64,000 nucleotides of DNA from Salinivirga cyanobacteriivorans (GTDB lineage: Bacteria > Bacteroidota > Bacteroidia > Bacteroidales > Salinivirgaceae), in assembly GCF_001443605.1 (NCBI RefSeq), contig NZ_CP013118.1:1209075-1273074 (forward strand), read 5' to 3'. A program made the position numbers and the translations under genes. Positions 1 through 64,000 of this stretch are shown one piece after another (the first letter of the stretch is position 1; every line of letters starts with the position of its first letter). Under the pieces are notes generated by a model that saw nothing but the letters and a program-made list of their open reading frames with translations, ran no database searches and was not told the DNA's origin.

Positions 1-6
1 TTTCAA

Positions 7-276
7 GTTGTGAATTGCTTTCAGATTGTTCTTTGATATATTTGTGTCAGCAGAGAAACATTTGGAATATGTAAATGAATGGTTGTGAATTGCTTTCAGA
101 TTGTTCTTTGATATATTTGTGTCAGCGCGGATAGTTTTAATGATACCATCGAAATTGTTGTGAATTGCTTTCAGATTGTTCTTTGATATATTTGTGTCAG
201 CAAGTGATGCTGGTATACAAGGCAGTAGGGCGTTGTGAATTGCTTTCAGATTGTTCTTTGATATATTTGTGTCAGC
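7..276 (+). CRISPR. Type II-C CRISPR array (cas-proximal end)
   Basis: Four identical 45-nt repeats lie at 7-51, 82-126, 157-201 and 232-276, separated by three unrelated 30-nt spacers (52-81, 127-156, 202-231). Bases 1-6 are the end of another spacer, so the array continues to the left of the window. The repeat begins GTTGTGAATTGC, typical of Bacteroidota type II-C arrays. The tracrRNA anti-repeat at 7554-7573 pairs with the repeat as read on the + strand, so crRNAs are made left to right, toward and opposite to the cas genes. Repeat positions 31-38 read TATATTTG, an exact TAnnTTTG -7 box, with ATTG 19 nt upstream as a -33 element. The repeat next to cas2 is not degenerate. Confidence 0.97.
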
Positions 277-344
277 ATACCCCCGGTTATCTACCAGTAT
301 ATCAAAAAAATAAACGCAAATATAGAAAAGAAAAAAGATAGGTG
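277..344 (+). other. Array flank between last repeat and terminator
   Basis: After the last repeat there is a spacer-sized stretch (about 277-306) that is not followed by another repeat, then A-rich sequence up to a terminator. The promoter-like motif in the last repeat would transcribe this flank, giving a short RNA of about 105 nt. Because the array end is repeat-perfect, this A-rich flank could also be the integration (leader-like) side, as proposed for II-C arrays that are transcribed toward cas. No ORF is seen. Confidence 0.35.
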
Positions 345-383
345 AAATCCTGATTGGCTTACGGCTGATCAGGATTTTTTTTA
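345..383 (+). terminator. Intrinsic terminator of the CRISPR transcript
   Basis: AAATCCTGAT (345-354) and ATCAGGATTT (368-377) form a perfect 10-bp stem with a 13-nt loop, followed by a run of T on the + strand to 382. It is in the right orientation to end pre-crRNA transcription before it runs into cas2 antisense. Confidence 0.8.
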
Positions 384-403
384 TTGAGACACTTAAGCCA
401 GGC

Positions 404-438
404 TAGCGAGGGCTTCGCTAGAAGCGAAACCCTCGCTA
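404..438. repeat. REP-like palindrome beside cas2
   Basis: Two 16-nt arms (404-419 and 423-438) with a 3-nt loop match except for one position. The core GAGGGcTTCGCT is the same as in palindromes inside both nearby transposase genes (2166-2200, 2867-2901). It lies 13 bases past the cas2 stop and may also act as an mRNA 3' stabiliser or weak terminator for the cas operon. Confidence 0.75.
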
Positions 439-451
439 ACTACCCCAACTA

Positions 452-829
<378 letters not shown>

Positions 830-1726
830 CTACAGTTCGGGATACGACAACTTCCGGGTTATGCCTTCAAAGCATTTTCGCAATGAAGCAGTTGTTCGTT
901 GCGCGCCCACTAAAAGCGGACTGTATTCATCATCAATTTTAATATCTACAGTTGCAATGCTTAATAATTCTGCTTTGTGAGCTGTGGTTAATTCTTCTAT
1001 TTCAGCCTCTTTTGAAACAATTGATAATACAATTTGATCTACATACGGTCGAAAGGGCTCCATTATATCATCTGCCAAACAATATTGATTATATTTATTT
1101 CTGTGATGAATACCAAGTCCGGTGAAAAGTCCACTACCCACCAGCGAACGGGCAATGATACCGCGTAAAATGGCATAACCGTAATTCAATAAGTTGTTTG
1201 GCGGTTCTCCGTGCCGATGCCGGCGAAATGAGGGAAACTGATCAAAAATTTCTGCCCAGTAATAGGCTGCTGCACGCCCTTCATAATTATCCGGGTCGCC
1301 ACTTTTCACCTGTGAAGCCCAATAAAGCATATTTTCTACCTCAACACCCAAGCCATCGAGCATTGCTGCCTGATTGCGAATTTTAGCCACAACTGTTTGC
1401 TGCCACAAATTTTTGCGAAGTGGTTGTGATGATTCCAGTTGAGCATAAAACTTTTCAGTAAACTCCGTATGTTTCGCCATGGGCAACATTAGCCCTTCTG
1501 GCATATGCTTCGCATCGCAGGAAATGACAGCCGTATTATTGTTTACCAATGCAGCTAACAACCCCTGGGTAATTGTAATTTGCTGGTTTTCGAGCACCAC
1601 AATACCAATATCCTCAATGGGAACGTTCCGGGTTTCCTTTTCCTCATCGGGAAACTCAACAATCATTTGTCCTGATTTTTTCTTCAAATAACAGGGGTTT
1701 CCAAAATAGAGTGTTCGTTTTATCAT
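830..1726 (-). CDS. cas1: CRISPR-associated integrase Cas1 (type II)
   Basis: Cas1 is the metal-dependent integrase for spacer acquisition. The 298-aa protein matches the usual type II length. Visible signatures are EGRAAAYYWAEIF (catalytic Glu region) and GIHHRNKYNQYCLADDIMEPFRP, in two pieces carrying the catalytic His and the Asp-rich CLADD segment. It lies directly upstream of cas2 in the same operon. In II-C loci cas9 normally lies immediately before cas1; here about 1.46 kb of transposase sequence separates them, so cas1-cas2 may depend on read-through or on a promoter inside the insert. Confidence 0.97.
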   Translation of the reverse strand: MIKRTLYFGNPCYLKKKSGQMIVEFPDEEKETRNVPIEDIGIVVLENQQITITQGLLAALVNNNTAVISCDAKHMPEGLMLPMAKHTEFTEKFYAQLESSQPLRKNLWQQTVVAKIRNQAAMLDGLGVEVENMLYWASQVKSGDPDNYEGRAAAYYWAEIFDQFPSFRRHRHGEPPNNLLNYGYAILRGIIARSLVGSGLFTGLGIHHRNKYNQYCLADDIMEPFRPYVDQIVLSIVSKEAEIEELTTAHKAELLSIATVDIKIDDEYSPLLVGAQRTTASLRKCFEGITRKLSYPEL

Positions 1727-1740
1727 ACGCGTATCTTTTT

Positions 1741-1773
1741 AGTGGGAGACCGACTTGGAGTCGGCCTCCCACT
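1741..1773. repeat. Palindrome at 3' end of transposase unit 1
   Basis: AGTGGGAGACCGACT (1741-1755), loop TGG, then the complementary arm 1759-1773 with one mismatch. It lies 3 bases from the stop codon of the transposase gene. It has the same architecture (15-16 nt arms, 3-nt loop, single internal mismatch) as the 404-438 palindrome but a different stem sequence, as expected of the terminal REP of a RAYT unit. Confidence 0.8.
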
Positions 1774-1776
1774 TGT

Positions 1777-2424
1777 CTATAGCTCAATATACTTTTCTGC
1801 AACTTTTTGGTTAACCAGCCTTCTATTGCGCAACCCGGCATAATCTTTTGCCGACGAAAATTCCCATTCTTCAGGCTTCGCAACCAAACCGGCTTTCACC
1901 GGGTTTTGGTGAATATAGTTAAAGCAAGCTTGCGGATACTCTTTTTCCGGGTTGCTCACATGAATTTGCGTACCAAATTCGGTAGCATAAAACGTCGGGG
2001 TTATGCCGTTTGGGCAGTTGATGCATTCGGCTTTGGTGGTTTTACGGAAAAGTGAACCGGAACGGTTTTGCTGTTTGTTGATCGCGTTAGTGTATGACCG
2101 CAGCATGATGCCGATAGAATGATTTATGGTTCGAGAATTCCCGGAACCGATCGTTTCATGCCTGCTACCGAGGGTTTCGCTTGGAGCGAAGCCCTCGGTA
2201 CGTCTGCGATTTTCTTCCTTAACGGGTAATTTTACATCATTCACCAGCACCATCAAATGAAAATGGTTTGGCATCAAACAGTAAGCAAGAATATCGCTAT
2301 AAGGAACTACATGCTTCCATAACTTTTTCAGAAAGAAAAGATAATTCTCCCTTTCAAAAAACACTTTTCCCCGGTTGTTTCCCTGGTTGTAAACATGATA
2401 AATATAGCCTTGTTCAATTTTCAT
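1777..2424 (-). CDS. REP-associated tyrosine transposase (RAYT), copy 1
   Basis: This is a Y1-type single-strand transposase of the TnpA_REP family, which cuts and joins hairpin DNA ends. Residues about 5-60 contain GYIYHVYNQGNNRGKVFF and CLMPNHFHLMV; the HFH is the HUH metal-binding pair. CFNYIHQNPVKAGLV near residue 170 holds the likely catalytic Tyr. The 215-aa length is long for the family because a palindrome (2166-2200) sits in frame and encodes roughly EGFAPSETLG. It is in the cas operon direction, 50 bp upstream of cas1. The reading frame is intact, so it may be active or only recently duplicated. Confidence 0.93.
   Translation of the reverse strand: MKIEQGYIYHVYNQGNNRGKVFFERENYLFFLKKLWKHVVPYSDILAYCLMPNHFHLMVLVNDVKLPVKEENRRRTEGFAPSETLGSRHETIGSGNSRTINHSIGIMLRSYTNAINKQQNRSGSLFRKTTKAECINCPNGITPTFYATEFGTQIHVSNPEKEYPQACFNYIHQNPVKAGLVAKPEEWEFSSAKDYAGLRNRRLVNQKVAEKYIEL
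2166..2200. repeat. REP-like palindrome inside RAYT copy 1
   Basis: TACCGAGGGTTTCGCT (2166-2181), loop TGG, complementary arm 2185-2200 with one mismatch. It is inside the open reading frame and is translated. It is closely related to the palindrome at 404-438 next to cas2. Confidence 0.85.
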
Positions 2425-2445
2425 AGATGCTGTTTTTTCTTATCC

Positions 2446-2470
2446 GGAGACCGACTTGGAGTCGGCCTCC
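2446..2470. repeat. Palindrome between RAYT copies
   Basis: GGAGACCGACT (2446-2456), loop TGG, complementary arm 2460-2470 with one mismatch. It is the same sequence as 1745-1769 and marks the junction of the two 701-bp units. Confidence 0.85.
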
Positions 2471-2477
2471 CACTTGT

Positions 2478-3125
2478 CTATAGCTCAATATACTTTTCGG
2501 CAACTTTTTGGTTAACCAGCCTTCCATTGCGCAACCCGGCATAATCTTTTGCCGACGAAAATTCCCATTCTTCAGGCTTCGCAACCAAACCGGCTTTCAC
2601 CGGGTTTTGGTGAATATAGTTAAAGCAAGCTTGCGGATACTCTTTTTCGGGGTTACTCACATGAATTTGCGTACCAAATTCGGTAGCATAAAACGTCGGG
2701 GTTATGCCGTTTGGGCAGTTGATGCATTCGGCTTTGGTGGTTTTGCGGAATAGTGAGCCGGAGCGCATTTCTTGTTTGTTAATCGCATTGGTGTAGGATC
2801 GCAGCATGATGCCGATAGAATGATTTATGGTTCGAGAAGTCCCGGAACCGATCGTTTCATGCCTGCTACCGAGGGTTTCGCTTGGAGCGAAGCCCTCGGT
2901 ACGTCTGCGATTTTCTTCCTTCACGAGCAATTTTACTTCGTTTACCAACACCATCAAATGAAAATGGTTTGGCATCAAACAATAGGCTAATATATCGCCA
3001 TAGAGAACCACATGTGTCCATAGCTTTTTCAAAAAGAAAAAATAATTCTCCCGTTCAAAAAACACTTTTCTACGGTTATTTCCCTGGTTGTAGATATGAT
3101 AAATATAGCCTTGTTCAATTACCAT
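2478..3125 (-). CDS. REP-associated tyrosine transposase (RAYT), copy 2
   Basis: This is the second copy of the same 215-aa Y1/TnpA_REP transposase, with the same PNHFHLMV HUH motif and YIHQNPVKAG Tyr motif. About a dozen residues differ from copy 1. Nearly all lie in the first 120 residues; the C-terminal 95 residues differ at one visible position (Gly for Arg near residue 200). The in-frame EGFAPSETLG palindrome is present at the same place, so it predates the duplication. Its start lies about 60 bp beyond the cas9 stop, in operon orientation. Confidence 0.93.
   Translation of the reverse strand: MVIEQGYIYHIYNQGNNRRKVFFERENYFFFLKKLWTHVVLYGDILAYCLMPNHFHLMVLVNEVKLLVKEENRRRTEGFAPSETLGSRHETIGSGTSRTINHSIGIMLRSYTNAINKQEMRSGSLFRKTTKAECINCPNGITPTFYATEFGTQIHVSNPEKEYPQACFNYIHQNPVKAGLVAKPEEWEFSSAKDYAGLRNGRLVNQKVAEKYIEL
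2867..2901. repeat. REP-like palindrome inside RAYT copy 2
   Basis: Same 35-nt palindrome as 2166-2200, exactly 701 bp away and likewise translated in frame. Confidence 0.85.
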
Positions 3126-3146
3126 AGATGTTGTTTTTTCATATTC

Positions 3147-3165
3147 CGAAACCGACTTGGTCTCC
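3147..3165. repeat. Truncated palindrome at RAYT/cas9 junction
   Basis: The left arm and TGG loop (CGAAACCGACTTGG, 3147-3160) line up with the 1745 and 2446 palindromes at the 701-bp period, but most of the right arm is missing. It marks the cas9-side border of the inserted unit. Confidence 0.6.
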
Positions 3166-3187
3166 GAATAAAAGCCATTTGGTTAAA

Positions 3188-6100
3188 TCAAAAGAAGAAT
3201 CTGATTTGATTATCTGCTTTGAATTCAAAATCTTTACCTTCGTAAATGCAATTTAATTTCCCCACTGTAAGAAGCAAACGTGGCCGTATAAAATCCAATC
3301 CAAATGAACTAAAACCATTTTTACCCGCTTTGCCAAATAATTTCTTCCCATTTTCATCTTTATCAGGGAAATCTCTGATTAGCTGTTCATCAGTACGAGC
3401 CTCCAAATGATGTTGAAATTGAATCCTCCCTGTTTTACCATCAAACAAAGTTTTAACTACATATAAGTGAGAGGATAAATTATCTGTATGTTTTAATTCT
3501 TCTTTATCGTCAACATAAAATAACACATGCTGCCCAACCTGAAATACATTATAAAGCTCCCCAATTTTTTTTCGTTGCCCTCTGCCTACCATTATATTTC
3601 GCTCAAAGTAATCCTCAATTTTTTTGTGCTCGTCAATATCCTGCTTTGATACTTCAAATAGGCTTTTGGGAATAATCTTTAGCGGCTTTTTGTTTTCATC
3701 CACGTATAAGGCGAACCCAAAATTATCACCTGAATTAGCATAATAATAATTCTTATAATCATACCTGGACAGATAAGTTTGTTGTTTAACGGTAGTAACA
3801 TCGTCAGGTGATAAAAAACCTCTCCCGGCTTTCACCCGGCACCTAATATGCCTTATTGTATTACCAGCCTTATCCTTTAGCTTATTTAACTCAACTCCAT
3901 TATCGATTTGTTGGTGAATATGTTCTGAAAGGGCTTTATCCACAATAATATCAGTTTTGGGATTTAATTCTTCAATTTTCTTTCTTCCTACCATCCAAAA
4001 CTCATCTTTTTTATCCAACGCTTTAATTTTGCCATAAAAGGTTTCTTCATGTAATTGGCCTCTGATACTATCACCCTTTGCAACCATTGAAACCTTTTCA
4101 CCCCTATTGTTTTTCACCTTCACAATTTTTTTTCGTTTGCGGACAACTTTTTTTGCAGGAGCTAAGGCTTGATTTTTTGATTCATGTTTTATCAGTATTT
4201 TGTCCTCAATGAAAGGCACCATATTTTTCACCTTATTAAAATTGCAACTTAAGCGTTCCTTATTAAGTTCTTCCTGCAATTCAGGGGTATCTTTGTTGAG
4301 TTTTTTATGTTCTTCAATTTTGTAAAATAAAGAAAGCATCTTTTCTCTTTTGGCCGATTTAGGAATTAATGTAAGGGTCGCAGCATCAATTGCGTGATGA
4401 GAGTGTTTCGTTCTGTCTTTCTTTTCATAGGCTTTCTGAACGCCTAGCATTTTTCTAAAATCTGCTGTCACTTCACCTTTCTGTACATCAACACTATTAA
4501 ATACTGTTTTTAGATAATGAAAGACATACTTTGTAATCAAACGAGTGTCTACAAGTTGACTATTTTTAAAACTCGACTTAACCTCTTTCATAGTAAATCG
4601 TTCCAACTTGTTTTTCCAGTAATCAAGTTCCATTTCCCATAAATGCCTTTGGCGAATGGCAAAATCTTTGGCTGGCTTATCTTGTGCCCGTTTAGCTTTA
4701 AACTTCCAGTTATTCACATTATCTTGTAACCGTTCTACCTTTTTTTTCCAATGCTTTAGCTGGTCTTTTATGGGAGGATATTCTTCATCACCAATTCTTG
4801 CAGTTTTTTCATAATTCTCCAATTCGAAAGGAAGTTTATTCTTTTTAATGGTTCGGTTGTAATATGCATCACATACAGTTAGGTTCGCCAAAGAATTATC
4901 AAAAGATTTACTTCGAGGGATTGTGTGTTCAAAATCAGTAGTATTATTTTCAGAAAACAAGCTGGTAAGATTTAATGGTTTTCCTGTATAAATGCATCTG
5001 CACCCCTGTTCAAGCCATAATTTATACTTCTTTACGTTTTTTTCAAACATGCCATCTTCAACAGGAATTTCGTGCTGATCTATAAGTAGTTTAGCTTTTT
5101 GTATTTCATCATTGCTTATTTTTCGATTAGTATTAAAATAAGTCTGTATTATCTTTGATATTTCATCATTCTCTTTCTCCCGCTCCCCTTGATATTTCCT
5201 AATTGCCCAGCGTTTATTCGCATCATTCAAATCACGAGCAGTTTCAACAACTATCCGGGTATCTTCATCAATGATTCCTTCCTTCAGAAGTTTATTAATC
5301 TCTTTACGAAGTATGTGCAGTGCTTTCATGGCCATTGGATTTTTAAATGATCCAATTACAGGACTTTCTAATAGCTTCATGGATAATTGCACGCCATTGT
5401 AATTAAATGACTGTGCTATTGCCGGAGGATAAAATGCAATTTGGGAAGGATGATAGAGTTTATTAAGCTTTTTACAGGCATCACATTTGCAATTGTTTTG
5501 ATGTGAATACTCCTCGTAGTTTTCACATCGAAACATTTCAAATTTCTTACTTAAGAACTCCTTCAAAGCATCACTTACTTTTGGGATTTTAAAAAAATCC
5601 CTTTTTTCAGTTTTAAAGAATGCCTGATAGTCCTCCCTAACAACATCTAAAACCACCCCTCTCTTTTCAACGGACATTTCTGACCAAGATTTGGCTCCAT
5701 AATTGGCAATGCAGAACTCTTCAATCTGCTCTTTATCTTTTTCATCTAGAAGGTAATTTACCTCCTTAGTCGCAAATCCTTCATCATTATATTGCAGCGA
5801 CTTATAATTTCCTATTAAATTGTTTACAATATTTAAAATTCTTTTTTCAAAGCGATTTTTGACAATTATATCAGAAATTGATTTCTCTACTAGCTGTCCA
5901 TACTTTTCCCACTTGTGGCTACCCATCAATTCAGGTATTTTTGCCAACAATACGGCTTCAGTATAAGGATATCCTTGTTTCAAAAACGGATTGATATTGC
6001 GAATTGCCTTTAAACTTAACATACCATAACCTTGTTGAATAGCACCCCAAATTCTCACTAACTCATTTGCTTTTATTTCATTATAACCCAGCCTTTTTAT

Positions 6101-7513
6101 CCCAAACTCATATACAAATTCACTTTCATCGTATGAAAAGCAAATATGCCAAATGTCTTCATAGTTATAGGTAATTTTTTTCACCTCACCAGTTGTCCTA
6201 TTAACTTTCTCTTTATCAACAGGTATCAACATACTCTTCCAATTATCTCCCAAAAGGTTTTTAAGTCTACCACTAATTGGACAACCCGCCACATTCGTTT
6301 TTTCTTTATAGTTTAAAGTTTTGTCTTTGTAAGATAAAGCGATACCGAACCGTTTAGATAACCACTTTGCAATATCTTCGAATTTAAAATTTGACCGTGT
6401 CAACAAAAATTTCTCATTAAATAAATCATGTTTATCTTCTAATGCTAATGATTGCCATTCTTCTTCAGCATTTCTTCGGTACCTGATATTATTGATCAAT
6501 GACCATGCCCTAAACTCCTCAAAATCTGGATGACTTATAGGGCATCGAGGTTTTCCTTTTTCGATTTTCTGATTGTTTCTTTTATCAAAAAAAATCTTAC
6601 GTTCCATTGTGCAAAGTCCCACTAATCCTTTCTGAGACCGTAATGGCTTTTTATAGAAAATAGACCCTTTTTCTTTACGCTCACTAATTATTCGATCGAA
6701 AAGATCACTATCGGTACTCAGGGCTTGTTGAAATTTAAAAATCTCATAGACCTCCTCTTTATATTGTGACCTTATGGCTTGATACTTTCCACCTCTTATT
6801 CTTATTCCATTTCTTTCCAATAATGCAAAAGCCTGTCCAACTGTTTTTAGATTATTTTCTTTCATGTATGTCGTTAGCTCTTTAGATTTATTATCTTCAG
6901 ACTTTTTCAACTCACGTATTATGTCTTTATCTGGCTTGCTTTCAATACTATTATTCTCTAAATTCTCTTGTTCTTTTATTGTTTCTCCTTTACTACTTTT
7001 GAAACCTCTCCGCTGAGCAATATGATATAAAGCTCGTCCTAACTTATAGCGATCTATGGCATTCTTCATATCTAACTGTCGATTCATTAGCTCATCTCTC
7101 AGTTGATATGGACTAGCATAATCCGGTTTTCCATCACCATTAAAGTCAAGCTTAATCCATTGTTCGAATTGCTGTTCATTTACAGGGTATTTTCGATAAA
7201 GCCCTTTGGCTTTGTTATAAATACTCCATTGTGCTAAACCTGACTCAGATAATGGACACAATTTATTATATCTTAAAACCTTAAGTGTTTCCCATTTTCG
7301 ATACTTACGAGACTGATATAATCTCCTACTTGATCTGTATTTTGTTCTCTCTGCAGCATACGAATACTCTCCGGTTTTACCATTACCCACACCGGAACTG
7401 AATATAACCGAACTAAAATATTCTAATTGGTTCTCGAGATCATTTCCCAATTCAGGATTACGTACACTTAATCCTATTGAATTTGATCCCATATCTATAC
7501 CTAAAACTTTCAT
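3188..7513 (-). CDS. cas9: CRISPR-associated endonuclease Cas9 (type II-C)
   Basis: RNA-guided double-strand DNA endonuclease. The 1441-aa protein has RuvC-I GIDMGSNSIGLSV (Asp7), an Arg-rich bridge helix (about 55-80), RuvC-II RIVVETARD (Glu757), the HNH core DFEHTIPRS (His863) with YYNRTIKKNKLP (Asn886), and RuvC-III HSHHAIDAATL (His1040, Asp1043). All nuclease residues are present. Four cysteines at about 663, 675, 677 and 680 (CKCDAC) suggest a small metal site before RuvC-II. The C-terminal 300 residues are the expected PAM-interacting region. Size and order match the long Bacteroidota II-C Cas9 group. First gene of the - strand cas operon, divergent from the tracrRNA. Confidence 0.98.
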   Translation of the reverse strand: MKVLGIDMGSNSIGLSVRNPELGNDLENQLEYFSSVIFSSGVGNGKTGEYSYAAERTKYRSSRRLYQSRKYRKWETLKVLRYNKLCPLSESGLAQWSIYNKAKGLYRKYPVNEQQFEQWIKLDFNGDGKPDYASPYQLRDELMNRQLDMKNAIDRYKLGRALYHIAQRRGFKSSKGETIKEQENLENNSIESKPDKDIIRELKKSEDNKSKELTTYMKENNLKTVGQAFALLERNGIRIRGGKYQAIRSQYKEEVYEIFKFQQALSTDSDLFDRIISERKEKGSIFYKKPLRSQKGLVGLCTMERKIFFDKRNNQKIEKGKPRCPISHPDFEEFRAWSLINNIRYRRNAEEEWQSLALEDKHDLFNEKFLLTRSNFKFEDIAKWLSKRFGIALSYKDKTLNYKEKTNVAGCPISGRLKNLLGDNWKSMLIPVDKEKVNRTTGEVKKITYNYEDIWHICFSYDESEFVYEFGIKRLGYNEIKANELVRIWGAIQQGYGMLSLKAIRNINPFLKQGYPYTEAVLLAKIPELMGSHKWEKYGQLVEKSISDIIVKNRFEKRILNIVNNLIGNYKSLQYNDEGFATKEVNYLLDEKDKEQIEEFCIANYGAKSWSEMSVEKRGVVLDVVREDYQAFFKTEKRDFFKIPKVSDALKEFLSKKFEMFRCENYEEYSHQNNCKCDACKKLNKLYHPSQIAFYPPAIAQSFNYNGVQLSMKLLESPVIGSFKNPMAMKALHILRKEINKLLKEGIIDEDTRIVVETARDLNDANKRWAIRKYQGEREKENDEISKIIQTYFNTNRKISNDEIQKAKLLIDQHEIPVEDGMFEKNVKKYKLWLEQGCRCIYTGKPLNLTSLFSENNTTDFEHTIPRSKSFDNSLANLTVCDAYYNRTIKKNKLPFELENYEKTARIGDEEYPPIKDQLKHWKKKVERLQDNVNNWKFKAKRAQDKPAKDFAIRQRHLWEMELDYWKNKLERFTMKEVKSSFKNSQLVDTRLITKYVFHYLKTVFNSVDVQKGEVTADFRKMLGVQKAYEKKDRTKHSHHAIDAATLTLIPKSAKREKMLSLFYKIEEHKKLNKDTPELQEELNKERLSCNFNKVKNMVPFIEDKILIKHESKNQALAPAKKVVRKRKKIVKVKNNRGEKVSMVAKGDSIRGQLHEETFYGKIKALDKKDEFWMVGRKKIEELNPKTDIIVDKALSEHIHQQIDNGVELNKLKDKAGNTIRHIRCRVKAGRGFLSPDDVTTVKQQTYLSRYDYKNYYYANSGDNFGFALYVDENKKPLKIIPKSLFEVSKQDIDEHKKIEDYFERNIMVGRGQRKKIGELYNVFQVGQHVLFYVDDKEELKHTDNLSSHLYVVKTLFDGKTGRIQFQHHLEARTDEQLIRDFPDKDENGKKLFGKAGKNGFSSFGLDFIRPRLLLTVGKLNCIYEGKDFEFKADNQIRFFF

Positions 7514-7517
7514 AAAT

Positions 7518-7548
7518 TTTGTTTTTAACTAATTTTTATTTATTATTG
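7518..7548 (+). promoter_or_regulatory. tracrRNA promoter
   Basis: TTTG at 7518-7521 and TATTATTG at 7541-7548 are separated by 19 nt, one mismatch from the Bacteroidota -33/-7 consensus TTTG/TAnnTTTG. The predicted start at about 7553 falls exactly at the first base-pairing nucleotides of the anti-repeat. Confidence 0.6.
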
Positions 7549-7552
7549 TATC

Positions 7553-7625
7553 TCTGAAAAGACAATTCACAATAAGGCTATAAGCCGAAGATTTCTTGGC
7601 TCCGCGTACACCGTGGAGCTTTTTA
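7553..7625 (+). ncRNA. tracrRNA
   Basis: The anti-repeat pairs with the CRISPR repeat in two blocks. 7563-7573 pairs with repeat bases 1-11 (last pair G-U) and 7554-7559 (CTGAAA) with repeat bases 13-18, leaving a 1 by 3 nt bulge as in known dual guide RNAs. A 4-bp nexus hairpin (GGCT ATA AGCC, 7576-7586) follows, then an 8-bp terminator hairpin (7599-7619) with a T run. It is transcribed away from cas9. No other anti-repeat was noticed near the locus. Confidence 0.88.
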
Positions 7626-7677
7626 TTTGTATTTTTTTTTATCATTCTTGCCATAATAGTTTCATTCAACTTGGTTC

Positions 7678-7708
7678 GCCTCTTGGCCATAAGCAGGAGG
7701 CTTTTTTA
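7678..7708 (+). terminator. Second + strand terminator-like hairpin
   Basis: GCCTC (7678-7682) pairs with GAGGC (7697-7701), extended by TG/CA, followed by six T. It lies about 55 bp past the tracrRNA terminator and may be a back-up stop or the 3' end of a longer tracrRNA form. Confidence 0.55.
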
Positions 7709-8028
7709 TTTATCCCCAATCGTACATCATTTCTTCGACAATTAGTGTCGCTTTAAAAGAAAAATCAGGGTTTGGTTGTAAAAAGAGCCTCATATCTGAT
7801 TGAAAGGTGGTATATTTCATTGCTGGTATACCAAAGATATAAAATGTTGTTAGATTTTAACAATAAAGAGTATTTTTTAAGGCAACAAAATATGGTAAGG
7901 ACTTCGAAGTAAGCTGGTTTCTAAAACAAGGCTGCATTGCACATTTCAAGTAAGCTATATTTGAGGAAACCCGAATTGAGGCTATCTGTAATCTTTCAGC
8001 AGCCAATCTCCTTTTTGCAGTAAAACAA

Positions 8029-8193
8029 TCCAGGCTAAAGCCATAAAAAGCTATAGCCTTTGCTTGTCATCGCCATAAATGACGGTGCAAGTCATTAAAA
8101 TAATTCTTGAAAAAAATCGCAGATTATAACTTACCACGTCATTCATGGCGTGGGTTACAGCATTCATTTAAATCTACAGGGCTTTAGCCCGGG
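8029..8193. repeat. Nested inverted-repeat (MITE-like) noncoding element
   Basis: Outer arms contain GGCTAAAGCC (8033-8042) and GGGCTTTAGCCCGGG (8179-8193). Inside are two palindromes, 8068-8087 and 8134-8153, that are inverted copies of each other (C.CGTCATT.ATGGCG). No ORF is present. The rest of 7709-8352 is AT-rich with nothing else recognised. The nested symmetry suggests a non-autonomous mobile element or a structured RNA. Confidence 0.5.
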
Positions 8194-8352
8194 AGTCAAC
8201 GCTATGTAGTCAGCTTTTTATTTAAAAAAATCTGTTACGGATTGTAAACACTATAATAAAGCAATGGCAGTGTAAATACAATCAGGTTGTAAAAACGGAA
8301 GCATAATTAGAATAGGGCTCTGTTTAAATGGGTACTTAAAAGCAAAACAGCA

Positions 8353-8598
8353 TCAGTTCATCTGGTATTGCAAACTGGTCTTAAAAAGGTGCATTGGGAA
8401 TTGACCATGGCTTACGCGGAAGGTTTCCAAATCATCCACGTAACTGATATCCACGGCATAAAGCTCTTCAAGTTCTCGAATGCGATCTTTTACTAATTGT
8501 TCGTCAATATTTAATTGCCGTGCCAATTCAACCGGAGTGCCAGTATTCTCAAGCGCAATGAGTTTGGCCATTTGTTTTAGTTGATTTACATAATCCAT
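8353..8598 (-). CDS. Small helix-turn-helix protein
   Basis: This 81-aa protein has a recognisable HTH in its first half (about residues 20-50: TPVELARQLNIDEQLVKDRI) like the N-terminal winged-helix domains of DeoR/HTH_11-type regulators, and a short C-terminal strand region. It has no effector domain, so it probably acts as a small DNA-binding protein. It stands alone between the CRISPR locus and the GH92 operon; its target cannot be told from sequence. A promoter-like pair lies directly upstream. Confidence 0.6.
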   Translation of the reverse strand: MDYVNQLKQMAKLIALENTGTPVELARQLNIDEQLVKDRIRELEELYAVDISYVDDLETFRVSHGQFPMHLFKTSLQYQMN

Positions 8599-8634
8599 AA
8601 GCTGTAAAATATGGGGTGTTTTTGTTTTTATTTG

Positions 8635-8666
8635 CGAAAATAAATCAATAAAACGCGAAATGCAAA
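8635..8666 (-). promoter_or_regulatory. Promoter of the small HTH gene
   Basis: On the - strand TTTG (8663-8666) is followed after 20 nt by TATTTTCG (8635-8642), one mismatch from TAnnTTTG. It is 36 bp upstream of the ATG. Confidence 0.45.
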
Positions 8667-8773
8667 ATTCATTTTTAACACAAACATGAAAGTTACTAAC
8701 AATTGATAATGTGGATTTAACCTAAAAAACCTTTTTTTCAACAGAAGAATTAAAATCTAACAAAGCCCAGTGC

Positions 8774-11707
8774 TTACTCAATCACAATCTCATCTACGAA
8801 AATAAATGCTTCTCCCCCATGTCCCATGTGCCAGTCGGGTATAGTACCATAATTTTTGGCAACTACTTTCACGAAACGTGCATATTCATTGAGGTTGGTA
8901 AGTTCAAAATCGTCAAGAACCGGCCCGTATCGATCTTCAGAAACGCTATTTTCTACTGTTCCAACTTTTCTAAAATTTTTGCCGTCTTGTGAAACATAAA
9001 AAACAACTTCAACCGGCATCCAAATCCAGGAGCGAATATCTTGCAAACAGCCCAAAGCCAAATAGTTTATTTTTTGTGGGTCAGAGAGATCAACAACTGC
9101 TTCAAAATCCTGATCCTGGTACCCCTGCCAGAAACCTGTACGAAAATCGGCGGGACCACGCAGCAGGTCAATCAATCCCTCATCACCGCCTGCGCTGTAC
9201 TGAGGATTGTAGGTACTTTTAATTTCAATACTGCGATTTTCAGGCATTTTGTAAAATGAAGCTTTGGACAAATAGCTGCGGTTGCCATCGGCATCAATGG
9301 CTATTGCTCTGATGTGGGTTGTATTTGATATTGTAAACGGTTCAGTGTAGCGTTTACTTGTGCGGTCTGGCGTGCCGCCATTCAGGGTGTAATAAATTTT
9401 GCCCCGGCCTGTGGCGTTAGAAATATGTATTTTACGTGGTTCTTTAAAAGAGCGATAACCACCTTCGATAATTGGCTTAGATAGAAAATCGCTGCCGGCA
9501 ATGGCAGAAGCCGGCCGGCTGGTTGGATCAGTTCCCAGCTCTTTATTGGGCTGTTCGCCCATGAAAAACACCAACGACCCGCCTTTCATTATCGTTTCAT
9601 AATCGATAAAGCTTTTATGGTATGGCTTGTCATTAAGCATCATGCGCTGCACATAAATTTGTTCAGCGCCATTATTTTCAGCTTTTACCGTAAATTGACG
9701 TCCATTCTCAAGGTTCAATGTCACCTCATCGAAAATGGGCGAGCCAAGCACAAAAATACCATCAGCCGGATTTACCGGGTACATGCCCATGGCACTTAAA
9801 ACATACCATGCCGACATTTGGCCGCAGTCTTCATTCCCTGCCAGACCATCGGGTGCATTTTTGTAAAACTCATCCATAATGCGACGCACCATCTGTTGGG
9901 TTTTCCAGGGTTTACCGGCATAGTTGTACAAATAAGCGGTATGGTGTGAGGGTTCATTACCATGCGCATACTGGCCAATGAGCCCAGTAATATCGACCTG
10001 GTGCCTGCCCGTGGTTTTATTTTCTACTGTAAACAGACTGTCGAGTTTGGCTGTAAAGGCATCATCACCTCCCATCAATTGAATCATACCCTGCACATCC
10101 TGCGGTACATAGAAAGTATATTGCCAGGCATTGGCCTCGGTATGATGAAAATTCACCTCACGCGGATCAAAAGGACTTAGCCAGCCTCCATTTTCTCTTG
10201 CACGGAAGAAATTGGTCGACGGATCGTACAAATTTTTATAAAACTGTGCCCTGTTAAGGAATTGTTCAGTTACGGTTTCATTATTCAATATCTGCGCTGA
10301 CTGGGCTATACACCAATCGTCAAAGGCATATTCTAATGTCTTGGAAACTGACTCATGCTCACGATCTAGCGGAATTACGCCCATTTCCCGATAAGCATCA
10401 AGCCCAAAATGGTCTTGCATTGCACTATGCTGCATGGCCTCAAGTGCCAGACTTTGATCAAAGTCGCCAATACCCTTCTTCATGGCATCGACGATAACGG
10501 GAACAGAATGGTAACCGATCATACAGTCGGTTTCATTTCCGGCCAGTTCCCAAACCGGTAACCGCCCACCTTGCTGATAAATTCGCAAAAATGAATGGAT
10601 AAAATCGTTGGTGCGTGCAGTATCCATCAGCGTATAAAGAGGATGTGTGGCTCTGTAAGTATCCCATAAAGAAAAAACGGTATATTGGGGATGTGCGCCT
10701 GCATGATGAATAGCAGAATCATGTCCGCGATAACGTCCATCCACATCAGTAAAAATATTGGGCACAATCATATTGTGATACAAAGCAGTATAGAAACTCA
10801 CCTGTTGATCGTGAGTTCCACCCTTAACAACAAATTTACCCAATTCGTTCTTCCAGGCAGCCTGAGTCGCTTTTCTTACCTGATCGAAATCCCATGCGTC
10901 AATTTCGGTCTCCAGGTTTTTTCTTGCCCCTTCAACATCAACAGCCGAAAGTCCAACCTTCACTTTTACCTCATCTGAATTATTGAAAAACAATGCTGCT
11001 TTAAGTTGCTTACCTGCATAGCGTTTCTGCGCTTGCAGAATTTCCCCTTTATTTCTTACTTTTAAAGCTTTAACCGGTTTATTAAACTGCATTACAAAAT
11101 ATACATACTGATCGCGTGCCCATGCTTTGCTTCTGCGCAAACCGGCAATTTCGGTATCTGAGATCTGCTCAAACCATGCATCTATGACCTGATCACGGTG
11201 ATTAAGGTCTAGTATAACGTGTGCTTCTTCGGCATTGTGAAACTGATATTTATGAAATCCACAATGAGCAGTTGCCGTGAGCTCCACATCCACATCGTAA
11301 TCATCGAGTGAAACACGATAATAACCGGGTTCTGCATACTCTTTTTCATGCGAAAAATGACTAAAATAACCTGTAGTATCGGGATACCCATTTTGCCATA
11401 CAACCGGTCCTGTGCGTGGCATCAGCAACACATCGGCGTAATCGCTCACACCCGTGCCACTCAGGTGGGTATGACTAAAACCATAAATGCGCTCGTCGCT
11501 GTAGTGATAGCCAGAACAACCATCCCAGCCCGTGAGCCGGGTATCGGGACTTAATTGTACAAACCCGAAAGGATAAGTGGCGCCGGGGTAGGTATGCCCG
11601 TGGCCTCCGGTACCAATGAAGGGGTTAACTTTTTCAATTAGGCTATTGTTGTTGCTGCATGATGTAAAAAGCAGCATCAATGCTGTTGCAAGACCCAAAA
11701 ACTTCAT
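8774..11707 (-). CDS. GH92 family alpha-mannosidase, lipoprotein
   Basis: Calcium-dependent exo-alpha-mannosidase that trims alpha-mannosides of N-glycans or mannans at the cell surface or periplasm. The 977-aa protein starts with a lipoprotein signal (LLFTSCSNN). The N-terminal GH92 signature VNPFIGTGGHGHTYPGA is followed by the catalytic-domain motifs HGNEPSHH (near residue 600) and GNEDCGQMSAWYV. After the roughly 720-residue GH92 core come a chitobiase C-terminal-like Ig segment (GKIYYTLNGGTPD, about 770-820) and a discoidin F5/8-type beta-sandwich to the end. It is last in an operon with ROK kinase and sugar transporter, 27 bp from the ROK gene. No SusC/SusD pair is nearby. Confidence 0.95.
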   Translation of the reverse strand: MKFLGLATALMLLFTSCSNNNSLIEKVNPFIGTGGHGHTYPGATYPFGFVQLSPDTRLTGWDGCSGYHYSDERIYGFSHTHLSGTGVSDYADVLLMPRTGPVVWQNGYPDTTGYFSHFSHEKEYAEPGYYRVSLDDYDVDVELTATAHCGFHKYQFHNAEEAHVILDLNHRDQVIDAWFEQISDTEIAGLRRSKAWARDQYVYFVMQFNKPVKALKVRNKGEILQAQKRYAGKQLKAALFFNNSDEVKVKVGLSAVDVEGARKNLETEIDAWDFDQVRKATQAAWKNELGKFVVKGGTHDQQVSFYTALYHNMIVPNIFTDVDGRYRGHDSAIHHAGAHPQYTVFSLWDTYRATHPLYTLMDTARTNDFIHSFLRIYQQGGRLPVWELAGNETDCMIGYHSVPVIVDAMKKGIGDFDQSLALEAMQHSAMQDHFGLDAYREMGVIPLDREHESVSKTLEYAFDDWCIAQSAQILNNETVTEQFLNRAQFYKNLYDPSTNFFRARENGGWLSPFDPREVNFHHTEANAWQYTFYVPQDVQGMIQLMGGDDAFTAKLDSLFTVENKTTGRHQVDITGLIGQYAHGNEPSHHTAYLYNYAGKPWKTQQMVRRIMDEFYKNAPDGLAGNEDCGQMSAWYVLSAMGMYPVNPADGIFVLGSPIFDEVTLNLENGRQFTVKAENNGAEQIYVQRMMLNDKPYHKSFIDYETIMKGGSLVFFMGEQPNKELGTDPTSRPASAIAGSDFLSKPIIEGGYRSFKEPRKIHISNATGRGKIYYTLNGGTPDRTSKRYTEPFTISNTTHIRAIAIDADGNRSYLSKASFYKMPENRSIEIKSTYNPQYSAGGDEGLIDLLRGPADFRTGFWQGYQDQDFEAVVDLSDPQKINYLALGCLQDIRSWIWMPVEVVFYVSQDGKNFRKVGTVENSVSEDRYGPVLDDFELTNLNEYARFVKVVAKNYGTIPDWHMGHGGEAFIFVDEIVIE

Positions 11708-11734
11708 ATTGCAGTATATTTAGCAGTAGCAATG

Positions 11735-12691
11735 CTACTTATTTTGACTCCAGATGAGTGCCGCTGCGCCTAGTATGGCAGAATCGATACCGGGCAGTCC
11801 TGATTTTTCGATGCGCACCTTTCCCTTGTAGATGCTCAAGAGATTGGCTTCCATATGTTCGCGCACGGGTTTAAGCAACAGTTCTCCGGCATTGACCACC
11901 CCGCCGGCAATAAAAATAGCCTTCGGGCTGGTAATGGCCACAAAATCGGCCAGTTTCATCCCCAGTGTGCGACCCGTAATTTCAAACACCTTTTGCGCTA
12001 CCACATCTCCTTTGGCAGCCAAATCGGCAATTGTTTTCGACTCCAACTCACTAAAGGGTATGTCTGCCAGTTTACTTTGAAAGTGATGAATAGATAACTG
12101 TTCTGCAGCTGTGCGCACAATGCCTGAAGCCGAAACATAAGTTTCCAGGCAACCTCTACGGCCACACCCACATACGCGCCCGTTGGGATCGACCACAGTG
12201 TGTCCGGCTTCTCCGGCCATACCATCGTGCCCGTACATTAATTGTCCGTTTACAATAAAACCACTTCCAACACCAGTACCTAGGGTGATGGTAAGAAAAT
12301 TATCGATCATTTTACCGTTGCCAAAAAGCTTTTCGCCCAAAGCTGCCGCATTGGCATCGTTCGTAAGCCTTATTGGGATTTCAGGGAAATGAACCTGCAG
12401 CTTCTCACAAAAAGGTACAATTCCTTTCCAATCGAGGTTTGGAGCATGTTCTATACTTCCATTATTAATATTTCCGTTCGGGGCACCAATGCCAATGCCA
12501 ACCAATGAAACTGCATTTGTTTTCACCAAATCGTTTATTAACCGGGACAGATCTTCTAGATAAGCAGAAAAATCCTTTCCGTGGGCCCGGGTTTTCATTG
12601 ATGCTCTATCAAGCACATTTCCCTCATTATCAACCAATCCAACTTCTGAGTTGGTACCTCCGATATCAATACCTGCAACTATATCCTTCAT
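11735..12691 (-). CDS. ROK family sugar kinase (glucokinase/mannokinase-like)
   Basis: ATP-dependent phosphorylation of a hexose in the cytoplasm. The 318-aa protein shows the phosphate-binding GIDIGGTNSEVG at its start, catalytic NDANAAALGE near residue 110, a GEAGHT motif near 160, and the ROK zinc signature CGCGRRGCLE near 172. These make it a full-length ROK kinase rather than a ROK repressor, since there is no N-terminal HTH. It sits 1 bp after the transporter stop and before GH92, so mannose or glucose is the likely substrate; which one is inference. Confidence 0.92.
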   Translation of the reverse strand: MKDIVAGIDIGGTNSEVGLVDNEGNVLDRASMKTRAHGKDFSAYLEDLSRLINDLVKTNAVSLVGIGIGAPNGNINNGSIEHAPNLDWKGIVPFCEKLQVHFPEIPIRLTNDANAAALGEKLFGNGKMIDNFLTITLGTGVGSGFIVNGQLMYGHDGMAGEAGHTVVDPNGRVCGCGRRGCLETYVSASGIVRTAAEQLSIHHFQSKLADIPFSELESKTIADLAAKGDVVAQKVFEITGRTLGMKLADFVAITSPKAIFIAGGVVNAGELLLKPVREHMEANLLSIYKGKVRIEKSGLPGIDSAILGAAALIWSQNK

Positions 12692-12692
12692 T

Positions 12693-14147
12693 TTACAATT
12701 TTTTTAAATTCCATTTCCGGGGTTTGTAACCCTCTTCGCCATAAAAGGCCAAATAAATATAAGAAAATATGGGCACAAAAAACGACATGTGCACCGAAAC
12801 AGCATCTGCTACCGCTCCCTGTATCAGCGGAATAATTGCGCCCCCCAGTATCATCATTACCAGTAGGGAAGATCCCTGACTTGTGTGTTTACCCAAATCG
12901 CGAATGGCCAGTGTAAAAATATTGGACCACATGATAGAGTTAAACAAACCTATTGCCACAATGCACCACATAGAAACAAGACCTCCGGTATACAAAGCTG
13001 TTGTTAGCAATACAATATTCATTAATGCAAAAAGGAACAGGGTACGATGAGGCAGGCTTCGGCCAATACGGAATGCAATCAGGTTCAAAATAAGGAAACC
13101 GGCAAACGGATATACCTGGCTTAAAGCAAATGTAAATCCGCTTTCGATGTATACAATCAGGTAAATCAGCATAAAAACACCAAAAGCTGTACCGATCATT
13201 TTCAATGTTTTTTGCATCGATTGGCTGGTGCTTCCCATACTAATTGCTCCCAAAAAGCGACCAATCATTGCTCCGCCCCAGTAAAAGGCAAGGTATGACT
13301 TGGCCAGCATTTCACCTGTATTGAGTTGCTGCTTAATATAATTGATCATGATACTGCCAATACTCACTTCGGCGCCTACATACATAAAGATAGCTATCAT
13401 ACCAAAAACCAGGTTCCTGTAACGCAAAGCACCTGCTGAAAACTCGACTTCTTCCCCCTCTGTTACCCGTGGTAATTTTGTTCGATAAACAATTAAGGCC
13501 AATATAAAGAACATGGCTGCAAAAATCATATACGGAGCCTGCACGGCAAAGGCAGTCATTTGTGCACCATCATCAGTAAATATTTGATTACCTGCACTAT
13601 TTAGCAATGGTTGCCCATATTTGGCAAAATAATGGAAAATCAGGTACCCACCAATAATTGGGGCAATGGTAGTACCGAGGCTGTTGTAACCTTGTGCCAG
13701 GTTTAAGCGCGAAGAGGCAGTCTCGTCGGGCCCGAGAATAGCCACATATGGATTTGCTGTGATTTGCAATAGGGTGAAACCCAAACCTAAAATAAACAGC
13801 GCACTTAGAAAAAGCTCGTAACTGTGCAGCGCCGCAGCAGGCCAAAAAATAACCAACGCCGAACCACTGACAAGCAAACCTGCTATTATACCCTTTTTGT
13901 AACCAAGCCTCAAAATTGGGTCTCCCTTGGTAGCCGATACAATAAAATAGGTTAATGATCCGATAAAATAAGCACCAAAAAAGGCAAACTGAACGAGCAT
14001 AGCTCTGAAGTAATTCAATTCAAAAACCTTTTTGAGGTATGGAATCAGGATATCGTTCATGCAGGTAATAAATCCCCACATAAAAAAAAGCGTAGTCACT
14101 ACAATAAGCGCCAGGCGGTTTGCAGACGTTTTACGGGCATTTTCCAT
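12693..14147 (-). CDS. FHS-family sugar/H+ symporter (FucP/GluP-like)
   Basis: Major facilitator protein for sugar uptake across the inner membrane. The 484-aa protein has about 12 hydrophobic segments and the family opening FFMWGFITCMNDILIPYLK, plus a SRLNLAQGYNSLGTTIAPIIGG segment (in two parts) typical of FucP/GluP transporters. It is the first of three tightly packed genes (transporter, ROK kinase, GH92), which fits import of the monosaccharide released by the mannosidase. The sensor kinase gene ends 61 bp upstream on the same strand. Confidence 0.92.
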   Translation of the reverse strand: MENARKTSANRLALIVVTTLFFMWGFITCMNDILIPYLKKVFELNYFRAMLVQFAFFGAYFIGSLTYFIVSATKGDPILRLGYKKGIIAGLLVSGSALVIFWPAAALHSYELFLSALFILGLGFTLLQITANPYVAILGPDETASSRLNLAQGYNSLGTTIAPIIGGYLIFHYFAKYGQPLLNSAGNQIFTDDGAQMTAFAVQAPYMIFAAMFFILALIVYRTKLPRVTEGEEVEFSAGALRYRNLVFGMIAIFMYVGAEVSIGSIMINYIKQQLNTGEMLAKSYLAFYWGGAMIGRFLGAISMGSTSQSMQKTLKMIGTAFGVFMLIYLIVYIESGFTFALSQVYPFAGFLILNLIAFRIGRSLPHRTLFLFALMNIVLLTTALYTGGLVSMWCIVAIGLFNSIMWSNIFTLAIRDLGKHTSQGSSLLVMMILGGAIIPLIQGAVADAVSVHMSFFVPIFSYIYLAFYGEEGYKPRKWNLKKL

Positions 14148-14208
14148 AGCGAATTACCATTAAAAATCCGCTAAAGATGCCAATTTTTCGGCTTAACTCA
14201 AAATAAAA

Positions 14209-16629
14209 TCATGCCCATGGAGCAGCTGGAATCCGAACGCGGAAGGTTGTACCATATCCCACTTTACTCTCCACATCGATGGTTCCTTCATTCTTCTCCA
14301 CAAAGCTTTTACAAAGCATTAACCCGAGGCCTGTGCCTTTTTCCTGCTCCGTACCTTCGGTAGAGTAGCTCTCTTCTGCACTAAACAAACGTTTAACATT
14401 GTCAGGAGAAATACCAATACCCTCATCACGCACAGTAACTTCAATAAAAGCACCCGATTCTTTTGCTGAGATATGTATGTGCTTATTTCGTGGTGTGAAT
14501 TTTATTGCATTCGAAATCAGGTTGCGCAGCACAGTGCTAAATGATTGATAATCGACAAATATTTGGAGGTCATCAGCAACGTCTTTTTTCAGTATGAGAT
14601 TTTTGTTTTCGAACGAAGTTGTAAATAAACCCAATGTTTCATCCAGGAGTGCTGCCAGGTTATGTTTCTGTGGATTTATCTCGATTTTATCTCTTTGAGT
14701 TCTTGACCATTCGAGCAAATTGAGCAACAGGTAATAGGTCTTTTGTGATACTTCGTTTAAATCTTTAAGAAATTGCAGGAGCTCTTCGGAAGACAATTCT
14801 TTATAGCGCGCCAACATAAGCTCTGTAAGGCCCAATAAAGAGTTAAAAGGACTGCGAAGGTCATGTGCAATAATGGAAAATAGTTTATTTTTAGCACTAT
14901 TGGACTTTTTAAGCTCCCGCTCTACTTTTTTAAGTTTTCGTATATCGGTGTCGATTGCCACAAGGTAAATGAGCTCATTATTGGCATCCATAATAGGAGA
15001 AAGCGTTGTTTGCACCTGAATTTTACTTCCATCGTGTGCCTCAACGGTCGATTCATAATTTACAGATTTCCGGGTGTCGATTACCTGCTTTATTAATGTT
15101 TCGATGTGCTTACTGCGTCCGGCTTTTTTCAGATTATTACCAAACCGTTGGTGCATTTCACCCAAAGAATAACCATACAGGCGCTCAAACCCCCTATTTA
15201 CCCATTCAATTTCTCCATCTTTATTGGTAATGACAATGGCGTTGTCAGTTTCACTGGCTGCCACACTCAACTTTCTAAGTTCTTTATTCATTATGGTCAT
15301 CTGGTCTGATTGCCTTGACACCTCGTCGTTTTTCTCTTTCAATTCTTCATTGGCATCCTGTAGTTTCTGGGTTCGCTCATCCACAATTTTCTCCAGATGC
15401 ACATTCATATAATTCAGCTGATTGCTTAGCACTTCAGCACGCGAGAAGGTACTTGTAAAACGGGAGGCGAGTAAATAGGCCTGCGACACAACGAAAAAAA
15501 CCAGGCCCGTGCTGAACCATGAACCATTGGAAAACAAGTAATGGGCTGATAAAATATCATGTATAACTGTAACAGCTAATACCAAAAAGCCCAGTAAAAA
15601 GGTTTTACTGCCGGGTTCGTTTTTACCTAAAATACGGTAAAGCACTATGAAAACATAACCGATACACGCAAATGTAAACAACTGATAAGCAACAACTGAA
15701 TAGGTAAATAAACTTACAGGAGTAACCAATACAATTAAAGAAGCTAAAGCTCCAAAGATCAATACTACCCTCATTATGTATTTATCGACACTTCTGGGGA
15801 AAAGCTCTGATACAAATTTCAAAAACAGTGGAATAGAAAGGTAAAATGTAAGGTACTCAATCTTCACAGTCCAAAACCAGTTTACATAAAACATGTCCAG
15901 GGCCGGAAAATAGCGACCTGAAAACAGAAGCCTGAAGGCAGCAGCAAATGTCCAAAAGAAAAAATAAAGTGATGATTTTTCTTTACGCCTCAACAAATAA
16001 AGGCCGGCATGATACAAACTCATCACTAAAATACCTCCAAACAGCAAAAAAATAAAATTGATTCGATTTTGCCGGTATAGTTCCAGCTTTCTGGCCTTTG
16101 AGATCCTGATTTCGCCCCAGATCCCTCCTTTACTGTAATCGAAATTCGTTACATGAATAGTAATTTTAACCCGCTTTGCTTCAGATTTAAATGTGGCTAT
16201 TTGGGTATTAAATTCTGGTCTGTAAGTTTGTGGTGTACCATAAGGCTCTCCAACTTTTTTTATTAATTGACCATCAATGTAGAGCGCATAGGAACTAGCT
16301 ACTGAACCTAAATCCAGGCCATATTCCAAAGTCGTATCGGGTAAAATTAAATCAAGCTCATAGGTACCGTATCCGTTTTTACCCATAACTGAGTCACCTA
16401 CCTCCTCATTATTCCACGATTTACCTGTTTCAATAAAATAGTGGTTGGTTAGGGTGTCGGCAGAAAAAACATGTTTACCCGGCACAAAATACCATTTACC
16501 TGTAAGTTTTCTAAAAGTATCGGGGTTCCATTCAAAAAGATCAAGCACACCATAGCTATTGGCAAATGCTCCTGGCAAAATCCCAAAAAGCAGACTAAAA
16601 ATCAACAATATATGCTTAACGCTTTTCAT
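14209..16629 (-). CDS. 7TM-DISM sensor histidine kinase with PAS domain
   Basis: Inner-membrane sensor. A signal peptide (1-23) is followed by a periplasmic jelly-roll-like DISM segment (about 35-190), seven transmembrane helices (about 195-405), a coiled coil, a PAS domain (TDNAIVITNKDGEIEWVNRG, about 465-580), a HisKA domain with phospho-acceptor FSIIAHDLRSPF, and an HATPase with NLISNAIKF and DEGIGI/GTGLGL boxes (806 aa). DISM ectodomains are thought to bind carbohydrates or similar ligands. The gene precedes the transporter-ROK-GH92 genes on the same strand by 61 bp, so it may sense their substrate. No receiver domain and no adjacent response regulator are present. Confidence 0.92.
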   Translation of the reverse strand: MKSVKHILLIFSLLFGILPGAFANSYGVLDLFEWNPDTFRKLTGKWYFVPGKHVFSADTLTNHYFIETGKSWNNEEVGDSVMGKNGYGTYELDLILPDTTLEYGLDLGSVASSYALYIDGQLIKKVGEPYGTPQTYRPEFNTQIATFKSEAKRVKITIHVTNFDYSKGGIWGEIRISKARKLELYRQNRINFIFLLFGGILVMSLYHAGLYLLRRKEKSSLYFFFWTFAAAFRLLFSGRYFPALDMFYVNWFWTVKIEYLTFYLSIPLFLKFVSELFPRSVDKYIMRVVLIFGALASLIVLVTPVSLFTYSVVAYQLFTFACIGYVFIVLYRILGKNEPGSKTFLLGFLVLAVTVIHDILSAHYLFSNGSWFSTGLVFFVVSQAYLLASRFTSTFSRAEVLSNQLNYMNVHLEKIVDERTQKLQDANEELKEKNDEVSRQSDQMTIMNKELRKLSVAASETDNAIVITNKDGEIEWVNRGFERLYGYSLGEMHQRFGNNLKKAGRSKHIETLIKQVIDTRKSVNYESTVEAHDGSKIQVQTTLSPIMDANNELIYLVAIDTDIRKLKKVERELKKSNSAKNKLFSIIAHDLRSPFNSLLGLTELMLARYKELSSEELLQFLKDLNEVSQKTYYLLLNLLEWSRTQRDKIEINPQKHNLAALLDETLGLFTTSFENKNLILKKDVADDLQIFVDYQSFSTVLRNLISNAIKFTPRNKHIHISAKESGAFIEVTVRDEGIGISPDNVKRLFSAEESYSTEGTEQEKGTGLGLMLCKSFVEKNEGTIDVESKVGYGTTFRVRIPAAPWA

Positions 16630-16705
16630 TCAATTAATAAAGATACGGAATTTTACAGAACATAAAATTTTACACCCGGGAAACGAAGCTGCGTATGAAT
16701 TGTTT

Positions 16706-16736
16706 TTTGCTCATCACACAAAAAATAGTTACTTTG
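16706..16736 (+). promoter_or_regulatory. Promoter of the MscS-like gene
   Basis: TTTG (16706-16709), 19-nt spacer, TTACTTTG (16729-16736), one mismatch from TAnnTTTG. The predicted start is about 13 bp before the ATG at 16756. Confidence 0.55.
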
Positions 16737-16755
16737 GTTACAAAGTGCCTATGAC

Positions 16756-17673
16756 ATGGAAGAGCTATTTGAATTCGTCAAATCTTATACCGGAATATCA
16801 ATTCCGCTACAAATTAAAATATATAAAACAATTATTACAGCATTCGTGATCTGGGTTATATCGCGAATAAGCATCGGACTGGTTCATAAATGGATCGATG
16901 ACCTCAAAAAACAGTACCGTTTAAGAAAAATCATTAAGCGGGTCTCTTTTATCATTTTCATCTTACTGGTAGCAGATTTATGGCTGGTAAAGTTCGATTC
17001 ACTGGCCACATTTTTCGGTCTGGTTTCGGCAGGTTTAGCAATTGCCCTTAAAGACCCAATCACGGATTTGGCAGGCTGGCTGTTTATTATTTGGCGAAAG
17101 CCATTTGAACTATCAGACAGAGTGGAGGTAGGTGAGCACAAAGGCGATGTAATTGATATTCGCTTATTTCAATTTACGCTCATTGAAATAGGAAACTGGG
17201 TAGGTGCCGACCAAAGCACCGGCAGGGTAATTCACATCCCAAACGCATCGGTTTTCAGCCATAAACTCGCGAATTACACCACAGGTTTTCAGTACATTTG
17301 GGATGAAATAAGTGTTTTGGTAACATTCGAAAGCGACTGGGAAAAAGCAAAAGCAATTATTCACGAAGTTACCACATACCATACTGCTAAAGATGTGGAG
17401 CATGCCCAGCGTGAAATAAAACATGCTGCAAAAAAATATCTGATATTTTATAAAAACCTCTCTCCGAAGGTGTATACAAGTGTAGAAGAAAGTGGTGTAT
17501 TACTCTCGGCGAGATATCTTGTAATTTCAAAAGAAAGGAGATATATGGCAGAGCAGATTTGGGAAGATATTTTAAGAAAATTCAAGCAAAACGACGATAT
17601 AGACTTTGCTTATCCATCTATACGCTATTACGACAACAGAACCGAAGGCAAAAAGCCTCTGCGAGCCGATTAA
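16756..17673 (+). CDS. MscS-family mechanosensitive ion channel
   Basis: Small-conductance mechanosensitive channel that releases solutes on hypo-osmotic shock. The 305-aa protein has three N-terminal membrane helices; the pore helix with Ala/Gly pattern is at FFGLVSAGLAIALKDPITDLAGW (shown in two parts: FFGLVSAGLAIALKD and PITDLAGW). It continues into the beta domain (FELSDRVEVGEHKGDVIDI) and a longer C-terminal region than E. coli MscS. An upstream in-frame stop and a promoter match support this start. It converges with the next gene, the stops being 1 bp apart. Confidence 0.92.
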   Translation: MEELFEFVKSYTGISIPLQIKIYKTIITAFVIWVISRISIGLVHKWIDDLKKQYRLRKIIKRVSFIIFILLVADLWLVKFDSLATFFGLVSAGLAIALKDPITDLAGWLFIIWRKPFELSDRVEVGEHKGDVIDIRLFQFTLIEIGNWVGADQSTGRVIHIPNASVFSHKLANYTTGFQYIWDEISVLVTFESDWEKAKAIIHEVTTYHTAKDVEHAQREIKHAAKKYLIFYKNLSPKVYTSVEESGVLLSARYLVISKERRYMAEQIWEDILRKFKQNDDIDFAYPSIRYYDNRTEGKKPLRAD

Positions 17674-17674
17674 A

Positions 17675-18625
17675 TTATTGGGGATTGGCACCAGCAATAC
17701 GCTGCACAACGTCCTTTACAGAAACTACTGTATTAACTCTGGCAATTGAAGGACCTGCGCAAAACACCTTTTGATAGTCAGGACCCACCACGTAATGCTG
17801 ATAGCGATTTAAACCTGCACCGACAAGCGCCTTGCGTAATACGCGTCGGGTACGTTTACGCTTTTTCAGTTTACGCTCAAGCCACGATCGTTCATCGCCT
17901 ATTGACTTAATGTAGTTGGTTTTTATAACCGTCATCGGGACACCTGAAATTCGCTTTGTAAGAATAATATCTGATGCACCGCCCTCAATAATAGCCTGTT
18001 TATACTCATCACTTACATTGCTTTCATGCGTAGCGATAAAGACCGATCCAACAGAAACCCCGGCTGCACCCATATCCATCACCTTTTTCATATCTTCACC
18101 GGACGAAACTCCGCCTGCAGAAATTACAGGAATATCAAACCTGGCCTTTAAATCTGAAATAAGCTCTTCGGCGGTATAAACTCCTGCATGTCCCCCGGCA
18201 TCTTTATTCACAGCAATGAGTGCATCGGCACCTCTCTCCACAGCTTTTGCAGCATGACGTTCGTGTATAACATCACAAAAAACCTTCACACCCAGCGGTT
18301 TTACTTTGTTTATCACTTCTTCAGGATCCCCAAGGGAGGTGATAATAAAATCAACTTGCTCCTCAGCACAAACCTGCAGATTTTCATGAAATAATTCATT
18401 ACCGAAATCCAATGTCAGATTCACCCCAAAAGGCGTTCTGTTTTTCGATTTCAAATTACGTATACCATTCCTCAAAGCTTCTGAACTTCGATAATTATGA
18501 GCAACCAAAGCCCCGGTAGCTCCTGCATCAATAGCTGCAGCAACCATATTCTCATTGGTTACCATAAACATGGGCGAGAGCAATAAGGGATATTTAATAT
18601 TTAGTAATTTATCCAAAGTCTTCAT
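17675..18625 (-). CDS. Nitronate monooxygenase-like FMN enzyme
   Basis: TIM-barrel flavoprotein of the NMO/2-nitropropane dioxygenase family, which oxidises nitronates; some relatives act elsewhere (enoyl reductase FabK-like), so the substrate is uncertain. The 316-aa sequence contains the start YPLLLSPMFMVTNENMV, the FMN-phosphate segments NKDAGGHAG (with family His) and PVISAGGVSSGEDM, and GAAGVSVGSVFIATHES. It is a single gene, convergent with mscS. Confidence 0.85.
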   Translation of the reverse strand: MKTLDKLLNIKYPLLLSPMFMVTNENMVAAAIDAGATGALVAHNYRSSEALRNGIRNLKSKNRTPFGVNLTLDFGNELFHENLQVCAEEQVDFIITSLGDPEEVINKVKPLGVKVFCDVIHERHAAKAVERGADALIAVNKDAGGHAGVYTAEELISDLKARFDIPVISAGGVSSGEDMKKVMDMGAAGVSVGSVFIATHESNVSDEYKQAIIEGGASDIILTKRISGVPMTVIKTNYIKSIGDERSWLERKLKKRKRTRRVLRKALVGAGLNRYQHYVVGPDYQKVFCAGPSIARVNTVVSVKDVVQRIAGANPQ

Positions 18626-18851
18626 AAGCCAACATCAATATCTACAGATTTGCAAAAACACATATCAAATAACAAGCCAATGCTTTGTAAATGCATAAAA
18701 AGCAAATATGTTTTAAATAACACACAGGTTCTTATCTACTGTTAACAAGCTAAAAGCATTATTTCATCTAAAAAAATCCGGGTTACCTCAAATTACAGGT
18801 AACAGAATCATAACACTAACGTACAAGTTCCTAATTAGCACAAAGTTTTAC
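18626..18851. other. Intergenic region between divergent genes
   Basis: The 314-bp gap between the NMO start and the TPR gene holds only AT-rich sequence and the TPR operon promoter. No RNA gene or ORF was recognised. Confidence 0.4.
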
Positions 18852-18859
18852 TAACTTTG
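18852..18859 (+). promoter_or_regulatory. -7 box of the TPR/PorE-like operon
   Basis: TAACTTTG is an exact TAnnTTTG; the -33 element is weak (TTCC at about 18828). The 5' leader would be about 75 nt to the ATG at 18940. Confidence 0.5.
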
Positions 18860-18939
18860 CAATGAGTTATAAAAATACTATTTTTGATCAATAGAGACGG
18901 ACAGTTATTAGCAATCAACACATTTCAAAAATAATTAAA

Positions 18940-20010
18940 ATGAAAAAAAGCATAGTGCTATGGATTATGCTCTTGTTCCCGCTACTTTCTATAGGGCAGG
19001 TTAAGGAGCCGCAGCTATTTGATGACCCTACACTGGTGGCTGCTAAAAACCAGGAAGCAGAATTAGCCTACAACAAGGGAATACGCCATTTTAACGGCGG
19101 TAAATTTGAACAGGCAGTAGCCAGCTTTAAGCAGGCACTGAAACATGATGATAAATTTGCCAAAGCATATTTAAATCTGGGGAGCACACAAATCAGATTG
19201 GAACAATACAACGAAGCCATTGAAAACCTCTCCATGGCCGTAAAAATAGACAGCAATCTGGCATATGCTTATTACAACCGGGGAAGGGCTTATGATTTAA
19301 TGGAAGATTTGCAAAATGCACATGCCGATTACTCAAAAGCCATAGAACTTAAACTAAAAAACGCCAACCTGTATTATTACCGTGGGGTAATTGATTTCAG
19401 GAATAATGAATATGACGGCGCCATAAGCGATTTCACAATTGCCATTAATCTAAATCCTGATTTTACTTATGCCTATCATGATCGTGGTAGTGCAAGGAGA
19501 AAGGTTGAAAATTATAAAGGTGCAATTGAAGACTACAACAAAGCCATACAGCTTGACCCGCAAATGTCAATGGCCTACAACAACCTGGGCTCAGTAAAAC
19601 GGGCCAAAGGCGATTACAAAGAAGCTATTGAAGAGTACAGCCTTGCCATTAAGATGGATTCTACCATGCACCTGGCTTTCAATAACCGGGGTTTTGCACG
19701 CTATCAGGACAAAGACTTCGAAGGTGCTGTAAAAGATTACAAAAAAGCAATTGAGATTAAGCCCGATTATTTGTATGCCTACAATAACCTTGGCACGGCA
19801 TTAATCAAACTGCACAAATATGAAGAAGCCATCGAAAACCTTACAAAAGCAATTGAAATGGATCCTGATTACGGCATAGCATATATGAACCGTGGAAACG
19901 CCAAAGAAATGCTCAAAAATTTCGATGGAGCTTGTGCCGATTGGAGCAAAGCAGTTGAGCTGGGAGTTGAGAGAGCAAATGACTTTTTGATTTATTGCAA
20001 CGAAAAATAA
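18940..20010 (+). CDS. Secreted TPR-repeat protein
   Basis: The 356-aa protein has an N-terminal signal peptide (MKKSIVLWIMLLFPLLSIGQ) and then about eight to nine consecutive tetratricopeptide repeats with the A..N.G/R....Y..A pattern covering nearly its whole length. It is expected to be a periplasmic or outer-membrane-associated scaffold. It is first in a four-gene operon and its end lies 12 bp from the next start, so it probably works with the PorE-like and barrel proteins downstream. No enzyme motif is present. Confidence 0.88.
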   Translation: MKKSIVLWIMLLFPLLSIGQVKEPQLFDDPTLVAAKNQEAELAYNKGIRHFNGGKFEQAVASFKQALKHDDKFAKAYLNLGSTQIRLEQYNEAIENLSMAVKIDSNLAYAYYNRGRAYDLMEDLQNAHADYSKAIELKLKNANLYYYRGVIDFRNNEYDGAISDFTIAINLNPDFTYAYHDRGSARRKVENYKGAIEDYNKAIQLDPQMSMAYNNLGSVKRAKGDYKEAIEEYSLAIKMDSTMHLAFNNRGFARYQDKDFEGAVKDYKKAIEIKPDYLYAYNNLGTALIKLHKYEEAIENLTKAIEMDPDYGIAYMNRGNAKEMLKNFDGACADWSKAVELGVERANDFLIYCNEK

Positions 20011-20021
20011 AACCTGAAAAC

Positions 20022-22097
20022 ATGACCATCATGCGATATATATTTCTCATACTTATCTTTGCTTTTATCAGCAATACGGGATTTAGTCAGCGTGTTAAAG
20101 TAAAACTCGACAACGACAAATTCACTGAATTCAAGGAGCGCTGGAACACCAAAAAACAAGTAAGAAAAGGCAAGAGGGCTTTTAAAGATGGCACTTTTGC
20201 ATCGTACAGGCAGGCAGCTGTGCACTTTCAAAACGCCTACGATAAAATCAGCGATAATGCGGCATTGACTTATATGCTCGGCATGTCATATTTAAAATCG
20301 GTACCTGCCGACAAAGCCTTAAATTACCTTGAAAAAGCTTACAACCAAAACAAAACAACACATCCCGACCTGATTTTTTATTACGCCAGGGCCTTACACC
20401 TCAATTACAAATTTGAGGAGGCCATCTCAAAATACAATGAATACAAAAATACCCTTACAGCAGAACAACTGGGGTACAAAGATAAAATGCTCAAAAAACG
20501 TATTAGCGAATGCAGGTACGGAATAGACTACATGGCTGACACAGCCAGGGTTTTTACGACACCCATTGCCGCTATTAACTCAAAATACGACGATTTCGCT
20601 CCGGTGATTCCACCCGATGGCACAAAAATGTATTTTTCATCGAAGCGTCCATACGACAAGCATGACGACATTTACGAAAACACAGGCCAATATACCGAAA
20701 ACATATTCTGGGCCGGCAAACGCGAGCGCGACTGGCTTTTTAAAGGCAGTTTATCGAAAAAAATAAACGAAAAACACAACAACGCTGTAATAGGACTCTC
20801 TCCTAACGGCATGCAACTCTTATTGTTTGACGGACAAAAAAACAATGGCGATTTATACAAAGCTGAATACAAAAAAAGCAAATGGCGGTCGCCTAAAGAT
20901 AAAGAATTTAGCAAAGTTAACTCAAGCGCCCGCGAAAGCTCAGTAACAATAGCCTATGACAACCGCACAATGTATTTTACCAGCGACCGCGATGATGATC
21001 AGAAAATTGGCGGGCAGGATATTTACAGGTCAATGCGCAGAAAAAGTAATAAAAAATGGGGTAAACCGGTAAATGTAGGTGGCACACTAAATTCTATATA
21101 TGATGAAGAGGGGGTCTTCCTGCATCCGAGCGGGCAAACCATTTATTTTAGTTCCAAGGGACACACCAGCATGGGCGGATACGACCTATTCAAATCCGAA
21201 AAACAATCGGATGGCACATGGAGTTCGCCAGAGAACCTCGGATACCCGATTAATACACCTGGCGACGATTTATTTTTTGGCGTAACAGCCAACGGCCGTT
21301 ATGGTTATTACAGCTCAAGAGGCCGCGATGGTGATGATTTTGACATATACGAAATCATATTCCTCGGGCCAGAAAAGCCACTCATCCAGAGCTCGGAAGA
21401 TATGCTCATCGCCAGCATGGCCAAACCCATTACAGAGACTGTAATTGAAAAAACCGTAGATATCAAAACCATAAGGCTTACCATTGTAAAAGGGAAAATT
21501 TACGATGCCATTACCAACGAACCGATTCAGGCAGAAATTGAAATTACCGATAATGAGGCCGATTCTGTAATTATGACAAGTGAATCAGGTGAAGGTGGCG
21601 AGTATTTGGTTTCGTTACCATCTGGTAAAAACTATGCCATGACCATTAAAGCTAAAGATTACCTGTTTCATTCAGAGAACTTTAATATACCACCTGCCAC
21701 CAACTACCAGGAAATTGTGAAGGATATTGAAATGAATAAACTGGCAGCAGGAACAAAAGTAATTCTGAACAACATTTTCTTCGAATTTGGGAAAGCAGTA
21801 TTACGCACAACTTCCTATCCGGAGCTAAACAGAGTAGTAAAACTTCTGGAAGCCTACCCAAAACTTAAAATCGAAATCTCCGGCCATACGGACAACAAAG
21901 GTTCGCTGGCTGTAAACAAAAGAATTTCAGAGAAACGCGCAAAAGCAGTTGTCGACTACCTTGTAACACAAGGGGTTGAACAAAACAGACTAACTTATAA
22001 AGGTTATGCCTATCTGCAGCCCGTTGCAAGCAACGATACAGAGGAAGGCAGACAAAGAAACCGTCGCGTTGAGTTTAAAATTATAAGTCATAAATAA
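20022..22097 (+). CDS. PorE-like TPR / beta-propeller / OmpA protein
   Basis: About 690 aa. A signal peptide (FLILIFAFISNTGFSQ) is followed by TPR-like helices (about 45-165), a PD40/WD40-type beta-propeller with repeated YFSS/YFTSDR blades (about 195-460), a carboxypeptidase-regulatory-like beta fold (about 495-580), and an OmpA-like peptidoglycan-binding domain with GHTDNKG and NRRVEFKI. This order is that of PorE, which ties the type IX secretion machinery to peptidoglycan. Relatives outside T9SS exist, so a T9SS role is inference. The first ATG at 20022 (or 20031) is preferred; an upstream non-ATG start would overlap the TPR gene. Confidence 0.88.
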   Translation: MTIMRYIFLILIFAFISNTGFSQRVKVKLDNDKFTEFKERWNTKKQVRKGKRAFKDGTFASYRQAAVHFQNAYDKISDNAALTYMLGMSYLKSVPADKALNYLEKAYNQNKTTHPDLIFYYARALHLNYKFEEAISKYNEYKNTLTAEQLGYKDKMLKKRISECRYGIDYMADTARVFTTPIAAINSKYDDFAPVIPPDGTKMYFSSKRPYDKHDDIYENTGQYTENIFWAGKRERDWLFKGSLSKKINEKHNNAVIGLSPNGMQLLLFDGQKNNGDLYKAEYKKSKWRSPKDKEFSKVNSSARESSVTIAYDNRTMYFTSDRDDDQKIGGQDIYRSMRRKSNKKWGKPVNVGGTLNSIYDEEGVFLHPSGQTIYFSSKGHTSMGGYDLFKSEKQSDGTWSSPENLGYPINTPGDDLFFGVTANGRYGYYSSRGRDGDDFDIYEIIFLGPEKPLIQSSEDMLIASMAKPITETVIEKTVDIKTIRLTIVKGKIYDAITNEPIQAEIEITDNEADSVIMTSESGEGGEYLVSLPSGKNYAMTIKAKDYLFHSENFNIPPATNYQEIVKDIEMNKLAAGTKVILNNIFFEFGKAVLRTTSYPELNRVVKLLEAYPKLKIEISGHTDNKGSLAVNKRISEKRAKAVVDYLVTQGVEQNRLTYKGYAYLQPVASNDTEEGRQRNRRVEFKIISHK

Positions 22098-22117
22098 CAA
22101 TCCAAAATACCGGGAAC

Positions 22118-23824
22118 ATGCTTGGAAAAAAAATTAAATATCTAATTCAAATACTGGCAGCAACATTTTTGATGCTGTGGGTTACGAGTAGTTGTGTTGA
22201 TGACAACTTCGATCTTGATAAGCTTAGTACACACCTGGAAAATGAGTCGCAATGGAACTTCCCAGTTGTATCTACCACATTTGCGATGGAAGATATCCTT
22301 AACCTGGTAGATAGCACCGGACTCATTTATACCGATGATGAAGGTCTAGTATACCTGGTTTATTCCGATACGGCCTACACCGCAATTGCCGAAGAGGAAA
22401 TAGTTTTCCCCGATCAGAATTATGATACCATCTTTAATGAACAAGACTACCAGGATGCAGGCGGATTCAATAACGACACTGTAAAAATGGAGAAAGCTGA
22501 TGTAAATTATCTTTTTGTAGCTTCAGCCGAGAACCAACTGCTCGACAGCGTAAAAGTAAAATCATCGTTACTTGATATTGATGTAAATTCAAGCTTTGAA
22601 TTTGAAGGAGAGTTAACACTAACTTTCCCCACACTCAGAAAAAATGGTCAGCTATACCAAAAAGTAATTGATATAAACAATGCATCGGGGAACTTCAGTT
22701 ATTCTGAAACATTCGACGATCTCGACGGCTATATGTTGGATTTCACAGAATTTGCAATCCCAGACTCCAATGTATTCTTTATCACCTATGAGCTTGAGTA
22801 TTATGAAAGCACCGGAAGCGGCAATGTAAATGCAGACGACATTTGCGACATCGATGTAACATTCAGAGACATTGAGTACGATTATGTATGGGGCTATATT
22901 GGAAATCAATTGATCAACATCCCGGAAAACAATATTTACATTGATCTTTTCAACGAATTTGAATACGGAGAATTTCAACTGTATGACCCCAGACTAAAAA
23001 TTAATATTTTTAACTCTTTCGGTATCCCGGTTGGAGTATTTATGAATACATTACAACTAAAAGTTGATGGCACATGGGAAGATGTTACCGGTTCAGACAT
23101 ACCAACCGAAGCGAACCCCTGGCATATACCAATACCCGAATCCAACTACCCTGAAATTCCTGTAGCCGATACAACTGTTATGATTACGGGACAGGGATCA
23201 AATATTGATTCGCTAGTTTCCAGACTACCCAACAACCTTAGATTTGCCGAAACTGTAGAAATCAACCCCGATGAAACCGGTATGCGAAACAACTTTATGG
23301 CTGCTGAAAGCCGCGTTGAGGCAATAGTAGACTTTGAAATACCAATTTGGGGAAGAACCTCAGGCATTACCTATTCCGATACCATTGACATGGACCTGGG
23401 CGATATTGGAGATGAGAACGATTATCTGGATTATTTAAACCTGAAACTTACAATTGGAAATGGATTCCCGCACAATATCGGCGTAAAAGGTTACCTGATG
23501 GATTCCACATACAATATTGTAGATAGCATACCAAACAGCAACGACAACCCAAATGATACACTTATAATAGTAGAATCGGGCATTATCGGAGCTGACTCAC
23601 TCATCAATCAGGAAACAGGTAAAACTGTTGTAAGTTCCACCATTACATATGAAAATGAAAGTGTAGATGTGATAGACAATGTAAAATACATGCTACTAAA
23701 AGTAAAATTCATGACTACAGATGGAAATGCACCAGATGCGCCATATGTAAAGTTCTATGATTTTTACGAAATGGATTTCGATGTAAATGTGGACTTCAAA
23801 CTTGATGTAAACGAAAACTTGTAA
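22118..23824 (+). CDS. Lipoprotein of unknown function
   Basis: The 568-aa protein has a lipoprotein signal peptide (LMLWVTSSCVDD) and is acidic, rich in Asp, Asn and beta-strand pattern. I do not recognise a named domain; it looks like a beta-sandwich surface lipoprotein. It sits 20 bp after the PorE-like gene and 10 bp before the barrel-like gene, so it probably belongs to the same envelope complex or operon. Confidence 0.8.
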   Translation: MLGKKIKYLIQILAATFLMLWVTSSCVDDNFDLDKLSTHLENESQWNFPVVSTTFAMEDILNLVDSTGLIYTDDEGLVYLVYSDTAYTAIAEEEIVFPDQNYDTIFNEQDYQDAGGFNNDTVKMEKADVNYLFVASAENQLLDSVKVKSSLLDIDVNSSFEFEGELTLTFPTLRKNGQLYQKVIDINNASGNFSYSETFDDLDGYMLDFTEFAIPDSNVFFITYELEYYESTGSGNVNADDICDIDVTFRDIEYDYVWGYIGNQLINIPENNIYIDLFNEFEYGEFQLYDPRLKINIFNSFGIPVGVFMNTLQLKVDGTWEDVTGSDIPTEANPWHIPIPESNYPEIPVADTTVMITGQGSNIDSLVSRLPNNLRFAETVEINPDETGMRNNFMAAESRVEAIVDFEIPIWGRTSGITYSDTIDMDLGDIGDENDYLDYLNLKLTIGNGFPHNIGVKGYLMDSTYNIVDSIPNSNDNPNDTLIIVESGIIGADSLINQETGKTVVSSTITYENESVDVIDNVKYMLLKVKFMTTDGNAPDAPYVKFYDFYEMDFDVNVDFKLDVNENL

Positions 23825-23834
23825 ATAATAGGCC

Positions 23835-25307
23835 ATGCTGAAAAAATATATATATCAAATTTTTATTGTAATAGCAGCTGTATTACTTAGCAGCAATGCC
23901 TGGGCACAGGAAAGCATATCGATGTATAATATGAGAACCCTGCCGCAAACAAGCAGATTGAACCCGGCATTTCAAACAGATTATAACGGACACATGGGAG
24001 GCCTTATTTCTCCCTTTTCAGGTCAGCTCCTACCCGACCTCGATATTAATTTCCACAGCAGCTCATTTGCGTACAACGATTTTATTTATGGCGGGGACGG
24101 GATTTATTCAGATTCCCTGATATGGGCATTTAACTCACATGATGATGCGCTGAAGTTTGTGGATAAACTTGACAAGGTGAACCACCTCACTTTTGGAATA
24201 AACAACAACATTCTGAATTTTGGTTTCAGAACAAAAAAACTCTATTGGTCATTCAATGCCACAACACGGACAAATGTGGATTTGAGTTTTCCCGGAGGTT
24301 TAGTCGAATTAATGGTAAAAGGAAATGCGCATCCTGACATTTCGCCCAACATGGACCTTTCCGGGTTTGGTGTGGATTTTATGAGTTATCTGGAAGTAGG
24401 TCTTGGTACTTCAATGGAAATAATGCCCGAGCTTAAAGTAGGTATAAAAGCGAAGGCCCTTGCCGGACTTGCCAATGTTGAAACAGTAAAAACCGATCTC
24501 TACCTGGATTCATATAATGACTCATTAATATTGCAAAGCGATATACAAATGCGCGCCTCCCAACCTGCATTTATTCTTGAAGACCTTTATTACGATTTTC
24601 AGGGCGATTCGCTTGTTTCTGAAACCACAGAACTTGAAACAAACGAAATCATTAATAATTTAGGTTATGATTTCAGCAACCCGGGATTTGCCATTGACCT
24701 GGGAGCCGAATATGAAATTATGCCCGAATTAAAAGCGTTTGCCAGTGTCACCGATATTGGATTCATACAATGGAACACCAATGTAGCAGAAGTTAGCGGA
24801 GGTGGAAAATTCTTTTTTGAGGGTATCGATGGAGTTAATTACATTGATGACAATGATACTACAACCACTGAACCTGAAATTGGTGAAACATATGAGGACA
24901 GCCTGCTCAGGGTGCTTGACATTAAAAAAACCGGAGTAAGCAGCTACAAAACCTGGCTGCCAACCAGAGTATACGTGGGAGGAACTTATAATATTACAGA
25001 TGCGATTGGATTCGGCGGACTTTACCGGGGTGTGATTCATGATGGCGAGCTTAATTCAGCCGTTTCAATATCTGCTAATGCCAACACCAATCACATATCG
25101 GCAACTATAACATACACCGTTATGGAAGACAATTTCGACAATATCGGAATTGGTTTTGCCGGGCGTTTTGGACCGTTGCAAATGTACATCATGAGTGACC
25201 ATGTGCTGGAAGAGGTATTCCCGCAAACTGCCCGCGATGTTAACATAAGAATGGGTGTAAACTGGATATTTGGTTACAAAAAAGACAAGGCTGCATTGAT
25301 TGAATAA
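23835..25307 (+). CDS. Outer-membrane beta-barrel-like protein (DUF5723-type)
   Basis: The 490-aa protein has a signal peptide (LLSSNAWAQ), then MYNMRTLPQTSRLNPAF, a start often seen in Bacteroidota outer-membrane proteins of the DUF5723 type. Alternating hydrophobic strands run to a C-terminal VNIRMGVNWIFGYK strand. Last gene of the operon with the TPR, PorE-like and lipoprotein genes, ending before a strong terminator. Function unknown. Confidence 0.8.
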   Translation: MLKKYIYQIFIVIAAVLLSSNAWAQESISMYNMRTLPQTSRLNPAFQTDYNGHMGGLISPFSGQLLPDLDINFHSSSFAYNDFIYGGDGIYSDSLIWAFNSHDDALKFVDKLDKVNHLTFGINNNILNFGFRTKKLYWSFNATTRTNVDLSFPGGLVELMVKGNAHPDISPNMDLSGFGVDFMSYLEVGLGTSMEIMPELKVGIKAKALAGLANVETVKTDLYLDSYNDSLILQSDIQMRASQPAFILEDLYYDFQGDSLVSETTELETNEIINNLGYDFSNPGFAIDLGAEYEIMPELKAFASVTDIGFIQWNTNVAEVSGGGKFFFEGIDGVNYIDDNDTTTTEPEIGETYEDSLLRVLDIKKTGVSSYKTWLPTRVYVGGTYNITDAIGFGGLYRGVIHDGELNSAVSISANANTNHISATITYTVMEDNFDNIGIGFAGRFGPLQMYIMSDHVLEEVFPQTARDVNIRMGVNWIFGYKKDKAALIE

Positions 25308-25481
25308 AACTGACACCTGTTCGCTATTGAGGCAACAGGCGTTCGCCAGCGAACAAATATTTAACAATGCACCTGAAGCTATTTCACTACACGTCAGGCA
25401 ATAAAAGAAAATGGCATCTTAATTGGACAATACAGGTTAGACAATTTTTCTCATAGCTCTCTCTGACCAATCAGCACAACG

Positions 25482-25509
25482 AAACCGGTCTCTCCGACCG
25501 GTTTTTTTT
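25482..25509 (+). terminator. Terminator of the PorE-like operon
   Basis: AAACCGGTC and GACCGGTTT form a 9-bp stem with loop TCTCC, followed by eight T. The remainder of 25308-25603 has no gene; a GTTCGC-CA-GCGAAC palindrome lies near 25345. Confidence 0.9.
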
Positions 25510-25611
25510 ATAAAAAGGCTCTAAAAATTTAATGGTTTTAAATGAGTCATTTCAATTATTCGAAACAGTCACATCTATGCATCATTAAAAAAGCCTCTAA
25601 ATAATCCCTGA

Positions 25612-27109
25612 GGTAGTGTCCAGATTAGTGTGTCTGGGTTGACCTATTATTAGTAATGCATTCTTTCAATACAAACTTATATTTTTTTCGTTGATTTATT
25701 TGTTCTAAATGCTTTTAAAATTTGACGAAGGATGTTGTCAATAGTGGCTTAGGTGTTGTGTAGTGGCATGTGGGGCCACTTGTCTTGCTCTTGACAACTT
25801 TCCTAGTCAAATTAATTTTGCATTTGAGATAATAAATCAAATCCAGGTTAATATTTGTTTGCTAATAGTTTTTCTTCATATCTAAAATTATAAATAGGAT
25901 ATGAGTAATGACCCTCTGTTTGTTCTTTTGCCACACTTGTTATCAGTGATAGAACTGCCTCTTCAGATGGTAATGCACCTCTTATTTTCAATGTTCTTCT
26001 GGCGCTTTTATTAAATCGCTCTATCCAGTTGGTCGTATAAAGCATACGACGTATTCTGACATCGTAATCTAAAAAGGTTAAATATGGGTAAATATCCAGG
26101 TTATCAAGATATTGCCCAAAAGACCTGTATTTCTTTCGCCATTTTTCTTTAAATTCTTTAAATTTTGACACAGCTATAGCTTTGTTATGGTGCGGATCAG
26201 CAGCACTGAGAACTTCTCTAAAGTCATTAGCAACCTCTTTTTTATCACTCATGCGGACATAACTTAATAGGTTACGTTGCAAGTGTAAAATGCATTTCTG
26301 ATGCGGGCAACTAAATTTTTTTGCTATGCTCTTATCAATACCGCTTAGAGCGTCTGATATTATAATACCAACAGTCTCTATTCCTCTTGCTTTGATTTGA
26401 TCAAATATTATTTCCCATGAATTAGCTGATTCTACGGGAAAATTAACGATAGATATGACTTCTCGCTTAAAATCTTCACGCAAGCCAAGAATGATATAAA
26501 AACATTCTGTTTCATATTTATTTCCTCTTTTTAATTTTACATGAAGGCCGTCAATATAAAGTGCAAGATAATGGGAGTCCAGTTCTCTGTTTCTCCATGC
26601 TTGCATTTGATCATAAAAACTGGTACTAATATCACTAATCTTACTTTTACTATAATGTCCGCCATAAATGGTATCCATGACTGAGGATATATCACGCGTG
26701 GTTAAACCTTTTGAATATAGCTTAAAGGAGACTTCTTTTAAGTAAGATTCTTGTTCTCGAAATATAGCTAATATTTTTGGAGTAAATTGACTTAAGCGAT
26801 CTCTAGGGACTTGCAGCTCAAGTTGGTGTCCATGACCTAAGGCACTTAGGGGTCTGTAACCATTTCCCTTGTTGCTTTTTGCTCCTGACAGAAAGGCTTC
26901 CCGTTCTGAATACATCATTGCATTTAAGACCATCTCCATTACATCATGAAGACCATTTTCTCGTGAAATAAACTTGCTTAATACTTCTTCTGTTTGTTTC
27001 TTTGTAAACATCATGGTTTCTGACTTTTATTGTTTTACTTTTTAATTCATTGCAAAACTAATAATAGTTGGGAACCATGTGTTTTAGACACACTTTTTTG
27101 GACGGTATG
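25612..27109 (-). mobile_element. IS256-family insertion sequence
   Basis: The 1498-bp element has imperfect 24-nt terminal inverted repeats (left 25612-25635; right 27086-27109, about 17 of 24 matching, sharing GTCCA and AGTGTGTCT). It is flanked by an 8-bp direct repeat ATCCCTGA at 25604-25611 and 27110-27117, the size expected of IS256 elements. It carries one full-length transposase. It sits between the PorE-like operon terminator and the end of the cyclase gene, disrupting no recognisable gene. Confidence 0.92.
25848..27014 (-). CDS. IS256-family (mutator-type) transposase
   Basis: A DDE transposase for cut-and-paste/copy-out transposition of the element. The 388-aa protein carries LALYIDGLHVKLKRGN (first Asp), IIISDALSGIDKSIAKKFSCPHQKCILHLQRN (in pieces; second Asp plus the CxxH mutator motif), and TNWIERFNKSARRTLKIRGALPSEEAV (catalytic Glu region, in pieces). 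Length is typical and no frameshift is seen. A non-coding stretch of about 230 bp separates its stop from the left inverted repeat. Confidence 0.96.
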   Translation of the reverse strand: MMFTKKQTEEVLSKFISRENGLHDVMEMVLNAMMYSEREAFLSGAKSNKGNGYRPLSALGHGHQLELQVPRDRLSQFTPKILAIFREQESYLKEVSFKLYSKGLTTRDISSVMDTIYGGHYSKSKISDISTSFYDQMQAWRNRELDSHYLALYIDGLHVKLKRGNKYETECFYIILGLREDFKREVISIVNFPVESANSWEIIFDQIKARGIETVGIIISDALSGIDKSIAKKFSCPHQKCILHLQRNLLSYVRMSDKKEVANDFREVLSAADPHHNKAIAVSKFKEFKEKWRKKYRSFGQYLDNLDIYPYLTFLDYDVRIRRMLYTTNWIERFNKSARRTLKIRGALPSEEAVLSLITSVAKEQTEGHYSYPIYNFRYEEKLLANKY

Positions 27110-27181
27110 ATCCCTGATTTTTATTGATGTGCCTGGTCAGGCTCATGTATAGTAAGAAAATCAGAATATTATCAAATGTAT

Positions 27182-30100
27182 CTATAGTTTAGCAAGATGT
27201 TCCCTGAATTTAGCATTGGGCACAACACCCTCCGGATCTTTTGCATACTCGGGCTTTATACCTTCAACAAAATACATATCGTATTTTCCGATATTGCGGG
27301 CTTCAATTTTCCCCCTGTATTTACAGGTAAAAAAGTCTTTAATAATTTCATACGTATCGCCCGAAATATTTATGCGTCCAACTTCACAGGCACTTTCCAT
27401 ACGACTTGCAATATTAACCGTTTCGCCCCAAATATCGTAAGCAAATTTCTTTTTACCTACAACACCAGCTACAAGGTCACCTGTATGTACGCCTATACGC
27501 AACTCCCATGGATGTCGGCCTTCGGCAATTTTATTATCGTTAATTCTACTGGTAATAAGTTGTATCTCAAGAGCTGTAAGCACAATATCAAAAGGATGGC
27601 TTCTGTTTCTTATGGGCAATCCGCCAGCACACATATAGGCATCGCCAATGGTTTTGATTTTTTCGATATAGAATTTTTCCAGTATATCGTCAAAAGCGTT
27701 GAAATATTCGCGCAGCTCCGACACCAACTGTTTTGGAGACAACTCTTCGCAATAGGCCGTGAAATCCTTGAAATCAGCAAATAAAACCGAGGCAGAACTA
27801 TAAAATCGTGGTTGTGCTATACCTTGCGATTTTAGTTCCTCTGCGGTTTCAGCAGGTAAAATATTGAGCAATAATTCATCAGATTTTTTACGTTGTTCCT
27901 TAACTTCCTCTTCCACCTCTTTTATGCGCGTAATATCGGTTTCAATAGCAATTAACTGTTCGCTACCATAACCTACTCCAAATACTGGTGTCACAACAGA
28001 CTGAATCCATTTGTGAACTCCTTTTCGGGTTACAAAAGATGAAACAAAAGTTTTTGATTTTCGTGATTGTACAATTTCTTCTACATTAAAAAATTGCTCA
28101 ACGCCTTCGTGCAAATCAAATATTGTCTTCTGATATAAAGTTTTAAATTCTTCAAGTGAAAGGTCATAAAAACGGTGAAAAGCATCATTAACCCACTCTA
28201 TTTTTCCTTTACCATCCATCATGATAACGGAGTTATCGGTTTTGCTTGCCACAAGCGACAACTTTCTGAGTTCATTATTAATGCGCTTAATGTGTGTTAT
28301 ATCTGTATCTATGACCACATATCTTTTTAACTCGCCATCTTCATCAAACACAGGAGTTAATGTAGATTGCACCCACATTTCACTTCCATCGCGTTTATAA
28401 CCTTTGGCAGTATATGTCACAGATTTTTTGAGATGCACGGCTTCATCGAGAATGTGGCTAATTTTATTGCTGGTACTTGAGGTTAAAATTGTTTCGCCCC
28501 TTTCTGCCATAAATTCCTGAAGAGAATATCCATACATTTTCGTAAACCCTTCATTTATCCATTCCCATCGGCCTTCTTTATCGGCAATAAGTACCGCATT
28601 ATCTGTTTTACTGGCAACTAATGAAAGCTTTTCAAGTTCATGATTTGCCCGCTCAAGATGCTCTGTTTGCGCCCGCAACTCTTCTTTTTGCTGCTCTACA
28701 ATCAGTTTTTCATTATTTAAAGCCTCTGTGCGCTCCATTACAGCTTCACGCAGTTTCCTGTTTCGTTTTTGCAAACTAAGCTGCCGCATGTACACGTATA
28801 AAGCGATTGCGCTTAACAAGAACACAATAAGTAAAATATAAAATGTATTTGTCTTGTAAAACGGGGTATTTACTACAAATGGTAAATGCAGTGCATATTC
28901 CGACCATATTCCACGACCACCCACAGCCTTGAGTTTAAAAACGTATTTACCCGGTGGAAGGTAGGTATACTCTGTAACCTGTTGCTTTCTTAAATCATGC
29001 CATTCATCTTTTAATCCTTCCAAAATCCACTGGTATCTGACCTCATTGGGTTGCCACTGATCAATGCCCTTAAAATGAATAGCAACGTTATTACTGTCAT
29101 AAGGTATAACAGGAACCTTATCCCATTCAATACTGTCCGGATTTTTATATGTAACAACAGGTAGCTTTTGCTCCTGGTATGAAAAATCAGTAATCATTAA
29201 TCGTGGCGCAATACTGGGAGGGCTGTACTCCTCCGGCACAAAACGGGTAACCCCTTTAACAGTTCCAATCCACAAGCCATGCTGCAATGTATCCAAAAAC
29301 ATGGCATTACGATTACATTCCACGCCTATAAAACCATCACCTGAAGACAATACTCTAACCTGCTCAGCAACAGACTGGTTTGTTAGTTGCACAGAGGCTA
29401 TACCCTTATCTGTACCGACCCACAAAGTATTTGCTTCGTTGTCATAAACCAGACCATACACATTTTGTGAACTTAACTGGTGATTTAATGACATTGGCTG
29501 TACTTCGCCATTTTTAATATACCCAACTCCTCCGCCAAATAGGCCATACCAAATTATACCATTCGCATCCTCTGTAAGGGTAAATACTTGCTGATATTCT
29601 GCCTGCTCCTGAAGATTAAACAGTTCGTATTTAATAATTGAAGAACTTTCATTCATGAAGGCTTCCAGATCCTCTTTATCAATTTTAACAATTCCGGAAG
29701 AAGCAGTTGCCAGCCACAAATTGTCTGAGTGGTCGAAAAACATATAGTTAATGTGATTGTCGGGAAGGCCATTTTTCGATGATATTTGCAACCACTCATG
29801 CTTATGGTACACAAACAGCCCCTTGTCGCGGCTGGAGACTAAAAGATTATTGTTTGCATCTTTATTGAGGTATAATAAATTATTGCTCAATGGTGAGTTT
29901 GATGAATTGTAGTTGGATATTTTACCCGAAACAAGATTCATCTTTACAAGGCCATTAGTGCGCGATGCCATCCATAAAGTGTTCGGTTCAGTTATTTCAA
30001 GCGCATAATAGGTGTTTGATGGAAGTCCGTAATTCATGTCGAACTCCTGCACCTTGTTCCCAGTTTTTTTAATAACTCCATTCCCATAAGATGCAAACCA

Positions 30101-31090
30101 AAGTGCATTATTGTGGCGCATAATATCCATGATCGCACTTCCGGATTTGCGTTTATTAAAAGTATAATGGACAAACTGAAAGCCTGAAAACCGGTTTAAA
30201 CCAGAGCCATCGGTACCTACCCACAATAAACCATATTGATCCTTTAACAGAGCGGTTGTATAGTTACTTGACAAACCATTTTCTTCTGTCAGATATTTTA
30301 TTTGCTTACCGGTATATTGTCCCAGTCCTTTGCCATAAATACTTAACCAAACGACATTATTAGTTTCATCAATGAAGATATCGTTAATTATATTATCGGT
30401 TCTGACTTCAAAATGTTTTGCCTTACTGTTCATATTCAGGCTATAAAGCATCTTTCCGGAGGCAACCCACAAAGCATCACTCTTACAAGAGATTGCTGTA
30501 ACATTACTGATATCTGAGAGCAACTCCATTTGATTATTTTTATAAATCCAAATGCCTTTTTCTAAAGTGGCCACCAATAATTGGTTCTCAAAAAAGCACA
30601 AATCTGTAATTGTAGCATTTCCAAAAGCATGAATCAATGATAGCGCTGTGTCTCCTATCGCTTTATAAATACTCCCCTTTTCAGAGGCTGTAAAAACACT
30701 GTTTTGATTGCCGGTAATTTGCACCATTGCAGTTTTGGTAAGCTCGGGCAACATAAGCCGTTTTACTTTATCATTACTGATAACATTAACGCCCCCTCTT
30801 TGCAAAGCACACCATACCGCATCATTCTGATCTACATAGAGATCTAAAACCTGATGGTGCGACATACCCTGTGCCAATCCGTAGTTTTTAAATTCCCGTC
30901 CATCAAAGCAATCTATTCCTCCGCCATAGGTAGCCAGCCATATGTTTCCGCATTGATCATCATCAATGGCGGTAACCTGCGATTGAGCCAGGCCATCGTC
31001 GACGAAAAAAGTCCGGAAATTGAGGACTTGTCCAAAACCATGGTTAAGGAATACAAAAATAAGTGCTATAAAAGCTAAAAACCTTGTCAT
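27182..31090 (-). CDS. Propeller/Y_Y_Y sensor fused to class III nucleotide cyclase
   Basis: The 1302-aa protein has a signal peptide, about 14 Reg_prop beta-propeller repeats (L.VGTDGSGL, W.GLFGGG; about 25-640), a Y_Y_Y Ig domain (about 680-745), one membrane helix (about 750-772), a coiled coil, two PAS domains starting LSLVASKTDN, and a C-terminal class III cyclase. Cyclase residues visible are FADFKDFT and IGDAYM (metal Asp), KIKTIGD (Lys) and YDIWGETVNIASRM (Asp, Asn, Arg), a pattern of adenylate cyclases. The ectodomain is that of Bacteroidota hybrid two-component systems, but the output is a cyclase, not a kinase. SiaB-family gene lies upstream. Confidence 0.93.
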   Translation of the reverse strand: MTRFLAFIALIFVFLNHGFGQVLNFRTFFVDDGLAQSQVTAIDDDQCGNIWLATYGGGIDCFDGREFKNYGLAQGMSHHQVLDLYVDQNDAVWCALQRGGVNVISNDKVKRLMLPELTKTAMVQITGNQNSVFTASEKGSIYKAIGDTALSLIHAFGNATITDLCFFENQLLVATLEKGIWIYKNNQMELLSDISNVTAISCKSDALWVASGKMLYSLNMNSKAKHFEVRTDNIINDIFIDETNNVVWLSIYGKGLGQYTGKQIKYLTEENGLSSNYTTALLKDQYGLLWVGTDGSGLNRFSGFQFVHYTFNKRKSGSAIMDIMRHNNALWFASYGNGVIKKTGNKVQEFDMNYGLPSNTYYALEITEPNTLWMASRTNGLVKMNLVSGKISNYNSSNSPLSNNLLYLNKDANNNLLVSSRDKGLFVYHKHEWLQISSKNGLPDNHINYMFFDHSDNLWLATASSGIVKIDKEDLEAFMNESSSIIKYELFNLQEQAEYQQVFTLTEDANGIIWYGLFGGGVGYIKNGEVQPMSLNHQLSSQNVYGLVYDNEANTLWVGTDKGIASVQLTNQSVAEQVRVLSSGDGFIGVECNRNAMFLDTLQHGLWIGTVKGVTRFVPEEYSPPSIAPRLMITDFSYQEQKLPVVTYKNPDSIEWDKVPVIPYDSNNVAIHFKGIDQWQPNEVRYQWILEGLKDEWHDLRKQQVTEYTYLPPGKYVFKLKAVGGRGIWSEYALHLPFVVNTPFYKTNTFYILLIVFLLSAIALYVYMRQLSLQKRNRKLREAVMERTEALNNEKLIVEQQKEELRAQTEHLERANHELEKLSLVASKTDNAVLIADKEGRWEWINEGFTKMYGYSLQEFMAERGETILTSSTSNKISHILDEAVHLKKSVTYTAKGYKRDGSEMWVQSTLTPVFDEDGELKRYVVIDTDITHIKRINNELRKLSLVASKTDNSVIMMDGKGKIEWVNDAFHRFYDLSLEEFKTLYQKTIFDLHEGVEQFFNVEEIVQSRKSKTFVSSFVTRKGVHKWIQSVVTPVFGVGYGSEQLIAIETDITRIKEVEEEVKEQRKKSDELLLNILPAETAEELKSQGIAQPRFYSSASVLFADFKDFTAYCEELSPKQLVSELREYFNAFDDILEKFYIEKIKTIGDAYMCAGGLPIRNRSHPFDIVLTALEIQLITSRINDNKIAEGRHPWELRIGVHTGDLVAGVVGKKKFAYDIWGETVNIASRMESACEVGRINISGDTYEIIKDFFTCKYRGKIEARNIGKYDMYFVEGIKPEYAKDPEGVVPNAKFREHLAKL

Positions 31091-31306
31091 ATAAACACTT
31101 CGTAAGTCTATAAATTTAAGAATAATCAGACAACTAAAAGATTACCCCAGGGGATGACAACCGGTTTTTTGACAAGTAGCTTTAAGAAATAGACGAATGA
31201 CAGATAAACGAGGACAAAAAAACTGAGCTAAAATATTCAATAAGCGCAAAATTAATAGAAACACACTCCTGATTTTGGAGTATTAGATAAAGCTCAGAAT
31301 TACGAT

Positions 31307-31870
31307 TTATTTGGTTCTAATTTTCACTTTTAACAAGAAAAAGTAGCTCTCGTTATCATCTAAAGGAAGAAACTGATAATCAAGGCGCTCACCTGTTTTC
31401 CTTGCAATATCAATCAATCCCAGGCCAGCACCGCCTTTATCTGAAAGAGCCCCTTCGCGGATCTGTTTTTTGTACAGCGCTTTCAGTTCCTCTTTAGTCA
31501 TGTTGTTGATCTCATCAATAGATTGCTTCAGTTCGTCTATACGTTCTTTATAGATTTTATTGGCAGTAATAATATTCCAATGCTCATCGGTTTTCCCAAC
31601 AATGAACATCCCATTACCAATTCTATCATCAGGATCGTGTTCATCAGAATGTTTGGTCATATTCTGAAGAGTTTCAACCATTACATGAAATACTTTACGA
31701 CGAATTGCCCTGTCTTCATTGGCTTTTTCCATATTTTGGTCAGCCATGGAGGTAAACATTTTCATTATATCATGGCTGAATTCACCTTCGTAAACAAGAG
31801 AGAATCCGTTTGAAATCATTTCATCATGTAGGGAAAGTACTGTTTTAATGAAATTGAATTTTGTACTCAT
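31307..31870 (-). CDS. SiaB-family protein kinase (DUF6272)
   Basis: The 187-aa cytoplasmic protein has a GHKL-like ATPase fold: VMVETLQNMTKHS gives the N-box and DKGGAGLGLIDIARKTG the G-box. It resembles Pseudomonas SiaB, the kinase that phosphorylates SiaC to control a diguanylate cyclase. Here the next gene downstream on the same strand (216 bp away) encodes a class III cyclase. No SiaA phosphatase or SiaC partner gene is seen in the window. Confidence 0.8.
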   Translation of the reverse strand: MSTKFNFIKTVLSLHDEMISNGFSLVYEGEFSHDIMKMFTSMADQNMEKANEDRAIRRKVFHVMVETLQNMTKHSDEHDPDDRIGNGMFIVGKTDEHWNIITANKIYKERIDELKQSIDEINNMTKEELKALYKKQIREGALSDKGGAGLGLIDIARKTGERLDYQFLPLDDNESYFFLLKVKIRTK

Positions 31871-31958
31871 AGTATCTTTACGCTTATTATTCTGAATATT
31901 TGTAAAAATACAAATTTTTCAATTCATCCAACAAAAAATTACCGTTGATCCGTTTTTT

Positions 31959-33080
31959 TTAACGATTAAATTTCAGAATGTCGTAGGCTATTCCATATTC
32001 AACGAAATCTGCTTTGCCAAATCGGGATTTCAGCCCTCCATAAACCCTCAGATTATCTGTTACGAGCACTTCGAGCAGCCAACGGTTATAAATGTCGCGA
32101 TTTACGGCTGAATATAAATACACACCAAACTCAAAAGAAAAATATACCGGGTGCATATTGAGCATATAGCCTGCTTGCGCTCCAAGCGACCAGTATTCAT
32201 AAGCTTTCACGTCAAAATCACTTAGGGGTATTTTCCCTTCATAATCTGACCGCCAGAGCATTTTCTTTGATGCCCCATCGTAAAACAGCGAAAGGCCTGC
32301 TCCATAAGAAAACCCTGGACGAAATTTCCGCCATACGTTAATGTGCCAGTCGCTTACAATATACTTTATGCGATCAACCGGACGTTCTTCTTTGTAACCA
32401 CCACTGCCATATGCTGTTATTCTTAATTGTTTAGTTGGGCTTTTTGTCTTATGGTTAAGTTGCAAAGAATCAGAAAAAAGGTACTCCCAATTTAAAGACA
32501 GATATAAAGTATTGATTCCCCAATTGGGCAGAGAGCTATTCCCATTTGATAAATGAAAAAGCCCACCGTTAATACCCACATTATGTCTGGCAGAAATTTT
32601 ATAGCCAACTCCTGTGGCTACTCTCAAAAAAGCATTTGTAACCGACCCGTTGACAATGTTCAGGGGATTTTTTTCTTCATCATAAGGATTGTCAATAAAT
32701 CCAACCCCTGCACCTAAATCATAGTGCCAACTCCAACGTTTACTGTTCAAAAAATCAGATCCAATAAATAGATATAATGCATGAGAATTGCCCAGAATAT
32801 CGCTACCAAGTCTGGCATATTGATATCCAACTCCATATCTCGGATAATTAAGGTCAATGTGCCAGTCGCGCGAACCATCACTATTCAGGCCAAACTTGAA
32901 ATTGGTTCCGGCCGGAGGATATTCCAATAAATAATTAATGGCTTTATGATGTGCCCAGGTATTTCCGGTTAAAAGTTCAGCATCAATAAAAAACCTGTCT
33001 GAAAGGCTTTTAGCTTGTTGAGCTTTGCCTTGAACAATGATAAAAAATAAAATGAGAATTATATATAATTTTTTACTCAT
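31959..33080 (-). CDS. Acyloxyacyl hydrolase / PagL-like lipid A deacylase
   Basis: Outer-membrane beta-barrel enzyme that removes acyl chains from lipid A in related proteins. About 373 aa from ATG at 33080 (signal IILILFFIIVQGKAQ). The PagL-type catalytic pair appears as GLFHLSNGNSS near residue 178, and barrel-like strands (GVGYQYARLG, LYLSLNWEYLF) flank it. It is longer than PagL; the extra C-terminal half also looks like beta strands. The start overlaps the end of the GIN-domain gene by 8 bp, so translation is probably coupled. Confidence 0.82.
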   Translation of the reverse strand: MSKKLYIILILFFIIVQGKAQQAKSLSDRFFIDAELLTGNTWAHHKAINYLLEYPPAGTNFKFGLNSDGSRDWHIDLNYPRYGVGYQYARLGSDILGNSHALYLFIGSDFLNSKRWSWHYDLGAGVGFIDNPYDEEKNPLNIVNGSVTNAFLRVATGVGYKISARHNVGINGGLFHLSNGNSSLPNWGINTLYLSLNWEYLFSDSLQLNHKTKSPTKQLRITAYGSGGYKEERPVDRIKYIVSDWHINVWRKFRPGFSYGAGLSLFYDGASKKMLWRSDYEGKIPLSDFDVKAYEYWSLGAQAGYMLNMHPVYFSFEFGVYLYSAVNRDIYNRWLLEVLVTDNLRVYGGLKSRFGKADFVEYGIAYDILKFNR

Positions 33081-33819
33081 CCTCAACTAGTATAAGTTCG
33101 CCATTTCCTAATATTTCGCCTTCATGAACCGGATTACCCTTTACTGTAATATTACCATTTCTGATAATGCGATAATATAAACTATCAGAAACGCAGGATG
33201 AGACATCCATGACAGACTGTTGAATAATATGTGCATTTCTTGCCTGAAAATTAATAGCTTCTATCTGTGTTTCTCCCTTGTTGTAAATTTCCAGCTCATT
33301 ACAAATCCCGGTTACCTCCATCAGGCCAGTTGAATTATACACATCAATTTTGGCCTTATTGACATTCAGCAACAGCTTAGCCTCGAAAACATCGCCATGC
33401 ATATAAAAGTTAAAATGATTGGACTGAATGGTATCTATACAAAAAAAGGCCCCTGCCTCTTTAATATCTACATAATTTACAGCATTATTATATAAATGTA
33501 TTTCGGGTAGTCGCAAATCTGTATACCACTGCCCCCCAAATTCATTATCGATCGTTATTCTTTGGTTTTCAATATTGGTAGTGATGTTTGAGAGGTGTTT
33601 GGCATAATAATAAACTTTTATTAAAGGCGTATCGCTGTAATGGTAATATACGTTTGCAATACCATTTAGAACTACCTCCTGATAATCGCCGAAATTTCTT
33701 TGCTCGCCGGTCCAGTCCCCTTCATCATAAATCAAATCACATGATAACAACGCCCAGAAAACTAAAAGCAAAGCACTAACCCTGCTGAACTTCGTAAATA
33801 TAGATACTTTGATTGACAT
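33073..33819 (-). CDS. GIN-domain (DUF2807) lipoprotein
   Basis: The 248-aa protein has a signal peptide with lipobox (FWALLSCDLI) and a repetitive beta-strand body (FGDYQEVVLNGIANVYYHYSD and INFQARNAHIIQQSVMDVSS, each partial) that fits the putative auto-transporter adhesin head GIN domain, a beta-helix-like fold. Its start overlaps the glycosyltransferase gene by 44 bp and its end overlaps the lipid A deacylase gene by 8 bp. Function unknown; likely surface associated. Confidence 0.75.
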   Translation of the reverse strand: MSIKVSIFTKFSRVSALLLVFWALLSCDLIYDEGDWTGEQRNFGDYQEVVLNGIANVYYHYSDTPLIKVYYYAKHLSNITTNIENQRITIDNEFGGQWYTDLRLPEIHLYNNAVNYVDIKEAGAFFCIDTIQSNHFNFYMHGDVFEAKLLLNVNKAKIDVYNSTGLMEVTGICNELEIYNKGETQIEAINFQARNAHIIQQSVMDVSSCVSDSLYYRIIRNGNITVKGNPVHEGEILGNGELILVEDE

Positions 33820-35347
33820 TATGTTTTGGATTCAATTTATAAAGCAATTGGTCCAGCAGACCAGGTTTAATTGTTTTTTGATAAATAAGGTCAGGAATAT
33901 ATGGTTTTAACCGTTGAATTCTTTCATCGAGTCGCTTTTGCCCAACAAACAAAACATAATCAGGAATCCTGGCTGTATCGTTCATAAAATAGCGCGGTGT
34001 AGATAAAACAAACTCATAATTTGACCGCTGCTCAAGTTCAATACTTTCTGCATATTCTTTATAATCGGGCAGTTTGTACATATTAATCCATTTCTCCATG
34101 TAAAAAAGTGGCATGGATTTTACAGACTCCCGGTTTGAGTCTTCTATCAGAATATCAGAGATTTCGTTTTTATGTTTTTGGAGGAAAAGCATACTTTCAA
34201 CAGGAGAACGCTTGGAATACATTGTTGATACCGGCAATATCATTGCAAAGTTTATTACCCAGAAGAATATGACCATACTGCGGTACAAACCCGGATGATT
34301 ATTCCAGAAAACTGACTTTTGCAAAATCTGATTCCATCCGATTACACCTGCTATAACAATAAAAGGGAACACTGCCATTATATTACGCTCATGTTGTTGA
34401 ATTGAGAATGAGAAATAAAGGAACATGAGGAATGCAGGTAAGAATAACAATAAATTCATCCTTGCACTTCTGAACCATCCCATTAACCAAAACACACTGA
34501 TAGGTGGTATCATCACGATTAGTAGCATAACCACATACATAGAAAATATTGTTCGGTTAGGTTTGGTAAATGGAATCTCAAGTTTGCTCAAAAAGGTAGT
34601 AAATTCAGCAAAAGGTTGCTGCCAAATATAATAGTCGACTACGCCCTGTAAAAGCCCTGCTGATAACATTAAACCGAGAAATGCGACAAGCATTACCTTA
34701 TAGCGCTTCCTGGTGGCCAACACAATAAAATAACCCACTATAAATATGAAAATGAAAAACCATATGGAAAATGCAATTCCAAGAACCAATCCGGAGAAGA
34801 AAGCCCATTTTAATGGTTTATCGCGATATTGCGGCCTGAGCATAAACCATATTGCCAGCATTAGAAAGGGGACAGCAAAAAATTCTGCCAGATTATGCAC
34901 ACTTACAAATGGTAAAATCCAAAAGGTTGCAATAAGCAAGCCCACATAACGCGCCATATCTTTATTACTTACCAGGTGGGTGATTCGATATGCATAATTC
35001 ACCACCAGAAGAGAAAACAAAGCATGCAGCAGCCTGATAATAAGCATTTTTGACGTTGCATTCATAATCCCAATGGCTTCAAAACCGCTGAACAGAAGAT
35101 AATGCAACCCCACATAAGTGAAACTATTACCAATTGGCCCTGTTGTAAACTCATCATCATGCGATGGCAGCCAATTTTGGTAGGTCGTACCATCAATCCA
35201 GGCCTGAGCAGTCTCTATAACCATAAAATGGTCATCGTGCACAGCATACCCCTGAGAAAACACCACAGCCAGTAACCTGAAAGCCAGGGCTATTAATAAG
35301 ATTACCCTTAGCGGCTTACTTGACCATATGCTGGTAAAACTTCTCAT
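33776..35347 (-). CDS. GT-C family membrane glycosyltransferase
   Basis: The 523-aa polytopic protein has roughly 10-12 membrane helices and an N-terminal first loop with paired acidic residues (GYAVHDDHFMVIETAQAW), the hallmark of GT-C/GT39-like enzymes that use polyprenyl-phosphate sugars. It probably glycosylates a lipid or protein in the periplasm. It follows purB by 11 bp and overlaps the GIN-domain gene, suggesting an envelope operon. The exact donor and acceptor are unknown. Confidence 0.75.
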   Translation of the reverse strand: MRSFTSIWSSKPLRVILLIALAFRLLAVVFSQGYAVHDDHFMVIETAQAWIDGTTYQNWLPSHDDEFTTGPIGNSFTYVGLHYLLFSGFEAIGIMNATSKMLIIRLLHALFSLLVVNYAYRITHLVSNKDMARYVGLLIATFWILPFVSVHNLAEFFAVPFLMLAIWFMLRPQYRDKPLKWAFFSGLVLGIAFSIWFFIFIFIVGYFIVLATRKRYKVMLVAFLGLMLSAGLLQGVVDYYIWQQPFAEFTTFLSKLEIPFTKPNRTIFSMYVVMLLIVMIPPISVFWLMGWFRSARMNLLLFLPAFLMFLYFSFSIQQHERNIMAVFPFIVIAGVIGWNQILQKSVFWNNHPGLYRSMVIFFWVINFAMILPVSTMYSKRSPVESMLFLQKHKNEISDILIEDSNRESVKSMPLFYMEKWINMYKLPDYKEYAESIELEQRSNYEFVLSTPRYFMNDTARIPDYVLFVGQKRLDERIQRLKPYIPDLIYQKTIKPGLLDQLLYKLNPKHNVNQSIYIYEVQQG

Positions 35348-35358
35348 AGACTTTTGGG

Positions 35359-36720
35359 TTATCCTTTTGATGGTTGAATATTACCCACGTAGTTAAAGGG
35401 TGTAATTTTTTTCAGTTCATTTTTCACCTGATCGTTCACCCCCAACTGATCGATAAAAGCATGAATCGATTCCTGGGTTACTTTTTCATTTTTACGCGTA
35501 AGATCTTTTAATTTTTCATATGGTTTCTCAACTCCTTCGCGACGAAGAATGGTTTGGATGGCTTCTGCCACTACAGCCCAATTTTCTTCAAGGTCGTAAT
35601 CAAGTTTCTGCTCGTTAAGTATGAGTTTATCGACTCCTTTAAGCAGCGAGTGTAAAGCAATAATAGTATGTGCAATAGGAACACCAATATTCCGAATTAC
35701 TGTAGAATCTGTCAAATCGCGTTGCAACCTTGAAATGGGCAACTTGGCAGAAAGATGCTCAAACAGTGCATTGGCTACACCAAGATTTCCCTCTGCGTTT
35801 TCAAAATCAATGGGGTTAACCTTATGAGGCATTGCTGAAGATCCAACTTCACCTGCTTTGATTTTCTGTTTGAAATAATCCATGGAGATGTATTGCCACA
35901 TATCGCGGCTAAAATCAATCAATATGGTATTTATCCGTTTTAGTATATCGAATATGGCGCCCATGTCATCATAATGTGATATCTGTGTGGTGGTCTGCAA
36001 CCTTTCCAGCTCAAGGTGTTTGCTTACGAAGGCATTGGCAAACTCCACCCAATCGACATGAGGATAAGCTACATAATGTGCATTAAAATTACCTGTTGCT
36101 CCGCCAAATTTTGCATTGGCAGGTATCTCTTTCAATAAATTGTATTGTTTAAATACCCGTTCTATAAACACCCTGATTTCTTTTCCCAGTGCTGTTGGTG
36201 AGGCAGGTTGACCATGTGTACGGGCCAGCATAGTTCGGTCTTTCCAAAGAATTGCCTTGTCTTCAAGTTCTTCCATTAAACCTTCGAGCAGCGGATAATA
36301 GAGTTTATTTACAGCATCTCTCATAGCTGCCGGAAAAGCTGTATTATTGATATCCTGCGAAGTAAGTCCGAAATGAATAAATTCCAGGTATTGATCGATA
36401 TTTTGCCCCTGAAGGCGTTCCTTAATGTAATACTCGACGGCTTTTACATCGTGATTTGTAGTAAGCTCAATCTCTTTAACGCGTGCAGCTTCTTCCGGTG
36501 TAAAGCTCTGATATAGCATCCGCAGTTTATCGAACAAATTGTGGTTGAAATCTTTTAATTGTGGCAAAGGCAATTCGCACAAAGCAATGAAATATTCAAT
36601 TTCTACCCATACACGGTATTTTATAATAGCATATTCCGACAGGTACTCCTGTAAACCCTTAGTTTTACCATGATACCGTCCATCAATAGGCGAAACTGCC
36701 ATAAGCGCGGATTTTTCCAT
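35359..36720 (-). CDS. purB: Adenylosuccinate lyase
   Basis: Catalyses two fumarate-releasing steps of purine synthesis (SAICAR cleavage and adenylosuccinate to AMP). About 453 aa. The superfamily signature GSSAMPHKVNPIDFENAEGN is present, with TSQDINNTAFP and ARTHGQPASPT. The sequence follows the E. coli-type PurB. The ATG at 36720 (MEKSALMAVSPIDGRY) is chosen; a GTG 18 bp upstream would overlap the promoter -7 box. purA lies 2.6 kb away on the opposite strand, so both AMP-branch genes are in this window. Confidence 0.96.
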   Translation of the reverse strand: MEKSALMAVSPIDGRYHGKTKGLQEYLSEYAIIKYRVWVEIEYFIALCELPLPQLKDFNHNLFDKLRMLYQSFTPEEAARVKEIELTTNHDVKAVEYYIKERLQGQNIDQYLEFIHFGLTSQDINNTAFPAAMRDAVNKLYYPLLEGLMEELEDKAILWKDRTMLARTHGQPASPTALGKEIRVFIERVFKQYNLLKEIPANAKFGGATGNFNAHYVAYPHVDWVEFANAFVSKHLELERLQTTTQISHYDDMGAIFDILKRINTILIDFSRDMWQYISMDYFKQKIKAGEVGSSAMPHKVNPIDFENAEGNLGVANALFEHLSAKLPISRLQRDLTDSTVIRNIGVPIAHTIIALHSLLKGVDKLILNEQKLDYDLEENWAVVAEAIQTILRREGVEKPYEKLKDLTRKNEKVTQESIHAFIDQLGVNDQVKNELKKITPFNYVGNIQPSKG

Positions 36721-36737
36721 ATTCAGTAGTTTTTGCA

Positions 36738-36770
36738 CAAAAATAGAAAATTAATCGGCAGAATTACAAG
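36738..36770 (-). promoter_or_regulatory. purB promoter
   Basis: On the - strand CTTG (36767-36770) precedes TATTTTTG (36738-36745), an exact TAnnTTTG, by 21 nt. It lies about 18 bp upstream of the preferred ATG and supports that start. Confidence 0.5.
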
Positions 36771-36797
36771 TCTGCATAAGTAAAAGCACTGCATCAA

Positions 36798-36827
36798 TAA
36801 AAAAGGCTGCCTTTTCAAAGCAGCCTC
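36798..36827 (-). terminator. Terminator of the dipeptidase gene
   Basis: AGGCTGC (36804-36810) and GCAGCCT (36820-36826) form the stem; on the - strand a T run follows (36798-36803). It lies about 25 bp past the dipeptidase stop. Confidence 0.85.
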
Positions 36828-36850
36828 TTTGTACATTCTTAAAGTATTAT

Positions 36851-38671
36851 TTATCTTTTCCTGCGGAATAACATCACCAATACAATCAGGGCCAAAATAA
36901 TAATGGCACCAATCATAATATTCATATTGGTTTTGCTGATGCTTACCATAGCAGCTTTTTCTTTTTTCTCAGGTACATTATCCTGACCCAATACAAGGAA
37001 TTGATCACCTGTTTTTTCAACCACTGTACGGTACCACCATTCGGGGTAACCTGGTTGTTCAAGTTCAATAACTCCTGTTCCGTTAGTCAGAAATTCACCG
37101 CTTTCCTCTTTTTTAACGTTTCCATCAACATATTTCATCATTATGAATTGGAACAGCTCTTTCCAACGCTCAAATGTGTATTGACCGGCATTGATAGAAT
37201 AATCAGAGACCATTTTTGTAGCTCTGTATGGGGAGCTTTGATAAAGCGCTTTAGCTTTTTGATCGATTTCAGCTACTTCTTTTTTGAACTTCTCATCTAA
37301 TTCGTTCATAGCTTCGCGAATATCAGGTTCAATCATATTGTAACGCAAATATGCAAAGTTCGACACCATGTTAAAAATCCAGAACGCGGATGTTTCTGAC
37401 CATTCATACATACTTCCGTTGCCTTCGCGATATGCCTCAGGAGCTTTTTTCATTCCGGCATAAAAAGGCACATATACTGATGTAGCAGCATCATCAACGC
37501 TAAACCAGTTAATTCCACCAATTGGATCGGGCAACCAGCTGCGTGACTGTGTTACAAAAGAGAATCCGGTTTGCTGCGTAGCAGTGGCCCTTTCATTGCA
37601 ATACTCAACTGAATCTACTTCCCAGGTTAACGGACGCCAGCGATATGGACGCTCAAATGGACCTGCTCCAATATCTTTGCGCATATCCAGTGGTGTACCT
37701 TCCAGGTGGTCGCGCATAAAATCCTGTACATCGTGCGCAGACAATTTATTCTCTGGTTTAATCCACAGTGGCATGCGGTTGGTTGCAATACCTTGTTCAT
37801 TTTTCTCTATTTTACCACTGGCATAATCAAAGTACTGTTCCATCTCGGGATTGATATCTTTGAAAAATGACCAAACACGCATTTCGCAAAAACGGGCTCC
37901 GCCGAAAGTCAGGGGAGCATAAACATCTGAGAAACTAAAATTCTTATCTTCACCTTCATAGTAACCTTTTTCTTTTGCAAAAGAAATTACGTCAGGCGAA
38001 TGAAAAGTCGTTTGTTCTTTATTGAACCAATCATTTTTTTCCTGGATGGGGAAAGTGGTTATACGCGCCTGGTTGGCATGAGCCGACACATAACCATCAG
38101 GGATTTGGCGGGCTACATAAACAATACCCTTGTTTCCCGGTCCTTTTCCAATAATTTCCATGATCCATACTTCATTCTTATCGGCAATAGATAATGATTC
38201 ACCTGAACTATAATATCCATATTCTGAGGTTAGTTCAACCATTGTTTTGATAGCTTCGCGAGCCGTTTTGGCACGTTGAAGCGTTAGGTAAATTAAGCTG
38301 CCATAATCAATGATCCCGGTTGTATCGCGAAGTTCGCTTCTTCCACCATAAGTTGTTTCACCAATTGCCAATTGATGTTCATTCATATTTCCGACCACAG
38401 CATAAGTATGTTCAACCTGGTCAATTTCTCCAAGATACTTCCCGGTATCCCATTCATAAACCTTTACTTTACTGCCCTTTGGATAATCGGCAGCTGGCCT
38501 GAAATACAATTCACCATAAAGCACATGTGAATCTGCAGCATAACTAATAATGTTAGAACCATCGGTAGAAGCACCTTTGGTTACCAGAAAATTGGTACAG
38601 GCATCAGCCGGTAAAAAGGCAAAGGCCGTAACAAAAAGGGCCAGAATCGATGCAATAATTGTTCTTCTCAT
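36851..38671 (-). CDS. C69/U34-family dipeptidase with C-terminal anchor
   Basis: Ntn-type peptidase cleaving small peptides. The 606-aa protein has a signal peptide ending DACTNFLVTKGAS; the Cys exposed after cleavage (near residue 25) is the catalytic nucleophile of the family. YGGRSELRDTTG and YYSSGESLSIADKNEVWIMEI (part) are U34 signatures. The C-terminus has one membrane helix (IMIGAIIILALIVLVMLF) followed by RRKR, so the enzyme is probably held at a membrane. It is a single-gene unit with its own terminator. Confidence 0.9.
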   Translation of the reverse strand: MRRTIIASILALFVTAFAFLPADACTNFLVTKGASTDGSNIISYAADSHVLYGELYFRPAADYPKGSKVKVYEWDTGKYLGEIDQVEHTYAVVGNMNEHQLAIGETTYGGRSELRDTTGIIDYGSLIYLTLQRAKTAREAIKTMVELTSEYGYYSSGESLSIADKNEVWIMEIIGKGPGNKGIVYVARQIPDGYVSAHANQARITTFPIQEKNDWFNKEQTTFHSPDVISFAKEKGYYEGEDKNFSFSDVYAPLTFGGARFCEMRVWSFFKDINPEMEQYFDYASGKIEKNEQGIATNRMPLWIKPENKLSAHDVQDFMRDHLEGTPLDMRKDIGAGPFERPYRWRPLTWEVDSVEYCNERATATQQTGFSFVTQSRSWLPDPIGGINWFSVDDAATSVYVPFYAGMKKAPEAYREGNGSMYEWSETSAFWIFNMVSNFAYLRYNMIEPDIREAMNELDEKFKKEVAEIDQKAKALYQSSPYRATKMVSDYSINAGQYTFERWKELFQFIMMKYVDGNVKKEESGEFLTNGTGVIELEQPGYPEWWYRTVVEKTGDQFLVLGQDNVPEKKEKAAMVSISKTNMNIMIGAIIILALIVLVMLFRRKR

Positions 38672-39301
38672 TGGTCTTTATTTAATTGTTTATAATGTCA
38701 ATAGCAACAAAAATAGAAAAAATATTGTCAATACCTTACCTTCTGAGATAAGTGTGCATAAATGTACATTTAAACAAATTAAAACCACTTTCAGAAAAGA
38801 GCAATTGACCTTAGACTTTAAGCGTATAAAGATATAGAGTTTGAAATAATTTCCAATTCGGAAAAAATTAGCAATACGATCCTGCACAAAATTTTCAAAA
38901 AAATCCGTATCTTAGCAAAGTATTGCACAAAATCCGAAATAGCGCGGGATTTGTGCATATTTTTTGGCCGGCCATGCACGAAACCGGCGTAATTTAGTAA
39001 TTGTAAACTTATAATAAATATGAATCTAGCCATGATCCGCCCGCTGGTGGAATACCCACCCGCATAATCATAAAACTAAAAAGCTTATGCGGCAGGAATT
39101 TAATTCTTCATGGCGAGCTCCATCCCGATTAGCATCGGGACAAGTAATGACCATTAAAATCAAAATTATAACCATATGAACCGAGCCATGACAAAAAACT
39201 GAAACCACCCGCATAATCATAAAACTAAAAAGCTTATGCGGCAGGAATTTAATTCTTCATGGCGAGCTCCATATGACCATTAAAATCAAAATTATAACCA
39301 T
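38672..39301 (+). promoter_or_regulatory. Long structured leader region of purA
   Basis: The 630 bp before purA hold several structures. GCACAAAATCC (38925-38935) pairs with GGATTTGTGC (38947-38956), followed by ATATTTTTT like a terminator. GCCGG/CCGGC pair at 38967-38989. A sequence unit ending in the purA start context is present twice (39056-39180 and 39206-39305); the first copy has an extra insertion with CCCGAT/ATCGGG. Each copy has a hairpin CCGCATAA/TTATGCGG (39060-39092, 39209-39241). Two short ORFs begin with ATG in the same context as purA: 39020-39067 (15 aa) and 39176-39202 (8 aa). Role unproven. Confidence 0.5.
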
Positions 39302-39305
39302 ATGA
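39056..39305. repeat. Direct duplication in the purA leader
   Basis: Copy 1 (39056-39180) and copy 2 (39206-39305) are the same sequence except for about 23 extra bases in copy 1 after the CGAGCTCCAT segment. Both end in ATTATAACCATATGAA, which is the translation start context of purA in copy 2 and of an 8-codon ORF in copy 1. Confidence 0.9.
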
Positions 39306-40564
39306 AAATCGATGTGCTTTTAGGCCTGCAATGGGGCGACGAGGGAAAAGGTAAAGGTGTGGATTTACTCACACCCAGATACGATGTAATAACACGTTTT
39401 CAGGGAGGTCCAAATGCAGGTCACTCTTTAGAATTCCATGGAAAGAAGCACATTTTACACCTGATACCGTCCGGCATTTTTCATGACAGCATAAACCTGA
39501 TTGGCAACGGTGTAGTAATAGATCCGGTGAAATTCGAGGAAGAAATTGACAACCTGAAAAAACTTGGCATTGAGCCGGAAAGCAAGCTGCTTATATCGCG
39601 CAAAGCACATTTGATCTTACCAACGCACCGCATACTGGATGCCGCCATTGAGGCTGCAAAAGGGAAAGAAAAAATCGGATCGACTTTACGCGGCATCGGG
39701 CCAACGTATCGCGATAAAATTGGTCGTGACGGGCTGCGCGTTGGTGACATAGAAACAGCCGACTTTAAGCAAAAATATGAAAGGCTTAAAGCCAAGCATG
39801 AGCTTTTGCTGGGGCAGTATGATTTTGAGTATGACCTTAAGGAAGATGAAAAAGCATGGTTTGAAGCCATTGAAACCATGAAAAATTTTGAGTTGGTAAA
39901 TTCCGAATATCGTATCAACCAATATATTGAACAGGACAAAAAAATACTGGCAGAAGGTGCTCAGGGCACACTGCTTGATGTGGACTTTGGCTCCTACCCT
40001 TTCGTTACTTCCTCCAACACAACCATAGGTGGAGCATGCACAGGTATGGGTATTGCACCACAAACAATTGGAAATGTAATTGGTATTGTTAAAGCTTACT
40101 GCACACGAGTGGGATCGGGCCCATTCCCTTCAGAGCTACATGATAATGACGGGCAGCAACTTAGAGACAAAGGTGCCGAATACGGTTCAACAACTGGTCG
40201 CCCGCGCCGATGTGGCTGGCTCGATTTGGTAGCGCTAAAGTATGTGGTTATGCTAAATGGCGTAACTGAAATTATTCTAACCAAAGCAGACGTGCTGGAT
40301 GAATTTGAGACAATTCAAATTTGTACAGCCTACAAGATAAATGGTAAAGAGACGACCGAACTGCCTTTTGACATCAACACCCCGATAGAACCCGTTTACA
40401 CGGAATTAAAAGGCTGGAATACACAAATTAAAGAAATGCGCAAACCTGAAGAATTGCCAGGGGCATTTAATGATTATTTAAAATTTATTGAAGATTACAT
40501 TAATGTACCTGTAAGTATTGTCTCTGTTGGACCAGACCGCGATGCAACGATATACATGAAATAA
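39302..40564 (+). CDS. purA: Adenylosuccinate synthetase
   Basis: GTP-dependent joining of IMP and aspartate, the first step of AMP synthesis. The 420-aa protein has the N-terminal GLQWGDEGKGKGVD nucleotide loop, FQGGPNAGHSL, GIGPTYRDK and the C-terminal GPDRDATI. Length is normal. It is preceded by an unusually long leader with duplicated start context and is the only + strand gene in its neighbourhood. Confidence 0.97.
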   Translation: MKIDVLLGLQWGDEGKGKGVDLLTPRYDVITRFQGGPNAGHSLEFHGKKHILHLIPSGIFHDSINLIGNGVVIDPVKFEEEIDNLKKLGIEPESKLLISRKAHLILPTHRILDAAIEAAKGKEKIGSTLRGIGPTYRDKIGRDGLRVGDIETADFKQKYERLKAKHELLLGQYDFEYDLKEDEKAWFEAIETMKNFELVNSEYRINQYIEQDKKILAEGAQGTLLDVDFGSYPFVTSSNTTIGGACTGMGIAPQTIGNVIGIVKAYCTRVGSGPFPSELHDNDGQQLRDKGAEYGSTTGRPRRCGWLDLVALKYVVMLNGVTEIILTKADVLDEFETIQICTAYKINGKETTELPFDINTPIEPVYTELKGWNTQIKEMRKPEELPGAFNDYLKFIEDYINVPVSIVSVGPDRDATIYMK

Positions 40565-40595
40565 GCAAAGCAATTACTTTGAAGGTATGTGGATT

Positions 40596-40616
40596 GGCAT
40601 AATCTAAAATTATGCC
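40596..40616 (+). terminator. Hairpin after purA
   Basis: GGCATAAT (40596-40603) and ATTATGCC (40609-40616) form a perfect 8-bp stem with loop CTAAA. There is no T run after it, so it is a weak terminator or an mRNA end stabiliser between convergent genes. Confidence 0.35.
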
Positions 40617-40663
40617 TGAACAATTGCCATAATTACGGCTAAAGGGAAAACACCCCAGAAAAC

Positions 40664-42703
40664 TCAGGGCAAGGGAAGATATACAAAAAACTCAGACCCC
40701 TCACCCTCTTGACTTTGCACTTTAATTTTGCCACCGTGCTTAGTGGCAAATTCTTTACTCAGAAGCAAACCTAACCCGGTTCCTTTTTCCTGGTTTGTAC
40801 CAGGTGTTGTTACCTTTTCAGAAATTTTAAAAAGCTTCTTCTGGGTCTCATTTGGCATTCCTACTCCAAAATCTTTAACTGATATAACTATGCATTTATT
40901 TTTTTGCATAGCGTCTATCACTATTTTACCTCCTTTATGGCTAAATTTAATTGCATTTGATATTAAATTTCTCAAAATGGTATTAATCATATTTTTATCC
41001 CCATAGGCGTCAAGTTCAGCCGGGACCTGTACATCAGCATGAATATTTTTTTCTGATATCTGGCTATAGAGTCCGGTTATACATTCATCAACCAATTGGT
41101 ATAATTTAAAGGGAACAGGATCGAATTTTGTGTGATTCATCTGCGATCCGGCCCATTCTAGCAAATTCTGAAGCAATTTATATGAGTTTCTACTTGATTT
41201 ATAAATATTACCAGCATATTGCTTTATCGTTTCTTTATCGTATTTATCAATTTTGGTGTATAAAAAATTAGAGAAACCCATAATCGCATTGAAAGGATTT
41301 TTCAAATCATGCGATATTATTGAAAAGAACTTATCTTTTGTGGCATTTAATTCTTCGAGTTCTTTGCTTCGATTGGTAAGATCCTGCTTTGCCTGCCTCA
41401 ATTCTTTTTCGACTTCCTTTAATTTACTAACATCTATCGCCAATTGAAAATGGGCCTCCCTGCCATCAACCCATCTTATTGGGCGATCAATTATATAAAA
41501 GTCTTTTTTTAGCGATTCGTTAAAGTGCTCCCAATAACATGACTTATTTTTTGTGAAAATTTCATCATGTTTGCAAAAAGAACAGGGTTCATCGTTGTTT
41601 TGCAAGGCCCTGAAGCATTTTTCACCCGAAATATTGTGTCCTACAACCTCATTAACAGCCTGATTGGCAAATAATATTTCATAGGTATACTTATCTGCCA
41701 CATAGATAGGTTCTGTAATGCTGTTCAAGAGTGAGAGAAACTGTTCCCGCTCTGTCTTCAGTATCTCATTACTCTCATTAAGTTTTTCGTTTATTACGTT
41801 TAATTCTTCATAAGCAGAATTTAGTTCTTCCAAATTAACTTCCAGCTCATGATTCAATTCTGCTACTTTAAACTCCTCAATCTTTCGGTCGGTTATATTC
41901 TCTTTAACGGCAATATAACCTACATGCAGGCTGTCCTGGTACAAGGGTGCGAGGGTGGCCCTTTCCCAAAAATGCGTGCCGTTTTTATGCTTATTAATAA
42001 ACTCACCTACCCAAACTTTTCCATTAGAAATGGTCTCCCACATTTCTTTGTAGACTTCCGGTGATGTTTTTTCTGATTTTAATATCCTGGGATTTTCTCC
42101 TATTGCCTCTTCAACTGTGTAACCCGTTAATTCAGTAAATTTCGGATTTACATATTCAATTGTGCCATCCAAATCAGTAATTACTACAGAAGTAGGACTT
42201 TGTTCTACAGCTGTATGAAACCGGTTTGCTTCATATCTTGCCTTTACCTTTTCTTCTATATCAAATATTACGGAATGTAAAATTATTCCTGTTTTTGTAT
42301 TAACAGGATGGCTGTATACTTCCACATTCCTTATTTCCCCATTTTTTAACCTGTGCCTGAATAAAAAGTAATTTCTTTTCTGAGTTTTAGCTTTGTGGAT
42401 TTCAGCTGCTATTTCATCTTCTGTTAAAATATTAATTTCTGATATTTTCATGCTCAGCATTTCCCGCGCACTATAACCGTAATAATTCAGAGCTCCGTCA
42501 TTGGCATCAAGAATATTCCCTGTTGCAGGATCAATAAGTAAACCTATTGTTTTACTTTCGCTAAAAACACCCTTGTAATCAATTTGTGTTATTGAATCAC
42601 CATTACCTGGTACTGTTTGGGCAAACTCCTCAATAGTTTTATAGAGCGGACTATTACGCTCCTTGCTATATTGTTTCAGTATTTCATTTAACTTTTCTCT
42701 CAT
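40664..42703 (-). CDS. Cytoplasmic multi-PAS sensor histidine kinase
   Basis: The 679-aa soluble kinase has no signal peptide or membrane helix. It contains PAS domains at about 45-160 and 165-285 (ITDLDGTIEYVNPKFTELTG), a coiled coil, a third PAS (about 335-425) with the Cys-rich segment EKCFRALQNNDEPCSFCKHD, HisKA with FSIISHDLKNPF near residue 470, and an HATPase (NLISNAIKFSHKGG, GTGLGLLLS). The CX(11)CXXC pattern suggests redox or metal sensing; that is inference. No response regulator is adjacent. Confidence 0.92.
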   Translation of the reverse strand: MREKLNEILKQYSKERNSPLYKTIEEFAQTVPGNGDSITQIDYKGVFSESKTIGLLIDPATGNILDANDGALNYYGYSAREMLSMKISEINILTEDEIAAEIHKAKTQKRNYFLFRHRLKNGEIRNVEVYSHPVNTKTGIILHSVIFDIEEKVKARYEANRFHTAVEQSPTSVVITDLDGTIEYVNPKFTELTGYTVEEAIGENPRILKSEKTSPEVYKEMWETISNGKVWVGEFINKHKNGTHFWERATLAPLYQDSLHVGYIAVKENITDRKIEEFKVAELNHELEVNLEELNSAYEELNVINEKLNESNEILKTEREQFLSLLNSITEPIYVADKYTYEILFANQAVNEVVGHNISGEKCFRALQNNDEPCSFCKHDEIFTKNKSCYWEHFNESLKKDFYIIDRPIRWVDGREAHFQLAIDVSKLKEVEKELRQAKQDLTNRSKELEELNATKDKFFSIISHDLKNPFNAIMGFSNFLYTKIDKYDKETIKQYAGNIYKSSRNSYKLLQNLLEWAGSQMNHTKFDPVPFKLYQLVDECITGLYSQISEKNIHADVQVPAELDAYGDKNMINTILRNLISNAIKFSHKGGKIVIDAMQKNKCIVISVKDFGVGMPNETQKKLFKISEKVTTPGTNQEKGTGLGLLLSKEFATKHGGKIKVQSQEGEGSEFFVYLPLP

Positions 42704-42738
42704 AACTACCGGAGTAATTTTCAGCTGAACCTAATTTA

Positions 42739-42768
42739 TAAATATAAAAATATTAAATTAGATACAAA
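42739..42768 (-). promoter_or_regulatory. Promoter of the PAS histidine kinase
   Basis: On the - strand TTTG (42765-42768), 18-nt spacer, TATATTTA (42739-42746), one mismatch from consensus, about 35 bp before the ATG. Confidence 0.55.
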
Positions 42769-42790
42769 GCTGTACCGTGAATAAAACAAC

Positions 42791-42836
42791 AAAAAAAACG
42801 GCCACCATGGAAAATCTATAGTGGCCGTTCTGTTTT
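42791..42836. terminator. Bidirectional terminator after tryptophanase
   Basis: ACGGCCAC (42798-42805) and GTGGCCGT (42821-42828) form the stem. A run of eight A on the + side gives a strong T run for the - strand tnaA transcript; a weaker T run exists on the + strand. Confidence 0.85.
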
Positions 42837-42849
42837 TAAAATAATAATT

Positions 42850-44226
42850 TTATGCTTTCTCCAGCTCAACTGTAAAGTGTCGCATAATTGGGGCTTCATT
42901 CTTTATTTTGTAGCCTTTGGTAATTGTATGCCGTCTGTCATAAACATTTTTAGCAGCAGCAGCAATTACATCCATATGGTTATTGGTATACACCCTTCTG
43001 GGGATGGCCAAACGCAATAATTCCATTTTCGGGTAACGGTTTTCGCGCGTATCCGGGTCACGGTCAGCCAACAGAGTTCCAATTTCCACACCTCTTATTC
43101 CAGCCTCAAGATATAATTCGATTCCCAGGGTTTGCGCAATATACTCCTCTTTTGGCACATTTGGCAATACCTTTCTGGCATCAATAAATATAGCATGTCC
43201 GCCAGCCGGGCGCTGATATGGAACGTTATACTCATCAAGTTTTTGCCCCAAATAAGCTACCTGCCTGATACGGGTTTCGAGGTATTCAAATTCGGTTCCT
43301 TCGTCGAGCCCAACTGCAAGCGCATTCATATCGCGGCCACTCATACCGCCATATGTTATAAAACCCTCGAACATAATATTATAAGTCGAAGCCTTTTTAA
43401 AAACTTCTTCATCTCTGAAACATACAAATCCGCCCATATTAACTATGGCATCTTTTTTTGACGACATTGTAGCATAGTGGGCATACTGGTACATTTCCAA
43501 AACAATTTCTTTAATGGACTTGTCTGCATACCCCTGCTCACGAGTTTTAATAAAGTAGGCATTTTCTGCAAAACGTGCAGAATCAAACAGCAGTTTCACG
43601 CCATATTTATCAGCCATTTCAGCCACTCCCTTAATATTGGCCATTGAAACAGGCTGCCCACCAGCAGTATTATTGGTCAATGTAACCACAATAAACGGTG
43701 TTTTTTCCCGGGGAGTGTCTTTCAGCACATCCTCCAATTTTGATAAGTCAATATTACCTTTAAAAGGATGCTCATTTTCAGGATCAAAAGCTTCGTCAAT
43801 GGTGCAGTCTATGGCATGTGCACTCCGAAACTCAATATGTCCTTTGGTTGTATCGAAATGGCTGTTGCCCGGAACAATATCTCCGGATTTAACCAAAACA
43901 GAAAAAAGCACATTTTCAGCAGCGCGCCCCTGATGCGTAGGTAAAAAATAATCAAATCCCAGAATATCTTTCAGGGCTTTTTTCATATTGTAATAGCTTC
44001 TTGCTCCTGCATAAGACTCATCACCAGTCATCATAGCAGCCCATTGCCGGTCGCTCATAGCGCCGGTTCCCGAATCGGTAAGTAAATCAATGTAAACTTG
44101 CTCACTTGAAAGATTAAATAAGTTGTAACGGGCGTCATTAATCCACTTTTCACGCTCTTCGCGTGTGCTTTTACGGATCGACTCCACCATTTTTATTTTA
44201 TAGGATTCTGCAAATGGAATATCCAT
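42850..44226 (-). CDS. tnaA: Tryptophanase
   Basis: PLP-dependent lyase that splits tryptophan to indole, pyruvate and ammonia. The 458-aa protein shows LLTDSGTGAMSDRQWAAMM, DSARFAENAYFIK, and the PLP lysine motif MSSKKDAIVNMGG. The overall sequence follows Bacteroidota tryptophanases more closely than tyrosine phenol-lyase, though the two families are alike and substrate cannot be proven by eye. It has its own consensus promoter, a leader of about 150 nt with a short ORF, and a strong terminator. With iorA/iorB elsewhere in the window it points to aromatic amino acid breakdown. Confidence 0.92.
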   Translation of the reverse strand: MDIPFAESYKIKMVESIRKSTREEREKWINDARYNLFNLSSEQVYIDLLTDSGTGAMSDRQWAAMMTGDESYAGARSYYNMKKALKDILGFDYFLPTHQGRAAENVLFSVLVKSGDIVPGNSHFDTTKGHIEFRSAHAIDCTIDEAFDPENEHPFKGNIDLSKLEDVLKDTPREKTPFIVVTLTNNTAGGQPVSMANIKGVAEMADKYGVKLLFDSARFAENAYFIKTREQGYADKSIKEIVLEMYQYAHYATMSSKKDAIVNMGGFVCFRDEEVFKKASTYNIMFEGFITYGGMSGRDMNALAVGLDEGTEFEYLETRIRQVAYLGQKLDEYNVPYQRPAGGHAIFIDARKVLPNVPKEEYIAQTLGIELYLEAGIRGVEIGTLLADRDPDTRENRYPKMELLRLAIPRRVYTNNHMDVIAAAAKNVYDRRHTITKGYKIKNEAPIMRHFTVELEKA

Positions 44227-44289
44227 AATTATGATATTTAAAAAGTTTATAATTTTTTGATAAGAAGATAATCGGAGGGAGAAAAGCTA

Positions 44290-44370
44290 CTAATAGTGAA
44301 AAACATCGCGGCGCTTAATATTCAAATAGCGCGTGGCAGCCAGAACGGTTATGTCAGTTTTTACATCCAT
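44290..44370 (-). CDS. Candidate 26-aa leader ORF upstream of tnaA
   Basis: An ATG-TAG frame encodes MDVKTDITVLAATRYLNIK then RRDVFHY. It begins about 5 nt after the predicted tnaA transcription start and ends 63 bp before the tnaA ATG. A GCGCT/AGCGC hairpin lies within it. Unlike E. coli TnaC it has no Trp and no Pro, so it is not a TnaC homolog by sequence. It may be chance. Confidence 0.3.
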   Translation of the reverse strand: MDVKTDITVLAATRYLNIKRRDVFHY

Positions 44371-44380
44371 ATTTGAAAGC

Positions 44381-44411
44381 CAAAATTAAATATTTGTTCC
44401 TTTTTTTCAAA
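44381..44411 (-). promoter_or_regulatory. tnaA promoter (exact consensus)
   Basis: On the - strand TTTG (44408-44411), 19-nt spacer, TAATTTTG (44381-44388): both elements match the Bacteroidota consensus exactly. The predicted start is about 44375. Confidence 0.75.
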
Positions 44412-44431
44412 GACATTAAACTTAAAACCCA

Positions 44432-44439
44432 TATTTTTG
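44432..44439 (+). promoter_or_regulatory. -7 box of the DUF3078 gene
   Basis: TATTTTTG is an exact TAnnTTTG; the -33 region is T-rich without clear TTTG. Its position supports translation from the ATG at 44482 rather than from the ATG at 44437, which lies inside the box. Confidence 0.45.
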
Positions 44440-44481
44440 TTTATCTATTTTCAAAACCCAAAAATCAGAAAAAGAATTAAT

Positions 44482-45354
44482 ATGAGGCTACTTACAACTA
44501 TTATACTCACAATGGCAGTAATTATTTCATATGGACAGCAAGATACAGCAAAAACAATTGAGCAAAAAAAAGACACTGTGTGGACATTCGAAGGTCAATC
44601 GAGCCTGAACTTTACGCAAGGATTTCTGGAAAACTGGTCGCAAGGTGGTGAAAATTTTTTAAGCACATTACTTTTAAACGATTACACCATATCTTACGAT
44701 AAAAAACGTGCATCATGGGAAAACAGTTTTAATTACAAACTAGGTGGCACTCAGCAAGGAGATCAGGACATGAGGAAAACAGAAGATATATTTGAATTCA
44801 ATAGTAAATTTGGTTATGATATATCGAATCGCAACATCTTTTTCTCAAACATCATTAACTTCAAAACACAATTTCTTAAGGGTTTCGACTATGGTAGCGG
44901 GAACGATAGTGTAGCAATAAGTCGATTCCTTAACCCCGGTCACCTGGTTATTGCAACAGGTTTTGAATACAAATACGATAAAATATTAAGTGCCATGGTA
45001 TCGCCGCTATCAGGGAAAGCAACTTTTATGACAGATACTGTAAAATACAATCCCGAAACTTTTGGTATAGACAGCGATAAAAATTTCAGAGCAGAGATGG
45101 GGGCATACATTCGAATAAAATTCAAGAAAGAGCTGATTAAGAATGTCAGTATTAACACATCACTTGAACTATTTAACAATTATTTTGACCATCCTGAAAA
45201 TATTGATATTGACTGGCAATCAACAATAACTTTTAAGGCCAATGATTTTATCAAAACTGTCTTGTTCACACATTTTGTATATGACCAAAATGTTTCACAA
45301 TACTGGCAGGTAAAAGAGACCCTTGGTATTGGTATAGCGTACAGCATTAAATAA
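44482..45354 (+). CDS. DUF3078 family outer-membrane protein
   Basis: About 290 aa with a signal peptide (MRLLTTIILTMAVIISYGQ). The SSLNFTQGFLENWSQGGENF segment and the alternating beta strands to the end fit the DUF3078 family, thought to be beta-barrel outer-membrane proteins of Bacteroidota. Start at 44482 gives a clean signal peptide; an upstream ATG at 44437 would add 15 charged residues. Its end overlaps the end of the convergent UbiA gene by 8 bp. Function unknown. Confidence 0.82.
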   Translation: MRLLTTIILTMAVIISYGQQDTAKTIEQKKDTVWTFEGQSSLNFTQGFLENWSQGGENFLSTLLLNDYTISYDKKRASWENSFNYKLGGTQQGDQDMRKTEDIFEFNSKFGYDISNRNIFFSNIINFKTQFLKGFDYGSGNDSVAISRFLNPGHLVIATGFEYKYDKILSAMVSPLSGKATFMTDTVKYNPETFGIDSDKNFRAEMGAYIRIKFKKELIKNVSINTSLELFNNYFDHPENIDIDWQSTITFKANDFIKTVLFTHFVYDQNVSQYWQVKETLGIGIAYSIK

Positions 45355-46198
45355 TAAAAAATGAGAATATTGTAATGGCAGCGTAAAGGATGCTTGCAAT
45401 GCCATTGGTGGTAAAAAAAGCTAAATTAACTTTGGATAAATCTGACTCCTTGACTATTAAATGTTGGTATAGCAGCAACAAAGCAAAAATACCGGCACCA
45501 ATAAAATAGATATAGGAAAGATTAAGCCAGGTCCCAATTAATATAATAATTAAACCAGAAAATAGATGTATCGCCCTGGAAATCCACAGGGCGTTTTTTC
45601 TACCAAAATATGACGGTATTGAGAACAAGCCCTGCGCTTTATCAAAACCATCATCCTGCAGGGCATAAATAATATCGAAGCCGGTTACCCACAATAGCAC
45701 AGCCAGTGACAGCATAACCGGCACAATGTGAAAAATGCCTGTAACCGCTAAAAAGGCACCAATGGGTGCCAACGACAGGCCTAACCCGAGGATAAAATGA
45801 CAAAGCCAGGTGAATCTTTTGGTAAGACTATATCCCAACACCACAGCCATGGCGACAAATGATAGATAGAAACAAAGTAAATTTATAAACCATGTGGTAA
45901 TAATAAACGCCAATACATTAATAATCACAAACCAACCTGCAGCCTGAACCGAAACTGCCCCTGAAGGTATTTCTCTGGAAGCTGTGCGGACGTTTTGCGC
46001 ATCAATATTGCGATCTATATACCGATTGAAACCCATAGCAGCATTACGGGCAAATACCATTGCAAGCAATACTTTTAACAGTTCGAGCCAATTAAAGCCC
46101 CCATCAAAATATACGGCAGCCATAAAATATCCGACCAATGCAAATGGCAGCGCAAAAACAGTATGGGCAAACTTCACAAGTGAAAGAAACTTTTGCAT
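45347..46198 (-). CDS. UbiA-family prenyltransferase
   Basis: Integral membrane enzyme that attaches a polyprenyl chain to an aromatic ring. About 283 aa from ATG at 46198 (MQKFLSLVKFAHTVFALPF). The two Asp-rich motifs are FNRYIDRNIDAQN and DIIYALQDDGFDKAQG, with about eight membrane helices. It is closest in style to 4-hydroxybenzoate octaprenyltransferase/MqnP proteins, so a role in menaquinone synthesis by the futalosine route is likely but unproven. An upstream GTG start would add 29 residues without a family match. Confidence 0.88.
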   Translation of the reverse strand: MQKFLSLVKFAHTVFALPFALVGYFMAAVYFDGGFNWLELLKVLLAMVFARNAAMGFNRYIDRNIDAQNVRTASREIPSGAVSVQAAGWFVIINVLAFIITTWFINLLCFYLSFVAMAVVLGYSLTKRFTWLCHFILGLGLSLAPIGAFLAVTGIFHIVPVMLSLAVLLWVTGFDIIYALQDDGFDKAQGLFSIPSYFGRKNALWISRAIHLFSGLIIILIGTWLNLSYIYFIGAGIFALLLLYQHLIVKESDLSKVNLAFFTTNGIASILYAAITIFSFFII

Positions 46199-46347
46199 AA
46201 AGCAAGATTTAAAACTTGCGTAAAAATAGCAACTTTTACACATCCAAAAAAGAACTAACACCTCTAGTTTAGAGGTTTGCTTCACTAAAAAAATTTGATT
46301 TTCCTTATAGATTTCGCTAAATTGATAGAAATTAAAAATAAATAATT

Positions 46348-47094
46348 ATGAAAAAACTGCTTATTACCTCCGTTGTAATCATCTTATCAATGAGCCTTTT
46401 TGGACAAAAAATTATTGATTACAAACAGTGGTCAAACCCGACAGCATTTCAAACAAGTCCGACACCAGTAATTACAGGTTTTGGAGCGTATAGCGATTCC
46501 CTGTCAAATGTGTACGATGGCAAAACATTCTTTGCCAACGGAACTGATTATTTCCAGATAGAATCGTGGGCCGATTACTACTATTGGTTTACGCAAAAGT
46601 ACTGGTACAAATTCAAACACCCTGAGCTATACGAATATTTTTACCTTACTGAAAACGACTATGAAATGGCCCGGTATGTTGCCACCCAATATTTAGGGAA
46701 ATATTATCCGTCAGCCATTACAATCCAGCTCAGTCAGGATGACAAAAAAAATACAACAAACAGAACTGCTGGTGGTGGCCACTATGCAAACAATATGAAA
46801 AAAGTACAGGAGCTACAAAAAGACCTCAGGGACCCAATAAACAAAGTAAAGGTCAGAACCTTTAACTACGACATAAATGAAGGAAAAGTGAAAGCGAAAA
46901 GAGAAGCCACAAAACAGCGATATGATTATAGCCATCCTAATAATTCAGGTATTCGAACATTCAAACATAAAACAGCTCCAGCAAAAATAAATTCCAAACG
47001 AATCAACCAATCGAAGAGCCGAAGTACAAGAAGTAGTGGCTCTTCTAATGCGAAACGGACAAAATCAAAACCATCAAAAAGCAGGGAACGATAA
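46348..47094 (+). CDS. Secreted protein with basic C-terminal tail
   Basis: The 248-aa protein has a signal peptide (IILSMSLFGQ), an aromatic-rich middle (WADYYYWFTQKYWYKFKHPE), and a C-terminal 70 residues rich in Lys, Arg and Ser (SKSRSTRSSGSSNAKRTKSK). I recognise no domain. The tail could bind polyanions such as nucleic acid or polysaccharide. It ends before a strong terminator and is followed by the exosortase-like gene. Confidence 0.75.
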   Translation: MKKLLITSVVIILSMSLFGQKIIDYKQWSNPTAFQTSPTPVITGFGAYSDSLSNVYDGKTFFANGTDYFQIESWADYYYWFTQKYWYKFKHPELYEYFYLTENDYEMARYVATQYLGKYYPSAITIQLSQDDKKNTTNRTAGGGHYANNMKKVQELQKDLRDPINKVKVRTFNYDINEGKVKAKREATKQRYDYSHPNNSGIRTFKHKTAPAKINSKRINQSKSRSTRSSGSSNAKRTKSKPSKSRER

Positions 47095-47111
47095 AGGACT
47101 TTTAATTTCAA

Positions 47112-47162
47112 AAAGGCCATTTCGCGAATCTGAACATTAGGTTCCCGAAATGGTCTTTTTTA
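47112..47162 (+). terminator. Terminator after the basic secreted protein
   Basis: A 13-bp stem (47112-47124 with 47146-47158) around a 21-nt loop is followed by a T run. Confidence 0.8.
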
Positions 47163-47231
47163 TTATACAGGCACAAATTTTAACATTATATTTAACTGCA
47201 GTTTAATAACTAATCAAAACCAATACGCCGA

Positions 47232-47765
47232 TTGAATAGAACAAAAACAATAAAAAAGTACCTGACATCAGGTTTTAACTGGCGCATAGCATTTGCTTTT
47301 TTGGCCGGGGCCATTACTTCTGCCTTATTAATGGATTTCCCTTTCTTTTCAAATCCCATAAAGGACACAGCTATAACCACAGATTTCAGCAACCTACTTG
47401 CAACTCTCACAGCCTGGGTAATAAAGATTAATGGTTATGAAGTTACATTGAATGCACCAAGCATTTTATTTACAAAGTCAAACGGAATATACTTTGCATT
47501 TGGCTGCCTGGGCTATCGGCAAATCATTTGGTTTTCTGTATTTCTATTAATCAGCCCCGGCAAACCCATCCACAAAACCTGGTTTATACCCATAGGAATT
47601 ATCATCATTGAATTCAGCAACGTATTGCGGGCTGCAATTATTGGCATTAGTAATTATCACAACCCACAATCCTTTGAAATTATTCATGCCCAGGGTACTA
47701 TCTGGTTCGTATACGGTACAGTGCTTCTGCTTTGGCTGTTTTGGTTAGAATTCTTCAAAAAATGA
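47232..47765 (+). CDS. Exosortase/archaeosortase-like membrane protein
   Basis: The 177-aa protein has about five membrane helices and the three conserved positions of exosortases: Cys in FAFGCLGYRQ, Arg in SNVLRAAII, and His in EIIHAQGTIWF. Exosortases are membrane transpeptidases that process C-terminal sorting tails. It is shorter than most family members. The start is a TTG at 47232; the only downstream ATG (near 47331) would remove the first helix. No gene for a matching PEP-CTERM-like substrate or EPS cluster lies nearby. Confidence 0.7.
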   Translation: MNRTKTIKKYLTSGFNWRIAFAFLAGAITSALLMDFPFFSNPIKDTAITTDFSNLLATLTAWVIKINGYEVTLNAPSILFTKSNGIYFAFGCLGYRQIIWFSVFLLISPGKPIHKTWFIPIGIIIIEFSNVLRAAIIGISNYHNPQSFEIIHAQGTIWFVYGTVLLLWLFWLEFFKK

Positions 47766-47901
47766 CATTCTGTCACATATAACCCAGGCTTCTCAATATC
47801 GTATAATTAGATAAAAGACAAACACATACAATAATTTACACATATCAATTTAAACAGAAGTGGAATAAAGTTTGTTAACATTATGGAAAACACAGACAGT
47901 T

Positions 47902-48489
47902 ATGTACTCTAAGACCAACATATTTAGCTTTAAAGAAGATCCCAGTAAAATAAAAGCGGGTTCGGTTTTGGTTTCAGAACCATTTTCCAGAGATCCGCAT
48001 TTTAGCAAATCTGTCGTGCTCATTACCGAGCATAACGATAAGGGTACAGTCGGCTTCATTCTAAACAAACCGGTAAAAATGGCTTTGAGTGATATAATGA
48101 AAAACTTCCCGAATACTGACACAAATATATCTATTGGCGGACCAGTGGAAACAAACTCGGTACATTTTATTCACACCCTGGGGCAACAAATTGAAGGGAC
48201 AAAGGAGGTAAACGACGGTTTATTTTGGGGTGGCAACTTCAAAAAACTCCAACAACTGGTTTCTTTGGGCCTCGTTGATCAGCGACATGTAAAATTCTTC
48301 ATAGGGTATGCAGGATGGAAACCAAAACAACTCGAAACAGAAATCGACAATAATTACTGGAAAATTACAAACCTGCAAAACACCGAAATTCTCGATAACG
48401 ACCCAAGGATGTGGTACAATACCGTGTCCCGCTTTGGGGAGGCCTTTAAACCATGGCTAAACGTCCCGGAAAATCCGGCATGGAACTAA
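47902..48489 (+). CDS. YqgE/AlgH family protein
   Basis: About 195 aa. The family signature is clear: IKAGSVLVSEPFSRDPHFSK, TEHNDKGTVGFILNKP and ISIGGPVE, ending in an R-FGEAFKPW region. Biochemical role unknown; AlgH was named from alginate regulation. ATG at 47902 (MYSKTNIF) is preferred over a TTG 30 bp upstream. Its stop overlaps the stop of the convergent aminotransferase gene. Confidence 0.92.
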   Translation: MYSKTNIFSFKEDPSKIKAGSVLVSEPFSRDPHFSKSVVLITEHNDKGTVGFILNKPVKMALSDIMKNFPNTDTNISIGGPVETNSVHFIHTLGQQIEGTKEVNDGLFWGGNFKKLQQLVSLGLVDQRHVKFFIGYAGWKPKQLETEIDNNYWKITNLQNTEILDNDPRMWYNTVSRFGEAFKPWLNVPENPAWN

Positions 48490-49349
48490 AATTGCCGATT
48501 TACAATTTTCAAATTCAGCTTTTCAGACAACTCTGCACCAAAGCGATGATAATAGCGTCGTTCTTTGTATCCTTTTACCCAATTGATGCCCTGCACAGCA
48601 TTGGTCAACAGAACCTCATCGGCTTTCTGTAAATCATCCGCATTAATGCCCCGCTCCGTTATGTTATAATTTGTATCATTTAACAAATTCAACACCTGCT
48701 TTCGCATAGTACCATTAAGGGCGCCGTTTGACGTCCCGGGCGCAATAACCTGGTTACCTGCAACCAAAAAAACATTTGAGTTCACTGTCTCAATAATCTC
48801 ATCCCGTTCATTCATTATAAAGCAATCATCAAACCCTTGTGTTTTAGCATGTTTTCCAGCAAGCACATAGAAAATACTACTTGTAGTTTTTAAAGATGCC
48901 AGTTTGTTCAAAGGTTTTTTCATCTCCGAAAATGCAGTAAGCAACTTGCCGGTCCCCACAAAGGGATAAAAAGGTTCATTATCAAAAGGCTCACCATCAA
49001 GCAAGAAGCCCGATTCATTACTTTGGGGGGTATACCTGCCCGCTCCTACCCGATAAACCGTAAGTCTTAACCTTGCACCTTTGTACCATTTGTTTTTATG
49101 AATGAACCTTGCTGCCAGCTTTCTCAACCCATCAGCCTGCAAATCAGCATGAAGTGGAATGTCAAGTAAAGCCAGACTGTTGGTAAGTCGCTCGAAATGA
49201 GTTTCAACAAAAACTATATCTTCTCCAAATGTACGCATAGTTTCGAAAACACCATCGCCATATAGAAAAGCACGATTTTGAACCGTCAAAGCATCTTGCT
49301 GCCTAACCCATTCTCCATCAACACATAACCAATATGGAGTACGATCCAT
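48486..49349 (-). CDS. Class IV PLP aminotransferase
   Basis: The 287-aa protein belongs to the fold-IV group that includes branched-chain aminotransferase, D-amino acid transaminase and aminodeoxychorismate lyase (PabC). Seen are FLYGDGVFETMRTF at the N-terminus, the PLP-lysine segment ASLKTTSSIFYVLAG, and the C-terminal LNDTNYNITERGI and TNAVQGINWV. The NAVQGI ending recalls PabC-like enzymes, but substrate is not certain. It is 5 bp from the GmhB-like gene upstream. Confidence 0.88.
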   Translation of the reverse strand: MDRTPYWLCVDGEWVRQQDALTVQNRAFLYGDGVFETMRTFGEDIVFVETHFERLTNSLALLDIPLHADLQADGLRKLAARFIHKNKWYKGARLRLTVYRVGAGRYTPQSNESGFLLDGEPFDNEPFYPFVGTGKLLTAFSEMKKPLNKLASLKTTSSIFYVLAGKHAKTQGFDDCFIMNERDEIIETVNSNVFLVAGNQVIAPGTSNGALNGTMRKQVLNLLNDTNYNITERGINADDLQKADEVLLTNAVQGINWVKGYKERRYYHRFGAELSEKLNLKIVNRQF

Positions 49350-49354
49350 AAAAA

Positions 49355-49852
49355 CTAATTTACATCAGGAATCTGACTTACAACCTTTAACGCTGAAGTA
49401 TTAGCTTCCAATTTAAAACTTTTAATACCTGCACGCTCACCTGTTTCAATATCTCGGTGACTATCACCAATTAGGAATGAACTGGCAAGATCTATATTAT
49501 GCACAGCAGCAGCTTTTTCAATTAAAAGTGTATTTGGTTTTCGACACAGGCATTGTTCAATCTTATCGTGATGCGGACAATAAAAAAAATCGTCAATTTT
49601 AGCATTATAATGCTGTAACTGCCGCTGTATTTCAGCGTGTACAGTCTCCACATCAATCGAATCATAAATCCCCTTTGATATGCCACCCTGGTTGCTTATA
49701 ACAATAACTTTATAGCCGGCCTCATTAATTTTGTGGATACATTCCCCTATATCAGGATTCAACTCCAAATCAGCAGGCCTGAATACATAGTAATGGTTTG
49801 CATTATTATTGATCACACCATCTCGATCGAAAAAAACAGCTCTTGTTTTCAT
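49355..49852 (-). CDS. GmhB-like HAD histidinol/heptose-bisphosphate phosphatase
   Basis: The 165-aa HAD phosphatase has the DxD motif FFDRDGVINN, VISNQGGISKG, a zinc-binding CPHHDKIEQCLCRKP loop, and the C-terminal FLIGDSHRDIETGERAG. This matches D-glycero-D-manno-heptose-1,7-bisphosphate 7-phosphatase (LPS heptose pathway); histidinol phosphatase is the alternative. It is packed between the aminotransferase and rhomboid genes on the same strand. Confidence 0.88.
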   Translation of the reverse strand: MKTRAVFFDRDGVINNNANHYYVFRPADLELNPDIGECIHKINEAGYKVIVISNQGGISKGIYDSIDVETVHAEIQRQLQHYNAKIDDFFYCPHHDKIEQCLCRKPNTLLIEKAAAVHNIDLASSFLIGDSHRDIETGERAGIKSFKLEANTSALKVVSQIPDVN

Positions 49853-49864
49853 TAAATCAACAAA

Positions 49865-50473
49865 TTACCAATTAAGCAATTGATTTAAAAATACATTTAT
49901 CAGCCGTGGTTCAAGAACCAGCGGAAAAAGAAATCCAAATATTGCACCCCAGAAGTGTGCATCGTGACCAATATTATCTACATTCTTTTTCCCCATGTAA
50001 TAGGAATACGCCAGGTAAGCAATTCCAAAAATAATCCCGGGGATGGGCAAAACGCCAAAAAACAGTACTTTTTCCAACGGGGCAAAAAATATACATGCAA
50101 ACACCACAGCAGAAACCGCACCAGATGCACCCACTGCACTATAGCTATAATTGTCTTTTTGCTTAAACAAACTCACCAGACTCGATGCCAATATGGCCAG
50201 CACATAAAAAATCAGGAATAACAGGCCGGCAGGCATAAACGCAAAATAATGATTAAAAAAGAATATGAGCACATTTGCAAAAGAATAGAGCACGAGCATA
50301 TTAATAATTAAATGCATCCAGTCTACATGCAAAAGTGCATGTGAAAACAACCGGTAATACTCTTTTCTTTTTACAACCTGATAGGGTGAAAAGTTATATC
50401 TGTACATAATCTCGGGACGTTGAAAAGCATATACAGATACAACCGCAGTGATAACAATTATAAATAGCGTCAT
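49865..50473 (-). CDS. Rhomboid family intramembrane serine protease
   Basis: The 202-aa protein has six hydrophobic segments. It shows the loop-1 region LFSHALLHVDWMHLIINM, the catalytic serine motif SAVGASGAVSA, and the catalytic His in GHDAHFWGAIFGF. It cleaves membrane helices of unknown substrates. It lies 12 bp upstream of the GmhB-like gene and 15 bp downstream of the deiminase gene on the same strand. Confidence 0.93.
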   Translation of the reverse strand: MTLFIIVITAVVSVYAFQRPEIMYRYNFSPYQVVKRKEYYRLFSHALLHVDWMHLIINMLVLYSFANVLIFFFNHYFAFMPAGLLFLIFYVLAILASSLVSLFKQKDNYSYSAVGASGAVSAVVFACIFFAPLEKVLFFGVLPIPGIIFGIAYLAYSYYMGKKNVDNIGHDAHFWGAIFGFLFPLVLEPRLINVFLNQLLNW

Positions 50474-50488
50474 TTAAAATTATTTGTT

Positions 50489-52474
50489 TTATTTTATGAT
50501 TAATCTTTTTGTTGAAACATGGTTTTCATATATCGCCTGAACTAAATACAGGCCTGAAGTAAAACTATTGGTCTTCAATTTATAAATACTACTGCCGGAT
50601 AATGGCTCAGACAATACAACGCCGCCGTTTGCATTTACTATGCGAACCATTTTCGGAGTTTGCTCATCAAACGCAATAAGCACATCAGATGTTGCAGGAT
50701 TTGGAAAAACTTTCCATGATTTAACTGCATGTAACTCTTTAACAGATATGCCGGCATTTACAGTAATATTTACTGTATCAGTTTCAGATGAGCCAAGCTG
50801 GTCGGCTACTTCTAAATAAACCTGCAATGTAGTATCAGTTGTAACTTCCGGGGCATCAAATGTAGGTGTTGCTGTAGTGTCACCAATTAAATCAATTGTA
50901 GCATTGGTCCACCAGCTATAGGTAATATCATCTCCATCAGGATCGTATGATGAAGTTCCATCAAGCTGAACAACTGCCCCGGCATCCACTGACTGATCAG
51001 CACCGGCATTAGCAACCGGCAGCATATTGCCAGCAGTATCAAGGCTGTAAGTCCAGTAGCCTTCAGGTGCGGTCATTGGTTTCACCTGTTCTTTTCCACT
51101 ATTGGCGGTTGCTTTCAGGTAATATTGCACAATTACAGAGTCGGCTTTAGCCTCAACGGGAATCTGTGCATGCCAAAGCTCTGTAGAATCTATATTTTGG
51201 GCCATGCTTAAAGGGGTAAAAGCGGCTGTTGTATCGGTACGATACATTACAGTTGCACTCTCAATACCTGATTTATGCTCAAAATAACCCGTAACCTCAT
51301 GGTTTCGACTTACGGCATCCGCTGTTTTCAGCTTTCGGTGCGAGATCAACAACGGATTATGAGCACCGAGCTCATGTGTAATACAATGAATTGCTCCACT
51401 CAGGCCAATAATATCGTCGCAGTCAATTCCCACAACTTCATATCCGGGCATATGCTCACGGTAAATGTCCAATGCTTCTTCATCGGCATCAGCGCCATAT
51501 ATCGGAACCAACACGAGTTCATTCAAAATCAAGGCGTTTGTATATGTTCTGTAATCGCCCCAATCATCGGGATAATTGCCATACGCATCGGGTGGCATTG
51601 GTATGCGTACAACATTAAATGGTGTTCCGAAAACGGTTTGGTAATTATTTAGTACATATTGCAGGTTGGCCTCTATTTGTGGTCCATCAGCCACACCATC
51701 GGGGTATTGACCCACCAGAAGGGTCTCCTCGTCGAGCAACTTCATGTGCATATCAATATGGTGTATTCCATCGTATGGCAACGTTTCCATAAGCACATAC
51801 TCATCAATCCCCATAAAAGCCTGCACAATATCCCGTACTTCCTGCTCTGTATGCCCGGGGTTCTCTTCAACAATAAGTTCTGAAGAAAAACCAAGTCCAA
51901 AACCATCGCTCATGAAATTTCCACCAGTTCCTACAAGATCATATGGTGCAGTGGTATTTTCATATAAAGGAATACCCATCTCATTGGCAAGGGCAGCCGG
52001 AATTACATCATCATCAGGTCGCGGACGGTTGTAAATCCAATCTACAAATATCAATGAATCGACATTATTTTTGTAAACATTTGTGGGGCCATAATCGCGA
52101 ATCCAGATGCTATTAGCATATTCATTAAGAAAAACAACGCTATCCAGGGCTATTCCCTCACTGGTAAGAGTCGAAGAAACTGAGGAGGAATTAGTAGTAA
52201 CGATATAAACCTTTCCCTGATCAACACTATGACGCACGATCTCTGTAAGTATTCCATAAAAACTATCCCAGGAAATTACCACGCCCTGCATCTCTTCCCA
52301 TTCAGCAGCCGTTCTCACCGGAAACTCAGGAGGTGTTGTATCACCTCTTGATTGGATGTTTTCTAAATAAACCGGCATTATTTTTTTCTCGGCTTCTGTC
52401 ATTTTGTGGGGCAAGGTCTGGGCCGAGGCGGCTAACCCCATAGTAATCATAACGATGGCAAAAATAGTTCTCAT
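50489..52474 (-). CDS. Secreted agmatine/peptidylarginine deiminase with T9SS sorting domain
   Basis: The 661-aa protein has a signal peptide (MITMGLAASAQ) and a deiminase domain of the agmatine deiminase/PPAD family (about 40-355) with IWIRDYGPTNV, GTGGNFMSDGFG, HIDMHMKLLD and the nucleophile Cys in LSGAIHCITHELGAH. A linker, a PKD-like Ig domain (NAGADQSVDAGAVVQLDGTS, about 490-575) and a C-terminal type A sorting domain (KVFPNPATSDVLI, GLYLVQAI, about 590-661) follow. It should be exported by type IX secretion, as is Porphyromonas PPAD. Whether it acts on peptides or on agmatine is not shown by sequence. Confidence 0.9.
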   Translation of the reverse strand: MRTIFAIVMITMGLAASAQTLPHKMTEAEKKIMPVYLENIQSRGDTTPPEFPVRTAAEWEEMQGVVISWDSFYGILTEIVRHSVDQGKVYIVTTNSSSVSSTLTSEGIALDSVVFLNEYANSIWIRDYGPTNVYKNNVDSLIFVDWIYNRPRPDDDVIPAALANEMGIPLYENTTAPYDLVGTGGNFMSDGFGLGFSSELIVEENPGHTEQEVRDIVQAFMGIDEYVLMETLPYDGIHHIDMHMKLLDEETLLVGQYPDGVADGPQIEANLQYVLNNYQTVFGTPFNVVRIPMPPDAYGNYPDDWGDYRTYTNALILNELVLVPIYGADADEEALDIYREHMPGYEVVGIDCDDIIGLSGAIHCITHELGAHNPLLISHRKLKTADAVSRNHEVTGYFEHKSGIESATVMYRTDTTAAFTPLSMAQNIDSTELWHAQIPVEAKADSVIVQYYLKATANSGKEQVKPMTAPEGYWTYSLDTAGNMLPVANAGADQSVDAGAVVQLDGTSSYDPDGDDITYSWWTNATIDLIGDTTATPTFDAPEVTTDTTLQVYLEVADQLGSSETDTVNITVNAGISVKELHAVKSWKVFPNPATSDVLIAFDEQTPKMVRIVNANGGVVLSEPLSGSSIYKLKTNSFTSGLYLVQAIYENHVSTKRLIIK

Positions 52475-52663
52475 AGCTTTTTAATTTGTTAAATAATCAA
52501 GTGAAATAACCAAAAAATATTGAGTTTTGCAAACTGGACAGCTTGTCACCTAACTACTCAAAACCAGCTATATTTGGCCACTTCTGACAAGATGACAAAG
52601 GCAATTTGCTTTGGCAGGGCTTTTGATAACCTGCAATGGTACTAAAACAAAGAAGATATCATT

Positions 52664-53356
52664 ATGGTAGATAAATCAAAGCAAAAAGAAGAAGAAAAAA
52701 AGCAGCAACAAGCCAGTAATGTTAAACAAGAATCTTCTGCCAGGGATCAATCCACAACCCACGAAGAGCAACAAGCTGTAAAAGATAATAAAGACGAAAA
52801 TAAAGAATCTTCTGAAAAAGAAGAGGAAACAAAAGATCATAAAAAATCTACAAAAGACAGCAAGGCAAAAAGCAGCAAAAAAGGGAAGAAAAAAGATCCT
52901 AAAGAAGAGAAAATACAGGAGCTTGGCGAGCAAGTTGAGAAGTTAAACGATCGCTACATGAGATTGCAGGCTGAATTCGACAATTACCGCAAACGCACCA
53001 TTAAAGAAAAAGCTGACTTACTAAAATCAGCAGGTGAAGATGTGTTGAAAGATATGCTTCCGGTAATTGACGATATGGACCGGGCAATTGAAACCATTGA
53101 AGCTGCCGAAGATAAAGATGCCATTAAGGCTGGGATGCAGTTAATCGACCAAAAATTTAAAGAGTTCGTTAAGCAAAAAGGTGTTTCAGAAATTGATGCC
53201 ATGCACCAGGAATTCGACACAGATGTGCACGAAGCAATGACCAAAATTCCTGCACCTAAAGAAGAACTGAAAGGGAAAGTTGTAGATGTTATTCAGAAAG
53301 GATATAAACTTAACGATAAGGTAATTAGATTTGCTAAAGTTGTCATTGGAGAATAA
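52664..53356 (+). CDS. grpE: Nucleotide exchange factor GrpE
   Basis: Co-chaperone that releases ADP from DnaK. The 230-aa protein has a C-terminal two thirds with the GrpE coiled coil and beta domain (RLQAEFDNYRKRT, MLPVIDDMDRAIE, HEAMTKIPAP, GYKLNDKVIRFAKVVIG). The first 85 residues are an unusually long, highly charged Lys/Glu/Gln/Ser-rich extension. It is followed after 27 bp by dnaJ. No CIRCE-like inverted repeat was noticed upstream. Confidence 0.95.
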   Translation: MVDKSKQKEEEKKQQQASNVKQESSARDQSTTHEEQQAVKDNKDENKESSEKEEETKDHKKSTKDSKAKSSKKGKKKDPKEEKIQELGEQVEKLNDRYMRLQAEFDNYRKRTIKEKADLLKSAGEDVLKDMLPVIDDMDRAIETIEAAEDKDAIKAGMQLIDQKFKEFVKQKGVSEIDAMHQEFDTDVHEAMTKIPAPKEELKGKVVDVIQKGYKLNDKVIRFAKVVIGE

Positions 53357-53383
53357 GCAGCACAATTACAGAAAGTAAGGATT

Positions 53384-54538
53384 ATGAGTAAAAGAGATTA
53401 CTACGAAGTATTAGGTGTTTCACGCGATGCCTCAAAAGAAGAAATTAAAAAAGCCTACCGCAAAATGGCTATTAAGTATCACCCGGACAAAAACCCGGAT
53501 GACAAAGATGCTGAAAATAAATTTAAGGAGGCAGCAGAAGCTTATGAGGTATTAAGTGACGACACTAAACGACAACGATACGATCAATTCGGACATGACG
53601 GCGTCAAAGGATCCGGCGGATTCGGCGGTGGCGGCATGAGCATGGATGATATATTCAGTTCATTTGGCGATATCTTTGGAGATGCCTTTGGATTCGGCGA
53701 TTTTGGCGGATTCGGAGGATTTGGCGGCGGACGTAGTCGACAGAGAGTAAATAAAGGCTCAAATATCCGCATTCGGGTAAAACTTACACTTCAGGAAATG
53801 GTCAATGGAGTGGAGAAAAAAGTGAAAGTTAAAAAATACACCGAATGTAAAACATGTAGCGGCTCTGGTGCAAAAAACGGAGCTTTCAGTACATGCAACA
53901 CATGTAACGGAAGTGGCCGTGTTACAAGAGTTTCGAATACCTTTCTTGGCCAAATGCAAACCACCGGAGCATGCCCCACTTGCGGTGGCGAAGGAAAAAT
54001 TATTAAAGAGAAATGTACATCCTGCTACGGCGAAGGCATTGTAAAAGACGAAGAGGTTATCAGCATTAAAATACCAGCAGGTGTAACCGAGGGCATGCAG
54101 CTTAACGTTAATGGCAAGGGTAATGCAGCCCGCAGAGGCGGCATTCCAGGCGACTTAATGGTAGTAATTGAAGAGGAAGAAAACGAAGATTTTATACGCG
54201 ATGGCAACGACCTTATTTACAACCTTTACATTAGCATGCCAGATGCTATACTGGGAACTACAGCTGAAATTCCCACAGTAGAAAGTAAGGTTAAAATCAA
54301 AATCGACCCGGGCACACAATCTGGCAAAATACTCAGATTACGCAACAAAGGAATTCCACAGGTTAATGGTTACGGACGAGGCGACATGTTGGTTCAGGTT
54401 AATGTTTGGATGCCTGAAAAAATCAGCCGCGAAGAGCGCAAAATTATTGAGAAGCTGAAAGAATCTGATAATTTTAAACCGCAACCCAAAAAGAAAGAAA
54501 AAAGCATATTTGAGCGCATGAGAGACTATTTTGGATAA
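53384..54538 (+). CDS. dnaJ: Chaperone protein DnaJ
   Basis: Hsp40 co-chaperone. The 384-aa protein has a J domain (1-70) with YHPDKNP, a Gly/Phe-rich linker (about 75-120), a zinc domain with four repeats ([32 protein letters not shown]), and C-terminal substrate-binding domains. Full-length type I DnaJ. It forms an operon with grpE and ends before a strong terminator. Confidence 0.98.
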
Positions 54539-54568
54539 TAGCGCCCAACAAACTGCTTAATAAAACTA

Positions 54569-54604
54569 AAAAACCGGCCTCAGTAATGAGCGCCGGTTTT
54601 TTTA
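54569..54604 (+). terminator. Terminator of grpE-dnaJ
   Basis: AAACCGGC (54571-54578) and GCCGGTTT (54592-54599) form the stem, followed by seven T. Confidence 0.88.
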
Positions 54605-54685
54605 TGTTTCATTTTTAACTAGTCTCAGCAAGAAAACTACCTGTTTTTGGGTGTGCCTAGTAATAAAACTTCAAGAACAATGCTT

Positions 54686-54741
54686 GACCATTTCGAAAAT
54701 CAAGGGGTTTACTTTCGTAAGTGATTGTTTTCAAAATGGTC
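54686..54741. repeat. Long imperfect hairpin between convergent genes
   Basis: GACCATTTCGAAAATCA (54686-54702) is complementary to TGATTGTTTTCAAAATGGTC (54722-54741) with small bulges, around a loop with TTAC/GTAA. It lies 36 bp past the iorB stop and could serve as iorB mRNA 3' structure. Confidence 0.45.
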
Positions 54742-54777
54742 ATAACGCAGTAATTGGAATTTTCTTGCAGGCACTAA

Positions 54778-55359
54778 CTACTTATTTTCCATGGCAAACT
54801 TATAGCCAGCATGCAATGCCTTCATATTCATTTCTACAATCTCATTGCCTTTCGATCCGAAAATTTGTTTCAATCCACTTTCGAGCACAGAAAGATCCAT
54901 ATTGAGAAATGGCGCAGCAGCTCCCAACATCACAATGTTTGAACTACGGCGTGCTTTCAGGTCATTTGCAATTTGGTCGGCATCGATAGCTACAACATTT
55001 TGTAACGACTTCAGATGCTGCATAAGTTTTTCCTGATCAGGGTAATTCGGAATATTGACAAAAGGTTTTGTATTAGTAACAAGATAACCATCTTCTGCCA
55101 GATAATCCACATACCGTAAAGATTCCATGGGCTCCACAGAAATAATTACGTTAGCGCTCCCCTTGGGAATCAGGTCTGAGTAAATTGGCTTATCAGAAAT
55201 ACGCAGATGAGAAACTACAGCTCCACCGCGTTGGCTCATACCGTGGGTTTCAGCTTGCTTGAGGTACCAATCATTTTCAAGGGCTGCAGCACCTAGTGTA
55301 GCAGCAATGGAGAGGATCCCCTGTCCACCTACACCGGCTAATATTATATCAGTTTTCAT
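54778..55359 (-). CDS. iorB: Indolepyruvate oxidoreductase subunit beta
   Basis: The 193-aa gamma-type domain of 2-oxoacid:ferredoxin oxidoreductases has the opening DIILAGVGGQGILSIAATLG and the QAETHGMSQRGGAVVSHLRI motif. With IorA it oxidatively decarboxylates aryl pyruvates from Trp, Tyr and Phe to aryl-acetyl-CoA. It lies 21 bp after iorA. Confidence 0.93.
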   Translation of the reverse strand: MKTDIILAGVGGQGILSIAATLGAAALENDWYLKQAETHGMSQRGGAVVSHLRISDKPIYSDLIPKGSANVIISVEPMESLRYVDYLAEDGYLVTNTKPFVNIPNYPDQEKLMQHLKSLQNVVAIDADQIANDLKARRSSNIVMLGAAAPFLNMDLSVLESGLKQIFGSKGNEIVEMNMKALHAGYKFAMENK

Positions 55360-55380
55360 TATATTCAGATTTTAGGATTT

Positions 55381-56991
55381 TTAACTTTTTGCTTTTTGTT
55401 TGGCTTCCATTTTCCTACGACGTGCTGCCTTTTGTATACATTCGCGACGTGGAATAATAACCGAAGGGCCATCATAATCAAACTCCTCCTGCATGACTTT
55501 TACCATGTCATCGTGATTACGTTTAATTGGATTAAGCACACGGATATGCTCAGGGTCAACACCCAGTCCCTGACAAATAGCTTCTAACCTGCCCAATGCA
55601 GATGAATCCTGTCCGCCTGTCATTGATGTAGATTCATTGTCGGAAATTATGACGGTAATCGGTGAATTTTCATTCACGGCATCAAGCAGGCCGGTCATAC
55701 CGGAGTGCGTAAAAGTTGAGTCTCCAATTACAGTTACAGCAGGCACCAAACCAGCATCAGCTGCTCCCTTGGCCATAGTTACCGAAGCCCCCATATCTAC
55801 ACAGGTATTTATGGCATTAAACGGCTCCAGCGCACCCAGTGTGTAGCAACCAATATCAGAGAACACACGCCCCTGCCCAAATGCGGCAAGTGCTTCATTA
55901 AGCGCATTGTACACATCAATATGGCTACAGCCCGGACACATGCTTGGCGGACGATTAGCAACAAAATCAGGCACTTTACTCTCTTTGCTACCTGTTTGAA
56001 TACCTAATGCCGCTGCAACGATATCAGCATTTAACTCTCCATCGCGAGGTAAGGTTCCATCTAAACGTCCTGTTACAGGCTCTTTTTCTAAAAATCCTTT
56101 AATCATTTCCTCCACCATCGGATATCCCTCTTCAATAACAAGAAGCTTCTCCGTCTCATTTGCGATTTGTTTCACCTGCTTTTCAGGCAATGGGTATTGA
56201 GTAACCTTCAGTACAGGATATTTGCAATCACCTTCAGGAAGAATTTCGCGAAGATAATTATACCCCAAACCACAGGCTATAATTCCCACGCTTTTGTCTT
56301 CCCCTTCAAAATAGTGGTTATATGCCGAATTCTCAGACTCTGCATTAAAATGATCCTGATTGCCAAGCAATACCTTATATTGTTTACGTGCTATTGATGG
56401 CAACAATACAAATTGGCGTGGATCAGATGGCAGTGACTGATTATTTTGTGGTTTAAGTTCTTTTGTAATTACACCAGCTCTTGAGTGTGCAATACGAGTG
56501 GTTACGCGGATCATCACCGGAACCTTATACTTTTCCGACAATTCAAAAGCGCCATAAGTCATATCGTAAGCTTCCTGCTGGTTTGAAGGTTCCAATACCG
56601 GGATCATAGCAAATTTGCCATAAAACCTTGAATCCTGTTCATTCTGTGAAGAGTGCATTGATGGATCATCGGCTACGACAACCACCATACCTCCATTAAC
56701 ACCTGTAATTGCAGCATTCATAAAGTTATCAGCAGCCACATTCAGTCCAACATGCTTCATACACGTCATACTGCGTTTTCCGGCATAGGCCATACCGAGT
56801 GCAGCCTCCATAGCCGTTTTTTCATTTGCTGCCCAATCACTATGAATGTTTCGCTCTTCTGCAAGCTTACTGGCCTGCACATATTCTGTTATTTCGGTTG
56901 AGGGTGTCCCTGGATAGGCATACACACCAGACATACCAGCATCTATCGCTGCCTGAGCAATAGCCTCGTCACCCAATAAAAGTTTTTGCAT
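55381..56991 (-). CDS. iorA: Indolepyruvate oxidoreductase subunit alpha
   Basis: TPP enzyme of aromatic 2-oxoacid oxidation. The 536-aa protein has a pyrimidine-binding N-terminal domain (GVYAYPGTPSTEITEY), a central domain, and a TPP-binding domain with MCPGCSHIDV, SDIGCYTLG and GDSTFTHSGMTGL. It ends at a basic RRRKMEAKQKAKS tail with no CxxCxxC 4Fe-4S domain, so it is shorter than the IorA proteins that carry a C-terminal ferredoxin. First gene of the iorA-iorB operon. Confidence 0.93.
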   Translation of the reverse strand: MQKLLLGDEAIAQAAIDAGMSGVYAYPGTPSTEITEYVQASKLAEERNIHSDWAANEKTAMEAALGMAYAGKRSMTCMKHVGLNVAADNFMNAAITGVNGGMVVVVADDPSMHSSQNEQDSRFYGKFAMIPVLEPSNQQEAYDMTYGAFELSEKYKVPVMIRVTTRIAHSRAGVITKELKPQNNQSLPSDPRQFVLLPSIARKQYKVLLGNQDHFNAESENSAYNHYFEGEDKSVGIIACGLGYNYLREILPEGDCKYPVLKVTQYPLPEKQVKQIANETEKLLVIEEGYPMVEEMIKGFLEKEPVTGRLDGTLPRDGELNADIVAAALGIQTGSKESKVPDFVANRPPSMCPGCSHIDVYNALNEALAAFGQGRVFSDIGCYTLGALEPFNAINTCVDMGASVTMAKGAADAGLVPAVTVIGDSTFTHSGMTGLLDAVNENSPITVIISDNESTSMTGGQDSSALGRLEAICQGLGVDPEHIRVLNPIKRNHDDMVKVMQEEFDYDGPSVIIPRRECIQKAARRRKMEAKQKAKS

Positions 56992-57265
56992 CGAACTATA
57001 TTTTAATTTATGATTGATTTATTTTCAAAGATAGACCGGGGAAAATAACGATCCGGTATTAGAGCCCACCAAAACGCTTCTGAAATCCCACATTGATGGC
57101 AATTGCGAAGTAATACATACCGGGGAAATAAATCTTTTTCATAATAAAATGACCTTCATCTTATTGTTCCCAAAAATAACCATCTTTTTCAGAAAAAAAA
57201 ATGATATTCAGCACCAGAAATAATTAATCAGATCAACAATGAAATAGCATAAGTGCGGCTATTTT
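56992..57265. other. Intergenic region with possible gene remnant
   Basis: The 342-bp gap between iorA and the NlpC/P60 gene is mostly AT-rich. On the - strand at about 57058-57141 a 27-codon frame reads MKKIYFPGMYYFAIAINVGF then QKRFGGL, which looks like the last strands of an outer-membrane barrel. An AATAGC/GCTATT hairpin followed by T (about 57243-57268) resembles a + strand terminator. No full gene is present. Confidence 0.35.
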
Positions 57266-57297
57266 TTTGCATTTACAAATGATAGCACGTACATTTA
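57266..57297 (+). promoter_or_regulatory. Promoter of the NlpC/P60 operon
   Basis: TTTG (57266-57269), 20-nt spacer, TACATTTA (57290-57297), one mismatch from consensus, about 37 bp before the ATG. Confidence 0.5.
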
Positions 57298-57333
57298 CAA
57301 GGCTGAAACAAAACCTGATTAAAACCACGAACC

Positions 57334-58095
57334 ATGAAATATGGCGTATGTACATTAAGCCAAATAGCCGTAAGGGCCGAGAAAGCAGAATCATCGGAAC
57401 TTGTAACTCAAATGCTTTTTGGGGAAACCTGCAAAATTATAGATCAAAAAGGATCGTGGTTTTTTGTGTATACCGACCTTGATCAATACCTGGGTTGGGT
57501 CGACATAAAAACACTTAAAAATATTTCACAGGAAGAATACCGGTCGCTGAATACTGTCCAGCATCCGAAACTCACAACCCCTTATGGCATCATAAACATT
57601 GATAATAGAAAACTGGTAATTTCAATTTCGAGCACGCTTCCATTTCTGAAAAATGGACAAGGTAAAATAGGCGACCAAAGCTACCAACTTTTAAATGGTG
57701 ACACACAAATCGACCAAACACCTTCAGAAATTGCCGAATCTTTAATGGGAGCGCCATACTTATGGGGAGGACGAACCCTTATGGGCATTGATTGTTCCGC
57801 ACTTGTACTTAATACATTTAAATTGTGGAATTATTTACTCCCACGTGATTCAAGTGAGCAGGTTAGCTACGGACAAACCATTGCCTTTTTATCAGAAGCA
57901 AAGGAGGGCGATGTGTGCTTTTTCGATAACCAGGATGGAAAAATTACCCATATTGGGATTTTAACCAAAGACAAACAAATTGTGCATGCTTCAGGTGAAG
58001 TCAGAATCGACTCAATCGATCATCAGGGAATATATAACAAATCACTCAACCGTTATACTCATCATTTACGAGTGATTAAGCGATTTAAAATATAA
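57334..58095 (+). CDS. NlpC/P60 family peptidase with SH3 domain
   Basis: A Cys peptidase of peptidoglycan stem peptides. The 253-aa protein has an N-terminal SH3b-like region (SQIAVRAEKAESSELVTQML, WFFVYTDLDQYLGWV) and a C-terminal NlpC/P60 domain with nucleophile Cys in GIDCSALVLNTF, YLWGGRT before it, and His in KITHIGILTKD. No classical signal peptide is seen, so location is uncertain. First gene of a compact four-gene operon with YbjQ, a 37-aa membrane peptide and a Nudix hydrolase. Confidence 0.9.
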   Translation: MKYGVCTLSQIAVRAEKAESSELVTQMLFGETCKIIDQKGSWFFVYTDLDQYLGWVDIKTLKNISQEEYRSLNTVQHPKLTTPYGIINIDNRKLVISISSTLPFLKNGQGKIGDQSYQLLNGDTQIDQTPSEIAESLMGAPYLWGGRTLMGIDCSALVLNTFKLWNYLLPRDSSEQVSYGQTIAFLSEAKEGDVCFFDNQDGKITHIGILTKDKQIVHASGEVRIDSIDHQGIYNKSLNRYTHHLRVIKRFKI

Positions 58096-58099
58096 TGCC

Positions 58100-58420
58100 A
58101 TGATAAACGTAAATACAGAACATATTCCGGGATATACCATTGTAGAAAGCCTTGATATTGTAAGAGGAAGTACGGTGCGGGCCCGACATTTGGGGCGAGA
58201 TATTTTTGCAGGCCTCAGAAACCTTGTAGGAGGCGAAGTAAATGAGTATACCAAATTAATGGCCTACGCCCGTGAACAGGCCCTTCAAAGAATGAATGAT
58301 GAAGCCGCTAAGCTGGAGGCTGATGCTGTAATCAATATCAGATTTATGACATCGCAGGTGATGCAGGGCTGCTCGGAGATTTTGGTTTATGGAACGGCCG
58401 TAAAAATTAAAAAAGACTAG
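58100..58420 (+). CDS. YbjQ/UPF0145 family protein
   Basis: The 106-aa protein shows the family pattern: IPGYTIVESLDIVRGSTVRARHLGRD (in parts), an ALQRMNDEAAKLEADAVINI helix region, and the GTAVKI end. Members form pentameric rings and are annotated as heavy-metal-binding, but function is unknown. It starts 4 bp after the NlpC/P60 stop and is followed at once by the 37-aa gene. Confidence 0.92.
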   Translation: MINVNTEHIPGYTIVESLDIVRGSTVRARHLGRDIFAGLRNLVGGEVNEYTKLMAYAREQALQRMNDEAAKLEADAVINIRFMTSQVMQGCSEILVYGTAVKIKKD

Positions 58421-58421
58421 T

Positions 58422-58535
58422 ATGCCAGCATTTTTTCCATACCTGGCTGCAGCTGCCGCATTGGTGGTAATTATCTTTGCTATCATTCAGTACAGGAAAT
58501 CGCGTAAAGAGAATTTTGACAAGAAAGACTATTAA
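58422..58535 (+). CDS. 37-aa single-span membrane peptide
   Basis: The ATG is one base after the YbjQ stop and the TAA overlaps the ATG of the Nudix gene by one base (TAATG), so translation is likely coupled. The peptide has one hydrophobic helix (YLAAAAALVVIIFAIIQY) followed by a charged tail (RKSRKENFDKKDY). It resembles CcoQ-like or other tiny membrane proteins in layout, but I do not recognise a family. Confidence 0.6.
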   Translation: MPAFFPYLAAAAALVVIIFAIIQYRKSRKENFDKKDY

Positions 58536-58972
58536 TGACCTACAGTTATAAATATCCACGACCTGCAGTTACAGTTGATATAATGCTATTCACCAATGAA
58601 ACAGACCCAAAAGTTCTGTTAATTGAACGCAAGAACCCTCCATTCCAGGGAAACTGGGCATTTCCCGGAGGTTTTATTGAGCCCGACGAAACTTTAGAAG
58701 ATGCTGCAAAAAGGGAACTGAAAGAAGAAACAGGAATGATGATTCATAATCTGGAGCAATTCAAAACCTACTCTGAACCCAACAGAGATCCAAGAGGGAG
58801 AACAATCAGTACCGTTTTTTATGCCAAAATCACTCCAGACCTGGCATCCAGGGTCAGCGCTGGCGACGATGCTGCCAAAGCAGATTGGTTTTTACTGGAA
58901 AAACTTCCCGACCTGGCATTCGATCACCAAAAAATTATTAATGAAGCCAAAATAAATAAAATATTTAAATAA
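58535..58972 (+). CDS. Nudix hydrolase
   Basis: The 145-aa protein has a complete Nudix box: GGFIEPDETLEDAAKRELKE followed by ETGM (GX5EX7REUXEEXGU). It hydrolyses nucleoside diphosphate derivatives; the substrate is unknown, with ADP-ribose-type and dNTP-type both possible. Last gene of the NlpC/P60-YbjQ-peptide operon. Confidence 0.93.
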   Translation: MTYSYKYPRPAVTVDIMLFTNETDPKVLLIERKNPPFQGNWAFPGGFIEPDETLEDAAKRELKEETGMMIHNLEQFKTYSEPNRDPRGRTISTVFYAKITPDLASRVSAGDDAAKADWFLLEKLPDLAFDHQKIINEAKINKIFK

Positions 58973-59099
58973 TTTAATCACTTAAAAAGGGTACTATAAC
59001 TGCATTTTTACACCAATGGCTTTAGAAATTTGACAAATCCATGTTAAAGGATTGTTAAAAAAAATAAGTTTTTCGTAATTTAGTACAAATTTTTTCATT

Positions 59100-59107
59100 T
59101 AACTTTG
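59100..59107 (+). promoter_or_regulatory. -7 box of the response regulator gene
   Basis: TAACTTTG is an exact TAnnTTTG, preceded after 17 nt by TTTA (59079-59082). It is about 50 bp before the ATG. Confidence 0.5.
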
Positions 59108-59156
59108 AATAAGGACAGTTATATTACCATAAAATAGCCAACGAAAGCTGAATACC

Positions 59157-59846
59157 ATGTTAGAAAAAACATTAATACTAATAGTAGAGGATAATCCTGC
59201 AGAAGCCGCAATGGTAACTGATGCTTTAGAAGCTCAAGGTTACGAAGTACACGCCGCAAATGACGGGCAGGAAGGAATGGAGCAATTCAAAAATCAACCA
59301 ATTGACTTGGTCATTCTTGATGTGATGTTACCTAAAGAAGATGGATATGAAATAGCCAAAAAAATCAGGGCAATTGACAACGACATACCCATTATTTTCC
59401 TTACCTCTAAAAACATGAAAGACGACCAGGTCTCAGGATTTAATGCAGGTGGAGATGACTATGTAGCCAAGCCATTCGATAACGAACTACTGCTACTTAG
59501 AATAAATGCTTTACTTAAACGTACTACAAAAAGCCGTGAAGACGACTGCACCTATAAAATAGGTGATTTTAACTTTGATTGTAAGAACCTTGAATTAAAG
59601 AGCAGTGCCGAAAAACGCCGAATGACAAAAAGGGAAGCTGACGTTTTGCAAATGCTTTGCGAAAACTTGAACGAAATAGTAAAGCGTGAAGAAATGCTGA
59701 CCAAAATCTGGGGCGAAAACGACTACTTTAACGGCAGGAGCCTTGATGTATTCATCACCAAATTAAGGAAGTACCTTAAAACCGATGAAAAAATAAAAAT
59801 AGAGAACATCCACGGTGTAGGCTTTGTGCTAAGTGTAAACGCGTAA
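59157..59846 (+). CDS. OmpR-family response regulator
   Basis: The 229-aa protein has a receiver domain (phospho-acceptor Asp in LVILDVMLPKEDGYE; acidic pair EDN near the start; Lys in DYVAKPFDN) and a C-terminal winged helix (MTKREADVLQMLC, RSLDVFITKLRKYL). It should be activated by a histidine kinase encoded elsewhere; the two kinases in this window are possible but unlinked partners. The yggS gene follows after 5 bp. Confidence 0.95.
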   Translation: MLEKTLILIVEDNPAEAAMVTDALEAQGYEVHAANDGQEGMEQFKNQPIDLVILDVMLPKEDGYEIAKKIRAIDNDIPIIFLTSKNMKDDQVSGFNAGGDDYVAKPFDNELLLLRINALLKRTTKSREDDCTYKIGDFNFDCKNLELKSSAEKRRMTKREADVLQMLCENLNEIVKREEMLTKIWGENDYFNGRSLDVFITKLRKYLKTDEKIKIENIHGVGFVLSVNA

Positions 59847-59851
59847 TTTCC

Positions 59852-60511
59852 ATGTCAATAAAAGAAAATTTAAAGAAAGTAAAAGAAGAAACCTCACCCA
59901 ACATTACATTAGTAGCTGTTTCAAAAACCAAACCTGTTTCTGACATCATAGAAGCTTATGATGCAGGTCAGGTAGATTTTGGCGAGAACAAAGCCCAGGA
60001 ACTACAAAAAAAACAACCTGAATTGCCGGATGATATCCGTTGGCACATGATCGGGCATATGCAGCGTAACAAAGTCAAGTATATTGCGCCGTTCGTACAC
60101 ATGATTCATGCTGTCGACTCATATAAACTGGCCAAAGAAATACAAAAACAAGCTGCGAAAAACGACCGGGTGATAGATTGCCTATTACAATTCCATATTG
60201 CTGAAGAGTCTACAAAATTTGGTTTTTCGAAAGATGAGTTTTTTGAAGTAATGCAGGAAAACAATCTGTTAGAACTGAAAAACATTCGATTCAGAGGCGT
60301 AATGGGTATGGCAACCTTCACAGAAGAGCAGGATCAAATTAGACGGGAATTCAGACATTTAAAACAAATTTTCGATCAGATTAAGGACCAATTTGGCCCC
60401 GAATTCGACCAAATATCCATGGGAATGTCCCAGGATTACAAAATTGCCATTGAAGAGGGAGCTACAATAATTCGTGTAGGAAGTTCTATTTTCGGAGCCC
60501 GCAATTACTAA
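59852..60511 (+). CDS. YggS-family PLP homeostasis protein
   Basis: The 219-aa protein binds pyridoxal phosphate through Lys in LVAVSKTKPV and shows DFGENKAQEL, WHMIGHMQRNKVK and MGMSQDYKIAIEEGATIIRVG (part), all typical of PLPBP/YggS. It buffers PLP in the cell and has no known catalysis. It sits tightly after the response regulator gene and 40 bp before the DHOD-like gene. Confidence 0.95.
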   Translation: MSIKENLKKVKEETSPNITLVAVSKTKPVSDIIEAYDAGQVDFGENKAQELQKKQPELPDDIRWHMIGHMQRNKVKYIAPFVHMIHAVDSYKLAKEIQKQAAKNDRVIDCLLQFHIAEESTKFGFSKDEFFEVMQENNLLELKNIRFRGVMGMATFTEEQDQIRREFRHLKQIFDQIKDQFGPEFDQISMGMSQDYKIAIEEGATIIRVGSSIFGARNY

Positions 60512-60551
60512 AAAAATGCTTAATTTGTAAAAAAAACATAAAACAGATATT

Positions 60552-61538
60552 ATGGCTGATCTAACAACCAAATTTGCAGGACTAGAACTCAAAAACCCGC
60601 TTATAGTAGGCAGCTCCGGACTAACTGACAATATAAGTAAAATAAAAGATATCGCCGCACAGGGAGCTGGTGCAGTTATTCTCAAAAGCCTTTTTGAGGA
60701 ACAAATTTCTTACGAAGCACAAAATACCATAGCCAGCAATGAAGCTAACGAGTACCCCGAAGCCGCTGACTACATAAAAGAATACACAAAGGACAACAGC
60801 CTGAGTGATTACCTCAACCTCATTCGTCAGGCGAAAAAAGAAGTTGATATTCCCATAATTGCCAGCATTAACTGTATTACTGTTTCAGAATGGATTAGCT
60901 TTGCTAAATCTATACAGGAAGCAGGAGCCGACGCGCTTGAGGTAAACGTATTTATACTTCCGATGGATCGCAACCAAAAATCGGAAAACTATGAAATGGT
61001 ATATCACGATCTGTTTCAAAAAATACGGGATAAAATCACCATACCGGTAATATTCAAAATCTCGCAGCAATTCACCAACCTTCTGGGTGTTTTAAACCGG
61101 TTCAATGCCGACGGCGTAAATGGTGTTACACTTTTCAATCGATTTTATGAGCCCGATATTGACATAGAAAACCTCACACTCAAAAGTGCCGAAGTTTTCT
61201 CAAACCCATCAGATCTCAGAAAAGTACTTCGCTGGGTCGCTATTGCCAGCGGAAAAATCCATGGACTCGACATTTCAGCATCAACAGGTGTGCATGATGG
61301 CAATGCAATGATAAAACTTCTCCTTGGAGGCTCAACTACTGTGCAGGTTTGTTCAAGCATTTATAAAAATGGAACCGGAATTATTCCTGATATGATTAAA
61401 GAGCTTAATCAGTGGATGGATAATAAAGGATTTGAAAACATAAAAGCCTTCCGTGGCAAATTAAATTATGATAAATTTGAGAACCCGGAAATGTACGAAA
61501 GATCGCAGTTCATGAAATACTTCTCGAATCACGTATAA
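60552..61538 (+). CDS. Dihydroorotate dehydrogenase-like flavoprotein
   Basis: The 328-aa TIM-barrel FMN protein resembles class 1 dihydroorotate dehydrogenases (FAGLELKNPLIVGSSGLTDN, IPIIASINC, VPVIFKIS-type ITIPVIFKIS, GVHDGNAMIKLLLGGSTTVQ in part). Bacteroidota often carry this DHOD-like paralog beside a true PyrD, so its substrate may not be dihydroorotate. It ends before a strong terminator and is probably the end of the response regulator-yggS run. Confidence 0.85.
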   Translation: MADLTTKFAGLELKNPLIVGSSGLTDNISKIKDIAAQGAGAVILKSLFEEQISYEAQNTIASNEANEYPEAADYIKEYTKDNSLSDYLNLIRQAKKEVDIPIIASINCITVSEWISFAKSIQEAGADALEVNVFILPMDRNQKSENYEMVYHDLFQKIRDKITIPVIFKISQQFTNLLGVLNRFNADGVNGVTLFNRFYEPDIDIENLTLKSAEVFSNPSDLRKVLRWVAIASGKIHGLDISASTGVHDGNAMIKLLLGGSTTVQVCSSIYKNGTGIIPDMIKELNQWMDNKGFENIKAFRGKLNYDKFENPEMYERSQFMKYFSNHV

Positions 61539-61555
61539 TTTTAAAATTACAAAAT

Positions 61556-61584
61556 AAAAATCCTCCAGCCGGAGGATTTTTTTT
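61556..61584 (+). terminator. Terminator of the DHOD-like gene
   Basis: TCCTCC (61561-61566) and GGAGGA (61571-61576) with loop AGCC, flanked by A and T runs, make a strong stop. Confidence 0.9.
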
Positions 61585-61627
61585 ATCCGGGATTTGTCAA
61601 TAGGAATCTGTATAATTTCTAATGACA

Positions 61628-61804
61628 ATAGGCGTAAGCCTATCAAGGCTAATCCCGTTATAGAAGACCGATGAGCGTAGCGATGAGCTCGACTTTGTCA
61701 ACCTAAAGGAAGTAAAGCTCAACGCAGTTAATCTTACTTTTAGGAGAACCCGGAAAGTTTAGGTTTTCTTATCCGAACTGTCATTTAGGTGAAACCTAAT
61801 GACA
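61628..61804. repeat. Cluster of small palindromes in intergenic DNA
   Basis: ATAGGC/GCCTAT (61628-61643), CCTAAAGGAAGTAA/TTACTTTTAGG (about 61701-61744) and TGTCATTTAGGT with ACCTAATGACA (61779-61804, one bulged base) follow each other. The word AATGACA occurs at both ends of the cluster (61621 and 61798). There is no ORF. It may be a small mobile or REP-like element. Confidence 0.45.
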
Positions 61805-61813
61805 ATTTTGGGT

Positions 61814-62338
61814 TTATCCATTATTTCGAAAATCTTCAAGAGCGTGCAATAAATCAAGCAAAAGCTCTCGTTTGGAAGAATGTTGTGATCCTACAGCCCC
61901 TCGCAGACGGCCGATGGCCTGGTCCAAGTCGTCTAAAGGAGGAATATTTTCAAAGTTTTCCACCACAGTTACCACCTCGAAAGTTACCAAATAGTCGCAC
62001 TCCAGGGCAATATCCACAAAATCGATCAGATATTTACTAAAATCAAGGCTTGATGACCAACAAGCCGTAAGTAACATTGACCTTAAATCTTTATTACTTG
62101 TATTTTTTAGTAACGAAACAATTGTCTGAACACCATCAGTATGCTTAATATCCTGGAATACAGCTGATATCTTATCCTTGATTTCCGTACTATTGCTAGT
62201 TACATACAAATCCGCCAGATAAGGTAAATATGTCACATTTCCATCCTTCCTGATATCATCAATAGCCTCAATTTGTTTCTTACTTTCTTCAGCCTTCAGT
62301 CCCTCAATAATCTTTTTACTTACTTTCTTATTTTCCAT
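61814..62338 (-). CDS. HEAT-repeat-like helical protein
   Basis: The 174-aa cytoplasmic protein is all-helical with repeated pairs such as IEAIDDIRKDGNVTYLPYLADLY and IVSLLKNTSNKDLRSMLLTACW (each in part), the look of HEAT/Armadillo repeats. No catalytic motif is present. It stands alone, convergent with the DHOD-like gene. Function unknown; likely a protein-binding scaffold. Confidence 0.65.
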   Translation of the reverse strand: MENKKVSKKIIEGLKAEESKKQIEAIDDIRKDGNVTYLPYLADLYVTSNSTEIKDKISAVFQDIKHTDGVQTIVSLLKNTSNKDLRSMLLTACWSSSLDFSKYLIDFVDIALECDYLVTFEVVTVVENFENIPPLDDLDQAIGRLRGAVGSQHSSKRELLLDLLHALEDFRNNG

Positions 62339-62452
62339 GGCGTATTATTTTTTACAAAAATAATGTTTTTGTGTTGCTTGCATAAAACGATTAGTTGTTT
62401 TATATTTCCCTAAAATTATTTAATTTTACAAAAACTAAAATCAAAATTAATT

Positions 62453-63364
62453 ATGCCAAAGGTTTTCAGGCTCTTGATAATCACAACCTTATCAATCATT
62501 ACGATTAGCGCATGTGTTCAGGATAAATCGAAAAAAATCGAAAAAGACCTGGCTAGTGAGAGCCAGAAACAAGCAGAACAACTAAAAAAGGACTTCAATA
62601 AAGCCAAGCAGGTATTTTATTCTCTCCCCTCTCCCATTGAAACTGCTATGCTAATAAAAAGAAGTGGTGTAGACTATACGCCTGAGCTGCTGAACCCTAC
62701 AGAAAACCAAAGTAGCTATGTAAGCACTTACAAACTTGCCATGAATCTGGGCGTATACAGTGCCAATATTAGCTATGCAAGCATATTCGAACAGTCACAG
62801 GTTGCCATTAAGTATATGGCAGCAGCAAAAAAACTGGCTGAAAACCTTGGAATTCTAAATGCAATCGATCAACAAACCATACGTAGACTAGAAAACAACA
62901 TCAACAATCGAGATTCATTAATGGATATTATTTCTGAGACTTTCATGAATTCTGATGGTTTCCTAAAAGAAAACGGCAGACCAGAAACCGCCGCTTTGCT
63001 TATTGCAGGGGGCTGGATAGAAGGTCTCTATCTTGCAACGCAACATGCAAAACTTGAACCCAAAAACGAAGAGATTATTGATCGAATCACAGACCAAAAA
63101 ATGTCATTACAATCCCTCATTCAGCTTTTATCTACATACAAAGGCAGTAAGGATGTAGACCAGGCCCTTGAGTCCCTTAAAAGAATCAATTCAATTTATA
63201 AAAATTTCAAAATGGTTAGCTCAGACATTGAGTCTATCACTGATGAAAGTGAAAGAAAAACCGTTTTGACAGCAAAAGCAGACGTTTATCACGATAAAAG
63301 CCATATCAAAAAACTCACCAGTGTTGTAGATTCCATCAGAAGTGGAATTGTACAACCTAACTAA
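62453..63364 (+). CDS. Helical lipoprotein of unknown function
   Basis: The 303-aa protein has a lipoprotein signal peptide (SIITISACVQDKS), a charged coiled-coil-like stretch (about 25-60), then a helical body (NLGVYSANISYASIFEQSQ, IAGGWIEGLYLATQHAKLE) resembling helical-repeat proteins. I do not recognise a named family with certainty. It is a single gene with its own terminator. Confidence 0.75.
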   Translation: MPKVFRLLIITTLSIITISACVQDKSKKIEKDLASESQKQAEQLKKDFNKAKQVFYSLPSPIETAMLIKRSGVDYTPELLNPTENQSSYVSTYKLAMNLGVYSANISYASIFEQSQVAIKYMAAAKKLAENLGILNAIDQQTIRRLENNINNRDSLMDIISETFMNSDGFLKENGRPETAALLIAGGWIEGLYLATQHAKLEPKNEEIIDRITDQKMSLQSLIQLLSTYKGSKDVDQALESLKRINSIYKNFKMVSSDIESITDESERKTVLTAKADVYHDKSHIKKLTSVVDSIRSGIVQPN

Positions 63365-63383
63365 ACTACTGCAAATGGTGAAT

Positions 63384-63410
63384 AAAAAACGGAACTTTGT
63401 TCCGTTTTTT
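63384..63410 (+). terminator. Terminator of the lipoprotein gene
   Basis: AAAAAACGGAAC and GTTCCGTTTTTT form a stem with loop TTT, 20 bp past the stop; the T run belongs to the stem end. Confidence 0.85.
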
Positions 63411-63540
63411 TATGGAAAAAAACCTATTAAACAAAAGGTTTCAGAGGGTGTTTATCAAAGGGGCACAATTTTCGCATGAATATATCTTGATTTATTCAAC
63501 ATGAAATATTTTATTTGTGGTCAAATTAAATAAATATACT

Positions 63541-64000
63541 ATGAAACGAATTGCCTTATTAGTTGTAACATTGATGACAGGTCTAGCAGTCTTTGCTCAA
63601 ACTGGCAAAGAGTACGAAAAAATGGCTCAGGAAGCCTACAAAGCAAAGAATTATCCAAAAGCGTTTTTAGATTACACACGTGCAGTTGAAACCTACGAAT
63701 CTGAAGGTGTAACCGACACAGCGCTTTATTACAATGCAACCATTACCGGATACAAAGCACGGAAATTTAACGAATTAATTCCATATGCTACTAAAGCAAT
63801 AGAATTAAAGCATGAAAAAGCACATTTGGCTTATTATATCAAAGCAATTGCTTACGATAAGCTTGATAAAAATACTGAATACCTCAAAACACTTGAAGCA
63901 GGACATGAAGCTTATCCATCATATGGAAGAATTAGCAAAAAACTTGCTGTAGCATATTTGAAGAAAGGTATGGAGCCCTATAAAAAAGGAGCTGAAATTG
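63541..64000 (+). CDS. Secreted TPR protein, 5' part
   Basis: The frame is open from ATG 63541 to the window end (at least 153 aa), so the gene is cut by the window edge. It has a signal peptide (LLVVTLMTGLAVFAQ), then TPR-like helices (EYEKMAQEAYKAKNYPKAFL, YAINAT-type YYNATITGYKARKF, LAYYIKAIAYDKLDKNTEYL). Likely a periplasmic or outer-membrane TPR scaffold; the C-terminal domain is not visible. Confidence 0.8.
   Translation, partial: MKRIALLVVTLMTGLAVFAQTGKEYEKMAQEAYKAKNYPKAFLDYTRAVETYESEGVTDTALYYNATITGYKARKFNELIPYATKAIELKHEKAHLAYYIKAIAYDKLDKNTEYLKTLEAGHEAYPSYGRISKKLAVAYLKKGMEPYKKGAEI

Follow-up and report, generated by a model that had tools for sequence, protein, structure and literature searches.

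The CRISPR array that opens the window, as we call the whole 64,000-nucleotide stretch of the Salinivirga cyanobacteriivorans genome analysed here, raises the question of where the transcription of its crRNAs begins. The array lies on the plus strand (G000:C1:1202412 to 1209350) and consists of 93 repeats, each 45 nt long, over ~7 kb. The window holds its four final copies (7-51, the 90th of the 93; 82-126; 157-201; and 232-276, the last and leader-proximal one), the remaining copies lying upstream. The repeat copies are identical in 89 of 93 cases, and 86 of the 92 spacers measure 30 nt and six 29 nt. The last repeat is followed by the leader (277-343) and by an intrinsic terminator on the plus strand (344-378), formed by a hairpin of 16 pairs and a T run. 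The minus strand carries cas2 (452-796; TIGR01573 above cut-off; PADLOC Cas2_II), a type II cas1 (830-1726; TIGR03639, 295 bits for a cut-off of 120; PADLOC Cas1_II) and cas9, which encodes 1441 aa (3188-7513; TIGR01865, 334 bits for a cut-off of 100; PADLOC Cas9). Next to cas9, on the plus strand, lies the tracrRNA gene, in the order TTTG as putative -33 element (7518-7521), 19 nt, TATTATTG as putative -7 box with one mismatch (7541-7548; matrix p = 0.001), 4 nt, the anti-repeat (7553-7572), which pairs with repeat bases 2-19, and the remainder (7573-7624), with a short hairpin at 7576-7586 and a terminator hairpin with a U run at 7598-7620 (z -3.4). The pairing score of the anti-repeat, 30 against 27.5 for the best candidate on the other strand, is weak by itself, and the call is supported by the position before cas9 and the presence of the terminator. 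The combination of Cas9, type II cas1 and cas2 adjoining the array, and a tracrRNA with anti-repeat identifies the locus as type II-C. As regards a fourth adaptation gene (csn2 or cas4), which II-C loci lack, the open reading frames of at least 80 aa listed between 1 and 8600 comprise cas2, cas1, two transposases, cas9, overlapping frames and a small ORF at 8353-8598. No Rfam family matched in the window at the gathering threshold. The two transposase genes stand in tandem between cas1 and cas9 on the minus strand (1777-2424 and 2478-3125); over a 300-nt stretch they are 97% alike, and the former shows weak similarity, below cut-off, to the REP-associated tyrosine transposase. The array spacers gave no match to phage records, so that the strand cannot be confirmed from spacer targets; it is the anti-repeat that fixes the crRNA strand as plus, running towards the leader and cas2.

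An earlier note on this DNA had claimed that each repeat contains its own promoter of the Bacteroidota type, and the two elements it named are both present. The exact TAnnTTTG is found at repeat bases 31-38 as TATATTTG in all four window copies (plus strand; 37-44 in the first, 112-119, 187-194 and, in the last, 262-269). It is preceded at a distance of 19 nt by ATTG at bases 8-11, with its TTG at bases 9-11, as the putative -33 element (14-17 in the first window copy, the TTG being at 15-17; likewise 89-92, 164-167 and 239-242). Across the whole array TAnnTTTG is kept at bases 31-38 in 92 of the 93 copies, the lone exception reading TATACTTG. A generic sigma-70 promoter scan is ill-suited to Bacteroidota. 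Other loci supplied 33 tracrRNA promoters for a weight matrix; these sites were picked for TAnnTTTG likeness, with five offsets allowed, which leaves the matrix partly dependent on the consensus. In the window repeat the best matrix site is TATATTTG, with a score of 11.8 (p = 5e-5 per position), and the best on the other strand has p = 0.08. Nevertheless, the chance of an exact TAnnTTTG in a single repeat is ~5%, as judged from whole-repeat shuffles (mean 2.48 in 45 long repeats). Such a box in one AT-rich repeat is therefore not far beyond chance, and relatives are needed to decide.

These relatives were obtained by searching for Cas9 in 395 genomes of the phylum (matches in 50) and 393 genomes of the order (matches in 115), from which 131 genome stretches of 3.5 to 20 kb were taken at the matched loci. 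Together with the window's own array they yielded 109 arrays, 29 loci giving none. The window's own array and 98 others were used, and ten arrays were excluded as short, badly oriented or with a duplicate consensus. Long repeats of 44-48 nt were present in 52 arrays, 45 of them below 90% identity, and 36-nt repeats in 46 arrays, 33 of them below 90%. On the crRNA strand the exact box occurs in 28 of the 45 non-redundant long repeats, and on the other strand in none of the 45. Shuffling of bases 17 to the end gave a mean of 0.89 and a maximum of 5 in 1000 rounds, and whole-repeat shuffles a maximum of 9. Among motifs of the form XYnnZZZW, none is as common as TAnnTTTG between base 17 and the end of the long repeats. 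The box reads TATCTTTG in 23 long repeats, and TAAATTTG, TATTTTTG, TAACTTTG and TACTTTTG occur too; TA and TTTG are constant among the box-bearing repeats and the nn pair varies (TC, AA, TT, AC, CT). The tracrRNA-derived matrix places 31 of the 45 long repeats above the shuffled 95th centile, and none on the other strand. A TTG stands at repeat bases 2-4 in 27 of the 28 box-bearing long repeats, 18-22 nt before the box. The better control is provided by the 36-nt II-C repeats, with the exact box in 3 of 33 non-redundant sequences (shuffles 0.35 for bases 17 to the end and 1.4 for the whole repeat). Six non-redundant type I-C repeats from 30 loci, GC-rich and of little weight as a control, have no box on either strand. 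Evidence against a repeat promoter comes from the 17 of 45 long repeats that lack the exact box, of which seven carry TAnnTTTA instead and ten neither form.

The tracrRNA genes of these loci serve as a ruler for the distance between box and transcript. In 23 of 35 trusted tracrRNAs of long-repeat loci, an exact TAnnTTTG is separated from the anti-repeat by 2-6 nt, most often 4; the window's own tracrRNA scored too low for this set. A TTG lies 17-23 nt upstream of the tracrRNA box in 16 of 32 cases (3.8 in shuffles, none of 500 rounds reaching 16). Since the box stands at -12 to -5 of the mapped starts of Flavobacterium psychrophilum, as described in the accessible part of PMC9723704, a gap of ~4 nt implies that the anti-repeat would begin at the tracrRNA start. 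When the same measure is applied to the window repeat, the predicted +1 is A43, 3 nt before the spacer (position 49 in the first window copy, plus strand, and 124, 199 and 274 in the others), and it has a C before it. At the predicted start offset a pyrimidine-purine step is found in 17 of the 28 box-bearing relatives, and in 1 and 4 at the neighbouring offsets; offset 8 gives 16 of 28, and offsets 2 and 3 give 9 and 12.

The same tracrRNAs limit how much of the box may be kept for pairing. The anti-repeat duplex was predicted for 23 box-bearing arrays whose tracrRNA is trusted, with a query that spanned repeat bases 1-24 only, and it contains 0-2 of the 8 box bases. On ungapped extension of the duplex, 45 of 92 TTTG bases are pairable with G-U allowed, compared with 41.5 for shuffled upstream DNA (135 of 500 rounds reach 45), and the DNA pairable with TTTG lies upstream of the predicted tracrRNA start. 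By these duplex predictions, tracrRNA pairing explains part of the TA at most, and not the TTTG. We consider it probable that each repeat of the window's II-C array carries its own promoter, one for each of the 92 spacers, and the case is strong because of the relatives, not because of the window repeat alone. This part of the earlier note is supported by a strand-specific box, a TTTG beyond pairing and a TTG spaced at 18-22 nt, and what is not supported is a general place of the box at bases 31-38.

The note had named the keeping of the box at these bases in other Bacteroidota II-C repeats as a check, and the 28 boxes lie within bases 23-34, at 12-17 nt from the spacer (16 in 15 of the 28) against 7 nt in the window repeat. 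Nor would the start that it had placed at the border of repeat and spacer fall there: the prediction is ~8-13 nt before the spacer in the 28 relatives, in addition to the 3 nt in the window. Alignment with relatives, L096 (GATTGTATCTTTGATATAGG) among them, shows GATTGTTCTTTGATATATTTG in the window repeat, which is without the A of the common box, and TATATTTG downstream. At the place where 23 of the 45 relatives have TATCTTTG, it has GTTCTTTG (28-35, plus strand), perhaps a decayed box. The window repeat type was matched in 3 of the 393 genomes of the order. Genome contigs were scanned for TTCTTTGA-type repeats with the downstream bases unconditioned, and the 44 stretches retrieved are by title 20 Ignavibacteria or Melioribacter, 18 'Bacteroidetes bacterium', 2 Chlorobiota and 4 others. 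Among them the exact box is present only in L213 and L214, both from UBA5342, so that besides the window's genome a single further genome was found with the exact box at 31-38. The UBA5342 Cas9 and that of the window are 48% identical, which means that this register is common to somewhat distant genomes. TAnnTTTA occurs in five scan stretches, L189, L197 and L200 (Melioribacter, Ignavibacteriales), L210 (Salinivirgaceae) and L211 (SZUA-534), the repeat of the last being identical to that of L143. The other 37 of the 44 contain no TAnnTTTG or TAnnTTTA. Many box-less 46-nt repeats with TTCTTTGA, which the scan required (L172-L209), were seen to have, downstream of it, a block similar to nATATT, such as GATATTTG and AATATTTA, with CATATTTG in a Hymenobacteraceae record.

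Bases 31-38 are thus a minority register of the putative box among the relatives, and it may be asked whether the repeat promoter is real and works in the window through a -7 box at bases 22-29, GTTCTTTG, with the TTG at 2-4, instead of through TATATTTG. TTCTTTGA is shared by the window repeat and many box-less relatives, which is no proof of conservation given that the scan required it, and it is also found in L042, L078 and L089 of the unconditioned set; in the 37 stretches without TAnnTTTG or TAnnTTTA a promoter, if any, must read differently. However, GTTCTTTG has no TA, and its matrix score is 0.24 (p = 0.03) against the 11.8 of TATATTTG. The first repeat of the window's own array has lost the TTG at 2-4 and kept the TTG at 9-11 and TATATTTG, a pattern that truncation from outside would produce equally. 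We regard this placement as unlikely. TATATTTG at 31-38 is likely to be the working register in this genome, a reading with few relatives behind it, and from the alignment we infer that the downstream box took over from a common upstream box that was lost.

We propose that the repeat would have two roles. In the RNA, bases 2-19 would be the crRNA handle, paired with the tracrRNA; in the DNA, the TTG at 9-11 and TATATTTG at 31-38 would be a promoter for the primary sigma factor of Bacteroidota. RNA polymerase would start at about A43 and read three repeat bases, the 30-nt spacer and the following repeat, then continue towards the leader, where transcription would meet the terminator at 344-378. 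Where transcription starts would determine the spacer end of the guide. The tracrRNA gene would have a promoter of this type for itself; its product would pair with the next repeat, and the 3' end of the crRNA would be defined by RNase III or by Cas9 protection; this end would require processing or termination even with promoters in the repeats. New spacers would enter at the leader and so come last in the direction of transcription; with a promoter in each repeat, the newest of them could be expressed without reading through 7 kb. Sigma-factor binding, the start at A43, separate crRNAs and spacer entry at the leader are steps that we infer from sequence.

The polarity of the arrays bears on the more usual scheme of CRISPR arrays, in which one long precursor is made from an outside promoter and the box in the repeat would be functionless or a relic. 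All 68 long arrays for which cas1 was found run towards it, the cas strands of the own array being taken from the window; for another 14 arrays no cas gene lay within reach. This set includes 16 long arrays from the scan that selected TTCTTTGA-type repeats, and the frequency of the box in it (34 of 68) is for this reason understated, the unconditioned set having 34 of 52. Terminator hairpins were found in 34 of 53 leader flanks (shuffle 0) and in 1 of 44 opposite flanks; they could equally serve the convergent cas2. A putative outside promoter is seen in the 36-nt II-C arrays with cas1 on their 5' side, 14 arrays at 13 loci (L116 being counted twice): 12 of the 14 have TAnnTTTG or TAnnTTTA within 200 nt of 5' flank, compared with 12 of 51 long arrays, a number that includes arrays from the TTCTTTGA scan (Fisher 4e-5). 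An initial test gave 3e-7 with a flank zone of -85 to -170 that was chosen post hoc, and the 200-nt test is the fairer one. The repeats show the reverse, with the box in 1 of these 14 arrays against 34 of the 52 unconditioned long arrays (Fisher 1e-4). The flank box lies at -100 to -102 in six arrays (L041, L102, L107, L118, L124 and L129), of which only L129 has a repeat box as well. One of them, L041 (G000:C1:1121700-1141600), is a second II-C locus of the window's genome, with a Cas9 of 1526 aa, cas1, a cas2-sized ORF, a leader and an array in one direction; its 36-nt repeat has no box, and TAAATTTA stands at -101 in the 5' flank. L041 and its 36-nt relatives share with the window Cas9, Cas1, Cas2 and the same kind of box, but have the box in the 5' flank. 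The window's genome holds both kinds of array, one with the putative box in the repeat and one, L041, with it in the flank.

The 300 nt of 5' flank of the window's array contain no exact box and two sites with one mismatch. An exact box that faces the array from the leader, within 160 nt, was found in 1 of 53 long-array leaders, below the 4.1 expected, and the single case is the window's own leader, with TATATTTG on the minus strand at 317-324. This box could be taken as the outside promoter, yet it would yield antisense RNA, since the crRNA strand set by the anti-repeat runs towards the leader. A functionless box is moreover unlikely to recur in 28 of 45 diverged repeats. A single long precursor with an idle repeat box seems to us improbable here.

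The recurrence itself could have another source, the conserved block being a contact of the Cas1-Cas2 integrase or the result of some other constraint on DNA or RNA, and promoter-like by appearance only. Integration places demands on repeats, and their last bases are conserved in the alignment as ACAAC or ACAGC. The box sits between the handle and this terminal ACAAC at a variable distance from each, and its position shifts by several bases with respect to either end of the repeat, unlike a site that is measured by a ruler. The n positions of the block vary, the same motif precedes the tracrRNA at such loci, and in the II-C arrays with cas1 on the other side the block is absent in 13 of 14. 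We attach very little probability to this explanation, and retain the repeat promoter.

Two further approaches to selection on the repeat were set aside. Gap-free pairwise counts of substitutions between repeats were dropped, being confounded by the shifting box. The erosion of the first, leader-distal repeat was rejected as a sign of promoter selection: in 56 long arrays its mismatches amount to 42% in bases 1-7 and 4% beyond base 30, and 65 leader-end copies have none, but truncation from outside necessarily removes the 5' part. An improved search of 61 arrays, the initial one having been blind to short remnants, gave widely spread remnant lengths; of 16 eroded first repeats, 12 retain the whole box, close to the 55% estimated for random truncation.

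Promoters embedded in repeats have reportedly been described in the II-C arrays of Neisseria and Campylobacter by Zhang and colleagues in 2013 and by others, and the repeats of these genera have a sigma-70-type -10 at the extreme end of a 36-nt repeat. The window's array is predicted to resemble them in having one promoter per repeat, in reading towards the leader and in a crRNA 5' end that comes from the transcription start. It differs in its Bacteroidota -33/-7 pair within a 45-nt repeat and in a predicted start that lies before the spacer and not inside it. The Neisseria repeat promoters are cited in the accessible text of PMC8092290 and PMC10309648 and named in that of PMC5006608. Closer to the window, a repeat promoter has been proposed for the II-C arrays of F. 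columnare (PMC8092290) and F. psychrophilum (PMC10309648) from a TTG 33 or 35 bp before each spacer, with transcription towards the variable end; the proposal names the TTG, and the sections of both papers that were available mention no -7 TAnnTTTG box in the repeat. TAnnTTTG is applied to the cas9 promoter in the available sections of PMC10309648. Eight reads on the F. columnare II-C array, reported in the accessible part of PMC8092290, count against a repeat promoter. For CRISPR1 of Riemerella anatipestifer, a II-C array similar to ours in its 47-nt repeat that starts with GTTG, its 16-nt anti-repeat and a cas2 that adjoins the leader, the available text reports no promoter in the repeats and predicts leader promoters, the BDGP predictor having been applied to the leaders (PMC5006608). 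The consensus of the upstream promoter element is TTTG for Bacteroides fragilis, and this element was not identified by RNA-seq in F. johnsoniae, according to the accessible part of PMC7366714. A survey of CRISPR in B. fragilis does not mention promoters (PMC9367070), and the available part of PMC3936727 contains nothing on Bacteroidota. The open-access literature, as far as its text was accessible, yielded no mention of a CRISPR repeat with a TAnnTTTG box. The production of crRNA in Bacteroidota II-C systems has been little studied, as two Flavobacterium papers propose a repeat promoter from the TTG only and the Riemerella paper denies one, in the parts available. Repeat-embedded II-C promoters are already known; what would be new here is a complete and positioned -33/-7 promoter, a predicted start and a polarity rule.

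A wider scheme can tentatively be put forward, to which we give somewhat less than even weight. The promoter site would follow array polarity, lying upstream in the leader of arrays that run away from cas1 and in every repeat of those that run towards it. The box registers would fix the guide 5' end at ~12 nt before the spacer in most box-bearing repeats of 46-48 nt, 3 nt before it in the 45-nt repeat of the window, or 6 nt inside it in 36-nt repeats that end in TAnnTT, and in the lineage of the window a small deletion would have removed the common box, which would have been formed anew 7-8 nt downstream. The classes of repeat length would then be classes of promoter register. If the repeat promoter is real, it would explain how the newest spacers are expressed at the downstream end of a 7-kb array and what keeps repeat bases from drifting where they lie outside the tracrRNA duplex, and for genome engineering it predicts which repeat bases can be omitted from a guide RNA. 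The 36-nt arrays with cas1 on their 3' side have a repeat end TAnnTT in 6 of 18 non-redundant cases and NAnnTT in 11 of 18 (0.3 and 0.8 in shuffles), and those that end in TAnnTT would start at spacer base 7 by the tracrRNA ruler. Such ends resemble those of Neisseria repeats. Three loci of one genus (g75), L053, L054 and L055, have 36-nt repeats with TAnnTTTG at bases 21-28 and differing nn, as TAATTTTG, TAGTTTTG and TAGATTTG, perhaps the same constraint in a distant repeat class. Finally, the leaders of long arrays (e.g. L134, L142 and L168) show by eye a block similar to TTAGAAATNAAAAA ~45-60 nt past the last repeat and before the terminator, which is perhaps an integration signal.
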